From an uncultured bacterium (GTDB lineage Bacteria; DRYD01): a stretch of 64,000 nucleotides of DNA. Made by a program: the position numbers and the translations under genes. The stretch is from positions 1-64,000 of the forward strand of contig CAKZQG010000007.1 in the NCBI GenBank assembly GCA_937139605.1, given 5' to 3'. This document shows positions 1 to 64,000 of this stretch, piece by piece. Positions within the stretch are counted from its first letter, which is position 1, and every line of letters starts with the position of its first letter. Below the pieces are notes generated by a model that saw nothing but the letters and a program-made list of their open reading frames with translations, had not been told where the DNA came from and did not search any database.

Positions 1-1026
1 TTGAATTATATCCAAGCTGCTGAAGTAAAAATAATTTATAAATACGATATATATGAAATCTTAAATAATTCAATACAAACTAAAATAAATATAAATAAAA
101 ATTTATTTACCAAAGACTTAATGATTACTTTTTATAAAAACAAAGACCAAAACAGCAAAAATTTTAATAAAGAAATGCTAATGATTTATGACCTAAAAAA
201 TAATAAAATGTTATATAATACTATATTAAATTATGATAGATTTAAAGGAGCAACTTTTTTGGATAATAATAATTTATTAATAATCTCTTGGAAACCAGTT
301 AAATTATATTCATTTAATATACAAACTAAAAAATTTCAAGAAATATATGAAAATAATCCCCAAAATGATAAGATCTTAATTACTTTAGATAGTAAAATAG
401 CAAGAGATTTCAATAATAATGTTATTCTAACTGTAGATATAAGGGAAAGAGATCCCCAAATAACAGATGATATTCCATTTTCTTTATTAAAATTAATAAA
501 TAATAAAATAGAAATAACTCCATGGGTTTCTAGTATAAAGATAGAACAAGATATAAAAAAATTTTTAAATAAAGACAAAATTAATGCTTTATATTATTTT
601 GTTTACCCAAATGAAATCTTTGTAAATATAGATAATAATAAGCTTCTAAAAATTGATGTTAATCAAAAATATGAAGGTAGAAAACAAGAATTCAAAATAA
701 CAGAAATCTCTAATAACGTTGGAGTTCTAGCTGATTATAATAATAATAATCTATTAGTTATAAAAAAAGATGGATTATATTTAATTAAAGATTATAATAA
801 AGAAGAACAAATATTTAAAGGAAAAATAATAAAAGCTAAATTTATAGATAAAAATAATTACCTATACTTAGTACTAGATAAGCAAATTAATTTATATATA
901 AATAACAATTTAATTCTAAAAAACTTTCCATATATATTACTAAATGATGTAGAAAAAGAAGATAATAGTTATTCACTTATATGCTCAGATAATAGAAAAA
1001 TTGTAAAAATAAATATCAAATTATAA
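1..1026 (+). CDS. Hypothetical propeller-like protein, 5' end cut by the window edge
   Basis: The reading frame is open from base 1 and ends at a TAA at 1024-1026, so the true start probably lies outside the window; the TTG at base 1 has no visible ribosome site. The 341 visible residues are rich in Asn, Lys and Ile and consist of short beta-like strands separated by Asn-rich turns (for example LLVIKKDGLYLI and YLYLVLDKQINLYI), as in WD40/NHL-like beta-propellers. No catalytic motif or membrane segment is seen. It converges on the RocB gene across about 85 bp of featureless A+T-rich DNA. Propeller fold is an inference from strand periodicity; function unknown. Confidence 0.6.
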   Translation: MNYIQAAEVKIIYKYDIYEILNNSIQTKININKNLFTKDLMITFYKNKDQNSKNFNKEMLMIYDLKNNKMLYNTILNYDRFKGATFLDNNNLLIISWKPVKLYSFNIQTKKFQEIYENNPQNDKILITLDSKIARDFNNNVILTVDIRERDPQITDDIPFSLLKLINNKIEITPWVSSIKIEQDIKKFLNKDKINALYYFVYPNEIFVNIDNNKLLKIDVNQKYEGRKQEFKITEISNNVGVLADYNNNNLLVIKKDGLYLIKDYNKEEQIFKGKIIKAKFIDKNNYLYLVLDKQINLYINNNLILKNFPYILLNDVEKEDNSYSLICSDNRKIVKINIKL

Positions 1027-1112
1027 TATTATTTTTTTATTTAGTAATTTCTTTAATTGAATTTCAATATATTTTTTAAATAAATTATTAAAATTAGTTT
1101 AATAAGAAACAC

Positions 1113-2732
1113 CTACTGATTAAATATTTTATTAATAAAATTTAAAATGATATTAGGGAGGATACTAAAAGTGTAAAAACTATCCAAGCGTTCTGTAGAT
1201 TTATGAGCATCATTACCCAATGTCCCTATATCAAATACATCCATACTTATACTATTTATTTTATCAAAATCTAAAAAATAAATTTCATTAAAACCAACTA
1301 AATTATTTTTAATATAATCTATATTATCTATTTTTGCTAAAAAACTTAAATCAGATATATATGGAAAAAACTGCTTTAAATTATGCCTATAACTATATTT
1401 TTTATTAAAATAATTTAAAATACTTTTTAAGGTTTTTAGAAGCTTCTTGTTTTTATTAAATACAGCGGGATAAAATGGAGGACTTAAAAAAATTATAATC
1501 CTAGGCCTAAAATCTAAATATTCATTTAAATTTTTAACTAAATATAACGAATATAACCTTTCATCTATTTTTAGACTTTGAAATTCATTATATAGTTTTT
1601 GTTTTATTTTGTTATAAATTTTATTATAATTATCTTTTAGCTTTAATTTTAATAAGCTAATAAATTCTTGATAGTCAAGGATTTGTAGTTGATATTTATT
1701 AACATAAGTTTTTAAAGATTTTTTTAAGATCTTTTTTATATTATGAATAATTTTACTAACATTATTATCAAAAATAAGGATATTAAGGAAAGCGAAAGCA
1801 TCAGAAGGAGTTTTTACTGAATAATTTTCCTTTAAATCTTTTGCATAAATAAAAGTAGGAGGAACCATATCCTTTATCCTTTTATTAATAACATTTTTAT
1901 TCATTTCTAAATTTTGAATTACTTTAGACAAAAGCAATATGGGATTTAATCCTTTATAAGATTCCCCTACATGAGTTTCAACTCCTTTTATATAAAAACC
2001 AACTAATATTTTACCAATACTACCATAATAACTATTAACTATAATTTCATCATTCTTCCGCTGTTTTACAATATAATCAGTATCAATACAAGCTAAATAA
2101 TTGATATTTTTTTTAATTTTGAAATCATATAAAAAATCGATAGCTTTTAACATCCCTAAGGAATTAGTTTCTTCATCAGCTACAAAAAGTGCAATAACTA
2201 TTCCGTTAAAATTGTTTAAATTTTCAGCTAATTCTTTTAATATTGCTAAATTAACAGCTACTCCAGATTTCATATCTAATACTCCCCTACCAAATAAATA
2301 TCTACCATCTTTTATATCCTTTATCAATTCCTCATTTTCTTTATTATTATCTTCATTATTATTATAAATTTCCTTAATTTTAAGGGTTAATTTATCAATA
2401 TCAAAAGCAAAGTCTTTTAAATTTTGGTAATCTTCTATATCAACTGTATCAAAATGAGATAACAAAAGAATTGCATTGTTTTTTGATAAATAATTTTGCT
2501 TATTCCCAACTATAATAGCTATTACATTCTTTCTACCTAAACTATCATTTAATTCTTGTAATATTAGGTTATCTTTATTTTGTTTAAAATAATCTAAAGA
2601 AGCTAAAAAATTATAGATATACAACGCAACTTCAACTTCACCTTTTGTATTAGTTATACTATTTATTTTAACTAAATCATAAGTTAGCTTCTTAATTAAA
2701 TCTGAATTATCTTTTATTAGAAGATGCTCCAT
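1113..2732 (-). CDS. rocB: RocB-type M20 family metallohydrolase
   Basis: The 539-residue length is that of RocB rather than of ordinary M20 peptidases (about 400). M20 zinc-site motifs are in order: SHFDTVD (His93, Asp95), FGRGVLDMKSG (Asp153), ADEET (Glu187-Glu188) and a C-terminal TLGNDAHKSTERLD with the last metal His. In Bacillus, RocB belongs to the arginine/ornithine utilisation regulon, but its exact substrate is not settled. A soluble cytoplasmic enzyme is expected, since no signal peptide is seen. It is the last gene of a minus-strand group with plsC and mgtE. Its presence agrees with the aminotransferase and the agmatine-deiminase-family gene further along. Family certain, substrate not. 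Confidence 0.85.
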   Translation of the reverse strand: MEHLLIKDNSDLIKKLTYDLVKINSITNTKGEVEVALYIYNFLASLDYFKQNKDNLILQELNDSLGRKNVIAIIVGNKQNYLSKNNAILLLSHFDTVDIEDYQNLKDFAFDIDKLTLKIKEIYNNNEDNNKENEELIKDIKDGRYLFGRGVLDMKSGVAVNLAILKELAENLNNFNGIVIALFVADEETNSLGMLKAIDFLYDFKIKKNINYLACIDTDYIVKQRKNDEIIVNSYYGSIGKILVGFYIKGVETHVGESYKGLNPILLLSKVIQNLEMNKNVINKRIKDMVPPTFIYAKDLKENYSVKTPSDAFAFLNILIFDNNVSKIIHNIKKILKKSLKTYVNKYQLQILDYQEFISLLKLKLKDNYNKIYNKIKQKLYNEFQSLKIDERLYSLYLVKNLNEYLDFRPRIIIFLSPPFYPAVFNKNKKLLKTLKSILNYFNKKYSYRHNLKQFFPYISDLSFLAKIDNIDYIKNNLVGFNEIYFLDFDKINSISMDVFDIGTLGNDAHKSTERLDSFYTFSILPNIILNFINKIFNQ

Positions 2733-2770
2733 AATATCTCTAACTCCTTTTTCATTTAATTTTTATTATT

Positions 2771-3424
2771 TCATTCATAAATTTTAATTAAAATAAAATC
2801 AGCAAAATCTTGAAAAAAATCCTTCAATTTTTCCTTAGGTAATTTATTAATGCTATCAAAATTATATTTAAGTTTAACAAATTCATTTATATTAATAGGT
2901 TCTTTTATTATAATGTTTATGTTATGTTTTTTGAGTTTAAATAGATTTTTAAGAAATTCAGATTTCCAATTTAAATTACCTTCAATTTTAACAGGTACAA
3001 TTAGTTTATTAGTATAATATGCCAAAACAGAAACCCCAGGATAAGCTTTAGATTTAGTTAAATTCTTAACTCTTGTTCCCTCAGGAAAGATACCAACAAT
3101 TCTATTAGAATTTAATCTTTTTATAGCTTCTTTTAAAGTAATCGGATTTGGATTATCTCTATCTACACTAATACAATCATATAATCTAACAAAAAAATTT
3201 ATAAAAAAAACCCTAAACAATTCTTTTTTAGCAATAAAATTTATTTCATTATTTAAATATATAATAAGCAGTGGAGGATCTAAATAACTACTATGATTTG
3301 CACAAATTATATAATTACTACCTTTAGGCAATCTATCTAACCTTACTACATTTATTTTAAAAAACAAATTAAATAATAATTTAGCTAATTTTATAAACAA
3401 TTTCTTAAGGAGATTTTTTAACAT
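2771..3424 (-). CDS. plsC: 1-acyl-sn-glycerol-3-phosphate acyltransferase
   Basis: PlsC-family acyltransferase of 217 residues, which should acylate lysophosphatidate to phosphatidate at the inner face of the membrane. The catalytic HX4D motif is NHSSYLD (His44, Asp49) and the glycerol-phosphate motif FPEGTR is at 113-118. A basic, hydrophobic N-terminus (residues 1-25) probably anchors it to the membrane. Its ATG lies one base past the stop of mgtE upstream, so the two are probably translationally coupled. Acyl-donor and position specificity cannot be read from sequence. Confidence 0.9.
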   Translation of the reverse strand: MLKNLLKKLFIKLAKLLFNLFFKINVVRLDRLPKGSNYIICANHSSYLDPPLLIIYLNNEINFIAKKELFRVFFINFFVRLYDCISVDRDNPNPITLKEAIKRLNSNRIVGIFPEGTRVKNLTKSKAYPGVSVLAYYTNKLIVPVKIEGNLNWKSEFLKNLFKLKKHNINIIIKEPININEFVKLKYNFDSINKLPKEKLKDFFQDFADFILIKIYE

Positions 3425-3425
3425 T

Positions 3426-4826
3426 TTATATATGTAAAATAATTTTAGCGATTAAAAAGTAAATAATTAATCCCGTAGCATCGACAAAAGTAGCAATAAA
3501 AGGAGCAGACATTACTGCAGGATCTATATTAAATTTCTTGGCTATTATAGGTAGTAAAGAGCCAACAGTAGTAGCCCAAATAACTATAAGAAATTGTGAT
3601 ATAACTACTACAGGTACTATTTCCCACTTAACATTTAAAAAATATTTACCAATAGTTAAAACATAAATCAAAGCAACAAATCCCACCTGTAATCCCAAAA
3701 ACAAAGAAGTAATAAACTCTTTTTTTAACACATAAAAAACTTCCTTAATATCGATTTCATTTAAAGCTATTGCCCTAAGGATAGTGACACTAGATTGGGA
3801 ACCAGCATTTCCTCCTGTACCTATAAGAAGTGGTATAAAAAAAGATAACTGAACATACTTAGATATAGTATCCTCAAAGTGATGAATAACGTTGCTTGTG
3901 AGTGAACTTGCTAAAAATAGTAATAATAACCAAGTAGATCTTTTAAAAGCCAATTCCCAGGAGCTAATATTTTTATAAGATTCTTCAAAAGCACTAACAG
4001 CACCAGATTTCAATATATCTTCACTATATTCTTCAAATATTACATCAACTATATCATCATGAGTAACTATTCCTAATAATTTATCCCATTCATCCACTAC
4101 AGGAATAGCTAATAAATCATAATCTCGTAATATTTTTGCTATTTCTTCCTTATCTTTATTATATAATATCTTAATGACATTTCTTTTCATTATATTTTTA
4201 ACTGCTAAATATGGTTTACTTATAACTATTTCTTTTAAAGAAACAACTCCTACTAAAATACCTTCTGTATTAACAACATAAATATAATTAAGAAAGTCAG
4301 GTAATTCATCTAATTCTGCTTTCCTTCTAATTACTTCTAATATTTCTCCTACCGTATAGTAAGGATAAACTTTTAAAAAACTTTTAGTAGATAATCTAGC
4401 AACACTTTCTTCAGGATAACTTAAGTACTCTTTTATCTGCTCATATTCTACAGGATCTAACTTAGATATTACTTTATCTTTGAGATTGTCCGGTAATTGC
4501 TCAACAATCTCAGCTGCTTCAGATTCATCTAACTGATCTATTATTTCTAATATAGTTTCCGCTTTAGTTTGATCCAATATTCTTTCTATTAACTTATCAT
4601 CTAGCTCTAATATTACTTTTGATAATATATCAGAAGGTAACTTAGATAAGAAATATCTAATTATTTCCCAATTTTCAATATTATTAAGAGCTTTTGATAT
4701 AAGAGGAATATTAACCTCACTAAAAAAATCAGGATACTTTAAAATCAATTCGTTTATATCCGATTTGTTTTCATATAAATATATAATTAGATCTTTTAAA
4801 TCATCCACACTCTGATAGTTCAACAT
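3426..4826 (-). CDS. mgtE: Magnesium transporter MgtE
   Basis: Complete MgtE of 466 residues: an N-terminal superhelical domain with LDxxE-type repeats (about 20-130), two CBS domains (about 140-265) and five membrane segments (about 295-466). The family signature GTGGNAGSQ, which lines the pore, is at about 336-344, and the last helix has the usual APFIATFVDATG motif. In known MgtE the N and CBS domains bind Mg2+ and close the channel when internal Mg2+ is high. The leader shows no M-box riboswitch. It is divergent from the membrane-protein gene at 4990 and heads the mgtE-plsC-rocB group. Confidence 0.96.
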   Translation of the reverse strand: MLNYQSVDDLKDLIIYLYENKSDINELILKYPDFFSEVNIPLISKALNNIENWEIIRYFLSKLPSDILSKVILELDDKLIERILDQTKAETILEIIDQLDESEAAEIVEQLPDNLKDKVISKLDPVEYEQIKEYLSYPEESVARLSTKSFLKVYPYYTVGEILEVIRRKAELDELPDFLNYIYVVNTEGILVGVVSLKEIVISKPYLAVKNIMKRNVIKILYNKDKEEIAKILRDYDLLAIPVVDEWDKLLGIVTHDDIVDVIFEEYSEDILKSGAVSAFEESYKNISSWELAFKRSTWLLLLFLASSLTSNVIHHFEDTISKYVQLSFFIPLLIGTGGNAGSQSSVTILRAIALNEIDIKEVFYVLKKEFITSLFLGLQVGFVALIYVLTIGKYFLNVKWEIVPVVVISQFLIVIWATTVGSLLPIIAKKFNIDPAVMSAPFIATFVDATGLIIYFLIAKIILHI

Positions 4827-4915
4827 AACTAATTTAATTTCCCTTTATTTTATTATTTTTATTTTTTATAATTTTTACCTTTTATTTCCTTTTTTAATGA
4901 TTAGAAAATAATTAA

Positions 4916-4939
4916 CCTAAGGAACTATAAAAAAATTTC
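4916..4939 (+). promoter_or_regulatory. CCTAAGGAACTA motif, copy 1
   Basis: CCTAAGGAACTA followed by an A-run and TTTC. Nearly the same block occurs at 34416-34440 upstream of the pilin-like genes, and related TAAGGAATTT blocks occur on the minus strand near 21290 and 34340. It sits in the mgtE/4990 divergent spacer, about 50 bp before the 4990 start. It may be a promoter element for an alternative sigma factor; this is inference from recurrence only. Confidence 0.3.
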
Positions 4940-4989
4940 ATAATAAATTAATAAGGAGAGCAAAATAAATTAATAAAGGGTATATAAAA

Positions 4990-5919
4990 ATGATGAATAA
5001 TGAAATAAATAAAAATGAAATAAATAAAATAAACAGATATACTAAAGATGAAAATCCTCTAGGAATCTTCATTGTATATCATTTTCTATTAAAAAATATT
5101 CTTATCCCAACTTTAAGCATAGTAATTTATATCTTACTAATAGGAGCAATTATAATATTTTCTATAGAGTTTATAAATTCAATATTAGGGTATTTTTTTA
5201 AAATTTCTTCAGAGGAAGCTCTAGCGTATTCAATTATTTTAACACTTATAATTACAGTCATTATCACATATTTTATTTTAAATAAAATGCTAAAAAAAAT
5301 TTTTAATTATCTAAAAAGTGATAATAAAAAAACTATAGAAAATTTGAAAAAGATTTCATACACCAGTTACGCTATCCTAAACCTTTTCATTTATGCTTTT
5401 AAAAATATTATTTTAATAATAGCCATTATTATCCTTTCTTTACATATACTATCACTTTTAATTCATTTAAGTATATTAATTATCATTTTACCAATTGCTA
5501 CTTTGATATTAATAAAGTTAGTATATAATCTATTAAAAACTCCATTATTAGTTATAAAAATTTTAAGAGAATCTATTGCCAATCCTCTGCTAATTGAATA
5601 TATAAATTTTAAAATTAATCAACAAAAATACATAGAAGAAATGATAGAAGATAACGAATCAATAGAAATATTAATAAAACTAATTAAAGAAAATAAGAAT
5701 TACATTTATACAAATATAGAGAATTACACACTTGAAGAGATTATTAATAGCTTAGATAAAATAGTAAAAAAAATAAGTGGAAATCCTCTTTATTATAATT
5801 ATGTAGTTTGTGAGTTACAGAGTGGAAAAAATATTGTTGAAACCGGGGAAAGTATTGTTAAAATAGAAGAAAAACTAACTACTCCAATTAAAGAAGACGA
5901 CGATTATATTTATATCTGA
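4990..5919 (+). CDS. Hypothetical multi-pass membrane protein
   Basis: 309 residues starting at a double ATG behind AAAGGG. After a short charged N-terminus there are about five hydrophobic segments (roughly residues 30-60, 72-97, 125-150 and 152-185). The last 110 residues are soluble, charged and Glu/Lys/Asn-rich, and are probably cytoplasmic. No transporter or enzyme signature is visible. It is monocistronic, divergent from mgtE, and ends in front of the tRNA-Lys region. Real gene by length, codon use and membrane pattern; function unknown. Confidence 0.7.
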   Translation: MMNNEINKNEINKINRYTKDENPLGIFIVYHFLLKNILIPTLSIVIYILLIGAIIIFSIEFINSILGYFFKISSEEALAYSIILTLIITVIITYFILNKMLKKIFNYLKSDNKKTIENLKKISYTSYAILNLFIYAFKNIILIIAIIILSLHILSLLIHLSILIIILPIATLILIKLVYNLLKTPLLVIKILRESIANPLLIEYINFKINQQKYIEEMIEDNESIEILIKLIKENKNYIYTNIENYTLEEIINSLDKIVKKISGNPLYYNYVVCELQSGKNIVETGESIVKIEEKLTTPIKEDDDYIYI

Positions 5920-6045
5920 TCTGGTCCCTTATAGGGCCTTATCCTATCTTATAGTCCTTGTACAGGTGGTAAAAAACAATATCCCCTACTCCTAAGTGCT
6001 AATGTAATGTGGTAGTTTTGTTTAAAGGAGGATAATGAAGTTAGT
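5918..6045. other. Intergenic block richer in G+C than its surroundings, with inverted repeat
   Basis: The spacer between the membrane-protein gene and tRNA-Lys is close to half G+C over its first 50 bases, unlike other intergenic DNA here. It contains the imperfect inverted repeat GGTCCCTTATAGGGCC (5931-5946) and a second, related CTTATAGTCC. An AAAGGAGG precedes an ATG at 6034, but the frame then runs antisense through the tRNA and is the familiar artefact. It could be the tRNA trailer/terminator (minus strand) or a small structured RNA; I do not recognise a family. Confidence 0.3.
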
Positions 6046-6118
6046 TGGGCTGGACAGGACTCGAACCTGCAACCCCTGGATTAAGAGTCCAATGCTCTAC
6101 CTATTGAGCTACCAGCCC
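6046..6118 (-). tRNA. tRNA-Lys (anticodon CTT)
   Basis: A 73-nt cloverleaf on the minus strand: acceptor stem GGGCTGG/CCAGCCC with discriminator A, D-arm GCTC...GAGC, anticodon arm TTGGA-CTCTTAA-TCCAG with anticodon CTT, and T-arm with GGTTCGAGTCC. CTT reads AAG lysine codons. The 3' CCA is not encoded and must be added by the CCA enzyme. It is the only tRNA seen in the window and stands alone between two protein genes. Confidence 0.95.
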
Positions 6119-6128
6119 ATATAAAATC

Positions 6129-6156
6129 ATCTTAACCCATATTTATTCTTTTACAA
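6129..6156 (-). promoter_or_regulatory. Candidate promoter of tRNA-Lys
   Basis: On the minus strand, TTGTAA (6156-6151) and TAAGAT (6134-6129) are 16 bp apart and end ten bases before the tRNA 5' end. The rest of 6119-6310 is featureless A+T-rich DNA. Inferred from sequence similarity to a sigma-70 promoter only. Confidence 0.35.
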
Positions 6157-6310
6157 AAACCCAAATTGTCCTTCCTATTTTTTATTTACTCTTTTAATCA
6201 GTTAGCTATTAGTTTTAGAAGCAAAAATATTTATCCTTTACTTTCTTACTTAACCTAGTTTTAACATTGATAAAATAAATTAAACAATTATCTAATTTTA
6301 ATTTAATTAA

Positions 6311-7855
6311 TTAGTGAATTAACTTATCTAATTCTCTTCTATTTTTCCAAATAAAATTTCTTAAATATTTTAAAACTTCAAAATAATTTCCAATCTTTTC
6401 ATTTATTTTATCATCAACAATAAAAATATAATCCTTTAAATATACCCTAAATATCCTTATTTTTTTACTTTTTATATCATAGATGGGATTATTCTTAACA
6501 AATTCTTTAAAACTAAATAAATCGTTAAATTCATTATACAAAAATATATTATGCTTTTCTATATCAATAGGATCAAATAATTTAACTTCTTCTGAAATAT
6601 CAAATAAAAACATATCATTAAAATTCTTTAAAACTTCCTTAATAATTGAATTCTCATTTCCATTTTTAATCAATAATTTTTTAAAGCTGCTTTTTAAAGA
6701 ATCTAAAGAAATTTTTTTATAAATATATTTCTCAAGCACAAGTTTAAATATTTTTCTAAATTTCAAACTATTAATTAAATAAACACAATAATCTAATAAT
6801 CTTTTATTTTTTTTATTTTTTAGATTTTTAGGTAGTTTAATTTTCTGATTTTGAAATAAAAATAAATTATAAATGGTATTTAAAACAAAGTCATCAGTAA
6901 GATTAACAAATAGATAAACATCATTTAAAATATTTTTATAACCTAAATTAAGTTCTGTAAATATATAAAAAGAGTTTTTAAGAATTTCTTGAATCAATAA
7001 ATCAATACTTCTTGAAGTCTTATGGAAATAAACGTTTTTATACATCATGAATCTTCCAAACAACACAGAAAACATTTCATCAAAAGTTTTAATATGATAA
7101 GCTAATTTATTATCAATTATTTTAGTATTAAAAATAATTCTATCAATAGAACCGGTAGAAAATCCAGTAGCTCCAGAAAAATAAGCATCCCTTCTAATGA
7201 AATCTAATCTATCTGCTCCAAAAGGACCCTGAATCACATTATGTTCTACACTACCTTTTAAATCATATATTTTCAATACTTGATACAAGATAAAAAAAAT
7301 ACGCTTAATAACTTCCATCAAATCCTTATCAAAACTATTAATAAAGTCATTATCTAATTTTTTATTAAATTCCTTAATATTAAAAATATAAAATGTATCT
7401 GGAAAATTAAGATTAAAAATAAATTCCTTTAATTTATTAAACAAAACAGAATCATAAGCTAACTTTTGGAATATAAAAACAGGTAAAAACTCAGTAATAA
7501 CCTTTTTCCTAAAAGAATCATGGCCATTAATTATCTTAAGAGATTTATAGATAGTATCATCAAATTGATGACTAAAAGGCCCATGAGCTATATCATGTAA
7601 TAATGCAGATAACCTAATAACAACTTGTTTAAATAGATCATCTCTAAATAAATGAGAAGAATACAAAGAAGAAATGTGTAAAACCCCTAAAGAATGAGAA
7701 AATCTATTATGAGTAGATGAAGGAAAAACCCATGCAGTACCCACTAATTGACTAATATTCCTTAATCTTTGAAATAACGGATTATCTATTATTAACAATT
7801 CTAATGGATTTAATTTTATTTCAGAGTAAAGTGGATCTCTTATTATCTTATACAT
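6311..7855 (-). CDS. HD-superfamily phosphohydrolase, dNTPase-like
   Basis: 514 residues with an N-terminal HD domain of the dGTPase/YwfO/SAMHD1-like group: HNRFSHSLGV (His54), LLHDIAHGPFSH (His87-Asp88, His91, His96) and GPFGADRLDFIRRDA, which gives the fourth metal Asp. Such enzymes hydrolyse (d)NTPs or related nucleotides with a bound metal. The C-terminal 270 residues are Lys/Phe/Asn-rich and not recognisable. It is cytoplasmic and lies downstream of the aminotransferase with a 50-bp gap. The exact nucleotide substrate is unknown. Confidence 0.85.
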   Translation of the reverse strand: MYKIIRDPLYSEIKLNPLELLIIDNPLFQRLRNISQLVGTAWVFPSSTHNRFSHSLGVLHISSLYSSHLFRDDLFKQVVIRLSALLHDIAHGPFSHQFDDTIYKSLKIINGHDSFRKKVITEFLPVFIFQKLAYDSVLFNKLKEFIFNLNFPDTFYIFNIKEFNKKLDNDFINSFDKDLMEVIKRIFFILYQVLKIYDLKGSVEHNVIQGPFGADRLDFIRRDAYFSGATGFSTGSIDRIIFNTKIIDNKLAYHIKTFDEMFSVLFGRFMMYKNVYFHKTSRSIDLLIQEILKNSFYIFTELNLGYKNILNDVYLFVNLTDDFVLNTIYNLFLFQNQKIKLPKNLKNKKNKRLLDYCVYLINSLKFRKIFKLVLEKYIYKKISLDSLKSSFKKLLIKNGNENSIIKEVLKNFNDMFLFDISEEVKLFDPIDIEKHNIFLYNEFNDLFSFKEFVKNNPIYDIKSKKIRIFRVYLKDYIFIVDDKINEKIGNYFEVLKYLRNFIWKNRRELDKLIH

Positions 7856-7905
7856 TATTAAACATTTAAATTATCAATAAATAAAATATTTTTAAACAAA
7901 GATTT

Positions 7906-9255
7906 TTATAAGAATTTTTGTTCTGCTTCTAAAATAGCTTCCTTTAGAATCCTTATTCCTTCATCTATTTCAGATTCATTAATTATATAAGATGTAGTAA
8001 TCCTGATAGTAGATACTCCACAGGATAAAAGTAGTAATCCTTTTTCATAAGCTCTTTTTAGAATATAATCTCTTAATTCTTTAGCCGGTTCTTTAGTTTT
8101 TCTATCCTTTACAAATTCTATACCAATTAGCATGCCTAATACTCTAACATCACCAATACTCTTAACACTATCTTGTAATTCCAATAATTTTTCTTTAAAA
8201 TATTCTCCTAATTTTTTTACTCGTTGTAATAAGTTTTCTTCTTTGATTATATTATATGTTTGGATTAAAGAGGTAGTAGATAAAGGATTACCACCAAATG
8301 TATTAGAATGCATTCCAGGTTCCTTAAAATCCATATAAGCAGGAAAAACAGTAGCCCCTATAGGTAATCCATTACCTATAGCTTTAGCTAAAGTTATAAT
8401 ATCAGGTTCAACCCCAAAATACTCACTAGCAAACATATATCCAGATTTTCCAAAGCCTGTTTGAACTTCATCCGCTATTAACTTTATCCCATATTTATTA
8501 GCAATATTTTTTAATTCTTTAAAAGATTCTTTAGGAGGTATGATATATCCACCTTCTCCTTGGACTGGTTCAAATATAAAGGCAGCAACATCTTCATAAG
8601 GGATAACCTGATTTAAATACCTTTCAATAATTTTTATACAATATAAATCACAGCTAGGATAAGTCATATTATACCAGCATCTATAACAATAAGGATAAGG
8701 TACATTATAGGAGTTATTTATATAAGCTGAATAATTTTTTCGATGTTGAATTTTACTAGCTGTTAAAGATAAAGATCCTAAGGTTCTCCCATGAAAAGCA
8801 CCGGTAAAACCTACCACTATATTTCTTTTATCGTAGATTCTAGCGATTTTTAGAGCAGCTTCATTAGCTTCAGTTCCTGAGTTACTAAAGAATACTTTTT
8901 TCTTCCATTTCCCTGGAGTTATTTCTACTAAAATTTTAGCAGCTTCTTTTTGAACTTCATAAACAAAATCCGGTCCATTAAAATATACAAACTTATTCAA
9001 CTGATTAATAATAGCTTCTTTCCATTTCTTATGATTATGTCCCAAAATTACAACCATTCCATTTGTCCAATCCATTAAAACATTCCCATCAACGTCTTTA
9101 AAATATATTCCATAAGCTTCTTCAACTCCTGCAGGAGTATCCCAACATTTCGTAGAGGTTGCTAACAATTCCCTTTCTTCTTCTTTTAATTTTATTAATT
9201 TTTCTCCAGGAACTACTTTAATATTAATTTTCCATTCTTTTAACAAATTCTTCAC
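7906..9255 (-). CDS. Class III PLP aminotransferase (GABA/ornithine type)
   Basis: 449 residues of fold-type I PLP aminotransferase: SNSGTEANEAALK near 125, FTGAFHGRTLGSLS, FEPVQGEGGY, ADEVQTGFGKSG and the PLP lysine in TLAKAIGNGLPIG. A Cys-rich insert (YCYRCWY then PSCDLYC, four Cys) after the HGRT region is typical of the archaeal-type 4-aminobutyrate/ornithine aminotransferase branch. The 5' end overlaps the glycosyltransferase gene by 32 bp. GTG at 9255 sits too close to AGGAAGGGG for a normal site; the TTG three codons in (9246) is better spaced and may be the true start. The likely amino donor is ornithine, GABA or a similar omega-amine; this is inference. Confidence 0.88.
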   Translation of the reverse strand: MKNLLKEWKINIKVVPGEKLIKLKEEERELLATSTKCWDTPAGVEEAYGIYFKDVDGNVLMDWTNGMVVILGHNHKKWKEAIINQLNKFVYFNGPDFVYEVQKEAAKILVEITPGKWKKKVFFSNSGTEANEAALKIARIYDKRNIVVGFTGAFHGRTLGSLSLTASKIQHRKNYSAYINNSYNVPYPYCYRCWYNMTYPSCDLYCIKIIERYLNQVIPYEDVAAFIFEPVQGEGGYIIPPKESFKELKNIANKYGIKLIADEVQTGFGKSGYMFASEYFGVEPDIITLAKAIGNGLPIGATVFPAYMDFKEPGMHSNTFGGNPLSTTSLIQTYNIIKEENLLQRVKKLGEYFKEKLLELQDSVKSIGDVRVLGMLIGIEFVKDRKTKEPAKELRDYILKRAYEKGLLLLSCGVSTIRITTSYIINESEIDEGIRILKEAILEAEQKFL

Positions 9256-10048
9256 CCCTTCCTATTTCACTAATAAATATATCAATATACTTTTTTACCC
9301 TTTGATAATGATTATTTAATTCTGCTGATTTACTTCCTTTAAAATTTCTTTCAAAAAAAGTTATATAAGGGATAGGAACTTCTACTAATTTCAAATCATT
9401 TAATTTTAATAATTCTATCCATAAAAATATGGGAAATTCATAAGAAAAACCATTTAATTTTTTCTCTTTTTCTTTTAAATTATTAAAAATTTTTTTGATA
9501 ATATCTTTAGAATACAATCTAAATCCGCAGAAAAAATCCGTAATTTTATATTTATATTTTCTAAAATAAAACTTTAAAAACTCCAGCATCTTTTTATTTA
9601 TTAAATACCTAAAGTAATTATATTCTGATATTTTAAGAGAATACTTAGAATATCTACTGCCAGTTATAAAATTATATTTAATAGATAAAGATTTAAAGAT
9701 ACTAATATAAGTTACCAGATGCTGAAAATCACTATCAATAGTTATAAAAAAATCGTTATCTGAATTAATAAAATATTCCATACCTTTTAAAACATTAGAA
9801 CCATAACCTAGATTTTTCTCATTAAAAATAATTTTCAATTTACTTTTTAAATTTAAATTATATTCATCTAATTTATCCAATTGTTGTAAAATATTATTTA
9901 AAATAAACTTAGTATTATCAGAAGAGTTATCATCGATAATTAAAACATTATCAGTTTTAAAATCAATAAAATTAATTAAATTTTTAAAAAAATATAATAT
10001 ATTGTTCTCTTCATTATAAACAGGTATAAATATTAAATATCTAGCCAT
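9224..10048 (-). CDS. Family 2 glycosyltransferase (dolichol-phosphate-mannose synthase-like)
   Basis: 274 residues beginning IFIPVYNEENN, the usual GT2 N-terminal strand, then IIDDNSSDNT and NLGYGSNVLKG, and the DXD-type metal site ITIDSDFQH. This domain architecture is that of cytoplasmic or membrane-attached transferases moving a sugar from a nucleotide sugar to a polyprenyl phosphate. No C-terminal membrane segments are seen. It starts nine bases after the pckA stop, and its own 3' end contains the start of the aminotransferase gene. Sugar and acceptor unknown. Confidence 0.85.
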   Translation of the reverse strand: MARYLIFIPVYNEENNILYFFKNLINFIDFKTDNVLIIDDNSSDNTKFILNNILQQLDKLDEYNLNLKSKLKIIFNEKNLGYGSNVLKGMEYFINSDNDFFITIDSDFQHLVTYISIFKSLSIKYNFITGSRYSKYSLKISEYNYFRYLINKKMLEFLKFYFRKYKYKITDFFCGFRLYSKDIIKKIFNNLKEKEKKLNGFSYEFPIFLWIELLKLNDLKLVEVPIPYITFFERNFKGSKSAELNNHYQRVKKYIDIFISEIGRGEEFVKRMEN

Positions 10049-10057
10049 TTAAAAATT

Positions 10058-11617
10058 TCAAGCCAAAACTGGTTTATATTTAGCTAATTGTTGGTCAAAT
10101 AATTTTTTTAGTTTATAAGCATTTTCAAGATATTGTTCTTGATTTTCCCAGGTATTATGGATAAAAAATAAATTTTCTGGTAAGTCTTTTATAATTTTAG
10201 GAACTTTTATATTAAAAACAGGATGCATATATGTATTATTTATACCGATTTCATTATTAATAGCAGCATTAACAATTTTCCTAGTATAATTTAGATCTAT
10301 TCTATTACCTTTAGGATATGGATTACCAATCCATCCAGTATTTATTAACCAAACTTTAGAATTGTATTTTTTAACATTTTCATACAATTTCTTAGCATAA
10401 TTTATGGGGTTAAGTGGTAAAAAAGGCTTAGCAAAACATTCAGAAAAGGTAGGTTCAGGATCTTTTACTCCCCTCTCTGTTCCCGCTAACTTAGAAGTAT
10501 AACCTAAAATAAAGTACTCTATTATTTGATTACCTTCTAATAAAGCGATAGGAGGTAAAGAGGCAGTCGCATCAGCAGTTAAAAAGAAAATAACAGTAGG
10601 TTTTTCCCCCATTAATGTTTGCTCCATTATTTCTATATATTTATTAGGATAAGCGGAACGAGTATTCTCAGTAATAGAAGCATCATTAAAATCTATTTCC
10701 CTTTTCTCATTATAAACTACATTTTCAATAATAGTTCCAAATCTATTAGTAGCTTTATAAATTTCCTTTTCTTTATTTTTATCTAATCTAATAACTTTAG
10801 CATAACTTCCACCTTCAAAATTAAATATATCATTTTCAGCCCACCCATGCTCATCATCCCCTATTAATCTCCTATTAGGATCAGTAGATAAAGTAGTTTT
10901 GCCAGTACCAGATAACCCAAAAAACAAAGCAGTCTCCATACTATTTAAACTTCTATTAGCTCCACAATGCATAGGCAATATATCAAACTCTTTTAAATAG
11001 TAATAATTCAAGAAAGAAAAAACAGCTTTCTTAATTTCTCCACAATATTTTGTACCAGCTATAAAAATAAAAGGAGAAGGATATAAATCTAAAATAATTG
11101 CTACTTCACTTCTAACCCCATCCTTCTCCCCTTCCAATTTCAAATTAGGTAAATGTAATATAAAAACTTCATTAACTATCTTAAAAGGATTAAGCTCATT
11201 TAATCTTATAAATAAATTATGAGTAAAAATAGCGTGATAAGGACTTTCTGTTAATAATTTAACCCTAACAGTATAGTAAGGATTAGCACCAGCATATACA
11301 TCTAATTCATATAACTCTATATCATTATCCTGAATATACTTCGCTGCTTTATTTAATAAATTTTGAAAGACATTTCTATCTATAGGATGATTAACTTCAC
11401 CCCACCAAACCAAATCCCTTGTATATTCATCAAATACTATAAACTTATCCTTAGGAGATCTTCCCGTATATGGTCTTGTATCAACTATTAATGCCCCATC
11501 CTTTGAAATTACCCCTAATTTTTTTATAATAGTATGTTCATATAACTCAGGAACACTTAAATTACTATAAACTTTTTTAGCTAATTTATAAAACACTTGT
11601 TTTTTATCCTCTTCCAT
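10058..11617 (-). CDS. pckA: Phosphoenolpyruvate carboxykinase (ATP)
   Basis: 519 residues, the usual ATP-PckA length. It carries YTGRSPKDKF, HCGAN, the P-loop GLSGTGKTTLS, the metal site DDEHGW and FEGGSYAKV, all diagnostic of the ATP-dependent enzyme. It interconverts oxaloacetate + ATP with PEP + CO2 + ADP. In amino-acid fermenters it can run in either direction as an ATP-conserving step; with sucC nearby this suggests C4-acid metabolism. It has its own ribosome site and a 46-bp gap from the ABC gene upstream. Confidence 0.97.
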   Translation of the reverse strand: MEEDKKQVFYKLAKKVYSNLSVPELYEHTIIKKLGVISKDGALIVDTRPYTGRSPKDKFIVFDEYTRDLVWWGEVNHPIDRNVFQNLLNKAAKYIQDNDIELYELDVYAGANPYYTVRVKLLTESPYHAIFTHNLFIRLNELNPFKIVNEVFILHLPNLKLEGEKDGVRSEVAIILDLYPSPFIFIAGTKYCGEIKKAVFSFLNYYYLKEFDILPMHCGANRSLNSMETALFFGLSGTGKTTLSTDPNRRLIGDDEHGWAENDIFNFEGGSYAKVIRLDKNKEKEIYKATNRFGTIIENVVYNEKREIDFNDASITENTRSAYPNKYIEIMEQTLMGEKPTVIFFLTADATASLPPIALLEGNQIIEYFILGYTSKLAGTERGVKDPEPTFSECFAKPFLPLNPINYAKKLYENVKKYNSKVWLINTGWIGNPYPKGNRIDLNYTRKIVNAAINNEIGINNTYMHPVFNIKVPKIIKDLPENLFFIHNTWENQEQYLENAYKLKKLFDQQLAKYKPVLA

Positions 11618-11663
11618 TATCTTTAACCCCCTATCTTTAATAAATTAATATTTTTAATATAGA

Positions 11664-12770
11664 TTAATCAATCAATTCTTCAGTATCCCTATAATAAATA
11701 AGAAAATTATTAGGATTTATATAAATTGTTACTTTTTCATTTCTTTTTAAATTAGTATTAATAAGAAATCTTAAATTAAAATTAGTTAAATTTTCATTAT
11801 TTAATATAGATAAATTTACTAAATATTGATTACCCAGATTTTCCACTAACTTGACAATCCCTTCAAAAGTAATAAAATTTAAATCTTGAGATTTTGTAAG
11901 ACTTACCTTTTCAGGTCTTATAGCAAAAATATATTCTTTAGCTTTATTTTTTAATAATTTTTGAAATTCAGAAAAATTTTGAAGATTTTCGTTTTTAGTT
12001 ATTTCAAAACTATCATTTATAATAACGGATTGTTCATTAGATTTTAAGTAGAAATAATTAATTTGAGGGATTCCGACAAAAGAAGCTGTAAAGAAATTCA
12101 AAGGCTTATTATATATATTTTCAGGGGTATCAAATTGCATAATTTTTCCTTTATTCATAACAAGTATCATATCAGCCATAGTTAGTGCTTCTATTTGATC
12201 ATGAGTAACATAAACTGTAGTAGCGTTTAAATCCAGTAAAATTCTTTTTATTTCTTCACGAGCTCTTTCCCTTAAAAGAGCATCTAAATTACTAAGAGGT
12301 TCATCAAATAAAAACAGATCTGGTTCTTTAACCAAAGCTCTTGCTACCGCAACTCTTTGGCGCTGCCCGCCAGAAATCTCCGTAGGCTTCTTATTTAAAA
12401 TATCCCCTATATTCAAAATACTTACTACTTTATTTAATCTCTCCTGAATTATTTCTTTTTTTATATTTTTTATTCTTAATCCAATAGTAATATTATCATA
12501 AACAGTCATGTGAGGATAAAGTGCATAGCTTTGAAAAACCATAGCAATATTTCTCTTAGATGGATGTAAATTAATTACATCTTTATTATTTATAAAGATT
12601 TTTCCCATATCAGCTTCTTCAAGCCCTGCAATAGTTCTTAGCAAAGTAGTTTTTCCACATCCTGAAGGCCCTAAAATCGCTAAAAACACTCCCCTATCTA
12701 TACTAAAATTTATATCATATAAAACTTGCTGCTTTGTATAAAACTTATTTAATCCTTCAACCTTCAACAT
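11664..12770 (-). CDS. ABC transporter ATP-binding protein, MalK/UgpC type
   Basis: 368 residues: Walker A GPSGCGKTTLL, Q-loop, signature SGGQRQRVAVARAL, Walker B LFLFDEPLSNLD, H-loop VTHDQIEA, then a C-terminal OB/TOBE regulatory domain (about 240-368, with IRPEKVSL). This is the CUT1/MalK class, which powers sugar or glycerol-3-phosphate importers at the inner membrane. No permease or binding protein is in the window, so it may serve several importers encoded elsewhere, as MsmK does. Substrate unknown. Confidence 0.92.
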   Translation of the reverse strand: MLKVEGLNKFYTKQQVLYDINFSIDRGVFLAILGPSGCGKTTLLRTIAGLEEADMGKIFINNKDVINLHPSKRNIAMVFQSYALYPHMTVYDNITIGLRIKNIKKEIIQERLNKVVSILNIGDILNKKPTEISGGQRQRVAVARALVKEPDLFLFDEPLSNLDALLRERAREEIKRILLDLNATTVYVTHDQIEALTMADMILVMNKGKIMQFDTPENIYNKPLNFFTASFVGIPQINYFYLKSNEQSVIINDSFEITKNENLQNFSEFQKLLKNKAKEYIFAIRPEKVSLTKSQDLNFITFEGIVKLVENLGNQYLVNLSILNNENLTNFNLRFLINTNLKRNEKVTIYINPNNFLIYYRDTEELID

Positions 12771-12779
12771 ATTTAAAAA

Positions 12780-13307
12780 TTACTCTTGATATACTTTTAA
12801 TATTTGTTTTAATTTATTCAATTTATTAAGAGAATCTTTCATATCTATAAAATCTCTCTTAGAAAAAATGAATGAAGGAACAATAATAGTTTCTTTTCTG
12901 TTGTTAATATTAGAAAGTTTATAATACTCATATAAAAACCCTTTTCCATACTCGATATCCGTATATTTAACATTATTTTTAAAAATATTTTTATTAAATT
13001 TCCTGTATTCTATATTAGTTGAATTAATATGTAAAGAAAATCCGATATTATTATAGAAATAAAAAGTAGCAAAAATAAAATCAACAATTCCTAAAATAAG
13101 TGGGATCATACTAAATTCTTCTAATGAATCTCTATTTATGATAGAAAAATATATCAAAACAAACCCAATTATAAAGAGAATCAAGCTAATACCTCCATTA
13201 AAAAAAGTTATTTTAGATAAATACACTTTATTTACTATTGGTTCAGTTTTTAATTCTTTAAAAATTTCTTTAATATTTTGTTCAAAATTTTTATTTAGAT
13301 CATTCAA
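12780..13307 (-). CDS. Hypothetical membrane protein, two TM helices and a PH-like tail
   Basis: 175 residues. Two hydrophobic hairpin helices (about 33-55 and 65-85) are followed by a strand-rich tail and a C-terminal helix, an arrangement like small bacterial PH-domain membrane proteins. The start is TTG behind GGAGGGAGG; no in-frame ATG fits. It lies between the prenyl synthase gene and the ABC gene with small gaps, so it is probably co-transcribed. The PH-like assignment is tentative. Confidence 0.6.
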   Translation of the reverse strand: MNDLNKNFEQNIKEIFKELKTEPIVNKVYLSKITFFNGGISLILFIIGFVLIYFSIINRDSLEEFSMIPLILGIVDFIFATFYFYNNIGFSLHINSTNIEYRKFNKNIFKNNVKYTDIEYGKGFLYEYYKLSNINNRKETIIVPSFIFSKRDFIDMKDSLNKLNKLKQILKVYQE

Positions 13308-13342
13308 TAAATCCTCCCTCCTAATTAAAATATTCTAAATTA

Positions 13343-14347
13343 TTAAAACTCCCTAAAAACAAAAGATTCGATAACATTACTTAATAATCTATACCAATTT
13401 TGATTAAATTCAATAATTTCGGATAAATTATATTTATTTATAATATCTTTAGCTTTAGTAAAAGCAGTATTAATAATATCTTTATTATTTTTTAATTCTT
13501 TAGTAACTAAATTTGCTAAATAAGTTGGATTTTTTAACCAAATTTTTTTATAATATTCTTTATTTGTTTTACTTTGTAAAAATAATATCAAAGGATAAGT
13601 AGCTCTTCCTGTTATGATATCTATATTAGAATCTTTTTTTAGAATTTTTATATCTTTAGTATAATCTAGTATATCATCTACAATTTGAAAAGCTATCCCA
13701 TAATCAGTAAATATTTCATATAATCTTTGAAATACGATATTATCAATATTTTTATCAAGTAAGGAAAGCGCGTAATGGTATGCTATTTGAGAAATAGCTC
13801 CAAATAGAACCCCCGTTTTTAATTTTATTATATCAAAATAATCTTGTAAAGATAAATAAACATTGAATTTATTTTGATATTGTAAAACTTCTCCAAAACA
13901 CATATTTTCCAAAGCCTTCATTAAAATTTTAGAATAAAATGGATTTATGTCATAAGTTTTATTTAAAGTAGAGATAATAAGGATATCTCCGAAAATAAGA
14001 GCCCCATCTATCCCAAATTTTATATGAACTGCATCTTTTCCTCTTCTCTTTTTAGCGGAATCTAAAATATCATCATGAACCAAAGTAGCACTATGCGCTA
14101 ACTCAAATATAGCCCCTAATTTGCTTAATTCTTCTAAATCAACTTCACTTTCATCTTTGTATCTACCAAAAACAGAAAAAAAGAAAATATAGAAAAAACT
14201 AGATCTTATCATTTTCCCTTCATAATTAATATAATCGTTAATTCTTTTTACTATACTATTATTAAAATAAGTTAATTCATTAATTTTTTGAAGAGTTTTT
14301 AATTTTAATTCATTTAAAAAACCAGAAATCTCTGTTGTTTTCAACAT
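13343..14347 (-). CDS. Long-chain polyprenyl diphosphate synthase
   Basis: 334 residues of the trans-isoprenyl diphosphate synthase family. The first Asp-rich motif is HDDILDSAKKRRG and the second is QIVDDILDYTKD; the EL/HSATL stretch before the first motif has small residues, as in long-chain (heptaprenyl to octaprenyl) enzymes. It condenses IPP units to make the side chain of a quinone or carrier lipid. The preference for a long product is an inference from the residues upstream of the first motif. Gene order is shared with L25 upstream. Confidence 0.88.
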   Translation of the reverse strand: MLKTTEISGFLNELKLKTLQKINELTYFNNSIVKRINDYINYEGKMIRSSFFYIFFFSVFGRYKDESEVDLEELSKLGAIFELAHSATLVHDDILDSAKKRRGKDAVHIKFGIDGALIFGDILIISTLNKTYDINPFYSKILMKALENMCFGEVLQYQNKFNVYLSLQDYFDIIKLKTGVLFGAISQIAYHYALSLLDKNIDNIVFQRLYEIFTDYGIAFQIVDDILDYTKDIKILKKDSNIDIITGRATYPLILFLQSKTNKEYYKKIWLKNPTYLANLVTKELKNNKDIINTAFTKAKDIINKYNLSEIIEFNQNWYRLLSNVIESFVFREF

Positions 14348-14415
14348 AGCTTAATTAAAACCCTTTTTTTAATTAAGTAAATTTTTTAATAAACTAGCTT
14401 TACAGTAAATTAAGT

Positions 14416-15027
14416 TTAACTTGACTGCTCATTTTGTTGAGATTCTTCAGTTTCAAGAGTTACTGTAACTATTGCTACATCATCTCTTTCAACAAATTTT
14501 ATACCTTCCATTTTTAAATCCCCTATATGAATACTATCGCCTATATCCAAATGACTTAAATCTATTTCTATTTTTTCCGGTAAATAAGCAGGTAATGTTT
14601 TAATAGTTAATTTATTAAGTAGTATCTGTAATACTCCTCCTTTTTTAACTCCAATACTTTCACCAACAAATTCAACAGGTACAGTGACTTCTACATATCT
14701 ATCAGGTACTAATATTAACATATCTATATGAGTTATATTTCTTTTTATTATATCCCTTTGGATTTCTTTAATAACAGCTTTATATTCATTAGAATTTAGT
14801 TTTACATTTAAAATTTGCCCTAAACGGGGATTAATTTTCTCTATTTCATCTCTTTTTACCTTTAATGCAAGATTATTAACATCTTTTCCATATAAATTAA
14901 TCAAAACATATCCTTGTTTAATAAGTTTTTTAGATTCAACTTTCCCAGTTTGTCTTAATTCGGTGTTAATAGTTTTAATTTCTTGATTTTTAGTTACAGC
15001 TTTATAAAAAGTTGTGTTTGTACTCAT
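14416..15027 (-). CDS. rplY: Ribosomal protein L25, CTC (long) form
   Basis: 203 residues: an N-terminal L25 domain that binds 5S rRNA (about 10-100) and the C-terminal TL5/CTC domain (about 105-195, with VPVEFVGESIGVKKGG and EIDLSHLDIGDSIHI). The C-terminal tail is Glu/Gln/Ser-rich. A clear AAGGAGG site precedes the ATG. It is placed between sucC and the prenyl synthase gene, not with other ribosomal genes. Confidence 0.95.
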   Translation of the reverse strand: MSTNTTFYKAVTKNQEIKTINTELRQTGKVESKKLIKQGYVLINLYGKDVNNLALKVKRDEIEKINPRLGQILNVKLNSNEYKAVIKEIQRDIIKRNITHIDMLILVPDRYVEVTVPVEFVGESIGVKKGGVLQILLNKLTIKTLPAYLPEKIEIDLSHLDIGDSIHIGDLKMEGIKFVERDDVAIVTVTLETEESQQNEQSS

Positions 15028-15077
15028 TTTATAAAAACCTCCTTACTTTTATACTTTAATATATTAAAAAAATTAAA

Positions 15078-16220
15078 TTATTTAATTAAGGATACTACTT
15101 TTTGAGCTCCTTCTTCTGCGTTTTCTACAAAAAATACCTCTTTATTTAATTCTTTCAATTGTTCTAAGATTGCTTTACCTTCTTGCTTGTTAGTACCTTC
15201 TAATCTTATAACAACAGGTATAGAATAACTTTGTTCTTGAAAAGCTTGGATAATCCCCTTAGCTACTTCATCACATCGAGTAATACCACCAAAGATATTT
15301 ATAAATAATGCTTTAATTTTTGGATTTTTTAAGACTAAATGGATACTTTCTTTAACTTTTTCTGCTTTAGCGCCACCCCCTACATCTAAAAAATTAGCAG
15401 GTTTTCCGTTATATAATCCCACTAAATCCATTGTAGTCATAACTAACCCCGCGCCATTACCTATTATACCAATATCTCCATCCAATTCTACATAAGCTAA
15501 ATTCCTTACTTTTGCTTCTCTTTCTATTACTGAAATATCTTCATCTTCTTCTTCATATTGGTCAACAACTTCGGAATTATCATCTATTATTATTTTAGAA
15601 TCTAGAGCAAAAACTCTTCCGTCTTTAGTTAATACCAATGGATTTATCTCTGCTAAAATACAATCATTTTCTTTAAATAAATTAAATAGTTTTAACGCAA
15701 TATTTTCTATTTGTTTAACAACATCTATTTTTTCATTATAAACTTTTAATATAGCATCTCTAATTTGGAAATCAAATAGTTCATAATCAAAGAATAATTT
15801 AGATATTTTATCGGGTTGTTTTTCTGCTACTTCTTCTATATCTATTCCACCTAACGGAGAAAAAATAAATACTACCTGATTTTTGGATCTATCTATTATA
15901 AAGCTTAAATAAAATTCTTTTTCAATAGGAACATATTCATCTATTAGAATTTTATTAACTTTAACTCCTTTTATAGTTAGGTTAAACAATTGTTTAATAT
16001 ATTTCATAAATTCGTCTTTATTATTAGCTACTTTAATTCCTCCAGCCTTTCCTCTACCCCCTACTTTGACTTGAGATTTTAAAACCACAGGAAAATTGAT
16101 ATTCAATTCATTTAAAGATATATAGTCATTTTCTAAGTTTTTATCAATAAGAATTCCCTTAGTAGTAGGGATCTGATATTTTTCAAATAATTTTTTTCCT
16201 TGATATTCATATAAGTTCAT
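15078..16220 (-). CDS. sucC: Succinyl-CoA ligase (ADP/GDP-forming), beta subunit
   Basis: 380 residues with an ATP-grasp N-domain (YEYQGKKLFEKY; KSQVKVGGRGKAGGI; EINPLVLTKDGRVFALDSK) and the C-terminal CoA-ligase half (GNGAGLVMTTMDLVG, FLDVGGGA, NIFGGITRCDEVAKG). It makes ATP or GTP from succinyl-CoA together with the alpha subunit. The sucD partner, normally adjacent, is absent from the window. An acidic stretch of about ten residues near 220 (YEEEDED) is unusual in its charge. Functional assignment is firm. Confidence 0.95.
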   Translation of the reverse strand: MNLYEYQGKKLFEKYQIPTTKGILIDKNLENDYISLNELNINFPVVLKSQVKVGGRGKAGGIKVANNKDEFMKYIKQLFNLTIKGVKVNKILIDEYVPIEKEFYLSFIIDRSKNQVVFIFSPLGGIDIEEVAEKQPDKISKLFFDYELFDFQIRDAILKVYNEKIDVVKQIENIALKLFNLFKENDCILAEINPLVLTKDGRVFALDSKIIIDDNSEVVDQYEEEDEDISVIEREAKVRNLAYVELDGDIGIIGNGAGLVMTTMDLVGLYNGKPANFLDVGGGAKAEKVKESIHLVLKNPKIKALFINIFGGITRCDEVAKGIIQAFQEQSYSIPVVIRLEGTNKQEGKAILEQLKELNKEVFFVENAEEGAQKVVSLIK

Positions 16221-16274
16221 AAAAAAACCCCCCTTACTAACTAATAATTAACAAATAATAAATTTTCACTAGAT

Positions 16275-16613
16275 TTATTTTATAGCGATAGCTTCTATTT
16301 CTACTTTAGCTTTTTTAGGTAAAGCCTTAACTATTATTGTAGTTCTCGTTGGCTTATAATCATTAAAATAATTAATAAATTCCTGATTAACAATATCAAA
16401 ATATTCTTCTTGGGTTATGTATATTGTAGTTTTTACTATATCTCTTTTATTAAAATTATATTGTTTTAAAATTTTTTCTAAATTATTTAGAGCTTGTTTA
16501 AATTGTTCTAGTACATCTTCTGATATTAATTCATTCTTTTCATTAACACCTAGTTGCCCCGAAATAAACAAAATATTATCCTTTAAAATTGCAGGACTAT
16601 AAGGTAAGCTCAT
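16275..16613 (-). CDS. RidA-family enamine/imine deaminase, short N-terminus
   Basis: 112 residues ending LPKKAKVEIEAIAIK, the YjgF/RidA C-terminal signature, with the substrate-binding Arg in PTRTT. Members hydrolyse reactive enamines and imines released by PLP enzymes. It begins at PYSPAI, about 15 residues later than most family members; an in-frame TAA lies two codons before the ATG, so no longer start is possible. No good Shine-Dalgarno is close to this ATG. It may have lost its N-terminal strand or be a natural short form. The site next to PLP-linked amino-acid genes fits. Confidence 0.85.
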   Translation of the reverse strand: MSLPYSPAILKDNILFISGQLGVNEKNELISEDVLEQFKQALNNLEKILKQYNFNKRDIVKTTIYITQEEYFDIVNQEFINYFNDYKPTRTTIIVKALPKKAKVEIEAIAIK

Positions 16614-16682
16614 ATTTTATATATTAAATATTTTACTACCTTTACCTTTTTAAAAATATTATAACTTTACTACTAAATTAAA

Positions 16683-16784
16683 TTAATCTAAATATATTTT
16701 AACAATGTGCTCTTTAGATAATTTAATTTTAAAAAACTGTTTTCGATTTGTTTTAGGAATTAAATATTTATTATTTTGATTCAT
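16683..16784 (-). CDS. Small basic protein of 33 residues
   Basis: An ATG at 16784-16782 with a strong AAAGGAGGG site six bases upstream opens a 33-residue frame that ends at TAA (16685-16683). The peptide begins MNQNNKYLIPKTNR and ends HIVKIYLD; it is basic, with no membrane segment. It starts 18 bp after the stop of the agmatine-deiminase-family gene and precedes ridA. The ribosome site is the main support, and no homologue is known to me. Confidence 0.5.
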   Translation of the reverse strand: MNQNNKYLIPKTNRKQFFKIKLSKEHIVKIYLD

Positions 16785-16802
16785 AAAATCCCTCCTTTAA
16801 TC

Positions 16803-17990
16803 TTAAGCTAATTTTTCATCTTTTGATAATTCATTATCCCATCTATCTATAACATTAGTAATACAATGTATAGCTCCATTTAATCTTATATTATCTTTCC
16901 AATCAATAAATATAGGTTCAAAACCTTCTTCTTCTAAAATCTTTTTTACTTGTTGTTCTAATTTACTAATCCCATAAGAAGGTAAATAAATTTTATTACC
17001 GTCTAGCAACATATTATTATAAGTTAAACAATCTCTATCATTTACACTTAATGGAATAAATGGCATTTTTCTTACCTTAAATCCTTCTTTTTGTAATTTT
17101 AGCTCTGTTTCTTTCAATTCCGATAAATACTTATTTTGGTATTCTTGTAAATTCCTAATAATTTCTTCTTTAGTATAATAATCATAAATTTTTTCATTAT
17201 TATCAAATAATTCATTAAGAAGTTTTATAGTTAAATCTGGATCAGCTAATAAAGCTACTTTTTCATTATCATCGTCTTTTAAAACACTTAGAAACATGTC
17301 TATATGAAAAGTAGGTTGCTTTTCATTACCAACTATTATCAATTTTTGATTAGGAAAGCGCTTGGTTAAAAATTTAACAATTTCATTAGGATCCTGATTA
17401 TAATATTCTTTTGCTTCTTTTAGAGCATAAACTCCTAAGAACAAATGATTTTTAGTAGCTATGGTATTCCCCCCGTCCATCGGAAATCCCTTTAACTCTT
17501 CGTAATTAGTTCCTAAATTTTCTGATAAAGTTTTAGCTACCTGTTTATCAGGTCTTAATTCATAACCTGGATGCCTATTAGGCTTAGCAGTTGTTATTTG
17601 TTCATTTTTATCTTGATAATTTACAAAAACTTGTAAAAAATCCCTTGCCCATATAGTAGGATAGTAATTCACTTTTATTGGATTCAATTTGTATTCTAAT
17701 TTCTCCAATTCTTCGTTAGAAATTAAATTACTTTTTATTATAAAGCTTTTAATTTGATCCTTAGAGAATGGGGAAATAATAGTTATTTTTGAGTTAGGAT
17801 TTAAATTCTTTAAAAAAGTAACCATCGCTTTAATATATTCATCATCATAAGAACTAAAAGTCATTACAAGATTTTTAATTTCACCAGAATCCTCAGGTAA
17901 TACATACTCTCCTTCCAATTTCTTACTATTTTTTTGATAATACACAGGTTTATTAAAATTATTTTCATTACCTATAACCCTTGATATCAT
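16803..17990 (-). CDS. Agmatine deiminase / peptidyl-arginine deiminase family enzyme
   Basis: 395 residues of the guanidino-group-modifying superfamily. Markers are YPTIWARDF (substrate Asp), FPMDGGN, QPTFHIDMFLSVL (His-x-Asp) and NGAIHCITN with the catalytic Cys near the C-terminus. Family members turn agmatine to N-carbamoylputrescine plus ammonia, or deiminate arginine residues. The WARD-type loop and the extra central helical segment (about 270-310) differ from standard AguA, so the guanidino substrate is open. The GAGGTGAT site before the ATG is good. Context with RidA, the class III aminotransferase and RocB suggests arginine-derived metabolism. Confidence 0.8.
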   Translation of the reverse strand: MISRVIGNENNFNKPVYYQKNSKKLEGEYVLPEDSGEIKNLVMTFSSYDDEYIKAMVTFLKNLNPNSKITIISPFSKDQIKSFIIKSNLISNEELEKLEYKLNPIKVNYYPTIWARDFLQVFVNYQDKNEQITTAKPNRHPGYELRPDKQVAKTLSENLGTNYEELKGFPMDGGNTIATKNHLFLGVYALKEAKEYYNQDPNEIVKFLTKRFPNQKLIIVGNEKQPTFHIDMFLSVLKDDDNEKVALLADPDLTIKLLNELFDNNEKIYDYYTKEEIIRNLQEYQNKYLSELKETELKLQKEGFKVRKMPFIPLSVNDRDCLTYNNMLLDGNKIYLPSYGISKLEQQVKKILEEEGFEPIFIDWKDNIRLNGAIHCITNVIDRWDNELSKDEKLA

Positions 17991-18096
17991 GATAAAATCA
18001 CCTCACTTAATTAATAAAAAAAACTTATTAAAATAATAACAAAACTAAGCTAATAAAAAAAACTAATGTAAAAAAATTGTAAAAATTTGTAATACA

Positions 18097-18639
18097 CTAC
18101 CATTGGATAAAATCAGTAATTATGTTAGAATTAGTATATATACATATTTTAGAAGCGATATCTAAGGAATTTCTAACAATTTCTAAGGCATTTAAATTAG
18201 TGAAATTAATAAGAGCTTTAGCAGCGGCATAAGCATATGGTCCCCCAGAACCTATTACTGCTATATTATCATCAGGTTCTAAAATATCTCCGTTACCCGA
18301 TATAATAAGTAAATGATCTTTATTACCAACTATTATCATAGCTTCTAATCTTCTAAGCACTTTATCAGTTCTCCATTCTCTAGCTAATTCCACAGAAGCT
18401 TTTAATAAATTCCCATTATATTCTTCTAATTTTTTTTCTAGTCTTTCATATAGTGCTAATCCGTCAGCAGCACCTCCCGCAAAACCAGATAATATACTAT
18501 CTCTATACATCCTCCTTATTTTTTTAGCAGTATTTTTTATCACATAATTACCAAAAGTCACTTGGCCATCTCCACCAATAGCGAGCATATTATCCCTCTT
18601 TACAGCAATTATTGTAGTAGATCTTATATAATTTTCCAT
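18097..18639 (-). CDS. hslV: ATP-dependent protease peptidase subunit HslV
   Basis: 180 residues of the proteasome-like HslV fold: TTIIAVKRD, GGDGQVTFGN, SGFAGGAADGLALYERLE, REWRTDKVLRRLEA and IGSGGPYA. The nucleophile should be Thr8 after removal of a seven-residue propeptide (MENYIRS), close to the arrangement in Thermotoga-type HslV rather than the Met-Thr of Escherichia coli. The HslU ATPase needed for activity is not in the window. It has its own AAAGGAG site, and lies 14 bp after the glycosyltransferase gene. Confidence 0.95.
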   Translation of the reverse strand: MENYIRSTTIIAVKRDNMLAIGGDGQVTFGNYVIKNTAKKIRRMYRDSILSGFAGGAADGLALYERLEKKLEEYNGNLLKASVELAREWRTDKVLRRLEAMIIVGNKDHLLIISGNGDILEPDDNIAVIGSGGPYAYAAAKALINFTNLNALEIVRNSLDIASKICIYTNSNIITDFIQW

Positions 18640-18653
18640 ATTTCCACTCCTTT

Positions 18654-19907
18654 CTAAGATTGTATAAATTTAAATAATTTTTTAGCAGCCACCTTATAAT
18701 CTAATTCATTTATCAAATAATTATATCCTTTTTTAGCTTTATTTTCTAATTCCTTAGGATCTGTATTTATTATTTTGATAATATTTTGGGCAATAATTTC
18801 AGGATCAGCTTTATTTATAACAAAAATAACATCATCTAATTCCTTATTGAAATTATAGCCAATAAAAATAATTGGTTTTTGCTGCTCTAAATAATCTATT
18901 AACTTATTAAAAGAAAATTCAATATTACTATCAAAAGAAGAACAAACAACTAAAAAATCCGCTTTTTTAAGATAGTAATTTCTTATTAACTCTTTTCTTT
19001 TAAATCCTAAATAAAAAACATTTTCAATATTATTTTCATTAATAATTTTTAAAATTTCATTTAAATAATCTCCCCCCCCAAATATGACAAGTCCAATATC
19101 CTTAGGTAAATATTTAAAAGTCAAAACCACCTCTTTAATTGAATAAGAAACAGTAATTCCACCAGCAAATGCAAATAAAACTCTATACTTTCTTCTAATA
19201 TCTTCAAAATCTTTATCTACATAATTCTCTTGATTAAATGGTATTCTTCTATAAATTTGGGGTAAATAAAGTGATTTATTTAAATAATTTTTAGCATTTT
19301 CTAAGCCTTTTTTTTGTAAAAAAATTAATTTATCAGATTTTTTATATAAAAATTGCTGAATAAAATACAAAATTTTGAAAAATATAATAAGAAATATTTT
19401 TTTAATAGGATTTTTAATATTTTTAAGGGTAGGATAAAGGTATTGTGGCCATAGATCCCTTTCTTCAAAAACAAATTTTATATCTTTTTTATATTTTTTC
19501 TTTAATTTTTTGGCTATAAAATATGCACTTAAAGCGGCAAAAGGATGTACACTTGAACCAATTATAACATCAGGAACAAACTCATCCTCAGCTACTTTTA
19601 AACTATTTAAATAAATATTAATACTAAAAAATATCATATTAAAAAATCTAAAAATGGAATTACCTTTATAAGGGGGTACATTAAAAAACAAAAAACTAAC
19701 TCCATCAAATTCCTTCTTTAGATATCTAAAACTAAATTTAGGATTAATATTAACAAGATACTTAAAAGAGAAATGACTAAAATTAGAAGCAAAGATTAAT
19801 ACTTTAGAATTGTATAATTCTATTAATCCCTTAGATAAATCAAAATGCCTGGTACCTGAATGGAACTCATAAGGCACTGCATAGTGGTTTATTATCCAAA
19901 AATCCAT
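18654..19907 (-). CDS. Family 4 glycosyltransferase
   Basis: 417 residues with two Rossmann-like halves of the GT-B fold. The N-domain has the WbuB-like opening NHYAVPYEFHSGTRHFDLS and PDVIIGSSVHPFAAL; the C-domain has FAFAGGITVSYSIKE and the GADFLVVCSS-like segment (KADFLVVCSS) ahead of the donor-binding region. It should transfer a sugar from a nucleotide donor during surface polysaccharide synthesis. It follows the two prepilin genes, possibly linking pilin export and glycosylation, but that link is inference. Confidence 0.82.
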   Translation of the reverse strand: MDFWIINHYAVPYEFHSGTRHFDLSKGLIELYNSKVLIFASNFSHFSFKYLVNINPKFSFRYLKKEFDGVSFLFFNVPPYKGNSIFRFFNMIFFSINIYLNSLKVAEDEFVPDVIIGSSVHPFAALSAYFIAKKLKKKYKKDIKFVFEERDLWPQYLYPTLKNIKNPIKKIFLIIFFKILYFIQQFLYKKSDKLIFLQKKGLENAKNYLNKSLYLPQIYRRIPFNQENYVDKDFEDIRRKYRVLFAFAGGITVSYSIKEVVLTFKYLPKDIGLVIFGGGDYLNEILKIINENNIENVFYLGFKRKELIRNYYLKKADFLVVCSSFDSNIEFSFNKLIDYLEQQKPIIFIGYNFNKELDDVIFVINKADPEIIAQNIIKIINTDPKELENKAKKGYNYLINELDYKVAAKKLFKFIQS

Positions 19908-19923
19908 ATTTCAAAAATAATAT

Positions 19924-20652
19924 TTAATTATTAAATGGGAACTGTTGATTATTAGCAGGAGCAATTTCTATATTAAACCCAACATTTTGTAATTTTTGAT
20001 CACTAAAACTTTTCCTCATTAAAATCACATTAACAATTATACTACTATTAGTTTTATCAACTCTAAAACTAAATAAATTATTAGATAAAAGAGATATTTT
20101 ACGAGGACGGGGATTATCTAGATTATTAATTTCATTTTTCATAAATCCATCAGAAAAAGCAGTACTTAGCTTTGAATTAATATTGTCCCAAGTAGAATCA
20201 TATCCTGTAGCAGTAGTTGGGTTAAACTCTAAATAATAAAGACTCCCAACTCCTCCTTGATTATCATTTTGATCAGAAGTAGATATATAAGCTTTAAAAA
20301 TTACAGGATACTCTCCAGTTCCTCCTTTATAATCAGGATTAGGGACAGCTAATAATAATCCATCCCTCCTAACATTCTGATTACCTATAAAAAAATTATT
20401 TACATTTAAAGAATAAGTATAGATATTATCTTTACTTATATCACTTTCTTTGATATCTTGTTGAAGGAGATTAAGGATTCTTTTTCCTTCTGATTGGAGG
20501 GTATTATAAGCAATACCTTTAGCCCAGTAAGTTTGTCCTAATTTAAAAAGAGCAAACAGAGTTATAGCAACAAATGAAAAAATAGCAGTAGAAAATAAAA
20601 CCTCAATTAAAGTCATCCCCTTTAATTTTCTTTTAATCTTATCTATCATCAA
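19924..20652 (-). CDS. Type IV prepilin-like protein (GspJ/PilW-like)
   Basis: 242 residues. A prepilin peptidase site KLKG/MTLIEVL is followed by a hydrophobic helix (about 15-35) with the conserved Glu at +5. The soluble C-terminal domain of about 200 residues has no conserved Cys pair. Large size and a MTLIEVLFSTAIF leader are typical of minor pseudopilins that cap a fibre. It follows a smaller prepilin gene by 44 bp and is probably in the same operon. Pilus versus secretion role cannot be told. Confidence 0.85.
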   Translation of the reverse strand: MMIDKIKRKLKGMTLIEVLFSTAIFSFVAITLFALFKLGQTYWAKGIAYNTLQSEGKRILNLLQQDIKESDISKDNIYTYSLNVNNFFIGNQNVRRDGLLLAVPNPDYKGGTGEYPVIFKAYISTSDQNDNQGGVGSLYYLEFNPTTATGYDSTWDNINSKLSTAFSDGFMKNEINNLDNPRPRKISLLSNNLFSFRVDKTNSSIIVNVILMRKSFSDQKLQNVGFNIEIAPANNQQFPFNN

Positions 20653-20695
20653 TTACTTACCTCCCAAATTTTTTAATTTATTTTTAATTTATAGT

Positions 20696-21202
20696 CTAAA
20701 AGTTTTTAGGAATTGATACTATTTTCTTAAAATCCAGATAATTTTTACCATAACCTTTTATTAATTTATTTTTTTCTTTATTTTTTGCTTCCATCCAATA
20801 AACGGTTACATTAACGGCATATAAATCTGCATTAGGATTAGAGTAAATGGGGTTAGTCCAGATATATACTGTAAAGCTTTTTCCACCTACAAATTGAGCA
20901 GAATACAATCCATATGAAACATTTTTTTTAATAGGAGTAGCAGTAGGATTAAGCTTAGTAGTAATCCATGCAGAATCACTTTCGGATGCAGAATAAGAAG
21001 CGATTTTATTTAACCAAGACTGGCCAATAAAATTCGCAACAGTTACATCATTTAATTTAGTATTAGCTGTAAAAAACATAGAATACATCCCGATTATAAA
21101 AATAACAATTAATGCGATAATAGCAATAGATAAAGCTAACTCTAAAATACTAAATCCCTTTAACATTGATTTATTTTTTTTATTATTTAAAGAATTTTTC
21201 AC
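20696..21202 (-). CDS. Type IV prepilin-like protein
   Basis: 168 residues. The prepilin site is LKG/FSILELALS, with Glu at +5 and a hydrophobic helix to about residue 45, after a basic leader of 16 residues (MKNSLNNKKNKSMLKG). The C-terminal 120 residues form the exposed head domain. It is the first gene of the minus-strand prepilin pair. The leader is longer than usual for type IVa pilins. The likely start is the ATG/GTG behind AAGAGGTGA. Confidence 0.85.
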   Translation of the reverse strand: MKNSLNNKKNKSMLKGFSILELALSIAIIALIVIFIIGMYSMFFTANTKLNDVTVANFIGQSWLNKIASYSASESDSAWITTKLNPTATPIKKNVSYGLYSAQFVGGKSFTVYIWTNPIYSNPNADLYAVNVTVYWMEAKNKEKNKLIKGYGKNYLDFKKIVSIPKNF

Positions 21203-21260
21203 TAATAAATCACCTCTTGATTAAATAAACTAAATAAAATTTAATATCCCCTATTTTTTA

Positions 21261-21291
21261 TATTATAAAATTTTTTAAAAATTCCTTAACA
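21261..21291 (-). promoter_or_regulatory. TTAAGGAATTT motif and TATAAT upstream of the prepilin pair
   Basis: Minus strand: GTTAAGGAATTTTT is followed 14 bases later by TATAAT. The TAAGGAA element recurs upstream of the second pilin-like cluster (34416), of the 4990 gene and of dapA. The recurrence suggests a promoter or regulator site; the spacing is too short for a standard sigma-70 -35. Confidence 0.35.
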
Positions 21292-21318
21292 TTTTTTTCA
21301 TTTTTTTAAAAAAATTTT

Positions 21319-21700
21319 AAAAAAGGTGATTGCTTAATTTATTCCACCTTCTTTTATGATACTTTAATAACCTTTTTTCACATAACTCCAAAACCTACCA
21401 TCTCATTTATAGAAACCATACAATTAGAAAACATTTATTTTTAGTCAATTCTTTAATACCTACGTAATGCTTTTGAATTTATCAGTGTATATCAAACTCC
21501 CCTCCTGAATTCCTTTATCGCTTTTTTTAGGGTGTTTTCAGAATTTACTATTTCGAATTATACTTTTACTTCCTTTTTCCAAAATTCCAAATACAAGAAC
21601 TTTAAGCTCAAAAAGTTTAATAGCCAAAATGTGTTTATTTTCACTAATAGACAATTTTCATTTTTTCTCTTTAACTTAATTTTAATATAGTTGGAATTAA
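21319..21700 (-). pseudogene. Decayed IS1595/ISXO2-family transposase, copy 1
   Basis: This non-coding 380-bp stretch matches 52801-53245 over its whole length, with gaps. Conceptual translation of the minus strand in shifting frames gives pieces typical of IS1595-type DDE transposases: KVLVFGILEKGSK, then LIYTDKFKSI, then SYVKKRLLKYHKRRWNK. Stops and frameshifts separate them. The N-terminal half of the transposase is missing. It fills the gap between the prepilin promoter and the enoyl-CoA hydratase gene, and I see no intact gene in it. Confidence 0.75.
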
Positions 21701-21721
21701 TTAAGTAACCGCCAAAAAATA

Positions 21722-22477
21722 TTATTTAGATTTAGAGTTTAGAAAGTTTTCAATATTATTTTTAGCTTGAAAAGCCAAAATAGAGCTCATTTCTTTCAGA
21801 TAATCAATAGAATCAAAATAATTCATATTTAAAGTACCCCAAAAAACTTGTTTAGCTAATTTAATAGTGTTAATATCTTTAGTAGCTATTTCTTGAGCTA
21901 AATTCTCTAAAGATTCATTTAAATTATCTACTATAGTTGTTATTAATCCAATAGAATTAGCGTATTGTGCATCTATTATTTTACCTGTTAAAAATAGCTC
22001 CCAAGCTTTCTTCGGAATAACGTTCTTTAATATTGGAGCACTAATAATCATTCCCCAAAGTCCAATATTTATCTCAGGGATCCCAAATTTTGCGGTGTTA
22101 TCTGCTAATGTTATATCACAAGCAACTGCTAAACCACACCCCCCTGCTAACGCATACCCCTTAACTCCACTTATACTTACTTTACTAAACTTACTAATAA
22201 CTTTTATAAGATTAGCATATAAATTAAAGTATTTCCTTACACTATTTATGCCTTGATCTATAGAATTTTTTAATTCTTTAAGGTCAGCACCTGCACAAAA
22301 AGCTTTATCACCATTAGATCTTATAACTACAACATTAACATCTTCATCATTCTCCGCTTGATTTATAGCACTTATTAACTCATTTATTAACTCACTATTC
22401 AATGCATTTCTATTTTCTGGTCTATTTAAAGTTAAATACAAAACTTTATTTTTTCTCTCTTTTAATAATACACTCAT
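21722..22477 (-). CDS. Enoyl-CoA hydratase/isomerase family protein
   Basis: 251 residues of crotonase fold: LNRPENRNALN, CAGADLKELK, ALAGGCGLAVACD (oxyanion hole) and a Glu at GIPEINIGLWG in the place of the second catalytic residue. It hydrates or isomerises short enoyl-CoA esters. The pair of acidic residues needed for hydration is not both obvious: the GIPE Glu is present, whereas the usual second position (G-x-x-P) reads GLWGMI, so the activity may be different from classical hydratase. HMG-CoA lyase 2 kb away suggests branched-chain acyl-CoA breakdown. Confidence 0.85.
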   Translation of the reverse strand: MSVLLKERKNKVLYLTLNRPENRNALNSELINELISAINQAENDEDVNVVVIRSNGDKAFCAGADLKELKNSIDQGINSVRKYFNLYANLIKVISKFSKVSISGVKGYALAGGCGLAVACDITLADNTAKFGIPEINIGLWGMIISAPILKNVIPKKAWELFLTGKIIDAQYANSIGLITTIVDNLNESLENLAQEIATKDINTIKLAKQVFWGTLNMNYFDSIDYLKEMSSILAFQAKNNIENFLNSKSK

Positions 22478-22759
22478 TTTTTGATTACCTCCTTAGCTTT
22501 TTTATATTTATTAGTTCAAAATTTAGTTATCCCTTTAAAAAATATATACTCTTTTATATCATTTTTAATTTTATTGTTTTAACAAACACTAGTATAAAGT
22601 ATATATATTTCAAAAGCCAATACTTTCCATAAAATAAACTTAAAAATTTAACTTTTTTTTTACAAAAAGCAAGTAATTTTTTATTCAAAAAAATAATATA
22701 TTTTAAACAGATAAGGTAAAAAACAACAAAAAAAATAAAGAACAAGGAGGTGCTAAAAA

Positions 22760-23314
22760 ATGAACACAGGGATAAAAGGAAATAACATAAACATTCAAGC
22801 AGGAAATATAATAATAAAAAACAATACAGTAGGAATAAAAGGGAAAACTACAAAAATAGAAGGAGGGAAATTAGAAGTAGAACTAAATAAAACAGGCATA
22901 GATAGTGTTAATTTATCTACAAATTTAGCCGAAGCTAATATAAAATCAAACGAAAAAGGAATAAAAGGAACTAATTTAGGTCTAAAAGCAGAACAAGTAG
23001 TAAATATAGCTAATAATACAAAAGGAGTAGACGGTAAAAATGTAGGAATTAATTCAAATTTAATAACAGTAAGCGGGAATGGCAAAGGAGTTAGCGGAGA
23101 AAATGTTACATCTTTAAAAGGACAAAGCGTTGTATTAACATCTAATCAAGTAGGTGCTGAAGGAGAAAACATGTTTATAAAAGGCTCTAAAGTAGTAGTT
23201 ACAAATAATACAATAGGTGCTCAAGGAAATTCCATTAATGTTAAAGCAGATGAGTTAATTATCGTTGACAACGTATTAGGATTTAAACAAAAACAAATTA
23301 AAAAACCACAATAA
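22760..23314 (+). CDS. Eight-repeat beta-solenoid-like protein
   Basis: 184 residues: MNT, then eight head-to-tail repeats of 21-22 residues covering residues 4-173, then a short basic tail. Each repeat begins G-[IVA]-x-G-x-N, continues with two short beta strands and ends N-N-T/K before the next Gly (starts near 4, 25, 46, 67, 89, 110, 132 and 153). Periodicity near 21, Asn and Gly turns and alternating aliphatic residues are what beta-solenoid coils look like. There is no signal peptide or membrane segment, and no Cys or Trp. AAGGAGG precedes the ATG. It heads a plus-strand set with the next two genes. Family unknown to me. Confidence 0.75.
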   Translation: MNTGIKGNNINIQAGNIIIKNNTVGIKGKTTKIEGGKLEVELNKTGIDSVNLSTNLAEANIKSNEKGIKGTNLGLKAEQVVNIANNTKGVDGKNVGINSNLITVSGNGKGVSGENVTSLKGQSVVLTSNQVGAEGENMFIKGSKVVVTNNTIGAQGNSINVKADELIIVDNVLGFKQKQIKKPQ

Positions 23315-23364
23315 GGAATCTCTATAAAAAATTAGAATAAGAAAATAGGGAGGTTAATTAATTC

Positions 23365-23739
23365 ATGAATAATATAAACAAAATAGATAACATAAAAACT
23401 CCTAGAATAGATAAAAAAGAATCGCCTAAAAAAATAGAGCAAACAGGTATAAGCGGCGAAAATATTAACATAAAAGCAGATAACATATATATAATAAATA
23501 ATAATTTCAATAACCCAATTTATAACAATTATAATAATACCTATCAAACTCCAAATTACCCTCCCTATTTTTATAATTTCTATAATTTCTATAACTTATT
23601 TAATACGCATTTATATAATTATAATCCTTTTATTTTAAGTTATTTTTATAATACTTCTCTTTTTAATCCTTATTTTTATTGCAATATTCTGCCTGGTTAT
23701 ATTTACTATAGTTTATTTAATTTCTTAAGTTATTTTTAA
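23365..23739 (+). CDS. Asn/Tyr/Phe-rich protein carrying one solenoid repeat
   Basis: 124 residues. After a charged start (residues 1-25), residues 28-48 read GISGENINIKADNIYI..., a single copy of the 21-residue repeat of the gene upstream. The rest is almost only Asn, Tyr, Phe, Pro and Leu (NYPPYFYNFYNFYN), a low-complexity aromatic tail. GGGAGG precedes the ATG. The shared repeat suggests that the two proteins assemble or co-polymerise; that is inference. It has no signal peptide. Confidence 0.65.
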   Translation: MNNINKIDNIKTPRIDKKESPKKIEQTGISGENINIKADNIYIINNNFNNPIYNNYNNTYQTPNYPPYFYNFYNFYNLFNTHLYNYNPFILSYFYNTSLFNPYFYCNILPGYIYYSLFNFLSYF

Positions 23740-23777
23740 TATTTTAGATATAATTTTATAAAATAGGGGGTGTTTTT

Positions 23778-24284
23778 ATGGAAATAAATAATAATATATC
23801 AAAAAACTCAATTCAACAATCTAATCCAACTCAACAGATTACTGCCCAATCAATTGCTCCTCAACAAGTTACTACTGGAAATGCTACTAATACTCAAAAT
23901 CAAATCCCACAAGATAATATTAATTTAAACAATATAGATAATAATAATCCTGTAGTAATTCCCAATAACAATCCAAATAATAATGAAGTTAATAATAACA
24001 TAGCAAAGTTTAGCTCAATGATAGGTAATCCATTTCAACAAAACCCATTTTATCAAAATCCATATAATAATCCATATCTAATAAATAGTGCTTACCACGA
24101 GCCAATTACTACCAATAATAGTAGTAGTTTATGGAAATATCTATTAGCAGGTGGCTTAGGATTCCTAACAGGAGCAGCTTTATCATCAATGATGTTCTAT
24201 TCTTATCCTCTTTACTATCCAATGTATTATTCTTATTATTATAGTCCCTGTTGGTATAGTTTTTATCCATATATGTGGTGGTAA
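23778..24284 (+). CDS. Asn/Gln-rich protein with glycine helix and Tyr/Trp C-terminus
   Basis: 168 residues. Residues 1-115 are a low-complexity Asn/Gln/Pro domain. A probable membrane helix WKYLLAGGLGFLTGAALSSM (about 122-142) follows, and the last 25 residues are Tyr/Trp/Pro-rich, ending in YMWW. The composition matches the neighbour at 23365, and AGGGGGTG precedes the ATG, so the three genes seem to be one set. It could anchor the set to the membrane. No known domain is seen. Confidence 0.6.
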   Translation: MEINNNISKNSIQQSNPTQQITAQSIAPQQVTTGNATNTQNQIPQDNINLNNIDNNNPVVIPNNNPNNNEVNNNIAKFSSMIGNPFQQNPFYQNPYNNPYLINSAYHEPITTNNSSSLWKYLLAGGLGFLTGAALSSMMFYSYPLYYPMYYSYYYSPCWYSFYPYMWW

Positions 24285-24438
24285 AATAAGATTTAAATTA
24301 AAAACTTTGTAAATTTTATAATTATTTAAAATAATTTTTTCTTTTTTGTCTTAAATTAAGCAATGATTTTAGTGGGTAATTTTTTAATTCTTTATGATAA
24401 TTTACATTTTTAATAATTTATAGGGGGTAACAAAAGAT

Positions 24439-25392
24439 ATGAAAGAAATTTTAAATAACTACATAGAAAAAGCATTAAGCAATATAAAAGTAAAAGAAGT
24501 TTTAATAAGGGAACTAGGTCCAAGAGAAGGATTTCAAATGGAAAAACAATTCGTAGATACTTCTATAAAAATAGAATTTATTAATAAATTATCACATACT
24601 GGTTTAAAATATATAGAAGTAACTTCATTTGTTAATCCCAAATGGGTTCCGAATTTATCAGATGCTGAAGAAGTTTTAAGAAAAATAGATAGAAAACAAA
24701 ACGTAATATATGCTGCATTAGTTTTAAATTCCAAAGGGGTTGATAGAGCCATTAATTTAGTAAAACACCTTAATACAACTATCTTTGCTGATGAAAATAT
24801 AAATATAAAAAATAATAATAAAACCATAAAAGAGTCTCTAAAAGAAGCAGAAGAAATTATAAAAAAATGTATAGATAATGATATAATATTAGAGGGTGGG
24901 ATCTCAGCAGTTTGGGGTTCTCCATTAAACCCAGAAATACCTATAGATAATGTTTTAATGATATTAGATTTTTGGGTAAAAAATGGTATAAAAAATATAA
25001 TGTTAGCAGATACAACAGGAGAAGCTAATTATATATCAACCAAAGCGGTTTTATCTATTTTAAAAGATAGATATCCTGATGTAAATTTCATTATGCATTT
25101 TCATGATAGTAGAGGATTAGGATTAGTTAATGTGTTGGCATCTTTAGAATTAGAAATTAGTATATTTGATAGCTCAGTAGCGGGGTTAGGAGGTTGCCCA
25201 TTTGCTCCTAATAGTGCAGGAAATATCTGTACCGAAGACTTGATTTATTTCTTACATACCTTAAATATAGAAACCAATGTTAATTTAGAAAAATTAATCT
25301 CAAGCGCATTATATATTCAAAATATATTAAATAAAAAACTCCCAGGAAAAATTAAAGAGCTTTATAATCAATTCCAAACACTTATATCCTAA
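24439..25392 (+). CDS. Hydroxymethylglutaryl-CoA lyase
   Basis: 317 residues of a DRE-TIM metallolyase. The N-terminal ELGPREGFQ supplies the DRE-like metal site, HFHDSRGLGLVN the His ligands and GLGGCPFAPNSAGNICTEDL the HMG-CoA lyase signature with the active-site Cys. It splits HMG-CoA into acetoacetate and acetyl-CoA, the last step of leucine breakdown. A strand shift of Asp to Glu at the first motif (RELGPREGF rather than RDGLQ) is common in related lyases. The GGGGGTAAC ribosome site is clear. Confidence 0.88.
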   Translation: MKEILNNYIEKALSNIKVKEVLIRELGPREGFQMEKQFVDTSIKIEFINKLSHTGLKYIEVTSFVNPKWVPNLSDAEEVLRKIDRKQNVIYAALVLNSKGVDRAINLVKHLNTTIFADENINIKNNNKTIKESLKEAEEIIKKCIDNDIILEGGISAVWGSPLNPEIPIDNVLMILDFWVKNGIKNIMLADTTGEANYISTKAVLSILKDRYPDVNFIMHFHDSRGLGLVNVLASLELEISIFDSSVAGLGGCPFAPNSAGNICTEDLIYFLHTLNIETNVNLEKLISSALYIQNILNKKLPGKIKELYNQFQTLIS

Positions 25393-25407
25393 AAATTTTA
25401 AAAGTTT

Positions 25408-26388
25408 TTATAAATAAAAAAAATAAAGATAGTAATTTTTAACAATTCTAATAAAAAGTAAAGTTAAAAAAATAGAAATGAAAAATGCTAATATTATCCA
25501 GTTTAATAACAAAAAGAAAATAAAATTAGATATAATCATTTTTATTAATAGCAAGTTTAAAATAATAATAGGTAAATAAAAAATAAATAAAACTAAAGAA
25601 TCCCAAAATATATCTACAAATAAGTTCCTAAAAAACATCAAAGTATTATTATCATTTAAATCCTGAAAAATATATATAACATTATAATAAAAGCTATAAA
25701 TATTATCACTTTCAATCGTTTTTAAAATAATTAAAGGGAAAAAGAAATACCATATTAACTGAGCTATAAATAATAAACTAAAAATAATTATAAATAAATA
25801 ATCTATTATATTAAATTTTATAATTTTAAAAGTTAGTAGGTGTATAATTTTTATATCGTAAAATTTAATAAAAATAAAGGTTATTAATGAAGTAAAAATT
25901 AAAAAAATATTTAAAATAATAAGAACATTAAAAGCTATAAATGAATAATAGAAAAAATCTTTAAAATTAAAGGCTTTAAAAAACTCGTTTATTAAATTTT
26001 GCAATTTATCAGGTTTATTTAAACTCAGATTATCAATATCTTTAAAATCGGTAATTTTTTTAAATTGAGTTAAAAATTCATCATAAATATTATTATCAAC
26101 TTCATTTAAAGATGGGTTTATAAAAAATTCTATCACTTCCTCTACTCTGCTTAAAATAAACTTAAAGATATATATACTAAATGCTAATAATACAACTAAA
26201 ACAAAAATATTTAAAATAGGGAAAAATAACAACATAAAAAAATAAATCAAAAAAATTATACTGAAATTAGAACTAAATATTGATATAATATCTCTTATTG
26301 ATAAATTAATAAAAATAGAAATATCTTTAATTAAATTTTTAAAAGCTGATATTAAATAAGATACACCTTCTTTAAAATTTATTTTCAT
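25408..26388 (-). CDS. Hypothetical multi-pass membrane protein
   Basis: 326 residues, extremely Ile/Phe/Leu-rich, with six or seven hydrophobic segments (about 40-60, 60-80, 147-170, 190-215, 255-285 and 290-320) and a charged loop (about 85-130). No motif is recognised. It converges with HMG-CoA lyase and diverges from the propeller gene at 26610. It resembles the protein at 4990 in layout only. Function unknown. Confidence 0.6.
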   Translation of the reverse strand: MKINFKEGVSYLISAFKNLIKDISIFINLSIRDIISIFSSNFSIIFLIYFFMLLFFPILNIFVLVVLLAFSIYIFKFILSRVEEVIEFFINPSLNEVDNNIYDEFLTQFKKITDFKDIDNLSLNKPDKLQNLINEFFKAFNFKDFFYYSFIAFNVLIILNIFLIFTSLITFIFIKFYDIKIIHLLTFKIIKFNIIDYLFIIIFSLLFIAQLIWYFFFPLIILKTIESDNIYSFYYNVIYIFQDLNDNNTLMFFRNLFVDIFWDSLVLFIFYLPIIILNLLLIKMIISNFIFFLLLNWIILAFFISIFLTLLFIRIVKNYYLYFFYL

Positions 26389-26609
26389 AATATATTCTTT
26401 ATAAATTATTCTATATAAAATATCTAAACCCTTACAATTATATAAAACTCTAAAATAATAAAAATAATATTAAACTGAAATAAATTTAAAATAATTACTC
26501 TAAACCCTATGAAAATATAAAATATTTTTTAAAGGAGTTATACATTATTTAGAGAAAATTAGAATGTAAAATAAAAAAACTAAAACTAAAAAAAATAAGG
26601 AGGTAAATA

Positions 26610-27674
26610 ATGATAAATAAAAAAGTTGTTTATATTTTTTCAATAATTTATTTTATAATGTTAATATTATTTTTATCATTTTCAGCTATTAAACAAGATT
26701 TTCTATGGTTAGATCCAATAAAGGGGGTAGAAAAAAGTAAATTAAATCCCATATTTTCTTATATTTCAAATGAAGGGAATGTAATTGGTGGATATTATAC
26801 ATATAAGGATGCAATATTTTTAGGAACTTTATATAATAATCAAAAAGTAAATAAATTAGAATCCTTAGGAGGATTAGAGAGTTGTATTTTTAAAGGCTCT
26901 GAAAACAATTTATTAGTAGGTTGGAGTTCAGATGAAACAGGAAAAACTATACCAGTTAGTTGGGATAATTCTGGAAAAATTACTAAATTAATGAACTATG
27001 AAGGAAAAGCATTATCTATATCTTATAATGGGAAATACATTGCAGGATGGTACTATAATGAATTAGATGAATTCAAACCATTTATTTATGATACTAACCA
27101 AAAAGATTTTAAAGAAATAAATAAATTAACTTTTGGGAATTATCAAGAATCTTATACCAATGGAATCAATGATAATGAAAATTTATGTGGATATTTATTA
27201 GGAAATAAAGATTCTACTATTCCTTTTGTTTATATAAATGAAAAAGTAATTGTACCTTCTGGAGTAAGGGAAGGAAGATTTTATCAGATATCAAACAACG
27301 ATATAGCAGTAGGTTATATAACTAACAAAAATAACGATAAAAGCAATGCTGTAATATTTGAAAATAACAACATAAAAAATATCTTTGATGATAATGTTAA
27401 ATCTATTGCATATTCTATATCTAAAGATGGGAAAGTAGTTGTAGGATACTTTGCAGATCCTAATGATAACGATTATGAGAAACCTTTTTTATATGTTAAT
27501 AATAAAGTAATTGATATAGAAAAAGAATTTAAAACTTATTTAGATCAGAATTCATTTTTAGTAGAAGCTCAAGGAGTTTCACCTAATGGGAATTATATTG
27601 TAGGAATAGGTTATAATTCTAAAAACTATTCTTATCAAGTATTTATTGCTAATGTATCAAAATTTGTTAAATAA
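26610..27674 (+). CDS. Seven-blade HAF-type beta-propeller, membrane-anchored or secreted
   Basis: 354 residues. A hydrophobic helix at about 7-27 acts as an uncleaved anchor or signal. The remainder contains seven repeats ending in a hydrophobic G-[WYI]-Y/W signature: VIGGYY, LLVGWS, YIAGWY, LCGYL, IAVGYI, VVVGYF and YIVGIG. Each is followed by acidic turns and an FIYD/FVYI strand. These match extracellular HAF-type repeat proteins of unknown role. It stands alone between two membrane-protein genes. A surface or periplasmic location follows from the N-terminus. Confidence 0.75.
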   Translation: MINKKVVYIFSIIYFIMLILFLSFSAIKQDFLWLDPIKGVEKSKLNPIFSYISNEGNVIGGYYTYKDAIFLGTLYNNQKVNKLESLGGLESCIFKGSENNLLVGWSSDETGKTIPVSWDNSGKITKLMNYEGKALSISYNGKYIAGWYYNELDEFKPFIYDTNQKDFKEINKLTFGNYQESYTNGINDNENLCGYLLGNKDSTIPFVYINEKVIVPSGVREGRFYQISNNDIAVGYITNKNNDKSNAVIFENNNIKNIFDDNVKSIAYSISKDGKVVVGYFADPNDNDYEKPFLYVNNKVIDIEKEFKTYLDQNSFLVEAQGVSPNGNYIVGIGYNSKNYSYQVFIANVSKFVK

Positions 27675-27733
27675 ATTAACATTATTTTCTATTTTTTCAT
27701 TTAACTTTACAACTTTTAAATAATTTAAATAAT

Positions 27734-28930
27734 TTAAATAATTAATAAAACTAGAAAGTTAAGGAGATTCCAAAAAGAATGAACCCAAAAATTAAAATAT
27801 AAATTCCTATACCTTAAATAAATATAGTTTAAATAAACAGAGAAAAAGAAAATAAAAATAAGAGTTAAAACATTTTCAAAATGAACTAAACTAAAAACTA
27901 ATGCTCCTAAAAATATTACTAGATTTTTATCAAATATAAAACTTTCTAAATAATTAATTAAATAATACCTAAAGATAATCTCTTCTAACATTGGAATAAA
28001 CAAAACTAATCCCCAAAAAATAAAAAATAATTCCCAAAAATTAGATAATAATACATATACAATTATTAAATTATTACTTTCATAATTAAAAAATAAATTA
28101 CTTAAAAAGACAATGAAAAAAAACAATATAATAAAAACTATATTTTTTTTTAGATTAATATTATTATGAAATTTATAAAAAAATTGAGAAATTATTTTTT
28201 TAAAATCTAAATAAAATAACAAAAACAAAAACAAAATATAGCTCAAAACAAAAACGCTGAATACAAAAATAATAAAAAGTAAATAATTATTAAGATAACT
28301 TTTAAAAGAATTTAGAATAAAATTATAAAAAAGTGGGTAAAAAAATCCCATAAAAATAAAGAAACTAAAAAAAATAAAATAAAAACTCAAAAAAATTTGC
28401 TCTTTACTTGATAAATCTTTCTTTAAAATAAAATCATACAACACATTTAATAAAAATTTAAAAAACTTTATACCCAAAAAATACAAAAAAACAAATAAAC
28501 TCAAAAGTAATATCTTATAAAAAATAGTAAAATTAATTAATTCTAATTTAAAAGGTAAATCAAAACTAAAAATTGAATTTAATTTTTTTTGATTTAAGTT
28601 AGAATTTTTATTATTTTTAATACTTTTAAGACCACCATCTAAATTTGATAGTTTATAATCAACAATAAGCAAAATTTTATAGTATATAAATTTTTCAGAA
28701 AAATCACTAGAAATAGCATACTCCTTTTCATATTTTTTTTTAAATAAATTTAAATCCAAATTGTTATAATCAAAAGAGTATAATTTTTTAATATCTTTGA
28801 TTAATTCTTGATTTTTTTTTAAATTATAAGACAAAAAAATATGATAAATAAAAATCAGAAATAATAAAAATAAAGCAAAAGAGAAAAATTTAATAAAATA
28901 ATTAAAATCTATAATTTTTTTTAATATCAT
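27734..28930 (-). CDS. CPBP-family intramembrane glutamic protease
   Basis: 398 residues. The C-terminal half has the CPBP/Abi motifs EEIIFR (catalytic Glu pair and Arg), FSLVHFEN (His) and NFWVHSFWNLLN (His, Asn), in the order and spacing of Rce1-like proteases. At least eight membrane segments are seen. The N-terminal 120 residues hold a helix and a soluble Lys/Asn domain. It should cleave in the membrane, but the substrate is unknown. It ends a minus-strand group with the TPL-like gene. Confidence 0.82.
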   Translation of the reverse strand: MILKKIIDFNYFIKFFSFALFLLFLIFIYHIFLSYNLKKNQELIKDIKKLYSFDYNNLDLNLFKKKYEKEYAISSDFSEKFIYYKILLIVDYKLSNLDGGLKSIKNNKNSNLNQKKLNSIFSFDLPFKLELINFTIFYKILLLSLFVFLYFLGIKFFKFLLNVLYDFILKKDLSSKEQIFLSFYFIFFSFFIFMGFFYPLFYNFILNSFKSYLNNYLLFIIFVFSVFVLSYILFLFLLFYLDFKKIISQFFYKFHNNINLKKNIVFIILFFFIVFLSNLFFNYESNNLIIVYVLLSNFWELFFIFWGLVLFIPMLEEIIFRYYLINYLESFIFDKNLVIFLGALVFSLVHFENVLTLIFIFFFSVYLNYIYLRYRNLYFNFWVHSFWNLLNFLVLLII

Positions 28931-28958
28931 TTATAAGGATTCTTATTTTTTATAATTG

Positions 28959-31646
28959 TTAAGTTATAAGAGTTTTAGGGCTTTTAATAGGTTTAAATTT
29001 AGCAGTAAAAAATCTAAGGAATGGTGGTTCATAAATTATTTCTAAGCCATTAAGTTTATCTTTATCTTTATAAACTTCAGAAATAACGTCAGCAACATAT
29101 TCCATATGTTGATTAGTATATACTCTACGGGGTATAGTTATTCTAACTAATTCCAATTCAGGGTATCTATTTTGCTTAGTAACAGGATCTCTTCCTGCAG
29201 AGACTATACCTCGTTCCATAGTTCTAACACCACCATAAAGATATACATAAGCAGCTAGTGCTTGAGCAGGGTAATTATCTTGCAAGATATGATTTAAAAA
29301 TTTTTTAGCATCTAAATATATAGCGTGCCCACCTATAGGCTCAACTATTGGGATAGATTTCTGTTTTAATAAATTCCCTAAATATCTAACTTGTTCTATT
29401 CTTTGTTTTAAATAATAGTAATTAGTCATTTCTTTTAGTCCGTAAGCAAGCATTGCTAAATCCCTATTATTTAATCCTCCATTAAAATAACTTCCTTCAA
29501 ATAAAGTAGTTAATTGTCTCATATGATTATACCATTTTGGATTTCTTACTAATATTAGACCACTTATATTAGTTAATGGATCCTTTTTAGAAGATATAGT
29601 AGCAGCATCAACATAACTCATCATTTCTCTTATTATTTCTTTTATTTCTTTATTTTCATAACCTTTTTCTCTTTCTTTTATAAAGAAAGCATTTTCTGCT
29701 ATCCTTGTAGCATCTAAAACTAATGGAATATTATATTCATCACATATTTCTTTTATTTTTTTTATATTTTCCATACTAACAGGTTGTCCACCAGCCATAT
29801 TAACGTTATTCTCTATACAGATATATGCTATATTATTATAATTTTTTTGAACAAATTCTTTAGTTTTTTGTATATCAAGATTCCCTTTAAAAGGGTAATC
29901 CGATTGTGGTATATAAGCTTCATCAACTATCAAATCCACAAATACTCCACCCGCATATTCCTGATGGAATCTTGTAGTAGTAAAATACATGTTATTAATT
30001 ACAAATTGGCCTTTTTTAATTAATGTTTGAGAAAGTATATGTTCAGCAGCTCTTCCTTGATGAGTAGGAATAAAATAATCAAATCCAAAGACTTCATAAA
30101 TACTTTCTTTTAATAAATTATAAGCACTATCTGATTGATATTTTATAGCCGCACTAAACTGATCATCACTTTGAGCACTCGTTCCACTATCCGTTAATAA
30201 ATCTATAAAAACATCTTTTGAATCCAATAAAAACGTATTATACCCTGCTTCCTCTAATTTAACCAATCTATACTCCTTATCTTTATTTGTAATAATTTCT
30301 ATCCCATTAAAATTATAAACAACATAATCTAATGGATTTATTTCTAAAACCTTAGGTAAATTTTTCCCCATAATAAGATCAAATTGTAATACTTGAAAAT
30401 CAACAGCATAATCTAATTTAGAATAGTCCTTAGACAATTCTGCTATATCAACCAATTTTAAATACTCTTTATCTTTATATTGATATAATTGTTGTAATGC
30501 TTTTATAAGTAGGTCATAATTTGCTTTTTGATATCTTCTGCTTGGAATATAAAAATAAATTTTATCATCAACACTTAACCCTCTACATTGAGCACTTAAA
30601 AATAATAATAAATTAAAGCTATAAGGATTCTGGATATGAATATAAAAATAATGGATATTAAAAATATCGCTAACTTCATAACCCAGCTCTTTAACACTAT
30701 TATACAAATAATTTATTTCTTGATATTTATAATCCCATATATTATAATTTTGTTCAAAATTAGAAGCTTGTATTATTCCTGTATGGATAATTTCCATATC
30801 TCTACCGGAAAGGCCGCCATATGTATGAAGTCCTTCAAAAGAAACAAGATACTGAGTTAATAATTCATATAAAGAGAAATCGTTAGTAAATATTAATGAA
30901 CCAGTACTTGCCATAATATCATTTTCTGCATCCATTATTATTAAATCAAAAATCTCCCCAAAATTTATTATTTTGTTTCTATAGTCTTTATAGTCTACTG
31001 TTTTAAAAATTTTTTTCATTAATAAATAAAAAGAAGAAAACACACTACTAAAATCCCCAATTAATTTAAATCCTGATTTTTTTATAAAATAAAGATCTTC
31101 TATTAAATTATTAAAATCTGCGATATCTTTTATCTCTTTTAATAAATTAGAAATTTCTAAAAATATAAAATTATTATCTTGATTGTTAATTTTATCTTGT
31201 TTTATAGAATAAATTAATTCTTTTAAGCTATACAAATTATAATCTATTTTTAGATAAGTAGCTAATTTAGTTAGGTAGTAATTTTGATAAGTAGTTTTAA
31301 TTGATTTAATATTTAATGAATGGAATAAAGTTTTAATTATTAGGTGTAAGGTTCCAATAAAGTTATGAGTAGGAATAACATAATCTTTATTAAAAATAGA
31401 TTTAATAGCGTTTTTAATATTAATAAAATTTTTAGCCCCAGCATATGCTTCATCTCCTAAAAATAAAGCAGCATATTGATTTTCACTTAGTGCATTTATA
31501 CTTAATGAGCTTAAATCAGTATATAAATAGTCATTTGGAATATTATTTATATTGTAAAAATACTGTTTAGCGACAGCTAATTTCTCTTGATAATCCAATT
31601 TTTTAGGAAAATTAACTATTTTAGCTTTAAATGGTTGTACCATCAT
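28959..31646 (-). CDS. Tandem tyrosine phenol-lyase-like protein with a dead N-terminal copy
   Basis: 895 residues, twice the normal length of tryptophanase or tyrosine phenol-lyase (TPL, about 456). Residues 430-895 form a TPL copy: DSKDVFIDLLTDSGT, HQGRAAE (529-535), NMYFTTTRFHQ with Phe555 and Thr556, DATRIAEN (645-652), ISSKKDPL with PLP Lys688, MERGIVSAGR with Arg812. Thr556 and Arg812 match the residues that favour tyrosine over tryptophan. Residues 1-430 are a second, decayed copy: it keeps GDEAYAG (64-70) and YGGLSGRDM (286-294), but PTHQGR has become PTHNFI and the KK pair is Glu241-Asn242. In the C-copy the GDEAYAG loop is itself shortened to SDSAYN. The double ATG follows AAAGGAGG and overlaps the upstream stop. 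Confidence 0.85.
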   Translation of the reverse strand: MMVQPFKAKIVNFPKKLDYQEKLAVAKQYFYNINNIPNDYLYTDLSSLSINALSENQYAALFLGDEAYAGAKNFINIKNAIKSIFNKDYVIPTHNFIGTLHLIIKTLFHSLNIKSIKTTYQNYYLTKLATYLKIDYNLYSLKELIYSIKQDKINNQDNNFIFLEISNLLKEIKDIADFNNLIEDLYFIKKSGFKLIGDFSSVFSSFYLLMKKIFKTVDYKDYRNKIINFGEIFDLIIMDAENDIMASTGSLIFTNDFSLYELLTQYLVSFEGLHTYGGLSGRDMEIIHTGIIQASNFEQNYNIWDYKYQEINYLYNSVKELGYEVSDIFNIHYFYIHIQNPYSFNLLLFLSAQCRGLSVDDKIYFYIPSRRYQKANYDLLIKALQQLYQYKDKEYLKLVDIAELSKDYSKLDYAVDFQVLQFDLIMGKNLPKVLEINPLDYVVYNFNGIEIITNKDKEYRLVKLEEAGYNTFLLDSKDVFIDLLTDSGTSAQSDDQFSAAIKYQSDSAYNLLKESIYEVFGFDYFIPTHQGRAAEHILSQTLIKKGQFVINNMYFTTTRFHQEYAGGVFVDLIVDEAYIPQSDYPFKGNLDIQKTKEFVQKNYNNIAYICIENNVNMAGGQPVSMENIKKIKEICDEYNIPLVLDATRIAENAFFIKEREKGYENKEIKEIIREMMSYVDAATISSKKDPLTNISGLILVRNPKWYNHMRQLTTLFEGSYFNGGLNNRDLAMLAYGLKEMTNYYYLKQRIEQVRYLGNLLKQKSIPIVEPIGGHAIYLDAKKFLNHILQDNYPAQALAAYVYLYGGVRTMERGIVSAGRDPVTKQNRYPELELVRITIPRRVYTNQHMEYVADVISEVYKDKDKLNGLEIIYEPPFLRFFTAKFKPIKSPKTLIT

Positions 31647-32341
31647 TATTTTTTTCCTCCTTTATTATTTATTCTTTTTAAATTCACCAATATACTAGCA
31701 CCACCTATATTTAATTTATTATTATTAGTTAATTCTTTATTTACAGTTAAATCATTATATCTCAAATTCATTTTTATATTATCTATTTCATTATCCTTTA
31801 TGTTTAAATTAATTTCAGCAATATTTATAATTTCATTTTTATATATCTCCTTAAAACTAAGAATACTATATTTTTTTTTATCCACTAAATTTATTAACAA
31901 AATAGAATTATTGAAAAATACTTTTTTAGGAATTCTATTATCATTTATTTTTATTTTAGGTTCTCTTTTATAAAAATTATAAACTAATGAAACATAATAA
32001 AATGGGTAAAAATAACTATCAAATTTTATATTATTTTCACTTTTATAAATATTATTAACTTCATTTATTTTACTATTAATATTTTGATAAAAATTAGCAG
32101 AAATTTTGATTAATTCATTATCTATTTCCTTATAGATAACATAATTAGCTTTATTAATTTTAATATCTATAGAGTTTTTATTTATTTTAAAAAATAAATA
32201 ACCATAAGAACTTATGAAATATTTTTCATTATTAACAATAAAATATTGTTTTAAATCATAATTATATAAATCACTACCTAAAACAATCTTAAAAACAAAA
32301 ACAAAAACAAAAATAAATTTGAAAAAATCTTTTTTAAACAT
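31646..32341 (-). CDS. Hypothetical exported protein
   Basis: 231 residues with an N-terminal signal-like segment (MFKKDFFKFIFVFVFVFKIVLG, with the F-V repeat coded by an AAAAAC-type hexamer run) and a probable cleavage near residue 22. The rest is Asn/Ile/Lys-rich and beta-like, without known motifs. Its TAA overlaps the ATG of the TPL-like gene, so the two are translationally coupled. The coupling may mean that it helps the TPL-like enzyme or just shares its operon with fmt. Confidence 0.6.
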   Translation of the reverse strand: MFKKDFFKFIFVFVFVFKIVLGSDLYNYDLKQYFIVNNEKYFISSYGYLFFKINKNSIDIKINKANYVIYKEIDNELIKISANFYQNINSKINEVNNIYKSENNIKFDSYFYPFYYVSLVYNFYKREPKIKINDNRIPKKVFFNNSILLINLVDKKKYSILSFKEIYKNEIINIAEINLNIKDNEIDNIKMNLRYNDLTVNKELTNNNKLNIGGASILVNLKRINNKGGKK

Positions 32342-32361
32342 AATTATTTTTTATAATATCA

Positions 32362-33318
32362 TTATTTATAATATCCGTTAATAAAGTCTATACTTTTGGT
32401 GGTTTTTTTATTAGGTAATTGTAATTCTTTTATTTCTAAGAACTCATTTTTAGAGTTAATTAAAAATAACCTATTATTTATTACTTTAAAAAATGGGAAA
32501 TCGGGATTATGTTTTATAAATTTAACATTTTCAATTGCATTATTATATATAATATTAGTTTTTTGGATTTTTATTCTTATAGAATTATTTTCTATATAAG
32601 CATTAGGATAGAATGCTTTTACTTTATTATGGATTGTTTTTATATCTTCATTTAAATTTAGTTTTAAATCTTGATCATTAATTTTTTTAGTATATGTAGC
32701 AAACTCATTAACTTGATCAATTAAAGTTAGTTTATTCTCTTTATATATTTTAAAAAATCTATCAAAAAGCTCAGGTATTAATTGTATTATCTTGTTTTTT
32801 AATGTATAAGAATTATCTTCTTCTTCAATTTTAACTATTTTTTGAATTATTATTTTCCCAGCATCAACTTCTTTAGATAATAAACATATAGTTATTCCTG
32901 TAAGTTTTTCATTATTAAGGATAGCATATTCAATAGGAGAAGGCCCTCTATAAAAAGGTAGTAAAGAAGGATGAATATTTATAAAAATCTTTGGAAGATT
33001 TATAAAATTCTCAGGAACTATTAATCCAATATCACAAACTATAGCTATTTCACTATTAGCTAATAAATTTGATAAATCTTGTTTTCTAATTTCATCTAAT
33101 TTTTTAAAGCTACTTATTTCTATTAAATTTACTTCATTTAATAAATTATTTCTAATTAAATATTCTTTAATAGCAGTCGGTTTAGGTTTATATCCTCTAT
33201 TGGCTAATCTATCCTCTTTTGTTATTATGTTAATAGTTTTATAAAATTTTTTATAGAAATTTATTAAATGATGAACTAATTTAATTCCCAGTGTTCCACT
33301 TCCCAAAAAAGTAATCAT
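32362..33318 (-). CDS. fmt: Methionyl-tRNA formyltransferase
   Basis: 318 residues. The N-terminal formyltransferase domain has NIHPSLLPFYRGPSPI (catalytic Asn and His) and SKEVDAGKI (catalytic Asp); the C-terminal OB-like domain (about 210-318) matches the tRNA-binding part of Fmt. It formylates initiator Met-tRNA with 10-formyl-tetrahydrofolate. It lies 32 bp after dapA. The Rossmann start (ITFLGSGTLG) is normal. Confidence 0.9.
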   Translation of the reverse strand: MITFLGSGTLGIKLVHHLINFYKKFYKTINIITKEDRLANRGYKPKPTAIKEYLIRNNLLNEVNLIEISSFKKLDEIRKQDLSNLLANSEIAIVCDIGLIVPENFINLPKIFINIHPSLLPFYRGPSPIEYAILNNEKLTGITICLLSKEVDAGKIIIQKIVKIEEEDNSYTLKNKIIQLIPELFDRFFKIYKENKLTLIDQVNEFATYTKKINDQDLKLNLNEDIKTIHNKVKAFYPNAYIENNSIRIKIQKTNIIYNNAIENVKFIKHNPDFPFFKVINNRLFLINSKNEFLEIKELQLPNKKTTKSIDFINGYYK

Positions 33319-33350
33319 AATTAAAAAAATAATCTCAGTTTAGTATTCAG

Positions 33351-34271
33351 TTATACTTTTGTTAATAAATTAAGGTTATTAAGGGTTTTAAGGATAAGCT
33401 CTTTTTCTTTGTCATTAGCTTTTCTTAAAGGTTTTCTTAGGTTATTAACATCAAAACCTAAGAATTCCATCGCTTGTTTTACTGGGATTGGATTCGTTGT
33501 TATAAATAATACATTAAATAAGTCATAATACTTATAGTGTATGTCATAACTTAGGTTAGGGTTATTTTTGAACTCTTTTATCATTTGTTTTAATTCTTTA
33601 CCTATTAAATGAGAAGCAACAGATACAACTCCATATGCTCCTAAGCTTATTAAAGGTAATGTCAAAATATCATCCCCACTGTAAATGAAAAATTTACTAT
33701 CTAAATTATTTTTTATTAGTTTAGCTTTTATTTCTATTACTTTAGATATATCACTATGTGATTGCTTTAAAGCGATTATATTATTTATTTTAGCTAATTC
33801 AACTATAGTATCTGGAGCTAAATCTACACCAGTTCTTGAAGGAATATTATATATCATTATATTTTTGTCAGTATTAATTGATAAGTTATAAAAATAATCA
33901 TATAATGCATCTTGGGGAGGTTTATTATAATAAGGAGTAGTTATTAAATATCCATCAAGTTTTATTTTATTTAATTCTTCTAATTCTTTAAGAGCTTTTT
34001 CATAGTTATTTGAAGATATATTTGCTATTACAGGTAAAGACGTATTTTCTTTAACAAATTTAGCTATTTCTATTTTTTCATCTAAGCTTAGGGTTGGGGA
34101 TTCTCCTGTTGTTCCAAATACTAATATACTGTCTGTATGATCTTCTAAATGAGATATTAACTTTTTAAATTCTGTAAAATTGATTTTAAAATCTTTATCA
34201 AAAGGAGTTATACAAGCTGTAATAACATGTCCCCATTTATTTTCTGGTTTATAATTATTTTTATAATCCAT
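33351..34271 (-). CDS. dapA: 4-hydroxy-tetrahydrodipicolinate synthase
   Basis: 306 residues: GTTGESPTLS (pyruvate site), YNIPSRTG with the catalytic Tyr, ALKQSHSD with the Schiff-base Lys, and GYL in the TIM barrel. DapA condenses pyruvate and aspartate semialdehyde on the way to lysine and meso-DAP. DapF at 39330 belongs to the same route. A TAAGGAATTT element lies about 60 bp upstream of the start and a GGGGGTG site precedes the ATG. Confidence 0.93.
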   Translation of the reverse strand: MDYKNNYKPENKWGHVITACITPFDKDFKINFTEFKKLISHLEDHTDSILVFGTTGESPTLSLDEKIEIAKFVKENTSLPVIANISSNNYEKALKELEELNKIKLDGYLITTPYYNKPPQDALYDYFYNLSINTDKNIMIYNIPSRTGVDLAPDTIVELAKINNIIALKQSHSDISKVIEIKAKLIKNNLDSKFFIYSGDDILTLPLISLGAYGVVSVASHLIGKELKQMIKEFKNNPNLSYDIHYKYYDLFNVLFITTNPIPVKQAMEFLGFDVNNLRKPLRKANDKEKELILKTLNNLNLLTKV

Positions 34272-34415
34272 AAAAACACCCCCTTACAATATTACTATTT
34301 TTTAAATAAAACATAATACCTGTTTTTAAATTCCTTAAAAAATTAAAAAAAATTTAAATTAAATTACTTTTTATAAATTAAACTTTGTAAAATTTTTGTT
34401 AATTTTTATTAAAAC

Positions 34416-34440
34416 CCTAAGGAACTAAAAAAAAATTTTC
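34416..34440 (+). promoter_or_regulatory. CCTAAGGAACTA motif, copy 2
   Basis: CCTAAGGAACTA plus an A-run and TTTTC; identical in its first 12 bases to the copy at 4916. It lies 45 bp before the 34485 gene start. See the copy-1 entry for the inference. Confidence 0.35.
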
Positions 34441-34484
34441 TAAAATAAATAAGGGGATAAAAAATACTATGGAGGGAGATTATA

Positions 34485-35342
34485 ATGAATTTTATTTTAA
34501 AGAAAAATAAAAAAGGCACCGTTATTTTATTGTCTTTATTCCTTATATTTTTTACAGTTTCAATTATTGGAATAATCTATTCATATAACAAAAGAATATT
34601 TCAATTAGCTAAACAAGAAAGAGATAATTATAAAGTCTTTAAGAAAAAATTCGATGATATTTTTACAAATCTATACATAGTTGATTTGATTGAAAAAGAC
34701 AATTGGACTGGGCAAGGTATTGAAAATTTAAGTTTTATTCAAGGAACAAGTATAGATTTTAGTTACACTTATAATTACACTGGCAATAGAACTTCTTCTT
34801 CTATAAACATTAGTGGTTCATTTCCTACTGAAAATACTTTTTCAGTTGCAGGAAAATCTTTTGATATATCATCAACAGTAAATAATCTCAAAAATTTAAG
34901 AAATGAAATAGCAGACAAATTAAATAGTGCCGAAGCAAAAAATGAAATAGAAAATGATTTAAAAAATCTTTTAGGTAATGATATATTATTTACAAAATTT
35001 GAGCACCCTAATAATATTAATGATATAATTAATGACATAAAGAATGGGCAATCCAGAAAAATAGAATATACTATTGAATTCGAGAAAAAAATCAATATAC
35101 CTATTGAAAAAGGAAAAACAGAAGAAATAAAGAGAAAATACGAAATAAAATTAGAATATGAAGTAAGCATAACAGGACTACTAACAACTTACTACAATAA
35201 AACTTTTGAAGGAACTCCTAATTATGATATATATGGAAATGTGATAGATTACAGTTTTAACATAACTGATACTGCTAATGGAATAGTAGAATTAATTGCT
35301 TCTTCAAAAATAACGAGATTTGAAATAAAAAGGAGTGATTAA
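34485..35342 (+). CDS. PilX/GspK-like pilin-associated protein
   Basis: 285 residues. The N-terminus KKNKKGTVILLSLFLIFFTV is a class III-like leader with a hydrophobic helix and no Glu at +5, as in PilX and GspK-type minor pilins. The body is a soluble domain of about 240 residues with Thr/Asn-rich strands and a charged C-terminus (KRSD). It is followed by two prepilins in the same direction, with a 3-bp gap to the first. Assignment rests on the leader and on context. Confidence 0.7.
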   Translation: MNFILKKNKKGTVILLSLFLIFFTVSIIGIIYSYNKRIFQLAKQERDNYKVFKKKFDDIFTNLYIVDLIEKDNWTGQGIENLSFIQGTSIDFSYTYNYTGNRTSSSINISGSFPTENTFSVAGKSFDISSTVNNLKNLRNEIADKLNSAEAKNEIENDLKNLLGNDILFTKFEHPNNINDIINDIKNGQSRKIEYTIEFEKKINIPIEKGKTEEIKRKYEIKLEYEVSITGLLTTYYNKTFEGTPNYDIYGNVIDYSFNITDTANGIVELIASSKITRFEIKRSD

Positions 35343-35345
35343 AAA

Positions 35346-35843
35346 ATGAAACATAGAAATAGTTTTTCTTTAATAGAAATAGTAACAGCTATAGCAATAA
35401 TAACACTTTGTATAATAGCTTTATTATCTACTTATTACTCTATTTATAGATTACAGAATATGGTAATGTACAATAACATCCTCCAAAAAAAAGCAGAAAC
35501 ATTATTCTTTACTAAAATCTATCCTAATATAGATAATATATACTCAATTAAAGATTTGCTAAATGAAGATATTTATCTTAACACACTTATACAAGTAAAT
35601 TCAATAAAAGTAATACCTGCTACCACCGAAATTCCAACTATCAATATTTCAAAAGATAATGGTCTTCAAACTCTACATAAACAAAAAAAAGGAATTACAA
35701 TTAAAATAACATATACAATATTAAAAACTAAAGAACAAAAGGATACTGAAATTTTTTTACCAGTAGTTATTAACTTTTCTGCTCCTAGTAATCCTAGTAA
35801 TCCTAATTCTGAACCACGTTGGAAAATAACAAGATCTTTTTAA
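35346..35843 (+). CDS. Type IV prepilin-like protein
   Basis: 165 residues. The leader MKHRNS/FSLIEIVTAIA shows the usual FSLIE with Glu at +5, but Ser in place of Gly at the cleavage position, which some prepilin peptidases tolerate. The hydrophobic helix runs to about residue 30. It follows the PilX-like gene by three bases and carries AAAGGAGTG before its ATG. The Ser at -1 may slow processing. Confidence 0.8.
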   Translation: MKHRNSFSLIEIVTAIAIITLCIIALLSTYYSIYRLQNMVMYNNILQKKAETLFFTKIYPNIDNIYSIKDLLNEDIYLNTLIQVNSIKVIPATTEIPTINISKDNGLQTLHKQKKGITIKITYTILKTKEQKDTEIFLPVVINFSAPSNPSNPNSEPRWKITRSF

Positions 35844-35962
35844 TTTGACATAGAAAAAAACTTTTATATTTTTTGTGTATATAAATAAACATCTATAAAA
35901 AAATTAGCTTAGCATAACTTAAATAGCTAAGTGGCAAATTAAAAAATAAACAAACAAAGCTT

Positions 35963-36499
35963 ATGAAAAAAGGATTAAGTTTACCAGAAACAATAGTAAG
36001 TATAGCTATATTATCTTTGCTTGTAGCTATTATGGTACAGATAATATTATTTTACAATAAATTTCAAAGAGAAACGGCGTTTTTAACAACTGCAACCTTA
36101 GACGCTAAAGAAATTGGCATTAAAATAGAAAGATACATGATATTATCAAGATATATTGAAACCGAAAGAAAAAACAATAATGGATATACTTATATAATAA
36201 AATGTAAAGGAGATTCTGATAATCCGACATGCCCCCCAGAAAGTGAAATATGGTATATAAATAAAAACAATGAAAAACATAATCAAGTAGTAATATACGA
36301 TAATTTAATAAATACAAAAATAGAAAAAAAACTATCAAAAGAGATATATATGGTATTAAATGAATATAAAGATATAAATCCTCAGGTATTTGAAGTTAGT
36401 TTTTATGTTTATAACAAATATGCACAAAAATACAGAAACCTAAATAAAAAAATCTTAGCTTACTATATTTCAATAATAAAATGGAAAAAGATTCAATAA
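35963..36499 (+). CDS. Type IV prepilin-like protein
   Basis: 178 residues with a very short leader MKKG/LSLPETIVSIAIL; Glu is at +5. Helix to about residue 28, then a soluble head with a Cys pair (CKGDSDNPTC). It is separated from the preceding prepilin by 119 bp, which hold an AGCTAAG inverted repeat (CTTAGC...GCTAAG). No good ribosome site is seen before the ATG. Confidence 0.78.
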   Translation: MKKGLSLPETIVSIAILSLLVAIMVQIILFYNKFQRETAFLTTATLDAKEIGIKIERYMILSRYIETERKNNNGYTYIIKCKGDSDNPTCPPESEIWYINKNNEKHNQVVIYDNLINTKIEKKLSKEIYMVLNEYKDINPQVFEVSFYVYNKYAQKYRNLNKKILAYYISIIKWKKIQ

Positions 36500-36508
36500 A
36501 ATATCTTT

Positions 36509-37216
36509 TTATATTTTTTCAGGTATTTTATCCCAAATATCTTCCGTAAATAAATATATCTTTGGGATAGGAGGAATTGTAAATAAATTTAAAACATAAT
36601 CATCCAATTTTTCAATAGCAGGGAAATCTACAACATCTAAAGAATCAGATATCCAAGGGGTATATTTAGTTTTGTAATGTACAGGGATAGAAACAATTGA
36701 TTTTAATTGATCCATTAGAATTAAGAATTCTTTAAAATTAATAGTATAATCCCCGCCAGAAATAGGAGCAATCAAAATATCAGTAGTTCCAATAATTTTT
36801 AAATCTTGCTCTTTAAGTAGATGCCCTAAATCTCCACAATGGGTTATTTTAATACCATCTACATAAAAAGTCCAGATAGTATTAGGCCCTAGTTTTTTTC
36901 CTTCAAACTTATCATGAAAAGAAGGGATCGCTATAAATTCTATTAAATCATTAGTAGAAGTTTTTATTTCAAAAGAAGATACAAAATTAGTAGTTCGTTT
37001 TAAAGTTTTAGGTTGAATTTCTTTATCTTGGAATTTAACAGGCTTTATTAACCAATAGCCATTATGATCAGGATGCTCATGAGTAATTAATACTATTTCT
37101 GCACTAACTTCTGGATATTTCTTATTTACTTTTAAATGATATGGGTCTATAACTATTCTGTAACCTTTTTTTGATTCAATTAAAAAAGAAGAATGACCTA
37201 AATAATGTAATTTCAT
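36509..37216 (-). CDS. MBL-fold metallohydrolase (UPF0173-like)
   Basis: 235 residues with the metallo-beta-lactamase HxHxDH motif as THEHPDHNG, GHSS near the N-terminus and THCGDLGHL later, which supplies further ligands. The family groups with UPF0173/YtkL-like L-ascorbate-6-phosphate-lactonase relatives; the substrate is unknown. It converges on the pilin cluster with a 10-bp gap. A GGGGGATT site precedes the ATG. Confidence 0.85.
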   Translation of the reverse strand: MKLHYLGHSSFLIESKKGYRIVIDPYHLKVNKKYPEVSAEIVLITHEHPDHNGYWLIKPVKFQDKEIQPKTLKRTTNFVSSFEIKTSTNDLIEFIAIPSFHDKFEGKKLGPNTIWTFYVDGIKITHCGDLGHLLKEQDLKIIGTTDILIAPISGGDYTINFKEFLILMDQLKSIVSIPVHYKTKYTPWISDSLDVVDFPAIEKLDDYVLNLFTIPPIPKIYLFTEDIWDKIPEKI

Positions 37217-37457
37217 TTTTAATCCCCCTTTAATTGATAGAATATGTAGCTTCCTGTTTCATTATAATTATAATTCATTTTTAAAAAAATTTAATCTCTT
37301 CTATATTTTTTTTAACATTTTGTAGCATTTTTAGCTTCATAAAAGTTTCTAAACTTATCTACTTTTAACGTTTATAAATTCAGCAATCCTTATTATAGAT
37401 TCATCTCCATCTAAAATAAATACTTAATATTTAATATATATTTCTTGATGATATTTA

Positions 37458-37946
37458 TTAAATATTTGTTTTAACAATGAAATAAATAATTTTAGCCAAA
37501 TTTAAAGCATAGTTTTCTTTTAATTCATAATCTTTATAGGGTTCAAGTTTCAATTCTGAATTATCTAAATATTTTAAATAAGTTCCGTTTGTAGAATTTA
37601 AATCCCTTACGTACCATCTATTATCTTTAAAAAAGACATTGATATGTTGTCTTGAAATCAATTTAGGATTAGATAACTTTTCAAAGATTTCTTTTCCTAA
37701 ATAATATCTTCCAATTATAGCATTATTTACAATTTCCAATTTAATTTCTTTATTTTCTAATAAAACGAGATATAAAAATTTACTTTCTTGTTTTGGTAAT
37801 TCTTTTGTTTCTTCTAATATTTTTTGCTCATTTAATTGTTGGGATTCAGTAACAGGATTAATTGAAGAAATATCAGCCATACAAATTATACATAATGTTT
37901 CAGTTACTTGGTTTTTATTTCCACAACTTGGACAAATTTTATACAT
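37458..37946 (-). CDS. Zinc-ribbon and FHA domain protein
   Basis: 162 residues. CPSCGNKNQVTETLCIIC (residues 5-22) is a Cys4 zinc ribbon; an acidic linker follows; from about 55 to 162 there is an FHA domain with IIGRYY, SRQHI and NSTNGTY, the phosphothreonine-binding set. FHA proteins dock to phosphorylated partners, so a Ser/Thr kinase should exist elsewhere. No Shine-Dalgarno is seen at this ATG. A hairpin separates it from the GFG-repeat gene upstream. Confidence 0.85.
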   Translation of the reverse strand: MYKICPSCGNKNQVTETLCIICMADISSINPVTESQQLNEQKILEETKELPKQESKFLYLVLLENKEIKLEIVNNAIIGRYYLGKEIFEKLSNPKLISRQHINVFFKDNRWYVRDLNSTNGTYLKYLDNSELKLEPYKDYELKENYALNLAKIIYFIVKTNI

Positions 37947-37962
37947 TTTAATAAAACAAATT

Positions 37963-37989
37963 AAGTAGGGACAAATTTAATCCCTACTT
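37963..37989 (-). terminator. Hairpin between the GFG-repeat gene and the FHA gene
   Basis: AAGTAGGGA and TCCCTACTT form a perfect 9-bp stem with a loop of about nine bases; the minus-strand side continues TTAATTTGTTTT. It fits an intrinsic or partial terminator for the GFG-repeat gene, with read-through to the FHA gene possible. Confidence 0.5.
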
Positions 37990-38028
37990 TAACATTCTTA
38001 TACTTATATTAAATTAAGTTTATATTTA

Positions 38029-39228
38029 TTAAAATAGATAATTATAATTTCCAAAGCCCAATCCACCAAACCCAAATCCTCCAAATCCTAATCCAAATCC
38101 TCCAAACCCAAAGCCACCAAAACCAAATCCTCCAAACCCTCCAAATCCCAAACCAAATCCACCAAATCCACCAAATCCGCCAAATCCACCAAATCCCATA
38201 TTGTAGTTAAAGCTATTATAATTATAACCAGTTAATTCTTGTCTATAATTTATTTGTTCTCCTACTTTTCTTGAATAAGAACCTTTAGTAGTATCGAGTT
38301 CTTTTATATTCCAATCGGCAGCAGATTTAAGCTCATCTTTATCAACTTTACCATCTCCGTTTTTATCTTGCCAGATATAAACACTTTTAAGTTCATCACC
38401 AGCTATTTTTCCATCTTTATTTTTATCCCATAAATCTCTTACCTTTTCCCAACCATTTTTATATTTATTTTGTTCTCCATTTATACCAGTTTCAGTCATT
38501 AAGTTTTTACCGTCTAATTTTATTTGATCATATTTTCCTTGCTTAAGTAATTCTACTTGTTCTGGAGTTAAGTAAGTAACAAAAGCATCAGTTTTATCTC
38601 CTTGAGCCTTAACCCATTGAGTTCTATCCTTTATCCCATCACCATTTATATCAAACTGAATACCATTTTCTTTACCTTTATTTTCGATAGTAGTAGTTTC
38701 ATAAGTATTTCTAAATCTATCTCTACCTCTCCATTCTTCTCTAACTTGAGTTTGTCTATTAACTTGATAATCAGTATCAGTGACTGTAGCTTTACCATCA
38801 CCATCTATATCCAATATAACAGGATCTCTTCTACCCACCCATTGACTATTAACCAATCTAGTCCCCTCTTGAACTCTCCCATCAACACTACTGAATTTAT
38901 AATCAAAAGCTTTCCCTGTTTGGATAACATCATTTTTTTCTAAGATATTGCGATAAATTGGGGTAATAGAATTATAGGAGAATCCTAAATTACCAGCATA
39001 TAGATTAGAGAATCCCATTCCAAACCCACCAAAGGCTCCAAACCCGCCAAACCCGCCAAACCCGCCAAACCCGCCAAAGCCACCAAAAGCTCCAAAACCA
39101 CCATATAAATAAGAATATAGTTGTTGATAATTAATAGCAGAACCATAGAAATTATAATTTGAAATTGTTGGACCGTAATTATACCATTCATTTCTATAAA
39201 CATTTTGAATTGAGTAATCAAATGCCAT
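38029..39228 (-). CDS. GFG-repeat protein with central Ca2+-binding EF-hand-like region
   Basis: 399 residues in three parts. Residues about 43-75 are GGFG repeats; residues about 100-320 are a hydrophilic domain with DIDGDGKATVTD, DINGDGIKD, DKNKDGKIAGDEL and DKNGDGKVDKDEL, the DxDxDG loops of EF-hands of the RTX/dockerin type; residues about 345-395 are a second block of FGGFG/GLGFGG repeats ending in NYNYLF. There is no signal peptide, and Trp/Tyr/Arg content in the middle domain is high. GFG blocks in eukaryotic nucleoporins phase-separate; here a Ca-controlled aggregate is a possibility only. Strongly biased composition suggests an abundant structural protein. The start follows GGGGGTGTG. 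Confidence 0.75.
   Translation of the reverse strand: MAFDYSIQNVYRNEWYNYGPTISNYNFYGSAINYQQLYSYLYGGFGAFGGFGGFGGFGGFGGFGAFGGFGMGFSNLYAGNLGFSYNSITPIYRNILEKNDVIQTGKAFDYKFSSVDGRVQEGTRLVNSQWVGRRDPVILDIDGDGKATVTDTDYQVNRQTQVREEWRGRDRFRNTYETTTIENKGKENGIQFDINGDGIKDRTQWVKAQGDKTDAFVTYLTPEQVELLKQGKYDQIKLDGKNLMTETGINGEQNKYKNGWEKVRDLWDKNKDGKIAGDELKSVYIWQDKNGDGKVDKDELKSAADWNIKELDTTKGSYSRKVGEQINYRQELTGYNYNSFNYNMGFGGFGGFGGFGGFGLGFGGFGGFGFGGFGFGGFGLGFGGFGFGGLGFGNYNYLF
38041..38200 (-). repeat. Tandem GFG-coding repeat, 3' block
   Basis: Degenerate 9-15 bp units of CCAAATCC(A/T/G)C type code for the C-terminal glycine-phenylalanine repeats. Variation in copy number would change protein length in whole triplets of residues. 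Confidence 0.7.
39021..39105 (-). repeat. Tandem GFG-coding repeat, 5' block
   Basis: Four perfect 9-bp units AACCCGCCA (39041-39076), with flanking degenerate copies. They code for the GGF series and are prone to slippage in multiples of three codons. Confidence 0.8.
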
Positions 39229-39272
39229 AAACTCACACCCCCTATTTTTTGTCTTTATTACCTTTCAATATA

Positions 39273-39300
39273 ATTATAATCATTTTTTTTTAAAAGTCTA
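39273..39300 (-). promoter_or_regulatory. Candidate promoter of the GFG-repeat gene
   Basis: Minus strand: TAGACT (39300-39295), 16 bp, TATAAT (39278-39273). The block AATGATTATAATTAT recurs upstream of the 36509 gene as AATGAATTATAATTAT, so a shared promoter class is possible. Inference from similarity. Confidence 0.35.
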
Positions 39301-39329
39301 CTGTCTTATAGATTTTTTTAACATTTTTT

Positions 39330-40130
39330 TTACAATTTTATTTTCCTTAAAATTACTGGCTTAGAAATTAAATAATAAAAATTACTCTCTTTATAAAGCT
39401 TAATATTCCCTCCAGGAGATTTTAATATAATTTTATTATTATTTATAATTTTTAATTTATTTAATAAATAGAAAGAAGCAACAGATCCACTACCGCAAGA
39501 TTTAGTAAACCCAACCCCCCTTTCATAACTATAAATATATAAACTATTATTCCTTTTAAAGATTAAATGGACATTAGATTCAAAATTCAAAATCTCATAC
39601 ATTTTTTTATATAAATCCCTTAAAAAATTAATTATAAAACTAGTTTTAATAAAATTATTTTCAATACAAATAACATGGGGATTACCAACATTAACATAAT
39701 AACAATTATCAAATATATTCTCCTTTAATTCAAATTTATTAGAATCAAAAGCAACAAAATAGAGTTTTTGTTTATATTTTAAATAAAATTCCCTACTAAA
39801 AGATATATTATAAAAAGTAAAATAAATATTATTAAAATTTTTATCAAATTTGAAAACATGATTAATGAATTTAGCTAAACAAGCCAAGCCATTACCAGAA
39901 ACTTCAGCTTTAGTTAAATCTATATTGTATAAATCATATGATATTTTTAAAAATAATTTATTATTTTCTAAATCATCTATTTTTATATCTTTTAATAAAA
40001 TAATCCCATCTATTTTATATTTTGTATATTCTTTTTGTAATTTATCCCTTAAAAAGCCTAAAGAATTAGAATTACTTTTAGACTTATCAAATTTTATAAA
40101 AAAAGTATTTTTAAAAGAACTAATAATCAT
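39330..40130 (-). CDS. dapF: Diaminopimelate epimerase
   Basis: 266 residues. The two catalytic Cys lie in SGNGLACLA and in TKSCGSGS near the C-terminus, with NPHVICIEN and ERGVGF also in place. DapF turns LL-DAP into meso-DAP for peptidoglycan and lysine. The sequence is divergent from standard DapF (SGNGARCF in most), but every key residue is kept. It stands apart from dapA by 5 kb. Confidence 0.85.
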   Translation of the reverse strand: MIISSFKNTFFIKFDKSKSNSNSLGFLRDKLQKEYTKYKIDGIILLKDIKIDDLENNKLFLKISYDLYNIDLTKAEVSGNGLACLAKFINHVFKFDKNFNNIYFTFYNISFSREFYLKYKQKLYFVAFDSNKFELKENIFDNCYYVNVGNPHVICIENNFIKTSFIINFLRDLYKKMYEILNFESNVHLIFKRNNSLYIYSYERGVGFTKSCGSGSVASFYLLNKLKIINNNKIILKSPGGNIKLYKESNFYYLISKPVILRKIKL

Positions 40131-40268
40131 ATTATTTAATTACAAAAATATAAATATATTTCCTGCTTATATAAAATTATCCAGTTTAAAATAAATAAAA
40201 AGGTTTTTTAAAAATTATATTTAATATTTATTGTAGGAAAAATAATAAAGTAGAGAATAAAAAAATAA

Positions 40269-41432
40269 ATGAATTCAGGGATAATAAAGCTAGCTAAATA
40301 TTTTTTAGATAAAAATTATTTTTATTTAGATGAAAAACTAAATGAGATAATAAAAAACAGGAATACAAAAAATTTTGCCCTATTAATAAACCAAGCTTCA
40401 TTTTTTAAGTACAAAAGTGAATTAATTTTTACTTTAGATTTTGTAAAAGAATTTTTCAATTTAAAAAGAGTCTTTGCGCCTCAACATGGGCTATTTCCAA
40501 TTACTCAAGCTAATATGATAACCTGGGAAAACTATTATGATCAAATTTACAATACTGAAGTAATAAGCTTATATAGTAAAGATGGATTAAAGCCTAATTC
40601 AAAATATCTTCAAGATATAGATTATATTTTAATAGATATTCAAGATATAGGGGTAAGATACTATACATATATATGGTCAATATTTTATTTAATAGAGGAA
40701 GCAACAAAATTACAAAAAGAAATAATAATATTTAATAGAAAAAATCCATTGGGTAAAACAAAAGAAGGGATATTATTAGAAGAAGAATACTTTAGTTTTG
40801 TAGGATTAGCTAAAATCCATAATAGGCACGGCTTAACAATAAAAGATATAATAAATCTAAAATTTTCTGCTAACAAATCTATACATATAGTAGATTTTAT
40901 AGAAGAAAATGAAATAAACCAAAAAGAAGCAATAAATTATTTTATTCCAACTTCACCAAATATAAATTCAATAGAAACCATATATTTTTATATAGGTTTT
41001 TGTTTATTAGAAGGAACAAATATAAGTGAAGGGAGAGGAACAACTTATCCATTTTCTATTTTTGGTGCACCATTTATTAATGAAATAAAATTAAAAAAAA
41101 GAATAGATTACTATAAACATAAATATAACTTACAAGGGGTAGAATTCATTTACCATTTATTTAAACCAACCTTTGATAAATATAAAAATGAAATATGCAG
41201 AGGCCTAAAGATGATAATAACAGATAAAAATAAATTTAAAAGCTTAAAAACAGCTTGTATAATCTTAAAAGCTATATATGATTTATATCCTGATAAATTT
41301 TATTTTCTAGATCCACCATATGAATACGAATATACCAAAAAACCAATAGATATTCTTTTCGGTAATAACTTATTAAGAGAAAGTATAAATAATGATAAAT
41401 CATTTGATAAATTAATAAATATATTACTCTAA
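40269..41432 (+). CDS. NamZ-like protein (DUF1343), no signal peptide
   Basis: 387 residues of the NamZ/DUF1343 family: FAPQHGLF, DIQDIGVRYYTYI and LEGTNISEGRGTTYPF, with the last as the strongest signature. NamZ is an exo-beta-N-acetylmuramidase that trims peptidoglycan fragments. Most known members are secreted; here the N-terminus is charged and has no signal peptide, so it may act on internalised cell-wall sugars. It lies 14 bp before the sigma-factor gene. Confidence 0.85.
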   Translation: MNSGIIKLAKYFLDKNYFYLDEKLNEIIKNRNTKNFALLINQASFFKYKSELIFTLDFVKEFFNLKRVFAPQHGLFPITQANMITWENYYDQIYNTEVISLYSKDGLKPNSKYLQDIDYILIDIQDIGVRYYTYIWSIFYLIEEATKLQKEIIIFNRKNPLGKTKEGILLEEEYFSFVGLAKIHNRHGLTIKDIINLKFSANKSIHIVDFIEENEINQKEAINYFIPTSPNINSIETIYFYIGFCLLEGTNISEGRGTTYPFSIFGAPFINEIKLKKRIDYYKHKYNLQGVEFIYHLFKPTFDKYKNEICRGLKMIITDKNKFKSLKTACIILKAIYDLYPDKFYFLDPPYEYEYTKKPIDILFGNNLLRESINNDKSFDKLINILL

Positions 41433-41446
41433 AATCCATCTAAAGC

Positions 41447-42163
41447 ATGATAGAAGATTTGGAAATATGGAAAGAATATAAAGAGAATTTTAACTTAGAT
41501 GCAAGAGATTTTTTAATAGAAAAATACTTAGAATATTCTTTTAAAATAGTCTTAAAAATATATAGAAAATATAAAGATATAGTAAATATAGATCAAGAGG
41601 AGCTATATGGGATTTCTTCTTTTATTCTATTAAGAGCTATTGAAAAATTTGATTATAAAAAAGGAGTTAGTTTCATAAAATTTTTTAATACTTTTAGCAA
41701 ATGGCTATTAAAAAATGAATTATCTAAATATATGAATTTATCCTTAAGGAATCAAAACAGAATAATAAAAAATATAGAAGAACTAACTAAAAATAATAAA
41801 GATAACAATAAAAAAGATTCTTATAATAAATTAGTTAAACTTTTATTAAAATTATCTTATAGAAATATAAACTATTTAGATGAAAAAATAAAAGATAATA
41901 ATCTAACTTATATAGAAACAATACAATCAAATGAAAACATAGAATATAACATAGAGTTAAAAGAGATAACACAACATGTAATCAATTTTATAAATTACGA
42001 TTTAACAGATTCAGAAAGAAAAATAATAGAAATGAAATACTTTAAAGATATGGAATTAATACAAATATCAAAAGAATTAAATATATCATTACAAAGGTGC
42101 TCACAAATCCATAAAAAAGCCTTAGAAAAAATAAAAGAATACTTACTTAATAAAATAACCTAA
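41447..42163 (+). CDS. Sigma-70 family factor, FliA/WhiG-like
   Basis: 238 residues with region 2 (DQEELYGISSFILLRAIEKFDYKKG and SFIKFFNTFSKWLLKNEL), a shortened region 3 and region 4 (LTDSERKIIEMKYFKDMELIQISKELNIS helix-turn-helix). It is a group 3 factor like FliA or WhiG, but no flagellar gene is near. It has no visible Shine-Dalgarno. A role in directing the non-sigma-70 elements seen in this window is a guess. Confidence 0.8.
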   Translation: MIEDLEIWKEYKENFNLDARDFLIEKYLEYSFKIVLKIYRKYKDIVNIDQEELYGISSFILLRAIEKFDYKKGVSFIKFFNTFSKWLLKNELSKYMNLSLRNQNRIIKNIEELTKNNKDNNKKDSYNKLVKLLLKLSYRNINYLDEKIKDNNLTYIETIQSNENIEYNIELKEITQHVINFINYDLTDSERKIIEMKYFKDMELIQISKELNISLQRCSQIHKKALEKIKEYLLNKIT

Positions 42164-42258
42164 AACTTTAATAACTTAAAAATAATTTTAAAAGGTAAAA
42201 TATAGAAAAAATAGAAAGTAATAATATAAAAATTATATTAAAGAGAGGTGTTTTATAA

Positions 42259-42825
42259 GTGTCAAGAATTTGTATAAAATGTGGTTTTAGTAACAATGAT
42301 GCTTCTATTTATTGTGAGAAATGTGGTGCAGTATTGCCTAAGATAAATAAAGGAGTAATGAGACCTGCAAGAGCTAAAATAACAAAAAACTACGAAATAA
42401 TCAAAACTAAGGTAGAGCAACTATTAGCCAATGAAATAGATTATGATGAGTACTATAAAACCTTAGATAAACTTTATGAAAAAATAGAAGAAGCAGGAGT
42501 AGCAGTAGAAAATACAGAAATATCTGAAGAATTATATCCATATTTTAAAGAACAAATAGAAATAGGATTAACTGGTATAGATTTATTTTTACAAGCTATA
42601 AATGAATTAAGAACATTACCTGAATTATTAGATGTTTTATATGACCCTAATTCAACCCCAGAAGTAATAGAAAATGTAACCCAGGAAATAGAAAAAGTAA
42701 AAAATGCAGGTTTAGAAATGGCTGCAGAAGCTACAGAACACCTTAACTTAGCTTTAGAGATGGCTATTGAAAATATGAGTAGATGGAGAGAAGAAGAAGA
42801 TATAACAGGTGGATATTATGTATAA
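42259..42825 (+). CDS. Zinc-ribbon protein with helical C-terminal domain
   Basis: 188 residues from a GTG start behind GAGAGGTG. Residues 5-22 form a Cys4 ribbon (CIKCG...CEKCG). The remainder is an acidic alpha-helical bundle (about 40-188), probably protein-binding. It lies between the sigma-factor gene and comM. The role is unknown. Confidence 0.65.
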   Translation: MSRICIKCGFSNNDASIYCEKCGAVLPKINKGVMRPARAKITKNYEIIKTKVEQLLANEIDYDEYYKTLDKLYEKIEEAGVAVENTEISEELYPYFKEQIEIGLTGIDLFLQAINELRTLPELLDVLYDPNSTPEVIENVTQEIEKVKNAGLEMAAEATEHLNLALEMAIENMSRWREEEDITGGYYV

Positions 42826-42849
42826 TAACTTATTTTAAAATATACAATA

Positions 42850-44457
42850 ATGTATTCTTTTGTATTTACTTTAAACTTAGATTATAATAACCCTGAATTA
42901 ATTAAAGTAGAGTGTGTTAGTTCAAAAGGGATTCCTTCAATAAATTTAGTAGGTCTTCCTTCAAAAGTTTTAAATGAATCAAAAGAACGAATCAAAACGG
43001 TATTTAATATTCTTAGTATAGATCTACCTCCTAAAAAATATATAATTAATTTACTTCCAGTAGATTTAGTAAAAGATGGTTCCCACTTTGATTTACCCAT
43101 TGCTTTATCTTTATTAAAAAATATTAAACAAAATTTATCAATAGAAAATAATTTCATAATATTAGGAGAATTAGGATTAAATGGAGAAATTTATCCTGTT
43201 AAAGGGATTATTAATTTCTTTGTTAATTTTCTAAAAAGTAATAATTTACAAAATATTTTTTATAATACCTTAAAATCTAAAAATCTATTCTTCATATTAC
43301 CTTTTGACAATAAAAAAGATATATTAATATTTAAAGAGTACAATTCAACTAAAATTAACAATTTATATTTTTATTTTATAAAGGATATAAAAGAATTATT
43401 AGAAAATAAGTTAGTATTTAAGAAATTAAATGAAATAGAAATAGAAATAGATAAAAATATAGTTCAAAATTTTAGTAGTGATAAATACATAAGGGAATAT
43501 ATAGATCTATTTAATTCAATAAAGGGGCAAGAATTAGGGAAATATGGTTTAGCAATAAGTGCTGCTGGTTTCCATAATATATTATTTATAGGACCTCCAG
43601 GAACTGGTAAAAGTTTATTAGCTAAATCAATTATATCTTTATTACCTAAGGTAAGTATAAATGAATTCATAGAAATAGCTTCTATTTATAATTACGAAGG
43701 GATAAAAGATTACGAAAAATATAAGGAAATACGGCCGTTTAGAGAACCCCATCATAGTTCATCCTATGCTGCAATAATAGGTGGAGGTAAAAACATTAAA
43801 ATAGGAGAAGTAGGATTATCTCATTTAGGAGTATTATTTCTAGATGAATTACCTGAATTCAATAGACAAGTTATAGAATCCCTAAGACAACCTTTAGAAC
43901 AAAAAAATATAACTATATCCAGAATTAATTCAAAAATTACTTATCCTTGTAATTTTTTACTAATATGTGCAATGAATCCTTGTCCTTGCGGATTTTATAA
44001 AACTGGTATAAAAGAGTGTGTTTGTAGTTTTAACAATATTTCAAAATATTGGAACAAAATATCAGGACCTATTTTAGATAGAATCGATATATTTATTGAA
44101 ATAAATAATATAGAATTTGATAAACTCATTACTACTAATACTAACGAATATTCAAAATATAAAGAATTAGTAGAAAAAGCTTATAATATGCAAAAAACCA
44201 GAAACCCTTATAAATTTAATTCTAATTATAACATAAAAGAAATAGAAGAATATTGTTATAATTCCCTTGATAACAAATCAAAAAATCTATTAAAAAAATT
44301 ATATGAAAAATATAAATTATCTATAAGGAAATATCACAGAATATTAAAATTATCCAGAACTATTGCAGATAGTCAAGAGAGTAACATAATCAAAGAAGAA
44401 CATTTATTAAATGCTTTTAAATTATCTTTTAACAGATATAATAATTTTATAGAATAA
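42850..44457 (+). CDS. comM: YifB/ComM-family AAA ATPase
   Basis: 535 residues: an N-terminal Lon-like S16 domain (residues 1-170, NLVGLPSKVLNESKERI), the Mg-chelatase AAA core with GPPGTGKSLLA, FREPHHSSSYAAIIGGG and GVLFLDELPEF, a Cys cluster CAMNPCPCGF/CVCS, and the C-terminal Mg-chelatase helical domain. ComM is a hexameric branch-migration helicase that helps integrate transformed DNA. No other competence genes are in the window except the pilin-like genes, which agree with uptake but do not prove it. Confidence 0.93.
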   Translation: MYSFVFTLNLDYNNPELIKVECVSSKGIPSINLVGLPSKVLNESKERIKTVFNILSIDLPPKKYIINLLPVDLVKDGSHFDLPIALSLLKNIKQNLSIENNFIILGELGLNGEIYPVKGIINFFVNFLKSNNLQNIFYNTLKSKNLFFILPFDNKKDILIFKEYNSTKINNLYFYFIKDIKELLENKLVFKKLNEIEIEIDKNIVQNFSSDKYIREYIDLFNSIKGQELGKYGLAISAAGFHNILFIGPPGTGKSLLAKSIISLLPKVSINEFIEIASIYNYEGIKDYEKYKEIRPFREPHHSSSYAAIIGGGKNIKIGEVGLSHLGVLFLDELPEFNRQVIESLRQPLEQKNITISRINSKITYPCNFLLICAMNPCPCGFYKTGIKECVCSFNNISKYWNKISGPILDRIDIFIEINNIEFDKLITTNTNEYSKYKELVEKAYNMQKTRNPYKFNSNYNIKEIEEYCYNSLDNKSKNLLKKLYEKYKLSIRKYHRILKLSRTIADSQESNIIKEEHLLNAFKLSFNRYNNFIE

Positions 44458-44582
44458 ATAAACAATAATGAAATAAAAAAGAAGGTAAATATTTAAATTT
44501 ATAGAATATTAAAATTGTAAGAGTATAATGAGTTATCAATTATAAATTATAGTAAATAATTTTAAAAAAGGAGGTAATGTAA

Positions 44583-45779
44583 ATGGCAAAAGCCAAATTT
44601 GTAAGAACAAAACCACACCTTAACGTAGGAACAATAGGACATATAGACCACGGAAAAACCACTTTAACTGCAGCTATAACTAAAGTATTAGCTATGAGAA
44701 AAATGGCTCAATTTGTAGCATATGATCAAATAGATAAAGCTCCAGAAGAAAAAGCAAGGGGAATAACAATTAATATAGCACACGTTGAATATGAAAGTGA
44801 TAAAAGACATTATGCTCATGTAGATTGTCCAGGACACGTTGACTATATTAAAAACATGATAACAGGTGCTGCTCAAATGGATGGAGCTATATTAGTAGTA
44901 GCTGCTACAGACGGTCCAATGCCCCAAACAAGAGAACATATACTATTAGCAAGGCAAGTAGGAGTACCTAAAATTGTTGTATTTATAAACAAAATAGATG
45001 ACCCTTCCGTTGATAGCGAATTAGTTGATTTAGTTGAAATGGAAGTAAGAGAATTATTAAGTAAATATGGATTTGATGGAGATAATACTCCAGTAATAAG
45101 GGGTAGCGCTTTAAAAGCTCTAGAAAGTGATTCAGAAAACGAATGGACTCAAAAAATAGTAGATTTAGTTAAAGCAATGGACGAATATTTTGAAGAACCT
45201 CCTAGAGAAATTGATAAACCATTCCTAATGCCAGTAGAAGATGTATTTAGTATAACCGGAAGAGGTACAGTAGTCACAGGTAGAGTAGAAAGAGGAAGAT
45301 TATTACCAAACACAGAAGTAGAAATCCTTGGATTAAGAAGAGATCCAATCAAAACAGTAGTAACAAGTATAGAAATGTTTAGAAAGATACTAGATGAAGC
45401 CCTACCAGGAGACAATGTTGGTTTGTTATTAAGAGGTACAGGAAAAGATGAAGTTGAAAGAGGAATGGTAGTTGCTATACCAGGTAGTGTCAAAGTATAT
45501 ACTAAATTCAAAGCAAATGTTTATGTGTTATCTAAAGAAGAAGGTGGAAGACAAAAACCATTCTCTAGCGGTTACAGACCTCAATTTTATGTAAGAACAG
45601 CAGATGTAACCGGTACAATAAAATTACCTGAAAATGTTCAAATGGTAATGCCTGGCGATAACGTAGAATTTGAAGTAGAATTAATTCAACCTGTAGCTTT
45701 AGAAAAAGGTCAAAGATTCGCAATAAGAGAAGGTGGAAAAACTGTAGGTGCTGGCGTTGTTACTGAGCTAATTGAATAA
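44583..45779 (+). CDS. tuf: Translation elongation factor Tu
   Basis: 398 residues: [11 protein letters not shown] (P-loop), [12 protein letters not shown] (G3), NKID (G4) and SALK (G5), then domains 2 and 3. GHIDHGKT (Ile, not Val) and the [16 protein letters not shown] stretch read like Thermotoga-type EF-Tu. It is preceded by an AAAGGAGG site and starts the tuf-rpmG-secE-nusG cluster. It delivers aminoacyl-tRNA to the ribosome. No second copy is in the window. Confidence 0.98.
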
Positions 45780-45801
45780 TATTATATTCGTTATATTAAT
45801 T

Positions 45802-45839
45802 AAAACAGGAGAGGGACTTTTTCTCTCTCCTGTTTTTTT
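45802..45839 (+). terminator. Intrinsic terminator of tuf
   Basis: ACAGGAGAG pairs with CTCTCCTGT (9 bp, loop of eleven) and is followed by TTTTTTT. It lies 22 bp after the tuf stop and is the clearest intrinsic terminator in the window. Confidence 0.9.
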
Positions 45840-45910
45840 AAATAATTTAAATAATTTAAATAATTATAGGTAATTAAATATTAGTATATAAGTGATGGGG
45901 GTATAATTTT

Positions 45911-46075
45911 ATGGCTGCTAAAGGTAATAGAATTCTTATTTATTTATCTTGTTCTAAATGTAAAGCTAAAAATTATGTAACTTCTAAAAATAGAGTTAAA
46001 ACCACTAATAAACTAAAATTAAATAAATTCTGTAAACATTGTAAAACTCATACTGAACATACAGAAGTTAAATAA
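45911..46075 (+). CDS. rpmG: Ribosomal protein L33
   Basis: 54 residues, too short for most gene calls: MAAKGNRILIYLSCSKCKAKNY, with two CxxC pairs (SCSKCKA and FCKHCKT), the zinc-binding form of L33. GGGGGTAT precedes the ATG. It fits the usual order ahead of secE and nusG. Confidence 0.93.
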   Translation: MAAKGNRILIYLSCSKCKAKNYVTSKNRVKTTNKLKLNKFCKHCKTHTEHTEVK

Positions 46076-46094
46076 TTAATATATTAACAAAACG

Positions 46095-46286
46095 ATGATA
46101 AATAAAATAAAATCATTTATAAATGAAATAAAAGAGGAATTAAAAAAAATAAGCTATCCTGATAAAAAAGCATTAAAAAGCGCAACCTATTCCATTATTT
46201 TTATCGTTTTCTTTGTAGCTATTTATATGGAAATCATAGATCTTATATTTAAAGCTATTTTAAAGTATGTATTTAATATATATTAA
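46095..46286 (+). CDS. secE: Preprotein translocase subunit SecE
   Basis: 63 residues: a basic amphipathic N-terminal helix (INEIKEELKKISYPDKKAL) and a single membrane helix near 30-55. This is the short, single-span SecE of most bacteria, which holds SecY in the translocon. It starts 20 bp after rpmG. Confidence 0.93.
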   Translation: MINKIKSFINEIKEELKKISYPDKKALKSATYSIIFIVFFVAIYMEIIDLIFKAILKYVFNIY

Positions 46287-46322
46287 TTTTCATAATTATT
46301 AAAAAATAAAGTAGGTGAAAAT

Positions 46323-46979
46323 ATGGAAAATAATTTAAATATAAATAATAATTTAAATCTAGAAAATACTACTAATAATGAAAATGAATTAAATGAAGAG
46401 AAATTAGAAAAAGAAATTACAATAGAATATTATAATCAATTAAAATCTCATCCTCAATCAGAATGGTATGTAATACATACTATGTCAGGTATGGAAGAAG
46501 AAGTTAAAAAAATTATAGAAACTAAAATTAATAATTTGAAATTAAAAGATAAAATATTTAGAATAATAATTCCTGTAGAAAAAGAAATTAAATATAAAGC
46601 AGGCAAAAAGAAAGAAATAAACAAAAGATTATTTCCCGGGTATATTTTTATAGAAATGATATTAGATAATGAAACGTGGAGTTTTATAAAAAGTATCCAA
46701 GGAGTAACAGGTTTTGTAGGTCCCCAAGAAAAACCAACTCCATTAACAGAATTGGAATTAGAAAAAATAAGACCATTTATAGAAGGTAGAGTTATAATAA
46801 AGAAAAATGAGTTAAACATAGGCGATAAAGTTAGGATAATTAATGGTCCATTTAAAGATACTCAAGGAGTAGTAGAAAAAATTATCCCCGAAAAAAATAA
46901 AGTCATAGTATCAATTATTATCTTTGGTAGAGAAATACCAACTGAACTTGATATTAATGAATGCGAAAAAATAGAGTAA
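46323..46979 (+). CDS. nusG: Transcription factor NusG
   Basis: 218 residues. After an Asn/Glu-rich N-terminal tail (about 1-40) come the NGN domain (EWYVIHTMSGMEEEVKK; LFPGYIFIEM; VTGFVGPQEKP) and the KOW domain (IGDKVRIINGPFKDTQGVVE). It binds RNA polymerase and links to the ribosome or Rho. The genes that normally follow (rplK, rplA, rplJ, rplL) are absent; the M48-like gene comes next. Confidence 0.95.
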   Translation: MENNLNINNNLNLENTTNNENELNEEKLEKEITIEYYNQLKSHPQSEWYVIHTMSGMEEEVKKIIETKINNLKLKDKIFRIIIPVEKEIKYKAGKKKEINKRLFPGYIFIEMILDNETWSFIKSIQGVTGFVGPQEKPTPLTELELEKIRPFIEGRVIIKKNELNIGDKVRIINGPFKDTQGVVEKIIPEKNKVIVSIIIFGREIPTELDINECEKIE

Positions 46980-47107
46980 TTTTAATAAAATAGTTTTACC
47001 AAAACCATGTAATTTTTTATATATAAATTTATCTTCATATTAGTTTCTGTGCATAATATTTACAAAAATAGGAAGCGCTCACCTTACAAGCAGTAGAGAG
47101 AGAGTAG

Positions 47108-47127
47108 TTTATAATTTAAATTATAAA
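47108..47127. promoter_or_regulatory. 20-bp perfect A+T palindrome upstream of the M48-like gene
   Basis: TTTATAATTTAAATTATAAA is its own reverse complement and lies about 100 bp before the 47225 start; the spacer 46980-47224 is otherwise featureless. It may be an operator or a chance A+T palindrome. Confidence 0.3.
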
Positions 47128-47224
47128 GTGGAAAACTCAAATTATAAAATGGTGTTATCTATCATAAAGCAAGAAGTTAATATTTATATAAATAGGGTAT
47201 TTCACTTTAAGGAGGTGATATAAA

Positions 47225-48556
47225 ATGTCCAAACAAAAAGGAGAAGAAAAACTAAAAGATAATAAAGATCTAAAACAGGAAGATATAGATAACCAACAAA
47301 ATTTAACCCAAGAATCATTAGATTCTACTAACATATCCCCTGTATTTAGTAAACGTATGTTTCCAGGGATAGCTATAAAAGCTATACAGCATCCATTTGA
47401 TGCTAAAGCTACTGAAGTATTATCCAAAGTACCTTTATTACCTCAGCTTTTAAAGTTTCTAAACAAAATATTTCAAGAAGAATCTTTGTATGTTTTATAC
47501 CATGGAAGTTATTTAAAAGTTTCTCAAAATCAGTATCCAAGATTGTATAGAGTTTTTGAAGAAGCGGTTAATATTCTTGATTTAAAAGTAATGCCAACTT
47601 TATTTTTAGCACATATGGGTAATCCTATAGTGTTTTCAGCAGGTGTTGAACAACCTTTTATAGTTATTAGTAGTGAAATAACAGAAATACTAACCGAAGA
47701 AGAATTACTATTTATGTTAGGTAGAGAAATAGGATTAATAAAATTTGGTCAAAATATATATAAAACTTTAGCAGCATTACTAGGAGTAGCAGGTGCTGGT
47801 GGTATGGCAATTATGTCAAATTTTATTAATATAGGTGGTTTCAATTTAGGAGGGGTAGGAAGCTTAGCAGCAGGTGGTGGTTTATTTATATTAGGAGCAA
47901 CTTTAGTCTATTGGGAAAGAATGACACATTTTTCAGGGGATAGAGCTGGTTTCTTAGTAGTACAAGATAAAAATATAGCATTAAGGGCATTATCTAAATT
48001 AGCAGGATTTTCTCATAAATATTACGATGATGAAATAAACATAGAAGCAGTTTTAGAACAAGCTAAACTACTGGATAATACAAATTTTATGCAAACAATT
48101 CATAAATTTTTAGCAATGATTCAACTTCCACATCCATTTTTAGCTTATAGAATAAAAGAATTAAATGCTTGGGCAGATTCTTATGAAGCTCAAAGCATAC
48201 TAAATGGGTACTATCCATTAGAAAGTAATTATTATAAACAACAAGGATACCAATATCAACAACATACTCCATATCCACCATATGCTCCATATCCGCCATA
48301 TCCTCCTTACCCAGCATATGCACCATATCCAGCTTATCCTCCACAAAATGTACCATATGCACCACAGCAGCAATCTCAACACAATATCCCCAATTATCAG
48401 CAAAATTTACAGTATCCTCAACAAAATGTTCCATATCCTCATACATCATATCCTCCACAAAATGCACCATATTCTTCACAAAATATTCCATATTTTCAAC
48501 AAAATATCCCTTCAACCTACGTACCACCTACTCCTAAACCACAAAATACTACATAA
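47225..48556 (+). CDS. M48-family pseudopeptidase with Pro/Tyr-rich tail
   Basis: 443 residues. Residues about 90-330 fit the M48/HtpX fold, including FSAGVEQPFIVISSEITEILTEEEL and the helix GREIGLIKFG, and FSGDRAGFLVVQDKNIALRALSKLAGF matches the second motif. Yet the HExxH zinc motif is REIGL and the third zinc Glu is missing (THFSGDRAG for an expected S-E-L-S-A-D-R-A-G), so no zinc site remains. A Gly-rich membrane hairpin lies at about 180-230. The last 80 residues are a Pro/Tyr/Gln tail with PYPPYAPYPPYP-type repeats. An inactive scaffold is inferred. AAGGAGGTG precedes the ATG. Confidence 0.8.
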   Translation: MSKQKGEEKLKDNKDLKQEDIDNQQNLTQESLDSTNISPVFSKRMFPGIAIKAIQHPFDAKATEVLSKVPLLPQLLKFLNKIFQEESLYVLYHGSYLKVSQNQYPRLYRVFEEAVNILDLKVMPTLFLAHMGNPIVFSAGVEQPFIVISSEITEILTEEELLFMLGREIGLIKFGQNIYKTLAALLGVAGAGGMAIMSNFINIGGFNLGGVGSLAAGGGLFILGATLVYWERMTHFSGDRAGFLVVQDKNIALRALSKLAGFSHKYYDDEINIEAVLEQAKLLDNTNFMQTIHKFLAMIQLPHPFLAYRIKELNAWADSYEAQSILNGYYPLESNYYKQQGYQYQQHTPYPPYAPYPPYPPYPAYAPYPAYPPQNVPYAPQQQSQHNIPNYQQNLQYPQQNVPYPHTSYPPQNAPYSSQNIPYFQQNIPSTYVPPTPKPQNTT

Positions 48557-48572
48557 TATTTTAAATCAATAA

Positions 48573-49604
48573 ATGAAAATATTAATACTTGGTTTAGGTT
48601 CTATAGGTAGTTACTTAACTTTCATAACAAAAAGAATAATAAAAAAAAACAAAAATAAAGAAATATACTTAGATTTATTAACTTATAATAAAAGAGAAAA
48701 TAATATATATTTATTAAATATTTTTGATAAAATAAGAAAAATAGATGAAATAAAAATAGAATTAAATTACGATTTAAAAAATGAAATATTTGATATAGTA
48801 ATAATAACGTGTAAAAGTTATGATTTAACAAAATATATTGATTTATTAGTAAGTAGAGATATAAAATTCAAGAATTTAGTTTTAACACAAAATGGAGTTG
48901 AACATGAAGAAGAAATAATATTATATTTAAAAGAAAGATGGGGAATACATTTTGAAAATATTTATCCATTAACAGTTCTAGTAGCTTTAAAATTAAAATA
49001 TAATAATCTTTATATATATAACTATGAAAAAAGCGAATTAGTGATAAGTTCATATAATATAGGGAAATTTAGTAATGAAATTTTAGAATTTATTTCTTTA
49101 TTAAATTCTATTACAAATATTAATTTATATTATGGTAATTATAATGATGTTAAGTATTCTAAACTACTTTTAAACTTAATAATGAACGCTATTCCAGCAT
49201 ATTATAATAAAGATATAAAAGAAACTTACAAAAATTTAAAAGCAGTTATAGATGAAAAAAATTTAATAATAGAATTTTCAAAAATTATAGAAAAATTCAA
49301 TCTAAAACTCTATAATTTTAAATATTACAACACAAAATTAATAGTATTTTTATATAAAATATTACCATCGTTTATTATTTATTATATATATAATCAAAAT
49401 TATATAATATCAAAAATAAGAAATAATAGGATTCCTTCATTAATAGAGGACTACGTTATAAATCCTAAAACTCAAACTGAAATAGAATATTATTTAGGTA
49501 ATATAATAAAAAAAACTCAAAAGATAAATTTAGATTTAGATCAATTTCCTACTATACTAAAAATCTACGAGAAATTAAAAAGTAAAGAATTACAAAAAAG
49601 ATAA
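48573..49604 (+). CDS. Ketopantoate reductase (PanE/ApbA) family protein
   Basis: 343 residues: GLGSIGS Rossmann start, CKSYD in place of CKAxQ, TQNGVEHEE for the substrate loop, KYSKLLLNLIMNAI helix with the conserved catalytic Lys, and a late Glu region (QTEIEYY). PanE makes pantoate with NADPH in CoA synthesis. The protein is more divergent and longer than typical PanE (about 300), so a related hydroxy-acid reduction is possible. It starts 16 bp after the M48-like gene. Confidence 0.78.
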   Translation: MKILILGLGSIGSYLTFITKRIIKKNKNKEIYLDLLTYNKRENNIYLLNIFDKIRKIDEIKIELNYDLKNEIFDIVIITCKSYDLTKYIDLLVSRDIKFKNLVLTQNGVEHEEEIILYLKERWGIHFENIYPLTVLVALKLKYNNLYIYNYEKSELVISSYNIGKFSNEILEFISLLNSITNINLYYGNYNDVKYSKLLLNLIMNAIPAYYNKDIKETYKNLKAVIDEKNLIIEFSKIIEKFNLKLYNFKYYNTKLIVFLYKILPSFIIYYIYNQNYIISKIRNNRIPSLIEDYVINPKTQTEIEYYLGNIIKKTQKINLDLDQFPTILKIYEKLKSKELQKR

Positions 49605-49686
49605 ATAAAAAAAATGTTGAATTTATATAATATATAAAATCAATAAAAAATAAACAAAAAGCTAAGGGGAAATGAGGAATTAGTAA

Positions 49687-52600
49687 ATGATAAGATTTGC
49701 TTTAGAAAGATGGGTTACAGTATTTGTATTATCATTAGCTATATTTCTATTAGGAGTAGTTTCTTTAAGTAGATTAAATATAGAATTATTACCTGATATA
49801 AACTATCCGTTAGTCGTAATAACGACAGTATATCCTGGAGCTTCCCCAGAAAGAGTAGAAGAGGATGTAACTAAAAAAATAGAAAATGCAGCAGCCTTAG
49901 TAGAAAATGTTAAAACTATAACTTCAACAAGTAGCGAAGGGTTATCGATAGTAAGAGTAGAATTCAACTGGGGTACTAATTTAGATTTTGCTATATTTGA
50001 TTTAAGGCAAAAATTAGATCAACTTAGAGATAGCCTACCAGATGACTCTAAAACTCCATCAATAGTTAGACAAAACGTTAAATCAATATTACCAGTAGCT
50101 TTTTTAGCTTTAACAGGAAATGTAGAACCAAAATATTTAAGATTTTTAGCAGATGAAGTGGTATCAAAGAAAATAGAAGAGACCCCAATGGTTGCTAGCA
50201 CAACAGTTTTAGGAGGTGCTAAAAGAGAAATCCAGGTAATTTTAGATCCTTTAAAACTTTATAAATATAACATATCCGTAAATTTAGTACAAACTACAAT
50301 AAAATACAATAATATTTCATTACCTACAGGATATATAACATTAGGAAACAAAGATTTTACAATAAGGCCCTATAGTGAAATAACAGATATATCAGAACTA
50401 GAATTAGCACCAATAAAAAGTGTAGGCAACGAAATTATTAGAATAAAAGATATCTCTCAAGTAGTAGATGGAATAAAGGAAAGAGAAAGTTATGCATTAA
50501 GCAATTTTAAACCAGCATCTTATATAATGGTATTTAAAGAAGCAGACGCAAATACAGTAAAATCAGTAAAAGAAGTTAGAAAAGCTGTAGATAGAATATC
50601 TAAATTTCTACCTGAAGGTGTTAATCTTAAAGTAGTTTTTGGTTTTGATGAAAGAATAGAACCAATTATAAGAAATGTCCAAGAAGAAGCACTATATGCG
50701 ACTATATTAGCTATATTTATTATATTCATATTTTTACTTTCATTTAGATCGACTTTAATAGCTTTTGTATCTATTCCTTTATCTATTTTAACTACAGCAG
50801 TTGGCTTATATTTTAATAATACTTCAGTAAATTTAATAAGCATAGGAGCAGTAAGCTTAGCAATAGGTAGAATAGTAGATGATTCAATAGTTGTAATCGA
50901 ATCAATTATCAGAAATATAAAAAATAATCAAGTAACGAATAATAATGAACTAAAAGAAGTAATAATAAAAGGAACTATAGAGGTTTTACCAGCTATAGTA
51001 GCTTCTACAATTACCACGCTAATAGTATTTGTCCCTATTATATTTATTCAAGGATTAGCAAGGGAAATATTTTTAGATTTTTCAACTGTTATAGTTCTAG
51101 GACTATTAGCTTCATTAGCAGTAGCTACTTTCGTAGTGCCCCCTTTATTCCTTTTCTTCTATAAAAACAATTTTAATATAAAACATGAAAACATTATGGA
51201 TAAAATTATTAACAGATTAAATAATTTCTATATCCCCATTTTAAATTTCTCTTTAAAAAATAAATTATTAGTATTATCAATAGGTTTAGGGATATTCATT
51301 TCATCATTAATATTGCTAGCGAAAACCAAAAAAGATTTTTTACCAACAGGTGCTTTCCCTGTAATAAATGTACAAGTTTATAATTCAGTAGGAGGAACTC
51401 TATATGATACCTATGATAAAGCAACAAAAGTAATAAGAATAGTATATGATGTAGTAAAAAAATATAGTAAACCTTTAAGTGTAACAATAAGTGCAGGAGC
51501 AGATAGTGAAGCTGTTAATTTTGTTGCTACAATCTCAGGAGCTTCTACAATAAGCGCTATAGCTGAAACAAGGGTAAAATTTGATTCCAAAGACTTTTTT
51601 AAATATCCTAAAATGATAGCAGAAATAAGATCAAAAGTATCTGAAATCCCAGGTATTACTATAAATATAGCTGATACTTTTAGATCTATAGCAGGTTTAG
51701 GCCAAACTAAAGTAATAGAAGTTGTTTTTAAAGGTAACGATATAGATACTCTATGGAACATAGCTAATGATTATAAAAGAGAATTTGAAAAAATTCCAGG
51801 CGTAGCTGATTTGGATCTATCTTGGAAAAAAGGAGTACCAGAATTTAGAGTAATAATAGATAGAAAAAAAGCAGCAGTATATGGAATAAATGCAATAGAT
51901 ATAGTTAATTTACTTCAAGTTTCAACGTCAGGAACACTAGCCGGTAAATACAAAGAAGAAGGATATGAATACGATATAAGGATAAAAATTCCCAAACCTA
52001 CTACAGAAGAAGAATTATTAAATTTACCTATATTTTCTCCCGTTTTAAATAAAAATATACCACTTAGAAACGTAGCTCAAATAAAACCAGATTATGGACC
52101 TGTTGTTATCGCTCATTACGACAGAATAAGAAGTATAAGTATATATGGAAATAAATATTCTAATTACAGTTTAAGTGAAATATTAGACAATATGAGAAAA
52201 ATAATAAAAGAAAAGGGATTACCAGCAGGATATACTTTTGAATTTAAAGGAGAAGAGCAGCAAAGATCAGATACTTTTATAGCTTTTTTCCTAATTCTTA
52301 TATTAGGGATATTTTTAATTTATGCAGTTTTAGCTATACAATTTAATTCAATCATGCAACCTATAATCCTAATGATGTCAATACCTTTTGAATTAATAGG
52401 AGTAGTAATTGCCTTAAATTTAGCTAAGTCTTCGTTAAATTTAATGTCATTAATGGGGATCCTTATGGTAACAGGGATAGTAGTAAGTAATGCAGTACTT
52501 TTAATAGATTATACAAACTATTTAAGAAGGAATTATAATTTATCAAAAGAAGAAGCTTTAGTAAAAGCAGGAATGACAAGATTAAAACCAATTTTAATGA

Positions 52601-52794
52601 CAACATTAGCTACTATATTTGCTATGATACCTATAGCTCTAGGCTTAAGAGAAGGGGGAGAACTATTAAGACCATTAGCAATAGCTGTAATAGGAGGATT
52701 AACTACTTCAACTTTATTAACTTTAATTATAGTACCAGTATTTTATGCGTTAATAGAAGATATCCAATTGAAATTTTTTAAAACTAAAAATTAA
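49687..52794 (+). CDS. RND-family transporter (SwrC/AcrB-like)
   Basis: 1035 residues with the twofold RND layout: a first helix, a large porter loop, six helices with GRIVDDSIVVIES (the Asp-Asp proton site), then a repeated second half with TGIVVSNAVLLIDYTN. At the second-half position where AcrB has Lys there is Asn/Ser, as in the Gram-positive HAE1 proteins. It exports hydrophobic compounds or lipids. No membrane-fusion protein or outer-membrane channel gene is adjacent, as in SwrC/YerP-like transporters. GAGGGGAAATGAGG is the nearest ribosome-like run. Confidence 0.9.
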   Translation: MIRFALERWVTVFVLSLAIFLLGVVSLSRLNIELLPDINYPLVVITTVYPGASPERVEEDVTKKIENAAALVENVKTITSTSSEGLSIVRVEFNWGTNLDFAIFDLRQKLDQLRDSLPDDSKTPSIVRQNVKSILPVAFLALTGNVEPKYLRFLADEVVSKKIEETPMVASTTVLGGAKREIQVILDPLKLYKYNISVNLVQTTIKYNNISLPTGYITLGNKDFTIRPYSEITDISELELAPIKSVGNEIIRIKDISQVVDGIKERESYALSNFKPASYIMVFKEADANTVKSVKEVRKAVDRISKFLPEGVNLKVVFGFDERIEPIIRNVQEEALYATILAIFIIFIFLLSFRSTLIAFVSIPLSILTTAVGLYFNNTSVNLISIGAVSLAIGRIVDDSIVVIESIIRNIKNNQVTNNNELKEVIIKGTIEVLPAIVASTITTLIVFVPIIFIQGLAREIFLDFSTVIVLGLLASLAVATFVVPPLFLFFYKNNFNIKHENIMDKIINRLNNFYIPILNFSLKNKLLVLSIGLGIFISSLILLAKTKKDFLPTGAFPVINVQVYNSVGGTLYDTYDKATKVIRIVYDVVKKYSKPLSVTISAGADSEAVNFVATISGASTISAIAETRVKFDSKDFFKYPKMIAEIRSKVSEIPGITINIADTFRSIAGLGQTKVIEVVFKGNDIDTLWNIANDYKREFEKIPGVADLDLSWKKGVPEFRVIIDRKKAAVYGINAIDIVNLLQVSTSGTLAGKYKEEGYEYDIRIKIPKPTTEEELLNLPIFSPVLNKNIPLRNVAQIKPDYGPVVIAHYDRIRSISIYGNKYSNYSLSEILDNMRKIIKEKGLPAGYTFEFKGEEQQRSDTFIAFFLILILGIFLIYAVLAIQFNSIMQPIILMMSIPFELIGVVIALNLAKSSLNLMSLMGILMVTGIVVSNAVLLIDYTNYLRRNYNLSKEEALVKAGMTRLKPILMTTLATIFAMIPIALGLREGGELLRPLAIAVIGGLTTSTLLTLIIVPVFYALIEDIQLKFFKTKN

Positions 52795-52800
52795 AAAATA

Positions 52801-53245
52801 AAAAAGGTGATTGATTAAGTTTATTCCCTTTTTTCAAATAAATTCTCATTTCTATTATTATACCTGAATTTAGCTTCTTTCAAATAATACGGACAATTCT
52901 CCTCCTTCTATGGTACTTTAAAACCTTTCTTTTTTATTATACCTTGCAGATAACTCCAAAACTCACTGATTCATTTACCTAAACTCTACCATTTATTTTT
53001 AGTAAATTCTTTGATAGCTAAGTAATGCTTTTGAATTTATCGGTGTATATCAAACACACCTTCCTAATTTTCTTTATTGCTTCTTTAATGTGCTTATTTT
53101 CACTAATATACAATGCATAAATTTTTTAAAATACCCTTTTGTATTAAAAAATCTTGTACTTTTAGTTAGTTATTAGTCTTAAAAGTTCGACTATTTTCAT
53201 TTCTTTTCTATCTGCTTAACTTAATTTTAATATAGCTGGAATTAA
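52801..53245 (-). pseudogene. Decayed IS1595/ISXO2-family transposase, copy 2
   Basis: A 445-bp non-coding stretch that matches 21319-21700. The minus strand gives IYTDKFKSIT with a stop, WSYLQ, and YYLKEAKFRYNNRNENLFEKRE, the C-terminal FRYNNRNEDLFE signature of IS1595-type transposases. Both copies begin with the same TTAATTCCA(A/G)CTATATTAAA-type sequence and lack the same N-terminal half. No intact gene is present. Confidence 0.78.
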
Positions 53246-53261
53246 TAATCTCTTTAAACAA

Positions 53262-54008
53262 TCATTTAAGGAAATATTCTTTTAATTTTTGTAATGCTTT
53301 AGCTTGTATCCTAGAAATTTTCACTTGAATAGTATTTAATTTCTTAGCGATTTCTTCTTGAGTTAATCCCTCAAAAAATCTTAAATTTATTACCATTTTC
53401 TCTATAGGATCTAAAGAATTTACTGCATTTTGAATATCAATCTTAGTATCGTTATCAATCTTACTTGACTTATCTTCAATAAAATAACCTAAATTGTACT
53501 TATTTTCATTTTGATATTCATATTCAAGTGATAATGATTTCTTATTTTTTTCAAATTCTAAAAATTCTACTATTTTTTCAGGAGGTATATTAACATAATC
53601 TGAAATTTCCTTAATTGTTGGTTCTCTTTTCAATTTTGTTCTTAAAAAATTTATTCCTTTTGTAATCTTAAAATAATTATCATAAATATCTCTTGGCATC
53701 CTAATAAGGTAATGATGATCCCTATAGTACTTTTTTATTTCCCCAACTATAGTCGGAATAGCAAAATTTAAAAAATTAGAATTTTTATTCATTTCCAATT
53801 TATTTATATCGAATCTTTCTAAAGCTTTTAGTAAACCTAAAACCCCTATTTGAGTTAAATCTTCTAAATCATTTATATTTCCATTTTTTATAGCTAAATA
53901 CTTAATTAAAGGCAGCAATATCTTTATTATTTCTTCTTTATAAGAATTATCCTTAGTATAGTAGTATTTTTTAACAAGTAAATCTAATTCTTCTTTATTA
54001 AATTTCAT
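53262..54008 (-). CDS. Sigma-70 family factor, SigB/SigF type
   Basis: 248 residues: region 2 with DLTQIGVLGLLKALERFD and FAIPTIVGEIKKYYRDHHYLIRMPRDI, the SigB/SigF/SigG signature; region 3 (KREPTIKEISDYVNI); region 4 (LDPIEKMVINLRFFEGLTQEEIAKKL). Known relatives govern stress or sporulation and are held by an anti-sigma factor, which is not seen here. It lies next to the second IS relic. Confidence 0.9.
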   Translation of the reverse strand: MKFNKEELDLLVKKYYYTKDNSYKEEIIKILLPLIKYLAIKNGNINDLEDLTQIGVLGLLKALERFDINKLEMNKNSNFLNFAIPTIVGEIKKYYRDHHYLIRMPRDIYDNYFKITKGINFLRTKLKREPTIKEISDYVNIPPEKIVEFLEFEKNKKSLSLEYEYQNENKYNLGYFIEDKSSKIDNDTKIDIQNAVNSLDPIEKMVINLRFFEGLTQEEIAKKLNTIQVKISRIQAKALQKLKEYFLK

Positions 54009-54095
54009 TTCCTAATTTAAAATTAAAATGAAGATGTAAAATCAATTTAAAATTAATATTATTTTTAAGGATAAAAAATATATATAAATTACTTA

Positions 54096-55439
54096 CTAAG
54101 GATAGTATCTGTAAAGCATTCTTGGGAAAGGAATAGCTTGTCTAACATGATCTAATTTACATATCCAAGATACAGTTCTTTCTATACCTAAACCAAATCC
54201 TGCATGTTTAACACTTCCATATTTCCTTAAGTCAAGGTACCATTGATATTCTTTTAAAGGTATATTTTCTTCTTTCATTCTCATTAAAAGTAAATCATAA
54301 TCATCTTCTCTTTGACTGCCTCCGACTATTTCACCATATCCTTCAGGAGCTAAAATATCCATATTTAAAACAAATTCTCTATTTTCATCTAATTTCATAT
54401 AAAAAGGTTTAATAGATTTAGGGTAATGAGTAATAATAATTGGTTTATCAAATGCTTCAGAAATTATAGTTTCTTCAGGTGCTCCAAAGTCTTGACCAAA
54501 CTCAAATTCATGCCCTTTAGAATGTAATAATTCTACTGCTTCTTTATAAGTAATCCTATAAAAAGGTAGCTTTATATTTTCTAATTTTGATATATCCCTT
54601 TCTAATATTAATAATTCATATAAATTATTTTCTAAAACTTTAGAAACAATATAACTAATCATATTTTGAGCTATATCGATAATATCATCTAAAGTAGCAA
54701 ATGCTATTTCTGGTTCAACCATCCAAAATTCCATTAAATGTCTTCTAGTTTTACTTTTTTCAGCTCTAAAAGTAGGACCAAAACAATAAACTTTATTAAA
54801 AGCTAACGCCCCAGCTTCCACATACAATTGCCCACTTTGAGATAAGTACATCTTATCTCCAAAATAATCTATTTCAAATAGAGTAGTAGTACCTTCACAT
54901 GCAGAAGGTGTCAAAATTGGGCTGTCAAATTCAATAAATCCTTCCTTATTTAAAAATTCTCTTATAGAATTCTTAATCGTATTTCTTATCCTAAGTATAG
55001 CAAATTGTTTGCTACTTCTTATCCATAAATGCCTATTATCTAATAAAAAATCTATGCCATGCTCTTTAGGAGTTATAGGGTAGTCTTGGGTTTTATATAA
55101 TAATTTCAAATCCTTAACAATCATTTCATAACCAATAAATACCACATTAAAATTAGATTTATTTTTATCAAATTTCAATCTACTATTTTCTACAACTATT
55201 CCTCTAACTTCAATAACACTTTCTTGTGTTAATTTTTCAGCTATTTCTAATACAGCATTATCTACGTTATTTTTTTCAACAACTAATTGTATAAACCCTG
55301 TTCCATCCCTAAGAACTATGAATTTTATTTTTCCACTACTTCTAACATTCCACACCCAACCTCTTAAAATAACTTCTTTATTAACTAAATTATTTTTCCT
55401 AATATCATCTATTGTTATATTATTAATAACCTCAAGCAT
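54096..55439 (-). CDS. asnS: Asparaginyl-tRNA synthetase
   Basis: 447 residues: an OB anticodon domain (VILRGWVWNVRSSGKIKFIVLRDG) and a class II core with motif 2 FRAEKSKTRRHLMEFWMVEPE and motif 3 GFGLGIERTVSW. The HVRQAIPFPRMLYRYYP end marks AsnRS rather than AspRS. It charges tRNA-Asn with asparagine, so transamidation of Asp-tRNA-Asn is not the only route. A hairpin region lies upstream (see 55476). Confidence 0.95.
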   Translation of the reverse strand: MLEVINNITIDDIRKNNLVNKEVILRGWVWNVRSSGKIKFIVLRDGTGFIQLVVEKNNVDNAVLEIAEKLTQESVIEVRGIVVENSRLKFDKNKSNFNVVFIGYEMIVKDLKLLYKTQDYPITPKEHGIDFLLDNRHLWIRSSKQFAILRIRNTIKNSIREFLNKEGFIEFDSPILTPSACEGTTTLFEIDYFGDKMYLSQSGQLYVEAGALAFNKVYCFGPTFRAEKSKTRRHLMEFWMVEPEIAFATLDDIIDIAQNMISYIVSKVLENNLYELLILERDISKLENIKLPFYRITYKEAVELLHSKGHEFEFGQDFGAPEETIISEAFDKPIIITHYPKSIKPFYMKLDENREFVLNMDILAPEGYGEIVGGSQREDDYDLLLMRMKEENIPLKEYQWYLDLRKYGSVKHAGFGLGIERTVSWICKLDHVRQAIPFPRMLYRYYP

Positions 55440-55456
55440 AGTTATAAATTAATTGT

Positions 55457-55500
55457 AATCCGGAAATATTTTTATTCCGCCTTTCCAGAAAAAGCGGATT
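55457..55500 (-). promoter_or_regulatory. Alternative hairpins in the asnS leader
   Basis: The transcript side contains AATCCGC, GGCGGA and CCGGATT in this order. TCCGC can pair with GCGGA (5 bp, with more U-A pairs) or AATCCG with CGGATT (6 bp), so the two forms exclude each other. The stretch is richer in G+C than its surroundings. It lacks T-box features. Attenuation is a guess. Confidence 0.25.
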
Positions 55501-55527
55501 TATTAAATAAAAAATTTTTATTCATTT

Positions 55528-56052
55528 TTATTTAGTTTTAAATAGTTTTTCTATTTTTTCGTTAATTTCTTCGGGGAAAGCGAACTTAGAAATTAAATAA
55601 ACATACGGAGTTATCTTTAATATATACTCAGCAGAAAAAGAAGATAATATATAATCTTTAAAAGGTCCATTAGTAGGAGAAATAGAAACAATTAAAAATA
55701 TAACCCACCATATTAATATTCCTTTTATAAAAGCAACGATTCCCCCTATTGTTTTATTTATTTCTCCTAAAACTTCATTAGTTTTAGAATATAATTCCAA
55801 CCCATATCCTATTGCTAGTATTAAAAAAAACGACATAAAAAATAAAACTATACTAACTATCATATAAATATAACTTTTTAATGGAATATGAAAATAATAA
55901 TTAAGTAAATTAGTAAAAATAGGTGTTAAATTAAAGGCAGCTATTATACTTAAAATTAGTGCAATAATATCAGTTAATTCTGCAATTATTCCTCTTTCAT
56001 ATCCTATTTTAAATATTGCCAATAAACTTACTACTACAATTATATCTATCAT
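55528..56052 (-). CDS. CvpA-family membrane protein
   Basis: 174 residues with four hydrophobic segments (about 2-20, 27-45, 62-88 and 100-123) and the CvpA/colicin-V-production pattern IGYERGIIAELTDIIALILS and a Gly-rich INKTIGGIVAFIKG. Role uncertain in other bacteria. It lies between asnS and the 56058 gene, with a gap of five bases to the latter, probably co-transcribed. Confidence 0.8.
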   Translation of the reverse strand: MIDIIVVVSLLAIFKIGYERGIIAELTDIIALILSIIAAFNLTPIFTNLLNYYFHIPLKSYIYMIVSIVLFFMSFFLILAIGYGLELYSKTNEVLGEINKTIGGIVAFIKGILIWWVIFLIVSISPTNGPFKDYILSSFSAEYILKITPYVYLISKFAFPEEINEKIEKLFKTK

Positions 56053-56057
56053 AAATC

Positions 56058-64000: not shown

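Follow-up and report, generated by a model that had tools for sequence, protein, structure and literature searches.

The window, that is the whole 64,000-nucleotide stretch analysed here, carries a set of three small genes encoding the proteins P1, P2 and P3. All three genes lie on the + strand, separated by intergenic gaps of 50 and 38 bases. The original prediction had proposed a three-gene set at this locus, and the three open reading frames (ORFs) are indeed present, each with an upstream Shine-Dalgarno-like sequence. The features are as follows.

22744..22752, +: Shine-Dalgarno-like AAGGAGGTG of P1, read from the sequence
22760..23314, +: P1, 184 residues, predicted eight-coil β-helix protein (ORF, repeat analysis, predicted model)
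22769..23278, +: eight coils of 21-22 residues in P1, residues 4-173 (repeat spacing, lag-21 self-similarity)
23347-23353, +: Shine-Dalgarno-like AGGGAGG of P2, read from the sequence
23365..23739, +: P2, 124 residues, putative single-coil protein (ORF, predicted model)
23446..23508, +: the one coil of P2 (residues 28-48), closest to coil 1 of P1 (sequence comparison)
23509..23736, +: aromatic tail of P2, 76 residues, 38% Phe/Trp/Tyr and zero charged residues (composition)
23765-23772, +: Shine-Dalgarno-like AGGGGGTG of P3, read from the sequence
23778..24284, +: P3, 168 residues (ORF)
23778..24128, +: residues 1-117 of P3, rich in Asn/Gln (38%) and probably disordered (composition)
24129..24197, +: strongly conserved, glycine-rich hydrophobic helix of P3 (LWKYLLAGGLGFLTGAALSSMMF; alignment, hydropathy peak)
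24198..24281, +: tail of P3, rich in Tyr/Trp and strongly conserved (alignment, composition)

A promoter scan gave 18 sites compared to 15.1 expected from shuffles and found no terminator, and Rfam returned nothing near the three-gene set.

Several other features of the window stand apart from this set. The repeat protein encoded at 26610-27674 (+) resembles, by reading, the HAF-repeat extracellular proteins, with no Pfam match at E ≤ 0.01. A 399-residue protein at 38029-39228 (-) begins and ends in long runs of GGFGGFG, with an EF-hand match between them, and beside it lies a small protein that reads as FHA-like (37458-37946). An M48 peptidase at 47225-48556 (+) ends in a C-terminal low-complexity tail rich in Tyr, Pro and Gln (YPPYPPYPAYAPYPAYPP...). 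The 23S rRNA gene at 58089-63370 (-) spans 5.28 kb and contains three LAGLIDADG endonuclease ORFs (58612-59199, 59973-60503 and 60689-61246), and its length together with these ORFs indicates that it probably holds several introns.

Repeat organization and predicted fold of P1

P1 consists almost entirely of its eight coils, which start at residues 4, 25, 46, 67, 89, 110, 132 and 153; six have 21 residues and two have 22, and a ninth coil begins at residue 174. The earlier description of eight back-to-back repeats forming nearly the entire protein thus holds under shuffle tests. The chain of G-[IVAF] starts at a spacing of 21-22 residues is nine long, whereas 20,000 shuffles gave chains of no more than four. 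BLOSUM62 self-similarity has its top peak at lag 21 (0.82, z 7.9), against a maximum of 0.29 over all lags in 2,000 shuffled sequences. Chance or composition as the source of the repeat is ruled out by these shuffles. Further peaks at lags 7 and 14 suggest three similar faces of ~7 residues each per turn. Across the eight coils, the best kept columns are G1 (8/8), G4 (7/8), N19 (7/8) and N6 (6/8).

The β-solenoid proposed for P1 was recovered by AlphaFold2, which from two sequences predicted an all-β solenoid with a mean pLDDT of 81.3 and a pTM of 0.79. Three of the five models are of similar confidence (81, 80 and 79), and two are poor (52.4 and 49.8). The last turn and the C-terminus have low confidence, so that a cap or disorder may be present at the far edge. 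At the other end, the first coil begins at residue 3-4 with no preceding segment and looks uncapped, which argues that at least this edge is exposed. No signal peptide is evident by inspection and hydropathy, without a predictor; the maximum 19-residue Kyte-Doolittle mean of P1 is 0.15-0.70 in five genomes, and the N-terminus is not hydrophobic.

Structural superposition using VIA-align 2 on Foldseek candidates revealed that the P1 model resembles HxuA, with an RMSD of 2.1 Å over 161 residues, HMW1, with an RMSD of 2.1 Å over 169 residues, and tapirin, with an RMSD of 2.8 Å over 173 residues. With the same program it superposes onto Cthe_2159 (PDB 4phb) with an RMSD of 2.8 Å over 179 residues and a Z-score of 15.9. 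From these low-RMSD superpositions, P1 is predicted to be a right-handed β-helix. The LpxD, GlmU and LpxA families are left-handed helices; they reach Z-scores of ~15-17 with P1 but at an RMSD of ~12 Å, and were rejected as stacks of opposite hand. The two-partner-secretion domains of HxuA and HMW1 are the closest to P1 among the 50 VIA-align rows. HxuA and HMW1 are exoproteins that are secreted and carry N-terminal secretion domains, whereas P1 has no evident signal peptide and no TpsB-like neighbour was recognised by eye in the loci read.

Foldseek itself returned nothing significant for the P1 model against solved structures (best E 0.93) and no clear match against viral models (best E 1.9e-3). 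The bactofilin 6ria appears in the Foldseek list at E 2.4 and lies outside the 50 VIA-align rows, from which its absence is uninformative.

The single coil of P2 and the hydrophobic parts of P2 and P3

The solenoid unit of P1 recurs once in P2. Aligned without gaps to P1 residues 2-22, the P2 unit scores 67, whereas shuffles of P1 reach at most 48 (n=5,000), which rules out chance or composition as the source of the P2 coil. The sharing of a unit by P1 and P2 asserted in the original prediction is therefore beyond chance, and P2 has the unit once, ahead of its aromatic tail, as described there. The P2 coil is closest to coil 1 of P1 in 4/5 genomes. It is a near copy in g1, the genus of the window, with scores of 56 and 60. 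In two genomes of the other genus, g2, the resemblance is less clear, with 39 and 37 for coil 1 and 35 and 36 for the next-best coils; the exception is G005, in which it scores 38 against coil 7 and 36 against coil 1. In addition, a P2 profile independently finds the first coil of P1, if weakly (G000, E 0.0175; G001, E 0.083). Such resemblance suggests that the P2 coil might stand in for the first coil of a next P1. Structure prediction, named beforehand as a check on these proteins, gave the P1 solenoid, but the P2 model is poor: from two sequences AlphaFold2 reached a pLDDT of 43.9, with the coil unstructured and the tail partly and weakly helical.

P3 is organized as described earlier, with the Asn/Gln-rich part followed by the glycine-rich helix segment, which begins with LWKYLLAGGLG, and then by the aromatic end. 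Its invariant columns lie mostly in the helix and the tail. On the Wimley-White octanol scale, the 19-residue minima of P2 and P3 lie between -10.3 and -17.7 kcal/mol in all five genomes, and those of P1 between +4.5 and +8.3 kcal/mol. The tails of P2 and P3 are thus strongly membrane-seeking by these values, and the two proteins are probably found at a membrane. By hydropathy P3 is a predicted membrane protein, and besides P3, P2 is a candidate anchor via its hydrophobic tail. The richness of both tails in Asn and Tyr is partly compositional, as the window has a GC content of 26%, and such a composition raises the share of Asn, Tyr, Ile and Phe.

Conservation, distribution and database relatives

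The three-gene set is real, conserved and lineage-restricted, and has so far been found in one small bacterial family. P2 and P3 occur in 6/6 family genomes (G000-G005) and P1 in 5/6; in the genome that lacks P1 (G003), the contig ends inside P2. Compared to L007, a genus neighbour from the public MAG Deltaproteobacteria bacterium isolate RSWP7 that is apparently the same contig as in G001, the pN/pS values of the window are 0.21 for P1, 0.25 for P2 and 0.41 for P3, which points to purifying selection on all three. Downstream of the set lies an HMG-CoA-lyase-like gene in g1, and in 4/4 g2 genomes the gene of a HAD phosphatase similar to sugar (heptose) phosphatases, both named by reading. As these neighbours differ while the order of the set is kept, the three genes stay a unit. 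On its other flank, by reading, P1 directly adjoins a serS-like gene in G002 and G004, and in G005 a 982-residue pilin-like protein (L037, 8278-11226, -) lies between the two.

Profiles were built from the window and four of the other five family genomes, leaving out G003. At E ≤ 1e-5 the P1 profile (A1) matched 5/386 genomes, all of them family members. The P3 profile (A3), run at E ≤ 1e-3, matched 6/386 genomes, which are the six family members. None of the P1, P2 and P3 profiles matched G006, a 73% complete genome from another family of the same order. At looser limits there are a few weak matches outside the family (G095, G098, G054, G118, G016, G019, G026, G028 and G056), those of the A1 and A3 profiles falling below the stricter limits. 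A further P1 match in G048 (L006, E 9.7e-4) sits in an LptC-like gene by neighbourhood reading and was rejected. The A1 and A3 profiles found no relative in viral contigs, and P1 found none in phages and plasmids.

The window copy of P1 matches no Pfam family at E ≤ 10 and reaches at most 16 bits in NCBIfam, far below the cut-offs. P2 against PF22133 (18.8 bits, cut-off 52.2) and P3 against PF13389 (12.2 bits, cut-off 27) also fall far below and were read as compositional. PHROGs gave a single weak match, to P2. Against PDB sequences P1 stays at chance level (E 0.39), its L005 orthologue reaches E 1.6 and the A1 profile finds nothing. Curli proteins (CsgA/CsgB) have curlin repeats and a Sec signal peptide; Pfam finds no curlin repeat in P1-P3 at E ≤ 10, and the P1 N-terminus, as noted, is not hydrophobic. 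Judged by titles and the openings of abstracts, the papers listed for solenoid filaments, single coils and capped helices include nothing recognisable as this set, and none was found on the isolate RSWP7.

The bactofilin profile PF04519 matches neither P1-P3 nor the five P1 orthologues at E ≤ 10. It also finds nothing in any of the five family genomes G000-G004 or in G006, all of these genomes being incomplete; the same search gave three PF04519 matches in G007, a genome from elsewhere. MreB and Omp85 were each found in 6/7 genomes and not found in G004, which is 71% complete. From Omp85, the lineage looks diderm-like.

A possible membrane-tethered assembly and its alternatives

We propose, as a tentative model that falls somewhat short of probable, that the set forms a cytoplasmic β-helix rod or filament of P1 that is tethered to the membrane by way of the P2 coil and P3. 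The mechanism first suggested, with end-to-end assembly, capping by P2 and anchoring by P3, would be plausible in this light. The turns of a β-helix are spaced by ~4.8 Å, and P1 would be an eight-turn right-handed β-helix ~4 nm long. With the edge of the first coil exposed, P1 copies would stack edge to edge and head to tail in the cytoplasm, giving a thin rod or filament independent of nucleotides. The P2 coil, imitating the first coil of P1, would occupy the opposite P1 edge, where the next P1 would otherwise sit. With its aromatic tail in the membrane interface, P2 may cap, seed or tether the rod. P3 would be the other membrane component: through its Asn/Gln-rich part as a tether and through its hydrophobic helix, it would attach the assembly to the inner membrane or organise it there. 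The genes, their repeats, conservation and linkage are observed and the fold of P1 is predicted, whereas we infer the stacking of P1, the contact between P1 and P2, the insertion into the membrane and the cytoplasmic location. Against the rod, the P2 coil is unstructured in its own model and in g2 is barely closer to coil 1 than to other coils.

The closest parallel in logic is provided by the bactofilins, small right-handed β-helix proteins that form nucleotide-independent polymers and typically bind membranes (PMC12448750, excerpt). P1 likewise has a predicted triangular right-handed β-helix core, and its polymerisation is what we infer. However, the repeats of M. xanthus bactofilins have 16-18 residues (PMC4372379, excerpt), compared to 21-22 in P1. 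Moreover, bactofilins carry a terminal membrane-targeting peptide, whereas here a separate single-coil partner, P2, and the predicted membrane protein P3 would serve instead. By this comparison the three-gene set appears bactofilin-like in logic, yet it is not a bactofilin. As MreB and Omp85 are present but a bactofilin was not found in the genomes searched, a β-helix scaffold of another kind could fill the bactofilin role in this lineage.

Three other explanations have to be weighed against the rod. A small divergent carbohydrate-binding β-helix of the Cthe_2159 type, located in the envelope or outside through an unrecognised export route and anchored at the surface by P2 and P3, is an unlikely identity for P1. 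The C. thermocellum Cthe_2159 protein itself is exported. Proteins of this family are β-helices, and their ligands are cellulose and acid sugars (PMC6712302, excerpt). The right-handed fold, the superposition of the P1 model at 2.8 Å and the sugar phosphatase-like gene next to the set in g2 fit this explanation, and 3/5 P1 orthologues, all from g2, score above the 25.8-bit cut-off of PF14262 (30.0, 27.5 and 33.2). The P1 of the window and that of L007, however, do not match, and the matches that exist cover profile positions 115-202 or 116-202, ~88/262, comprising the regular repeats only, so that they may reflect distant kinship or convergence of coils. The claim that no such system is familiar has to be qualified by these partial PF14262 matches of the orthologues, although the window P1 has no family match. 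In addition, ligand recognition in this family needs calcium (PMC8746771, excerpt), and P1 has few Asp residues, which makes such calcium sites unlikely. Because the match is partial and a signal peptide is not evident, with the first coil of P1 starting from residue 4, we keep P1 out of the Cthe_2159 family.

A docking scaffold is similarly doubtful: P1 would act as a monomer or dimer, the P2 coil would cap one end against aggregation, and P2 and P3 would keep P1 at the membrane as a binding platform. Covering an edge takes at least one coil, and the membrane-seeking tails suit such holding; however, the P2 coil is like coil 1 and not like a specialised cap, and P1 itself provides no cap for its first coil, points that speak against the scaffold without being decisive. 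Templating in the manner of NWD2 and HET-s is a distinctly remote prospect. The adjacent genes of that pair have in common a 21-residue triangular-solenoid unit with conserved Asn positions, of which NWD2 has one copy and HET-s more than one (PMC3321046, excerpt). A similar motif of ~21 residues is common to the adjacent P1 and P2 and single in P2, and the bacterial BASS amyloid signalling pairs are likewise neighbouring genes with a common solenoid or amyloid unit (PMC7889193, excerpt). The P2 coil would then fold only when clustered by its tail at the membrane and seed the stacking of P1, or drive condensates together with the low-complexity tails, consistent with the coil being predicted unstructured alone and with the low-complexity, aromatic tails of P2 and P3. 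Yet P1-P3 have no sensor or death domain, Pfam finding no NLR, HeLo or BELL-like domain of the kinds treated in PMC7889193, and beyond its eight coils P1 lacks a globular domain. P1 is moreover predicted to be an ordinary solenoid by itself, for which a template is unneeded.

Returning to the membrane-tethered rod, its broadest form, a new bacterial cytoskeletal or scaffold filament in which a dedicated one-coil protein controls the ends of a right-handed β-helix polymer and tethers it to the membrane, in a lineage in which the searches found no bactofilin, is somewhat unlikely. Solenoid proteins make up few of the filaments of bacteria, with bactofilins as the chief example studied. P1, P2 and P3 are all small enough for direct testing. 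If true, the set would be a second solenoid filament system beside the bactofilins, with one coil of the rod placed on a partner protein, and the one-coil partner would show a simple way in which nature can cap or seed a β-helix polymer.
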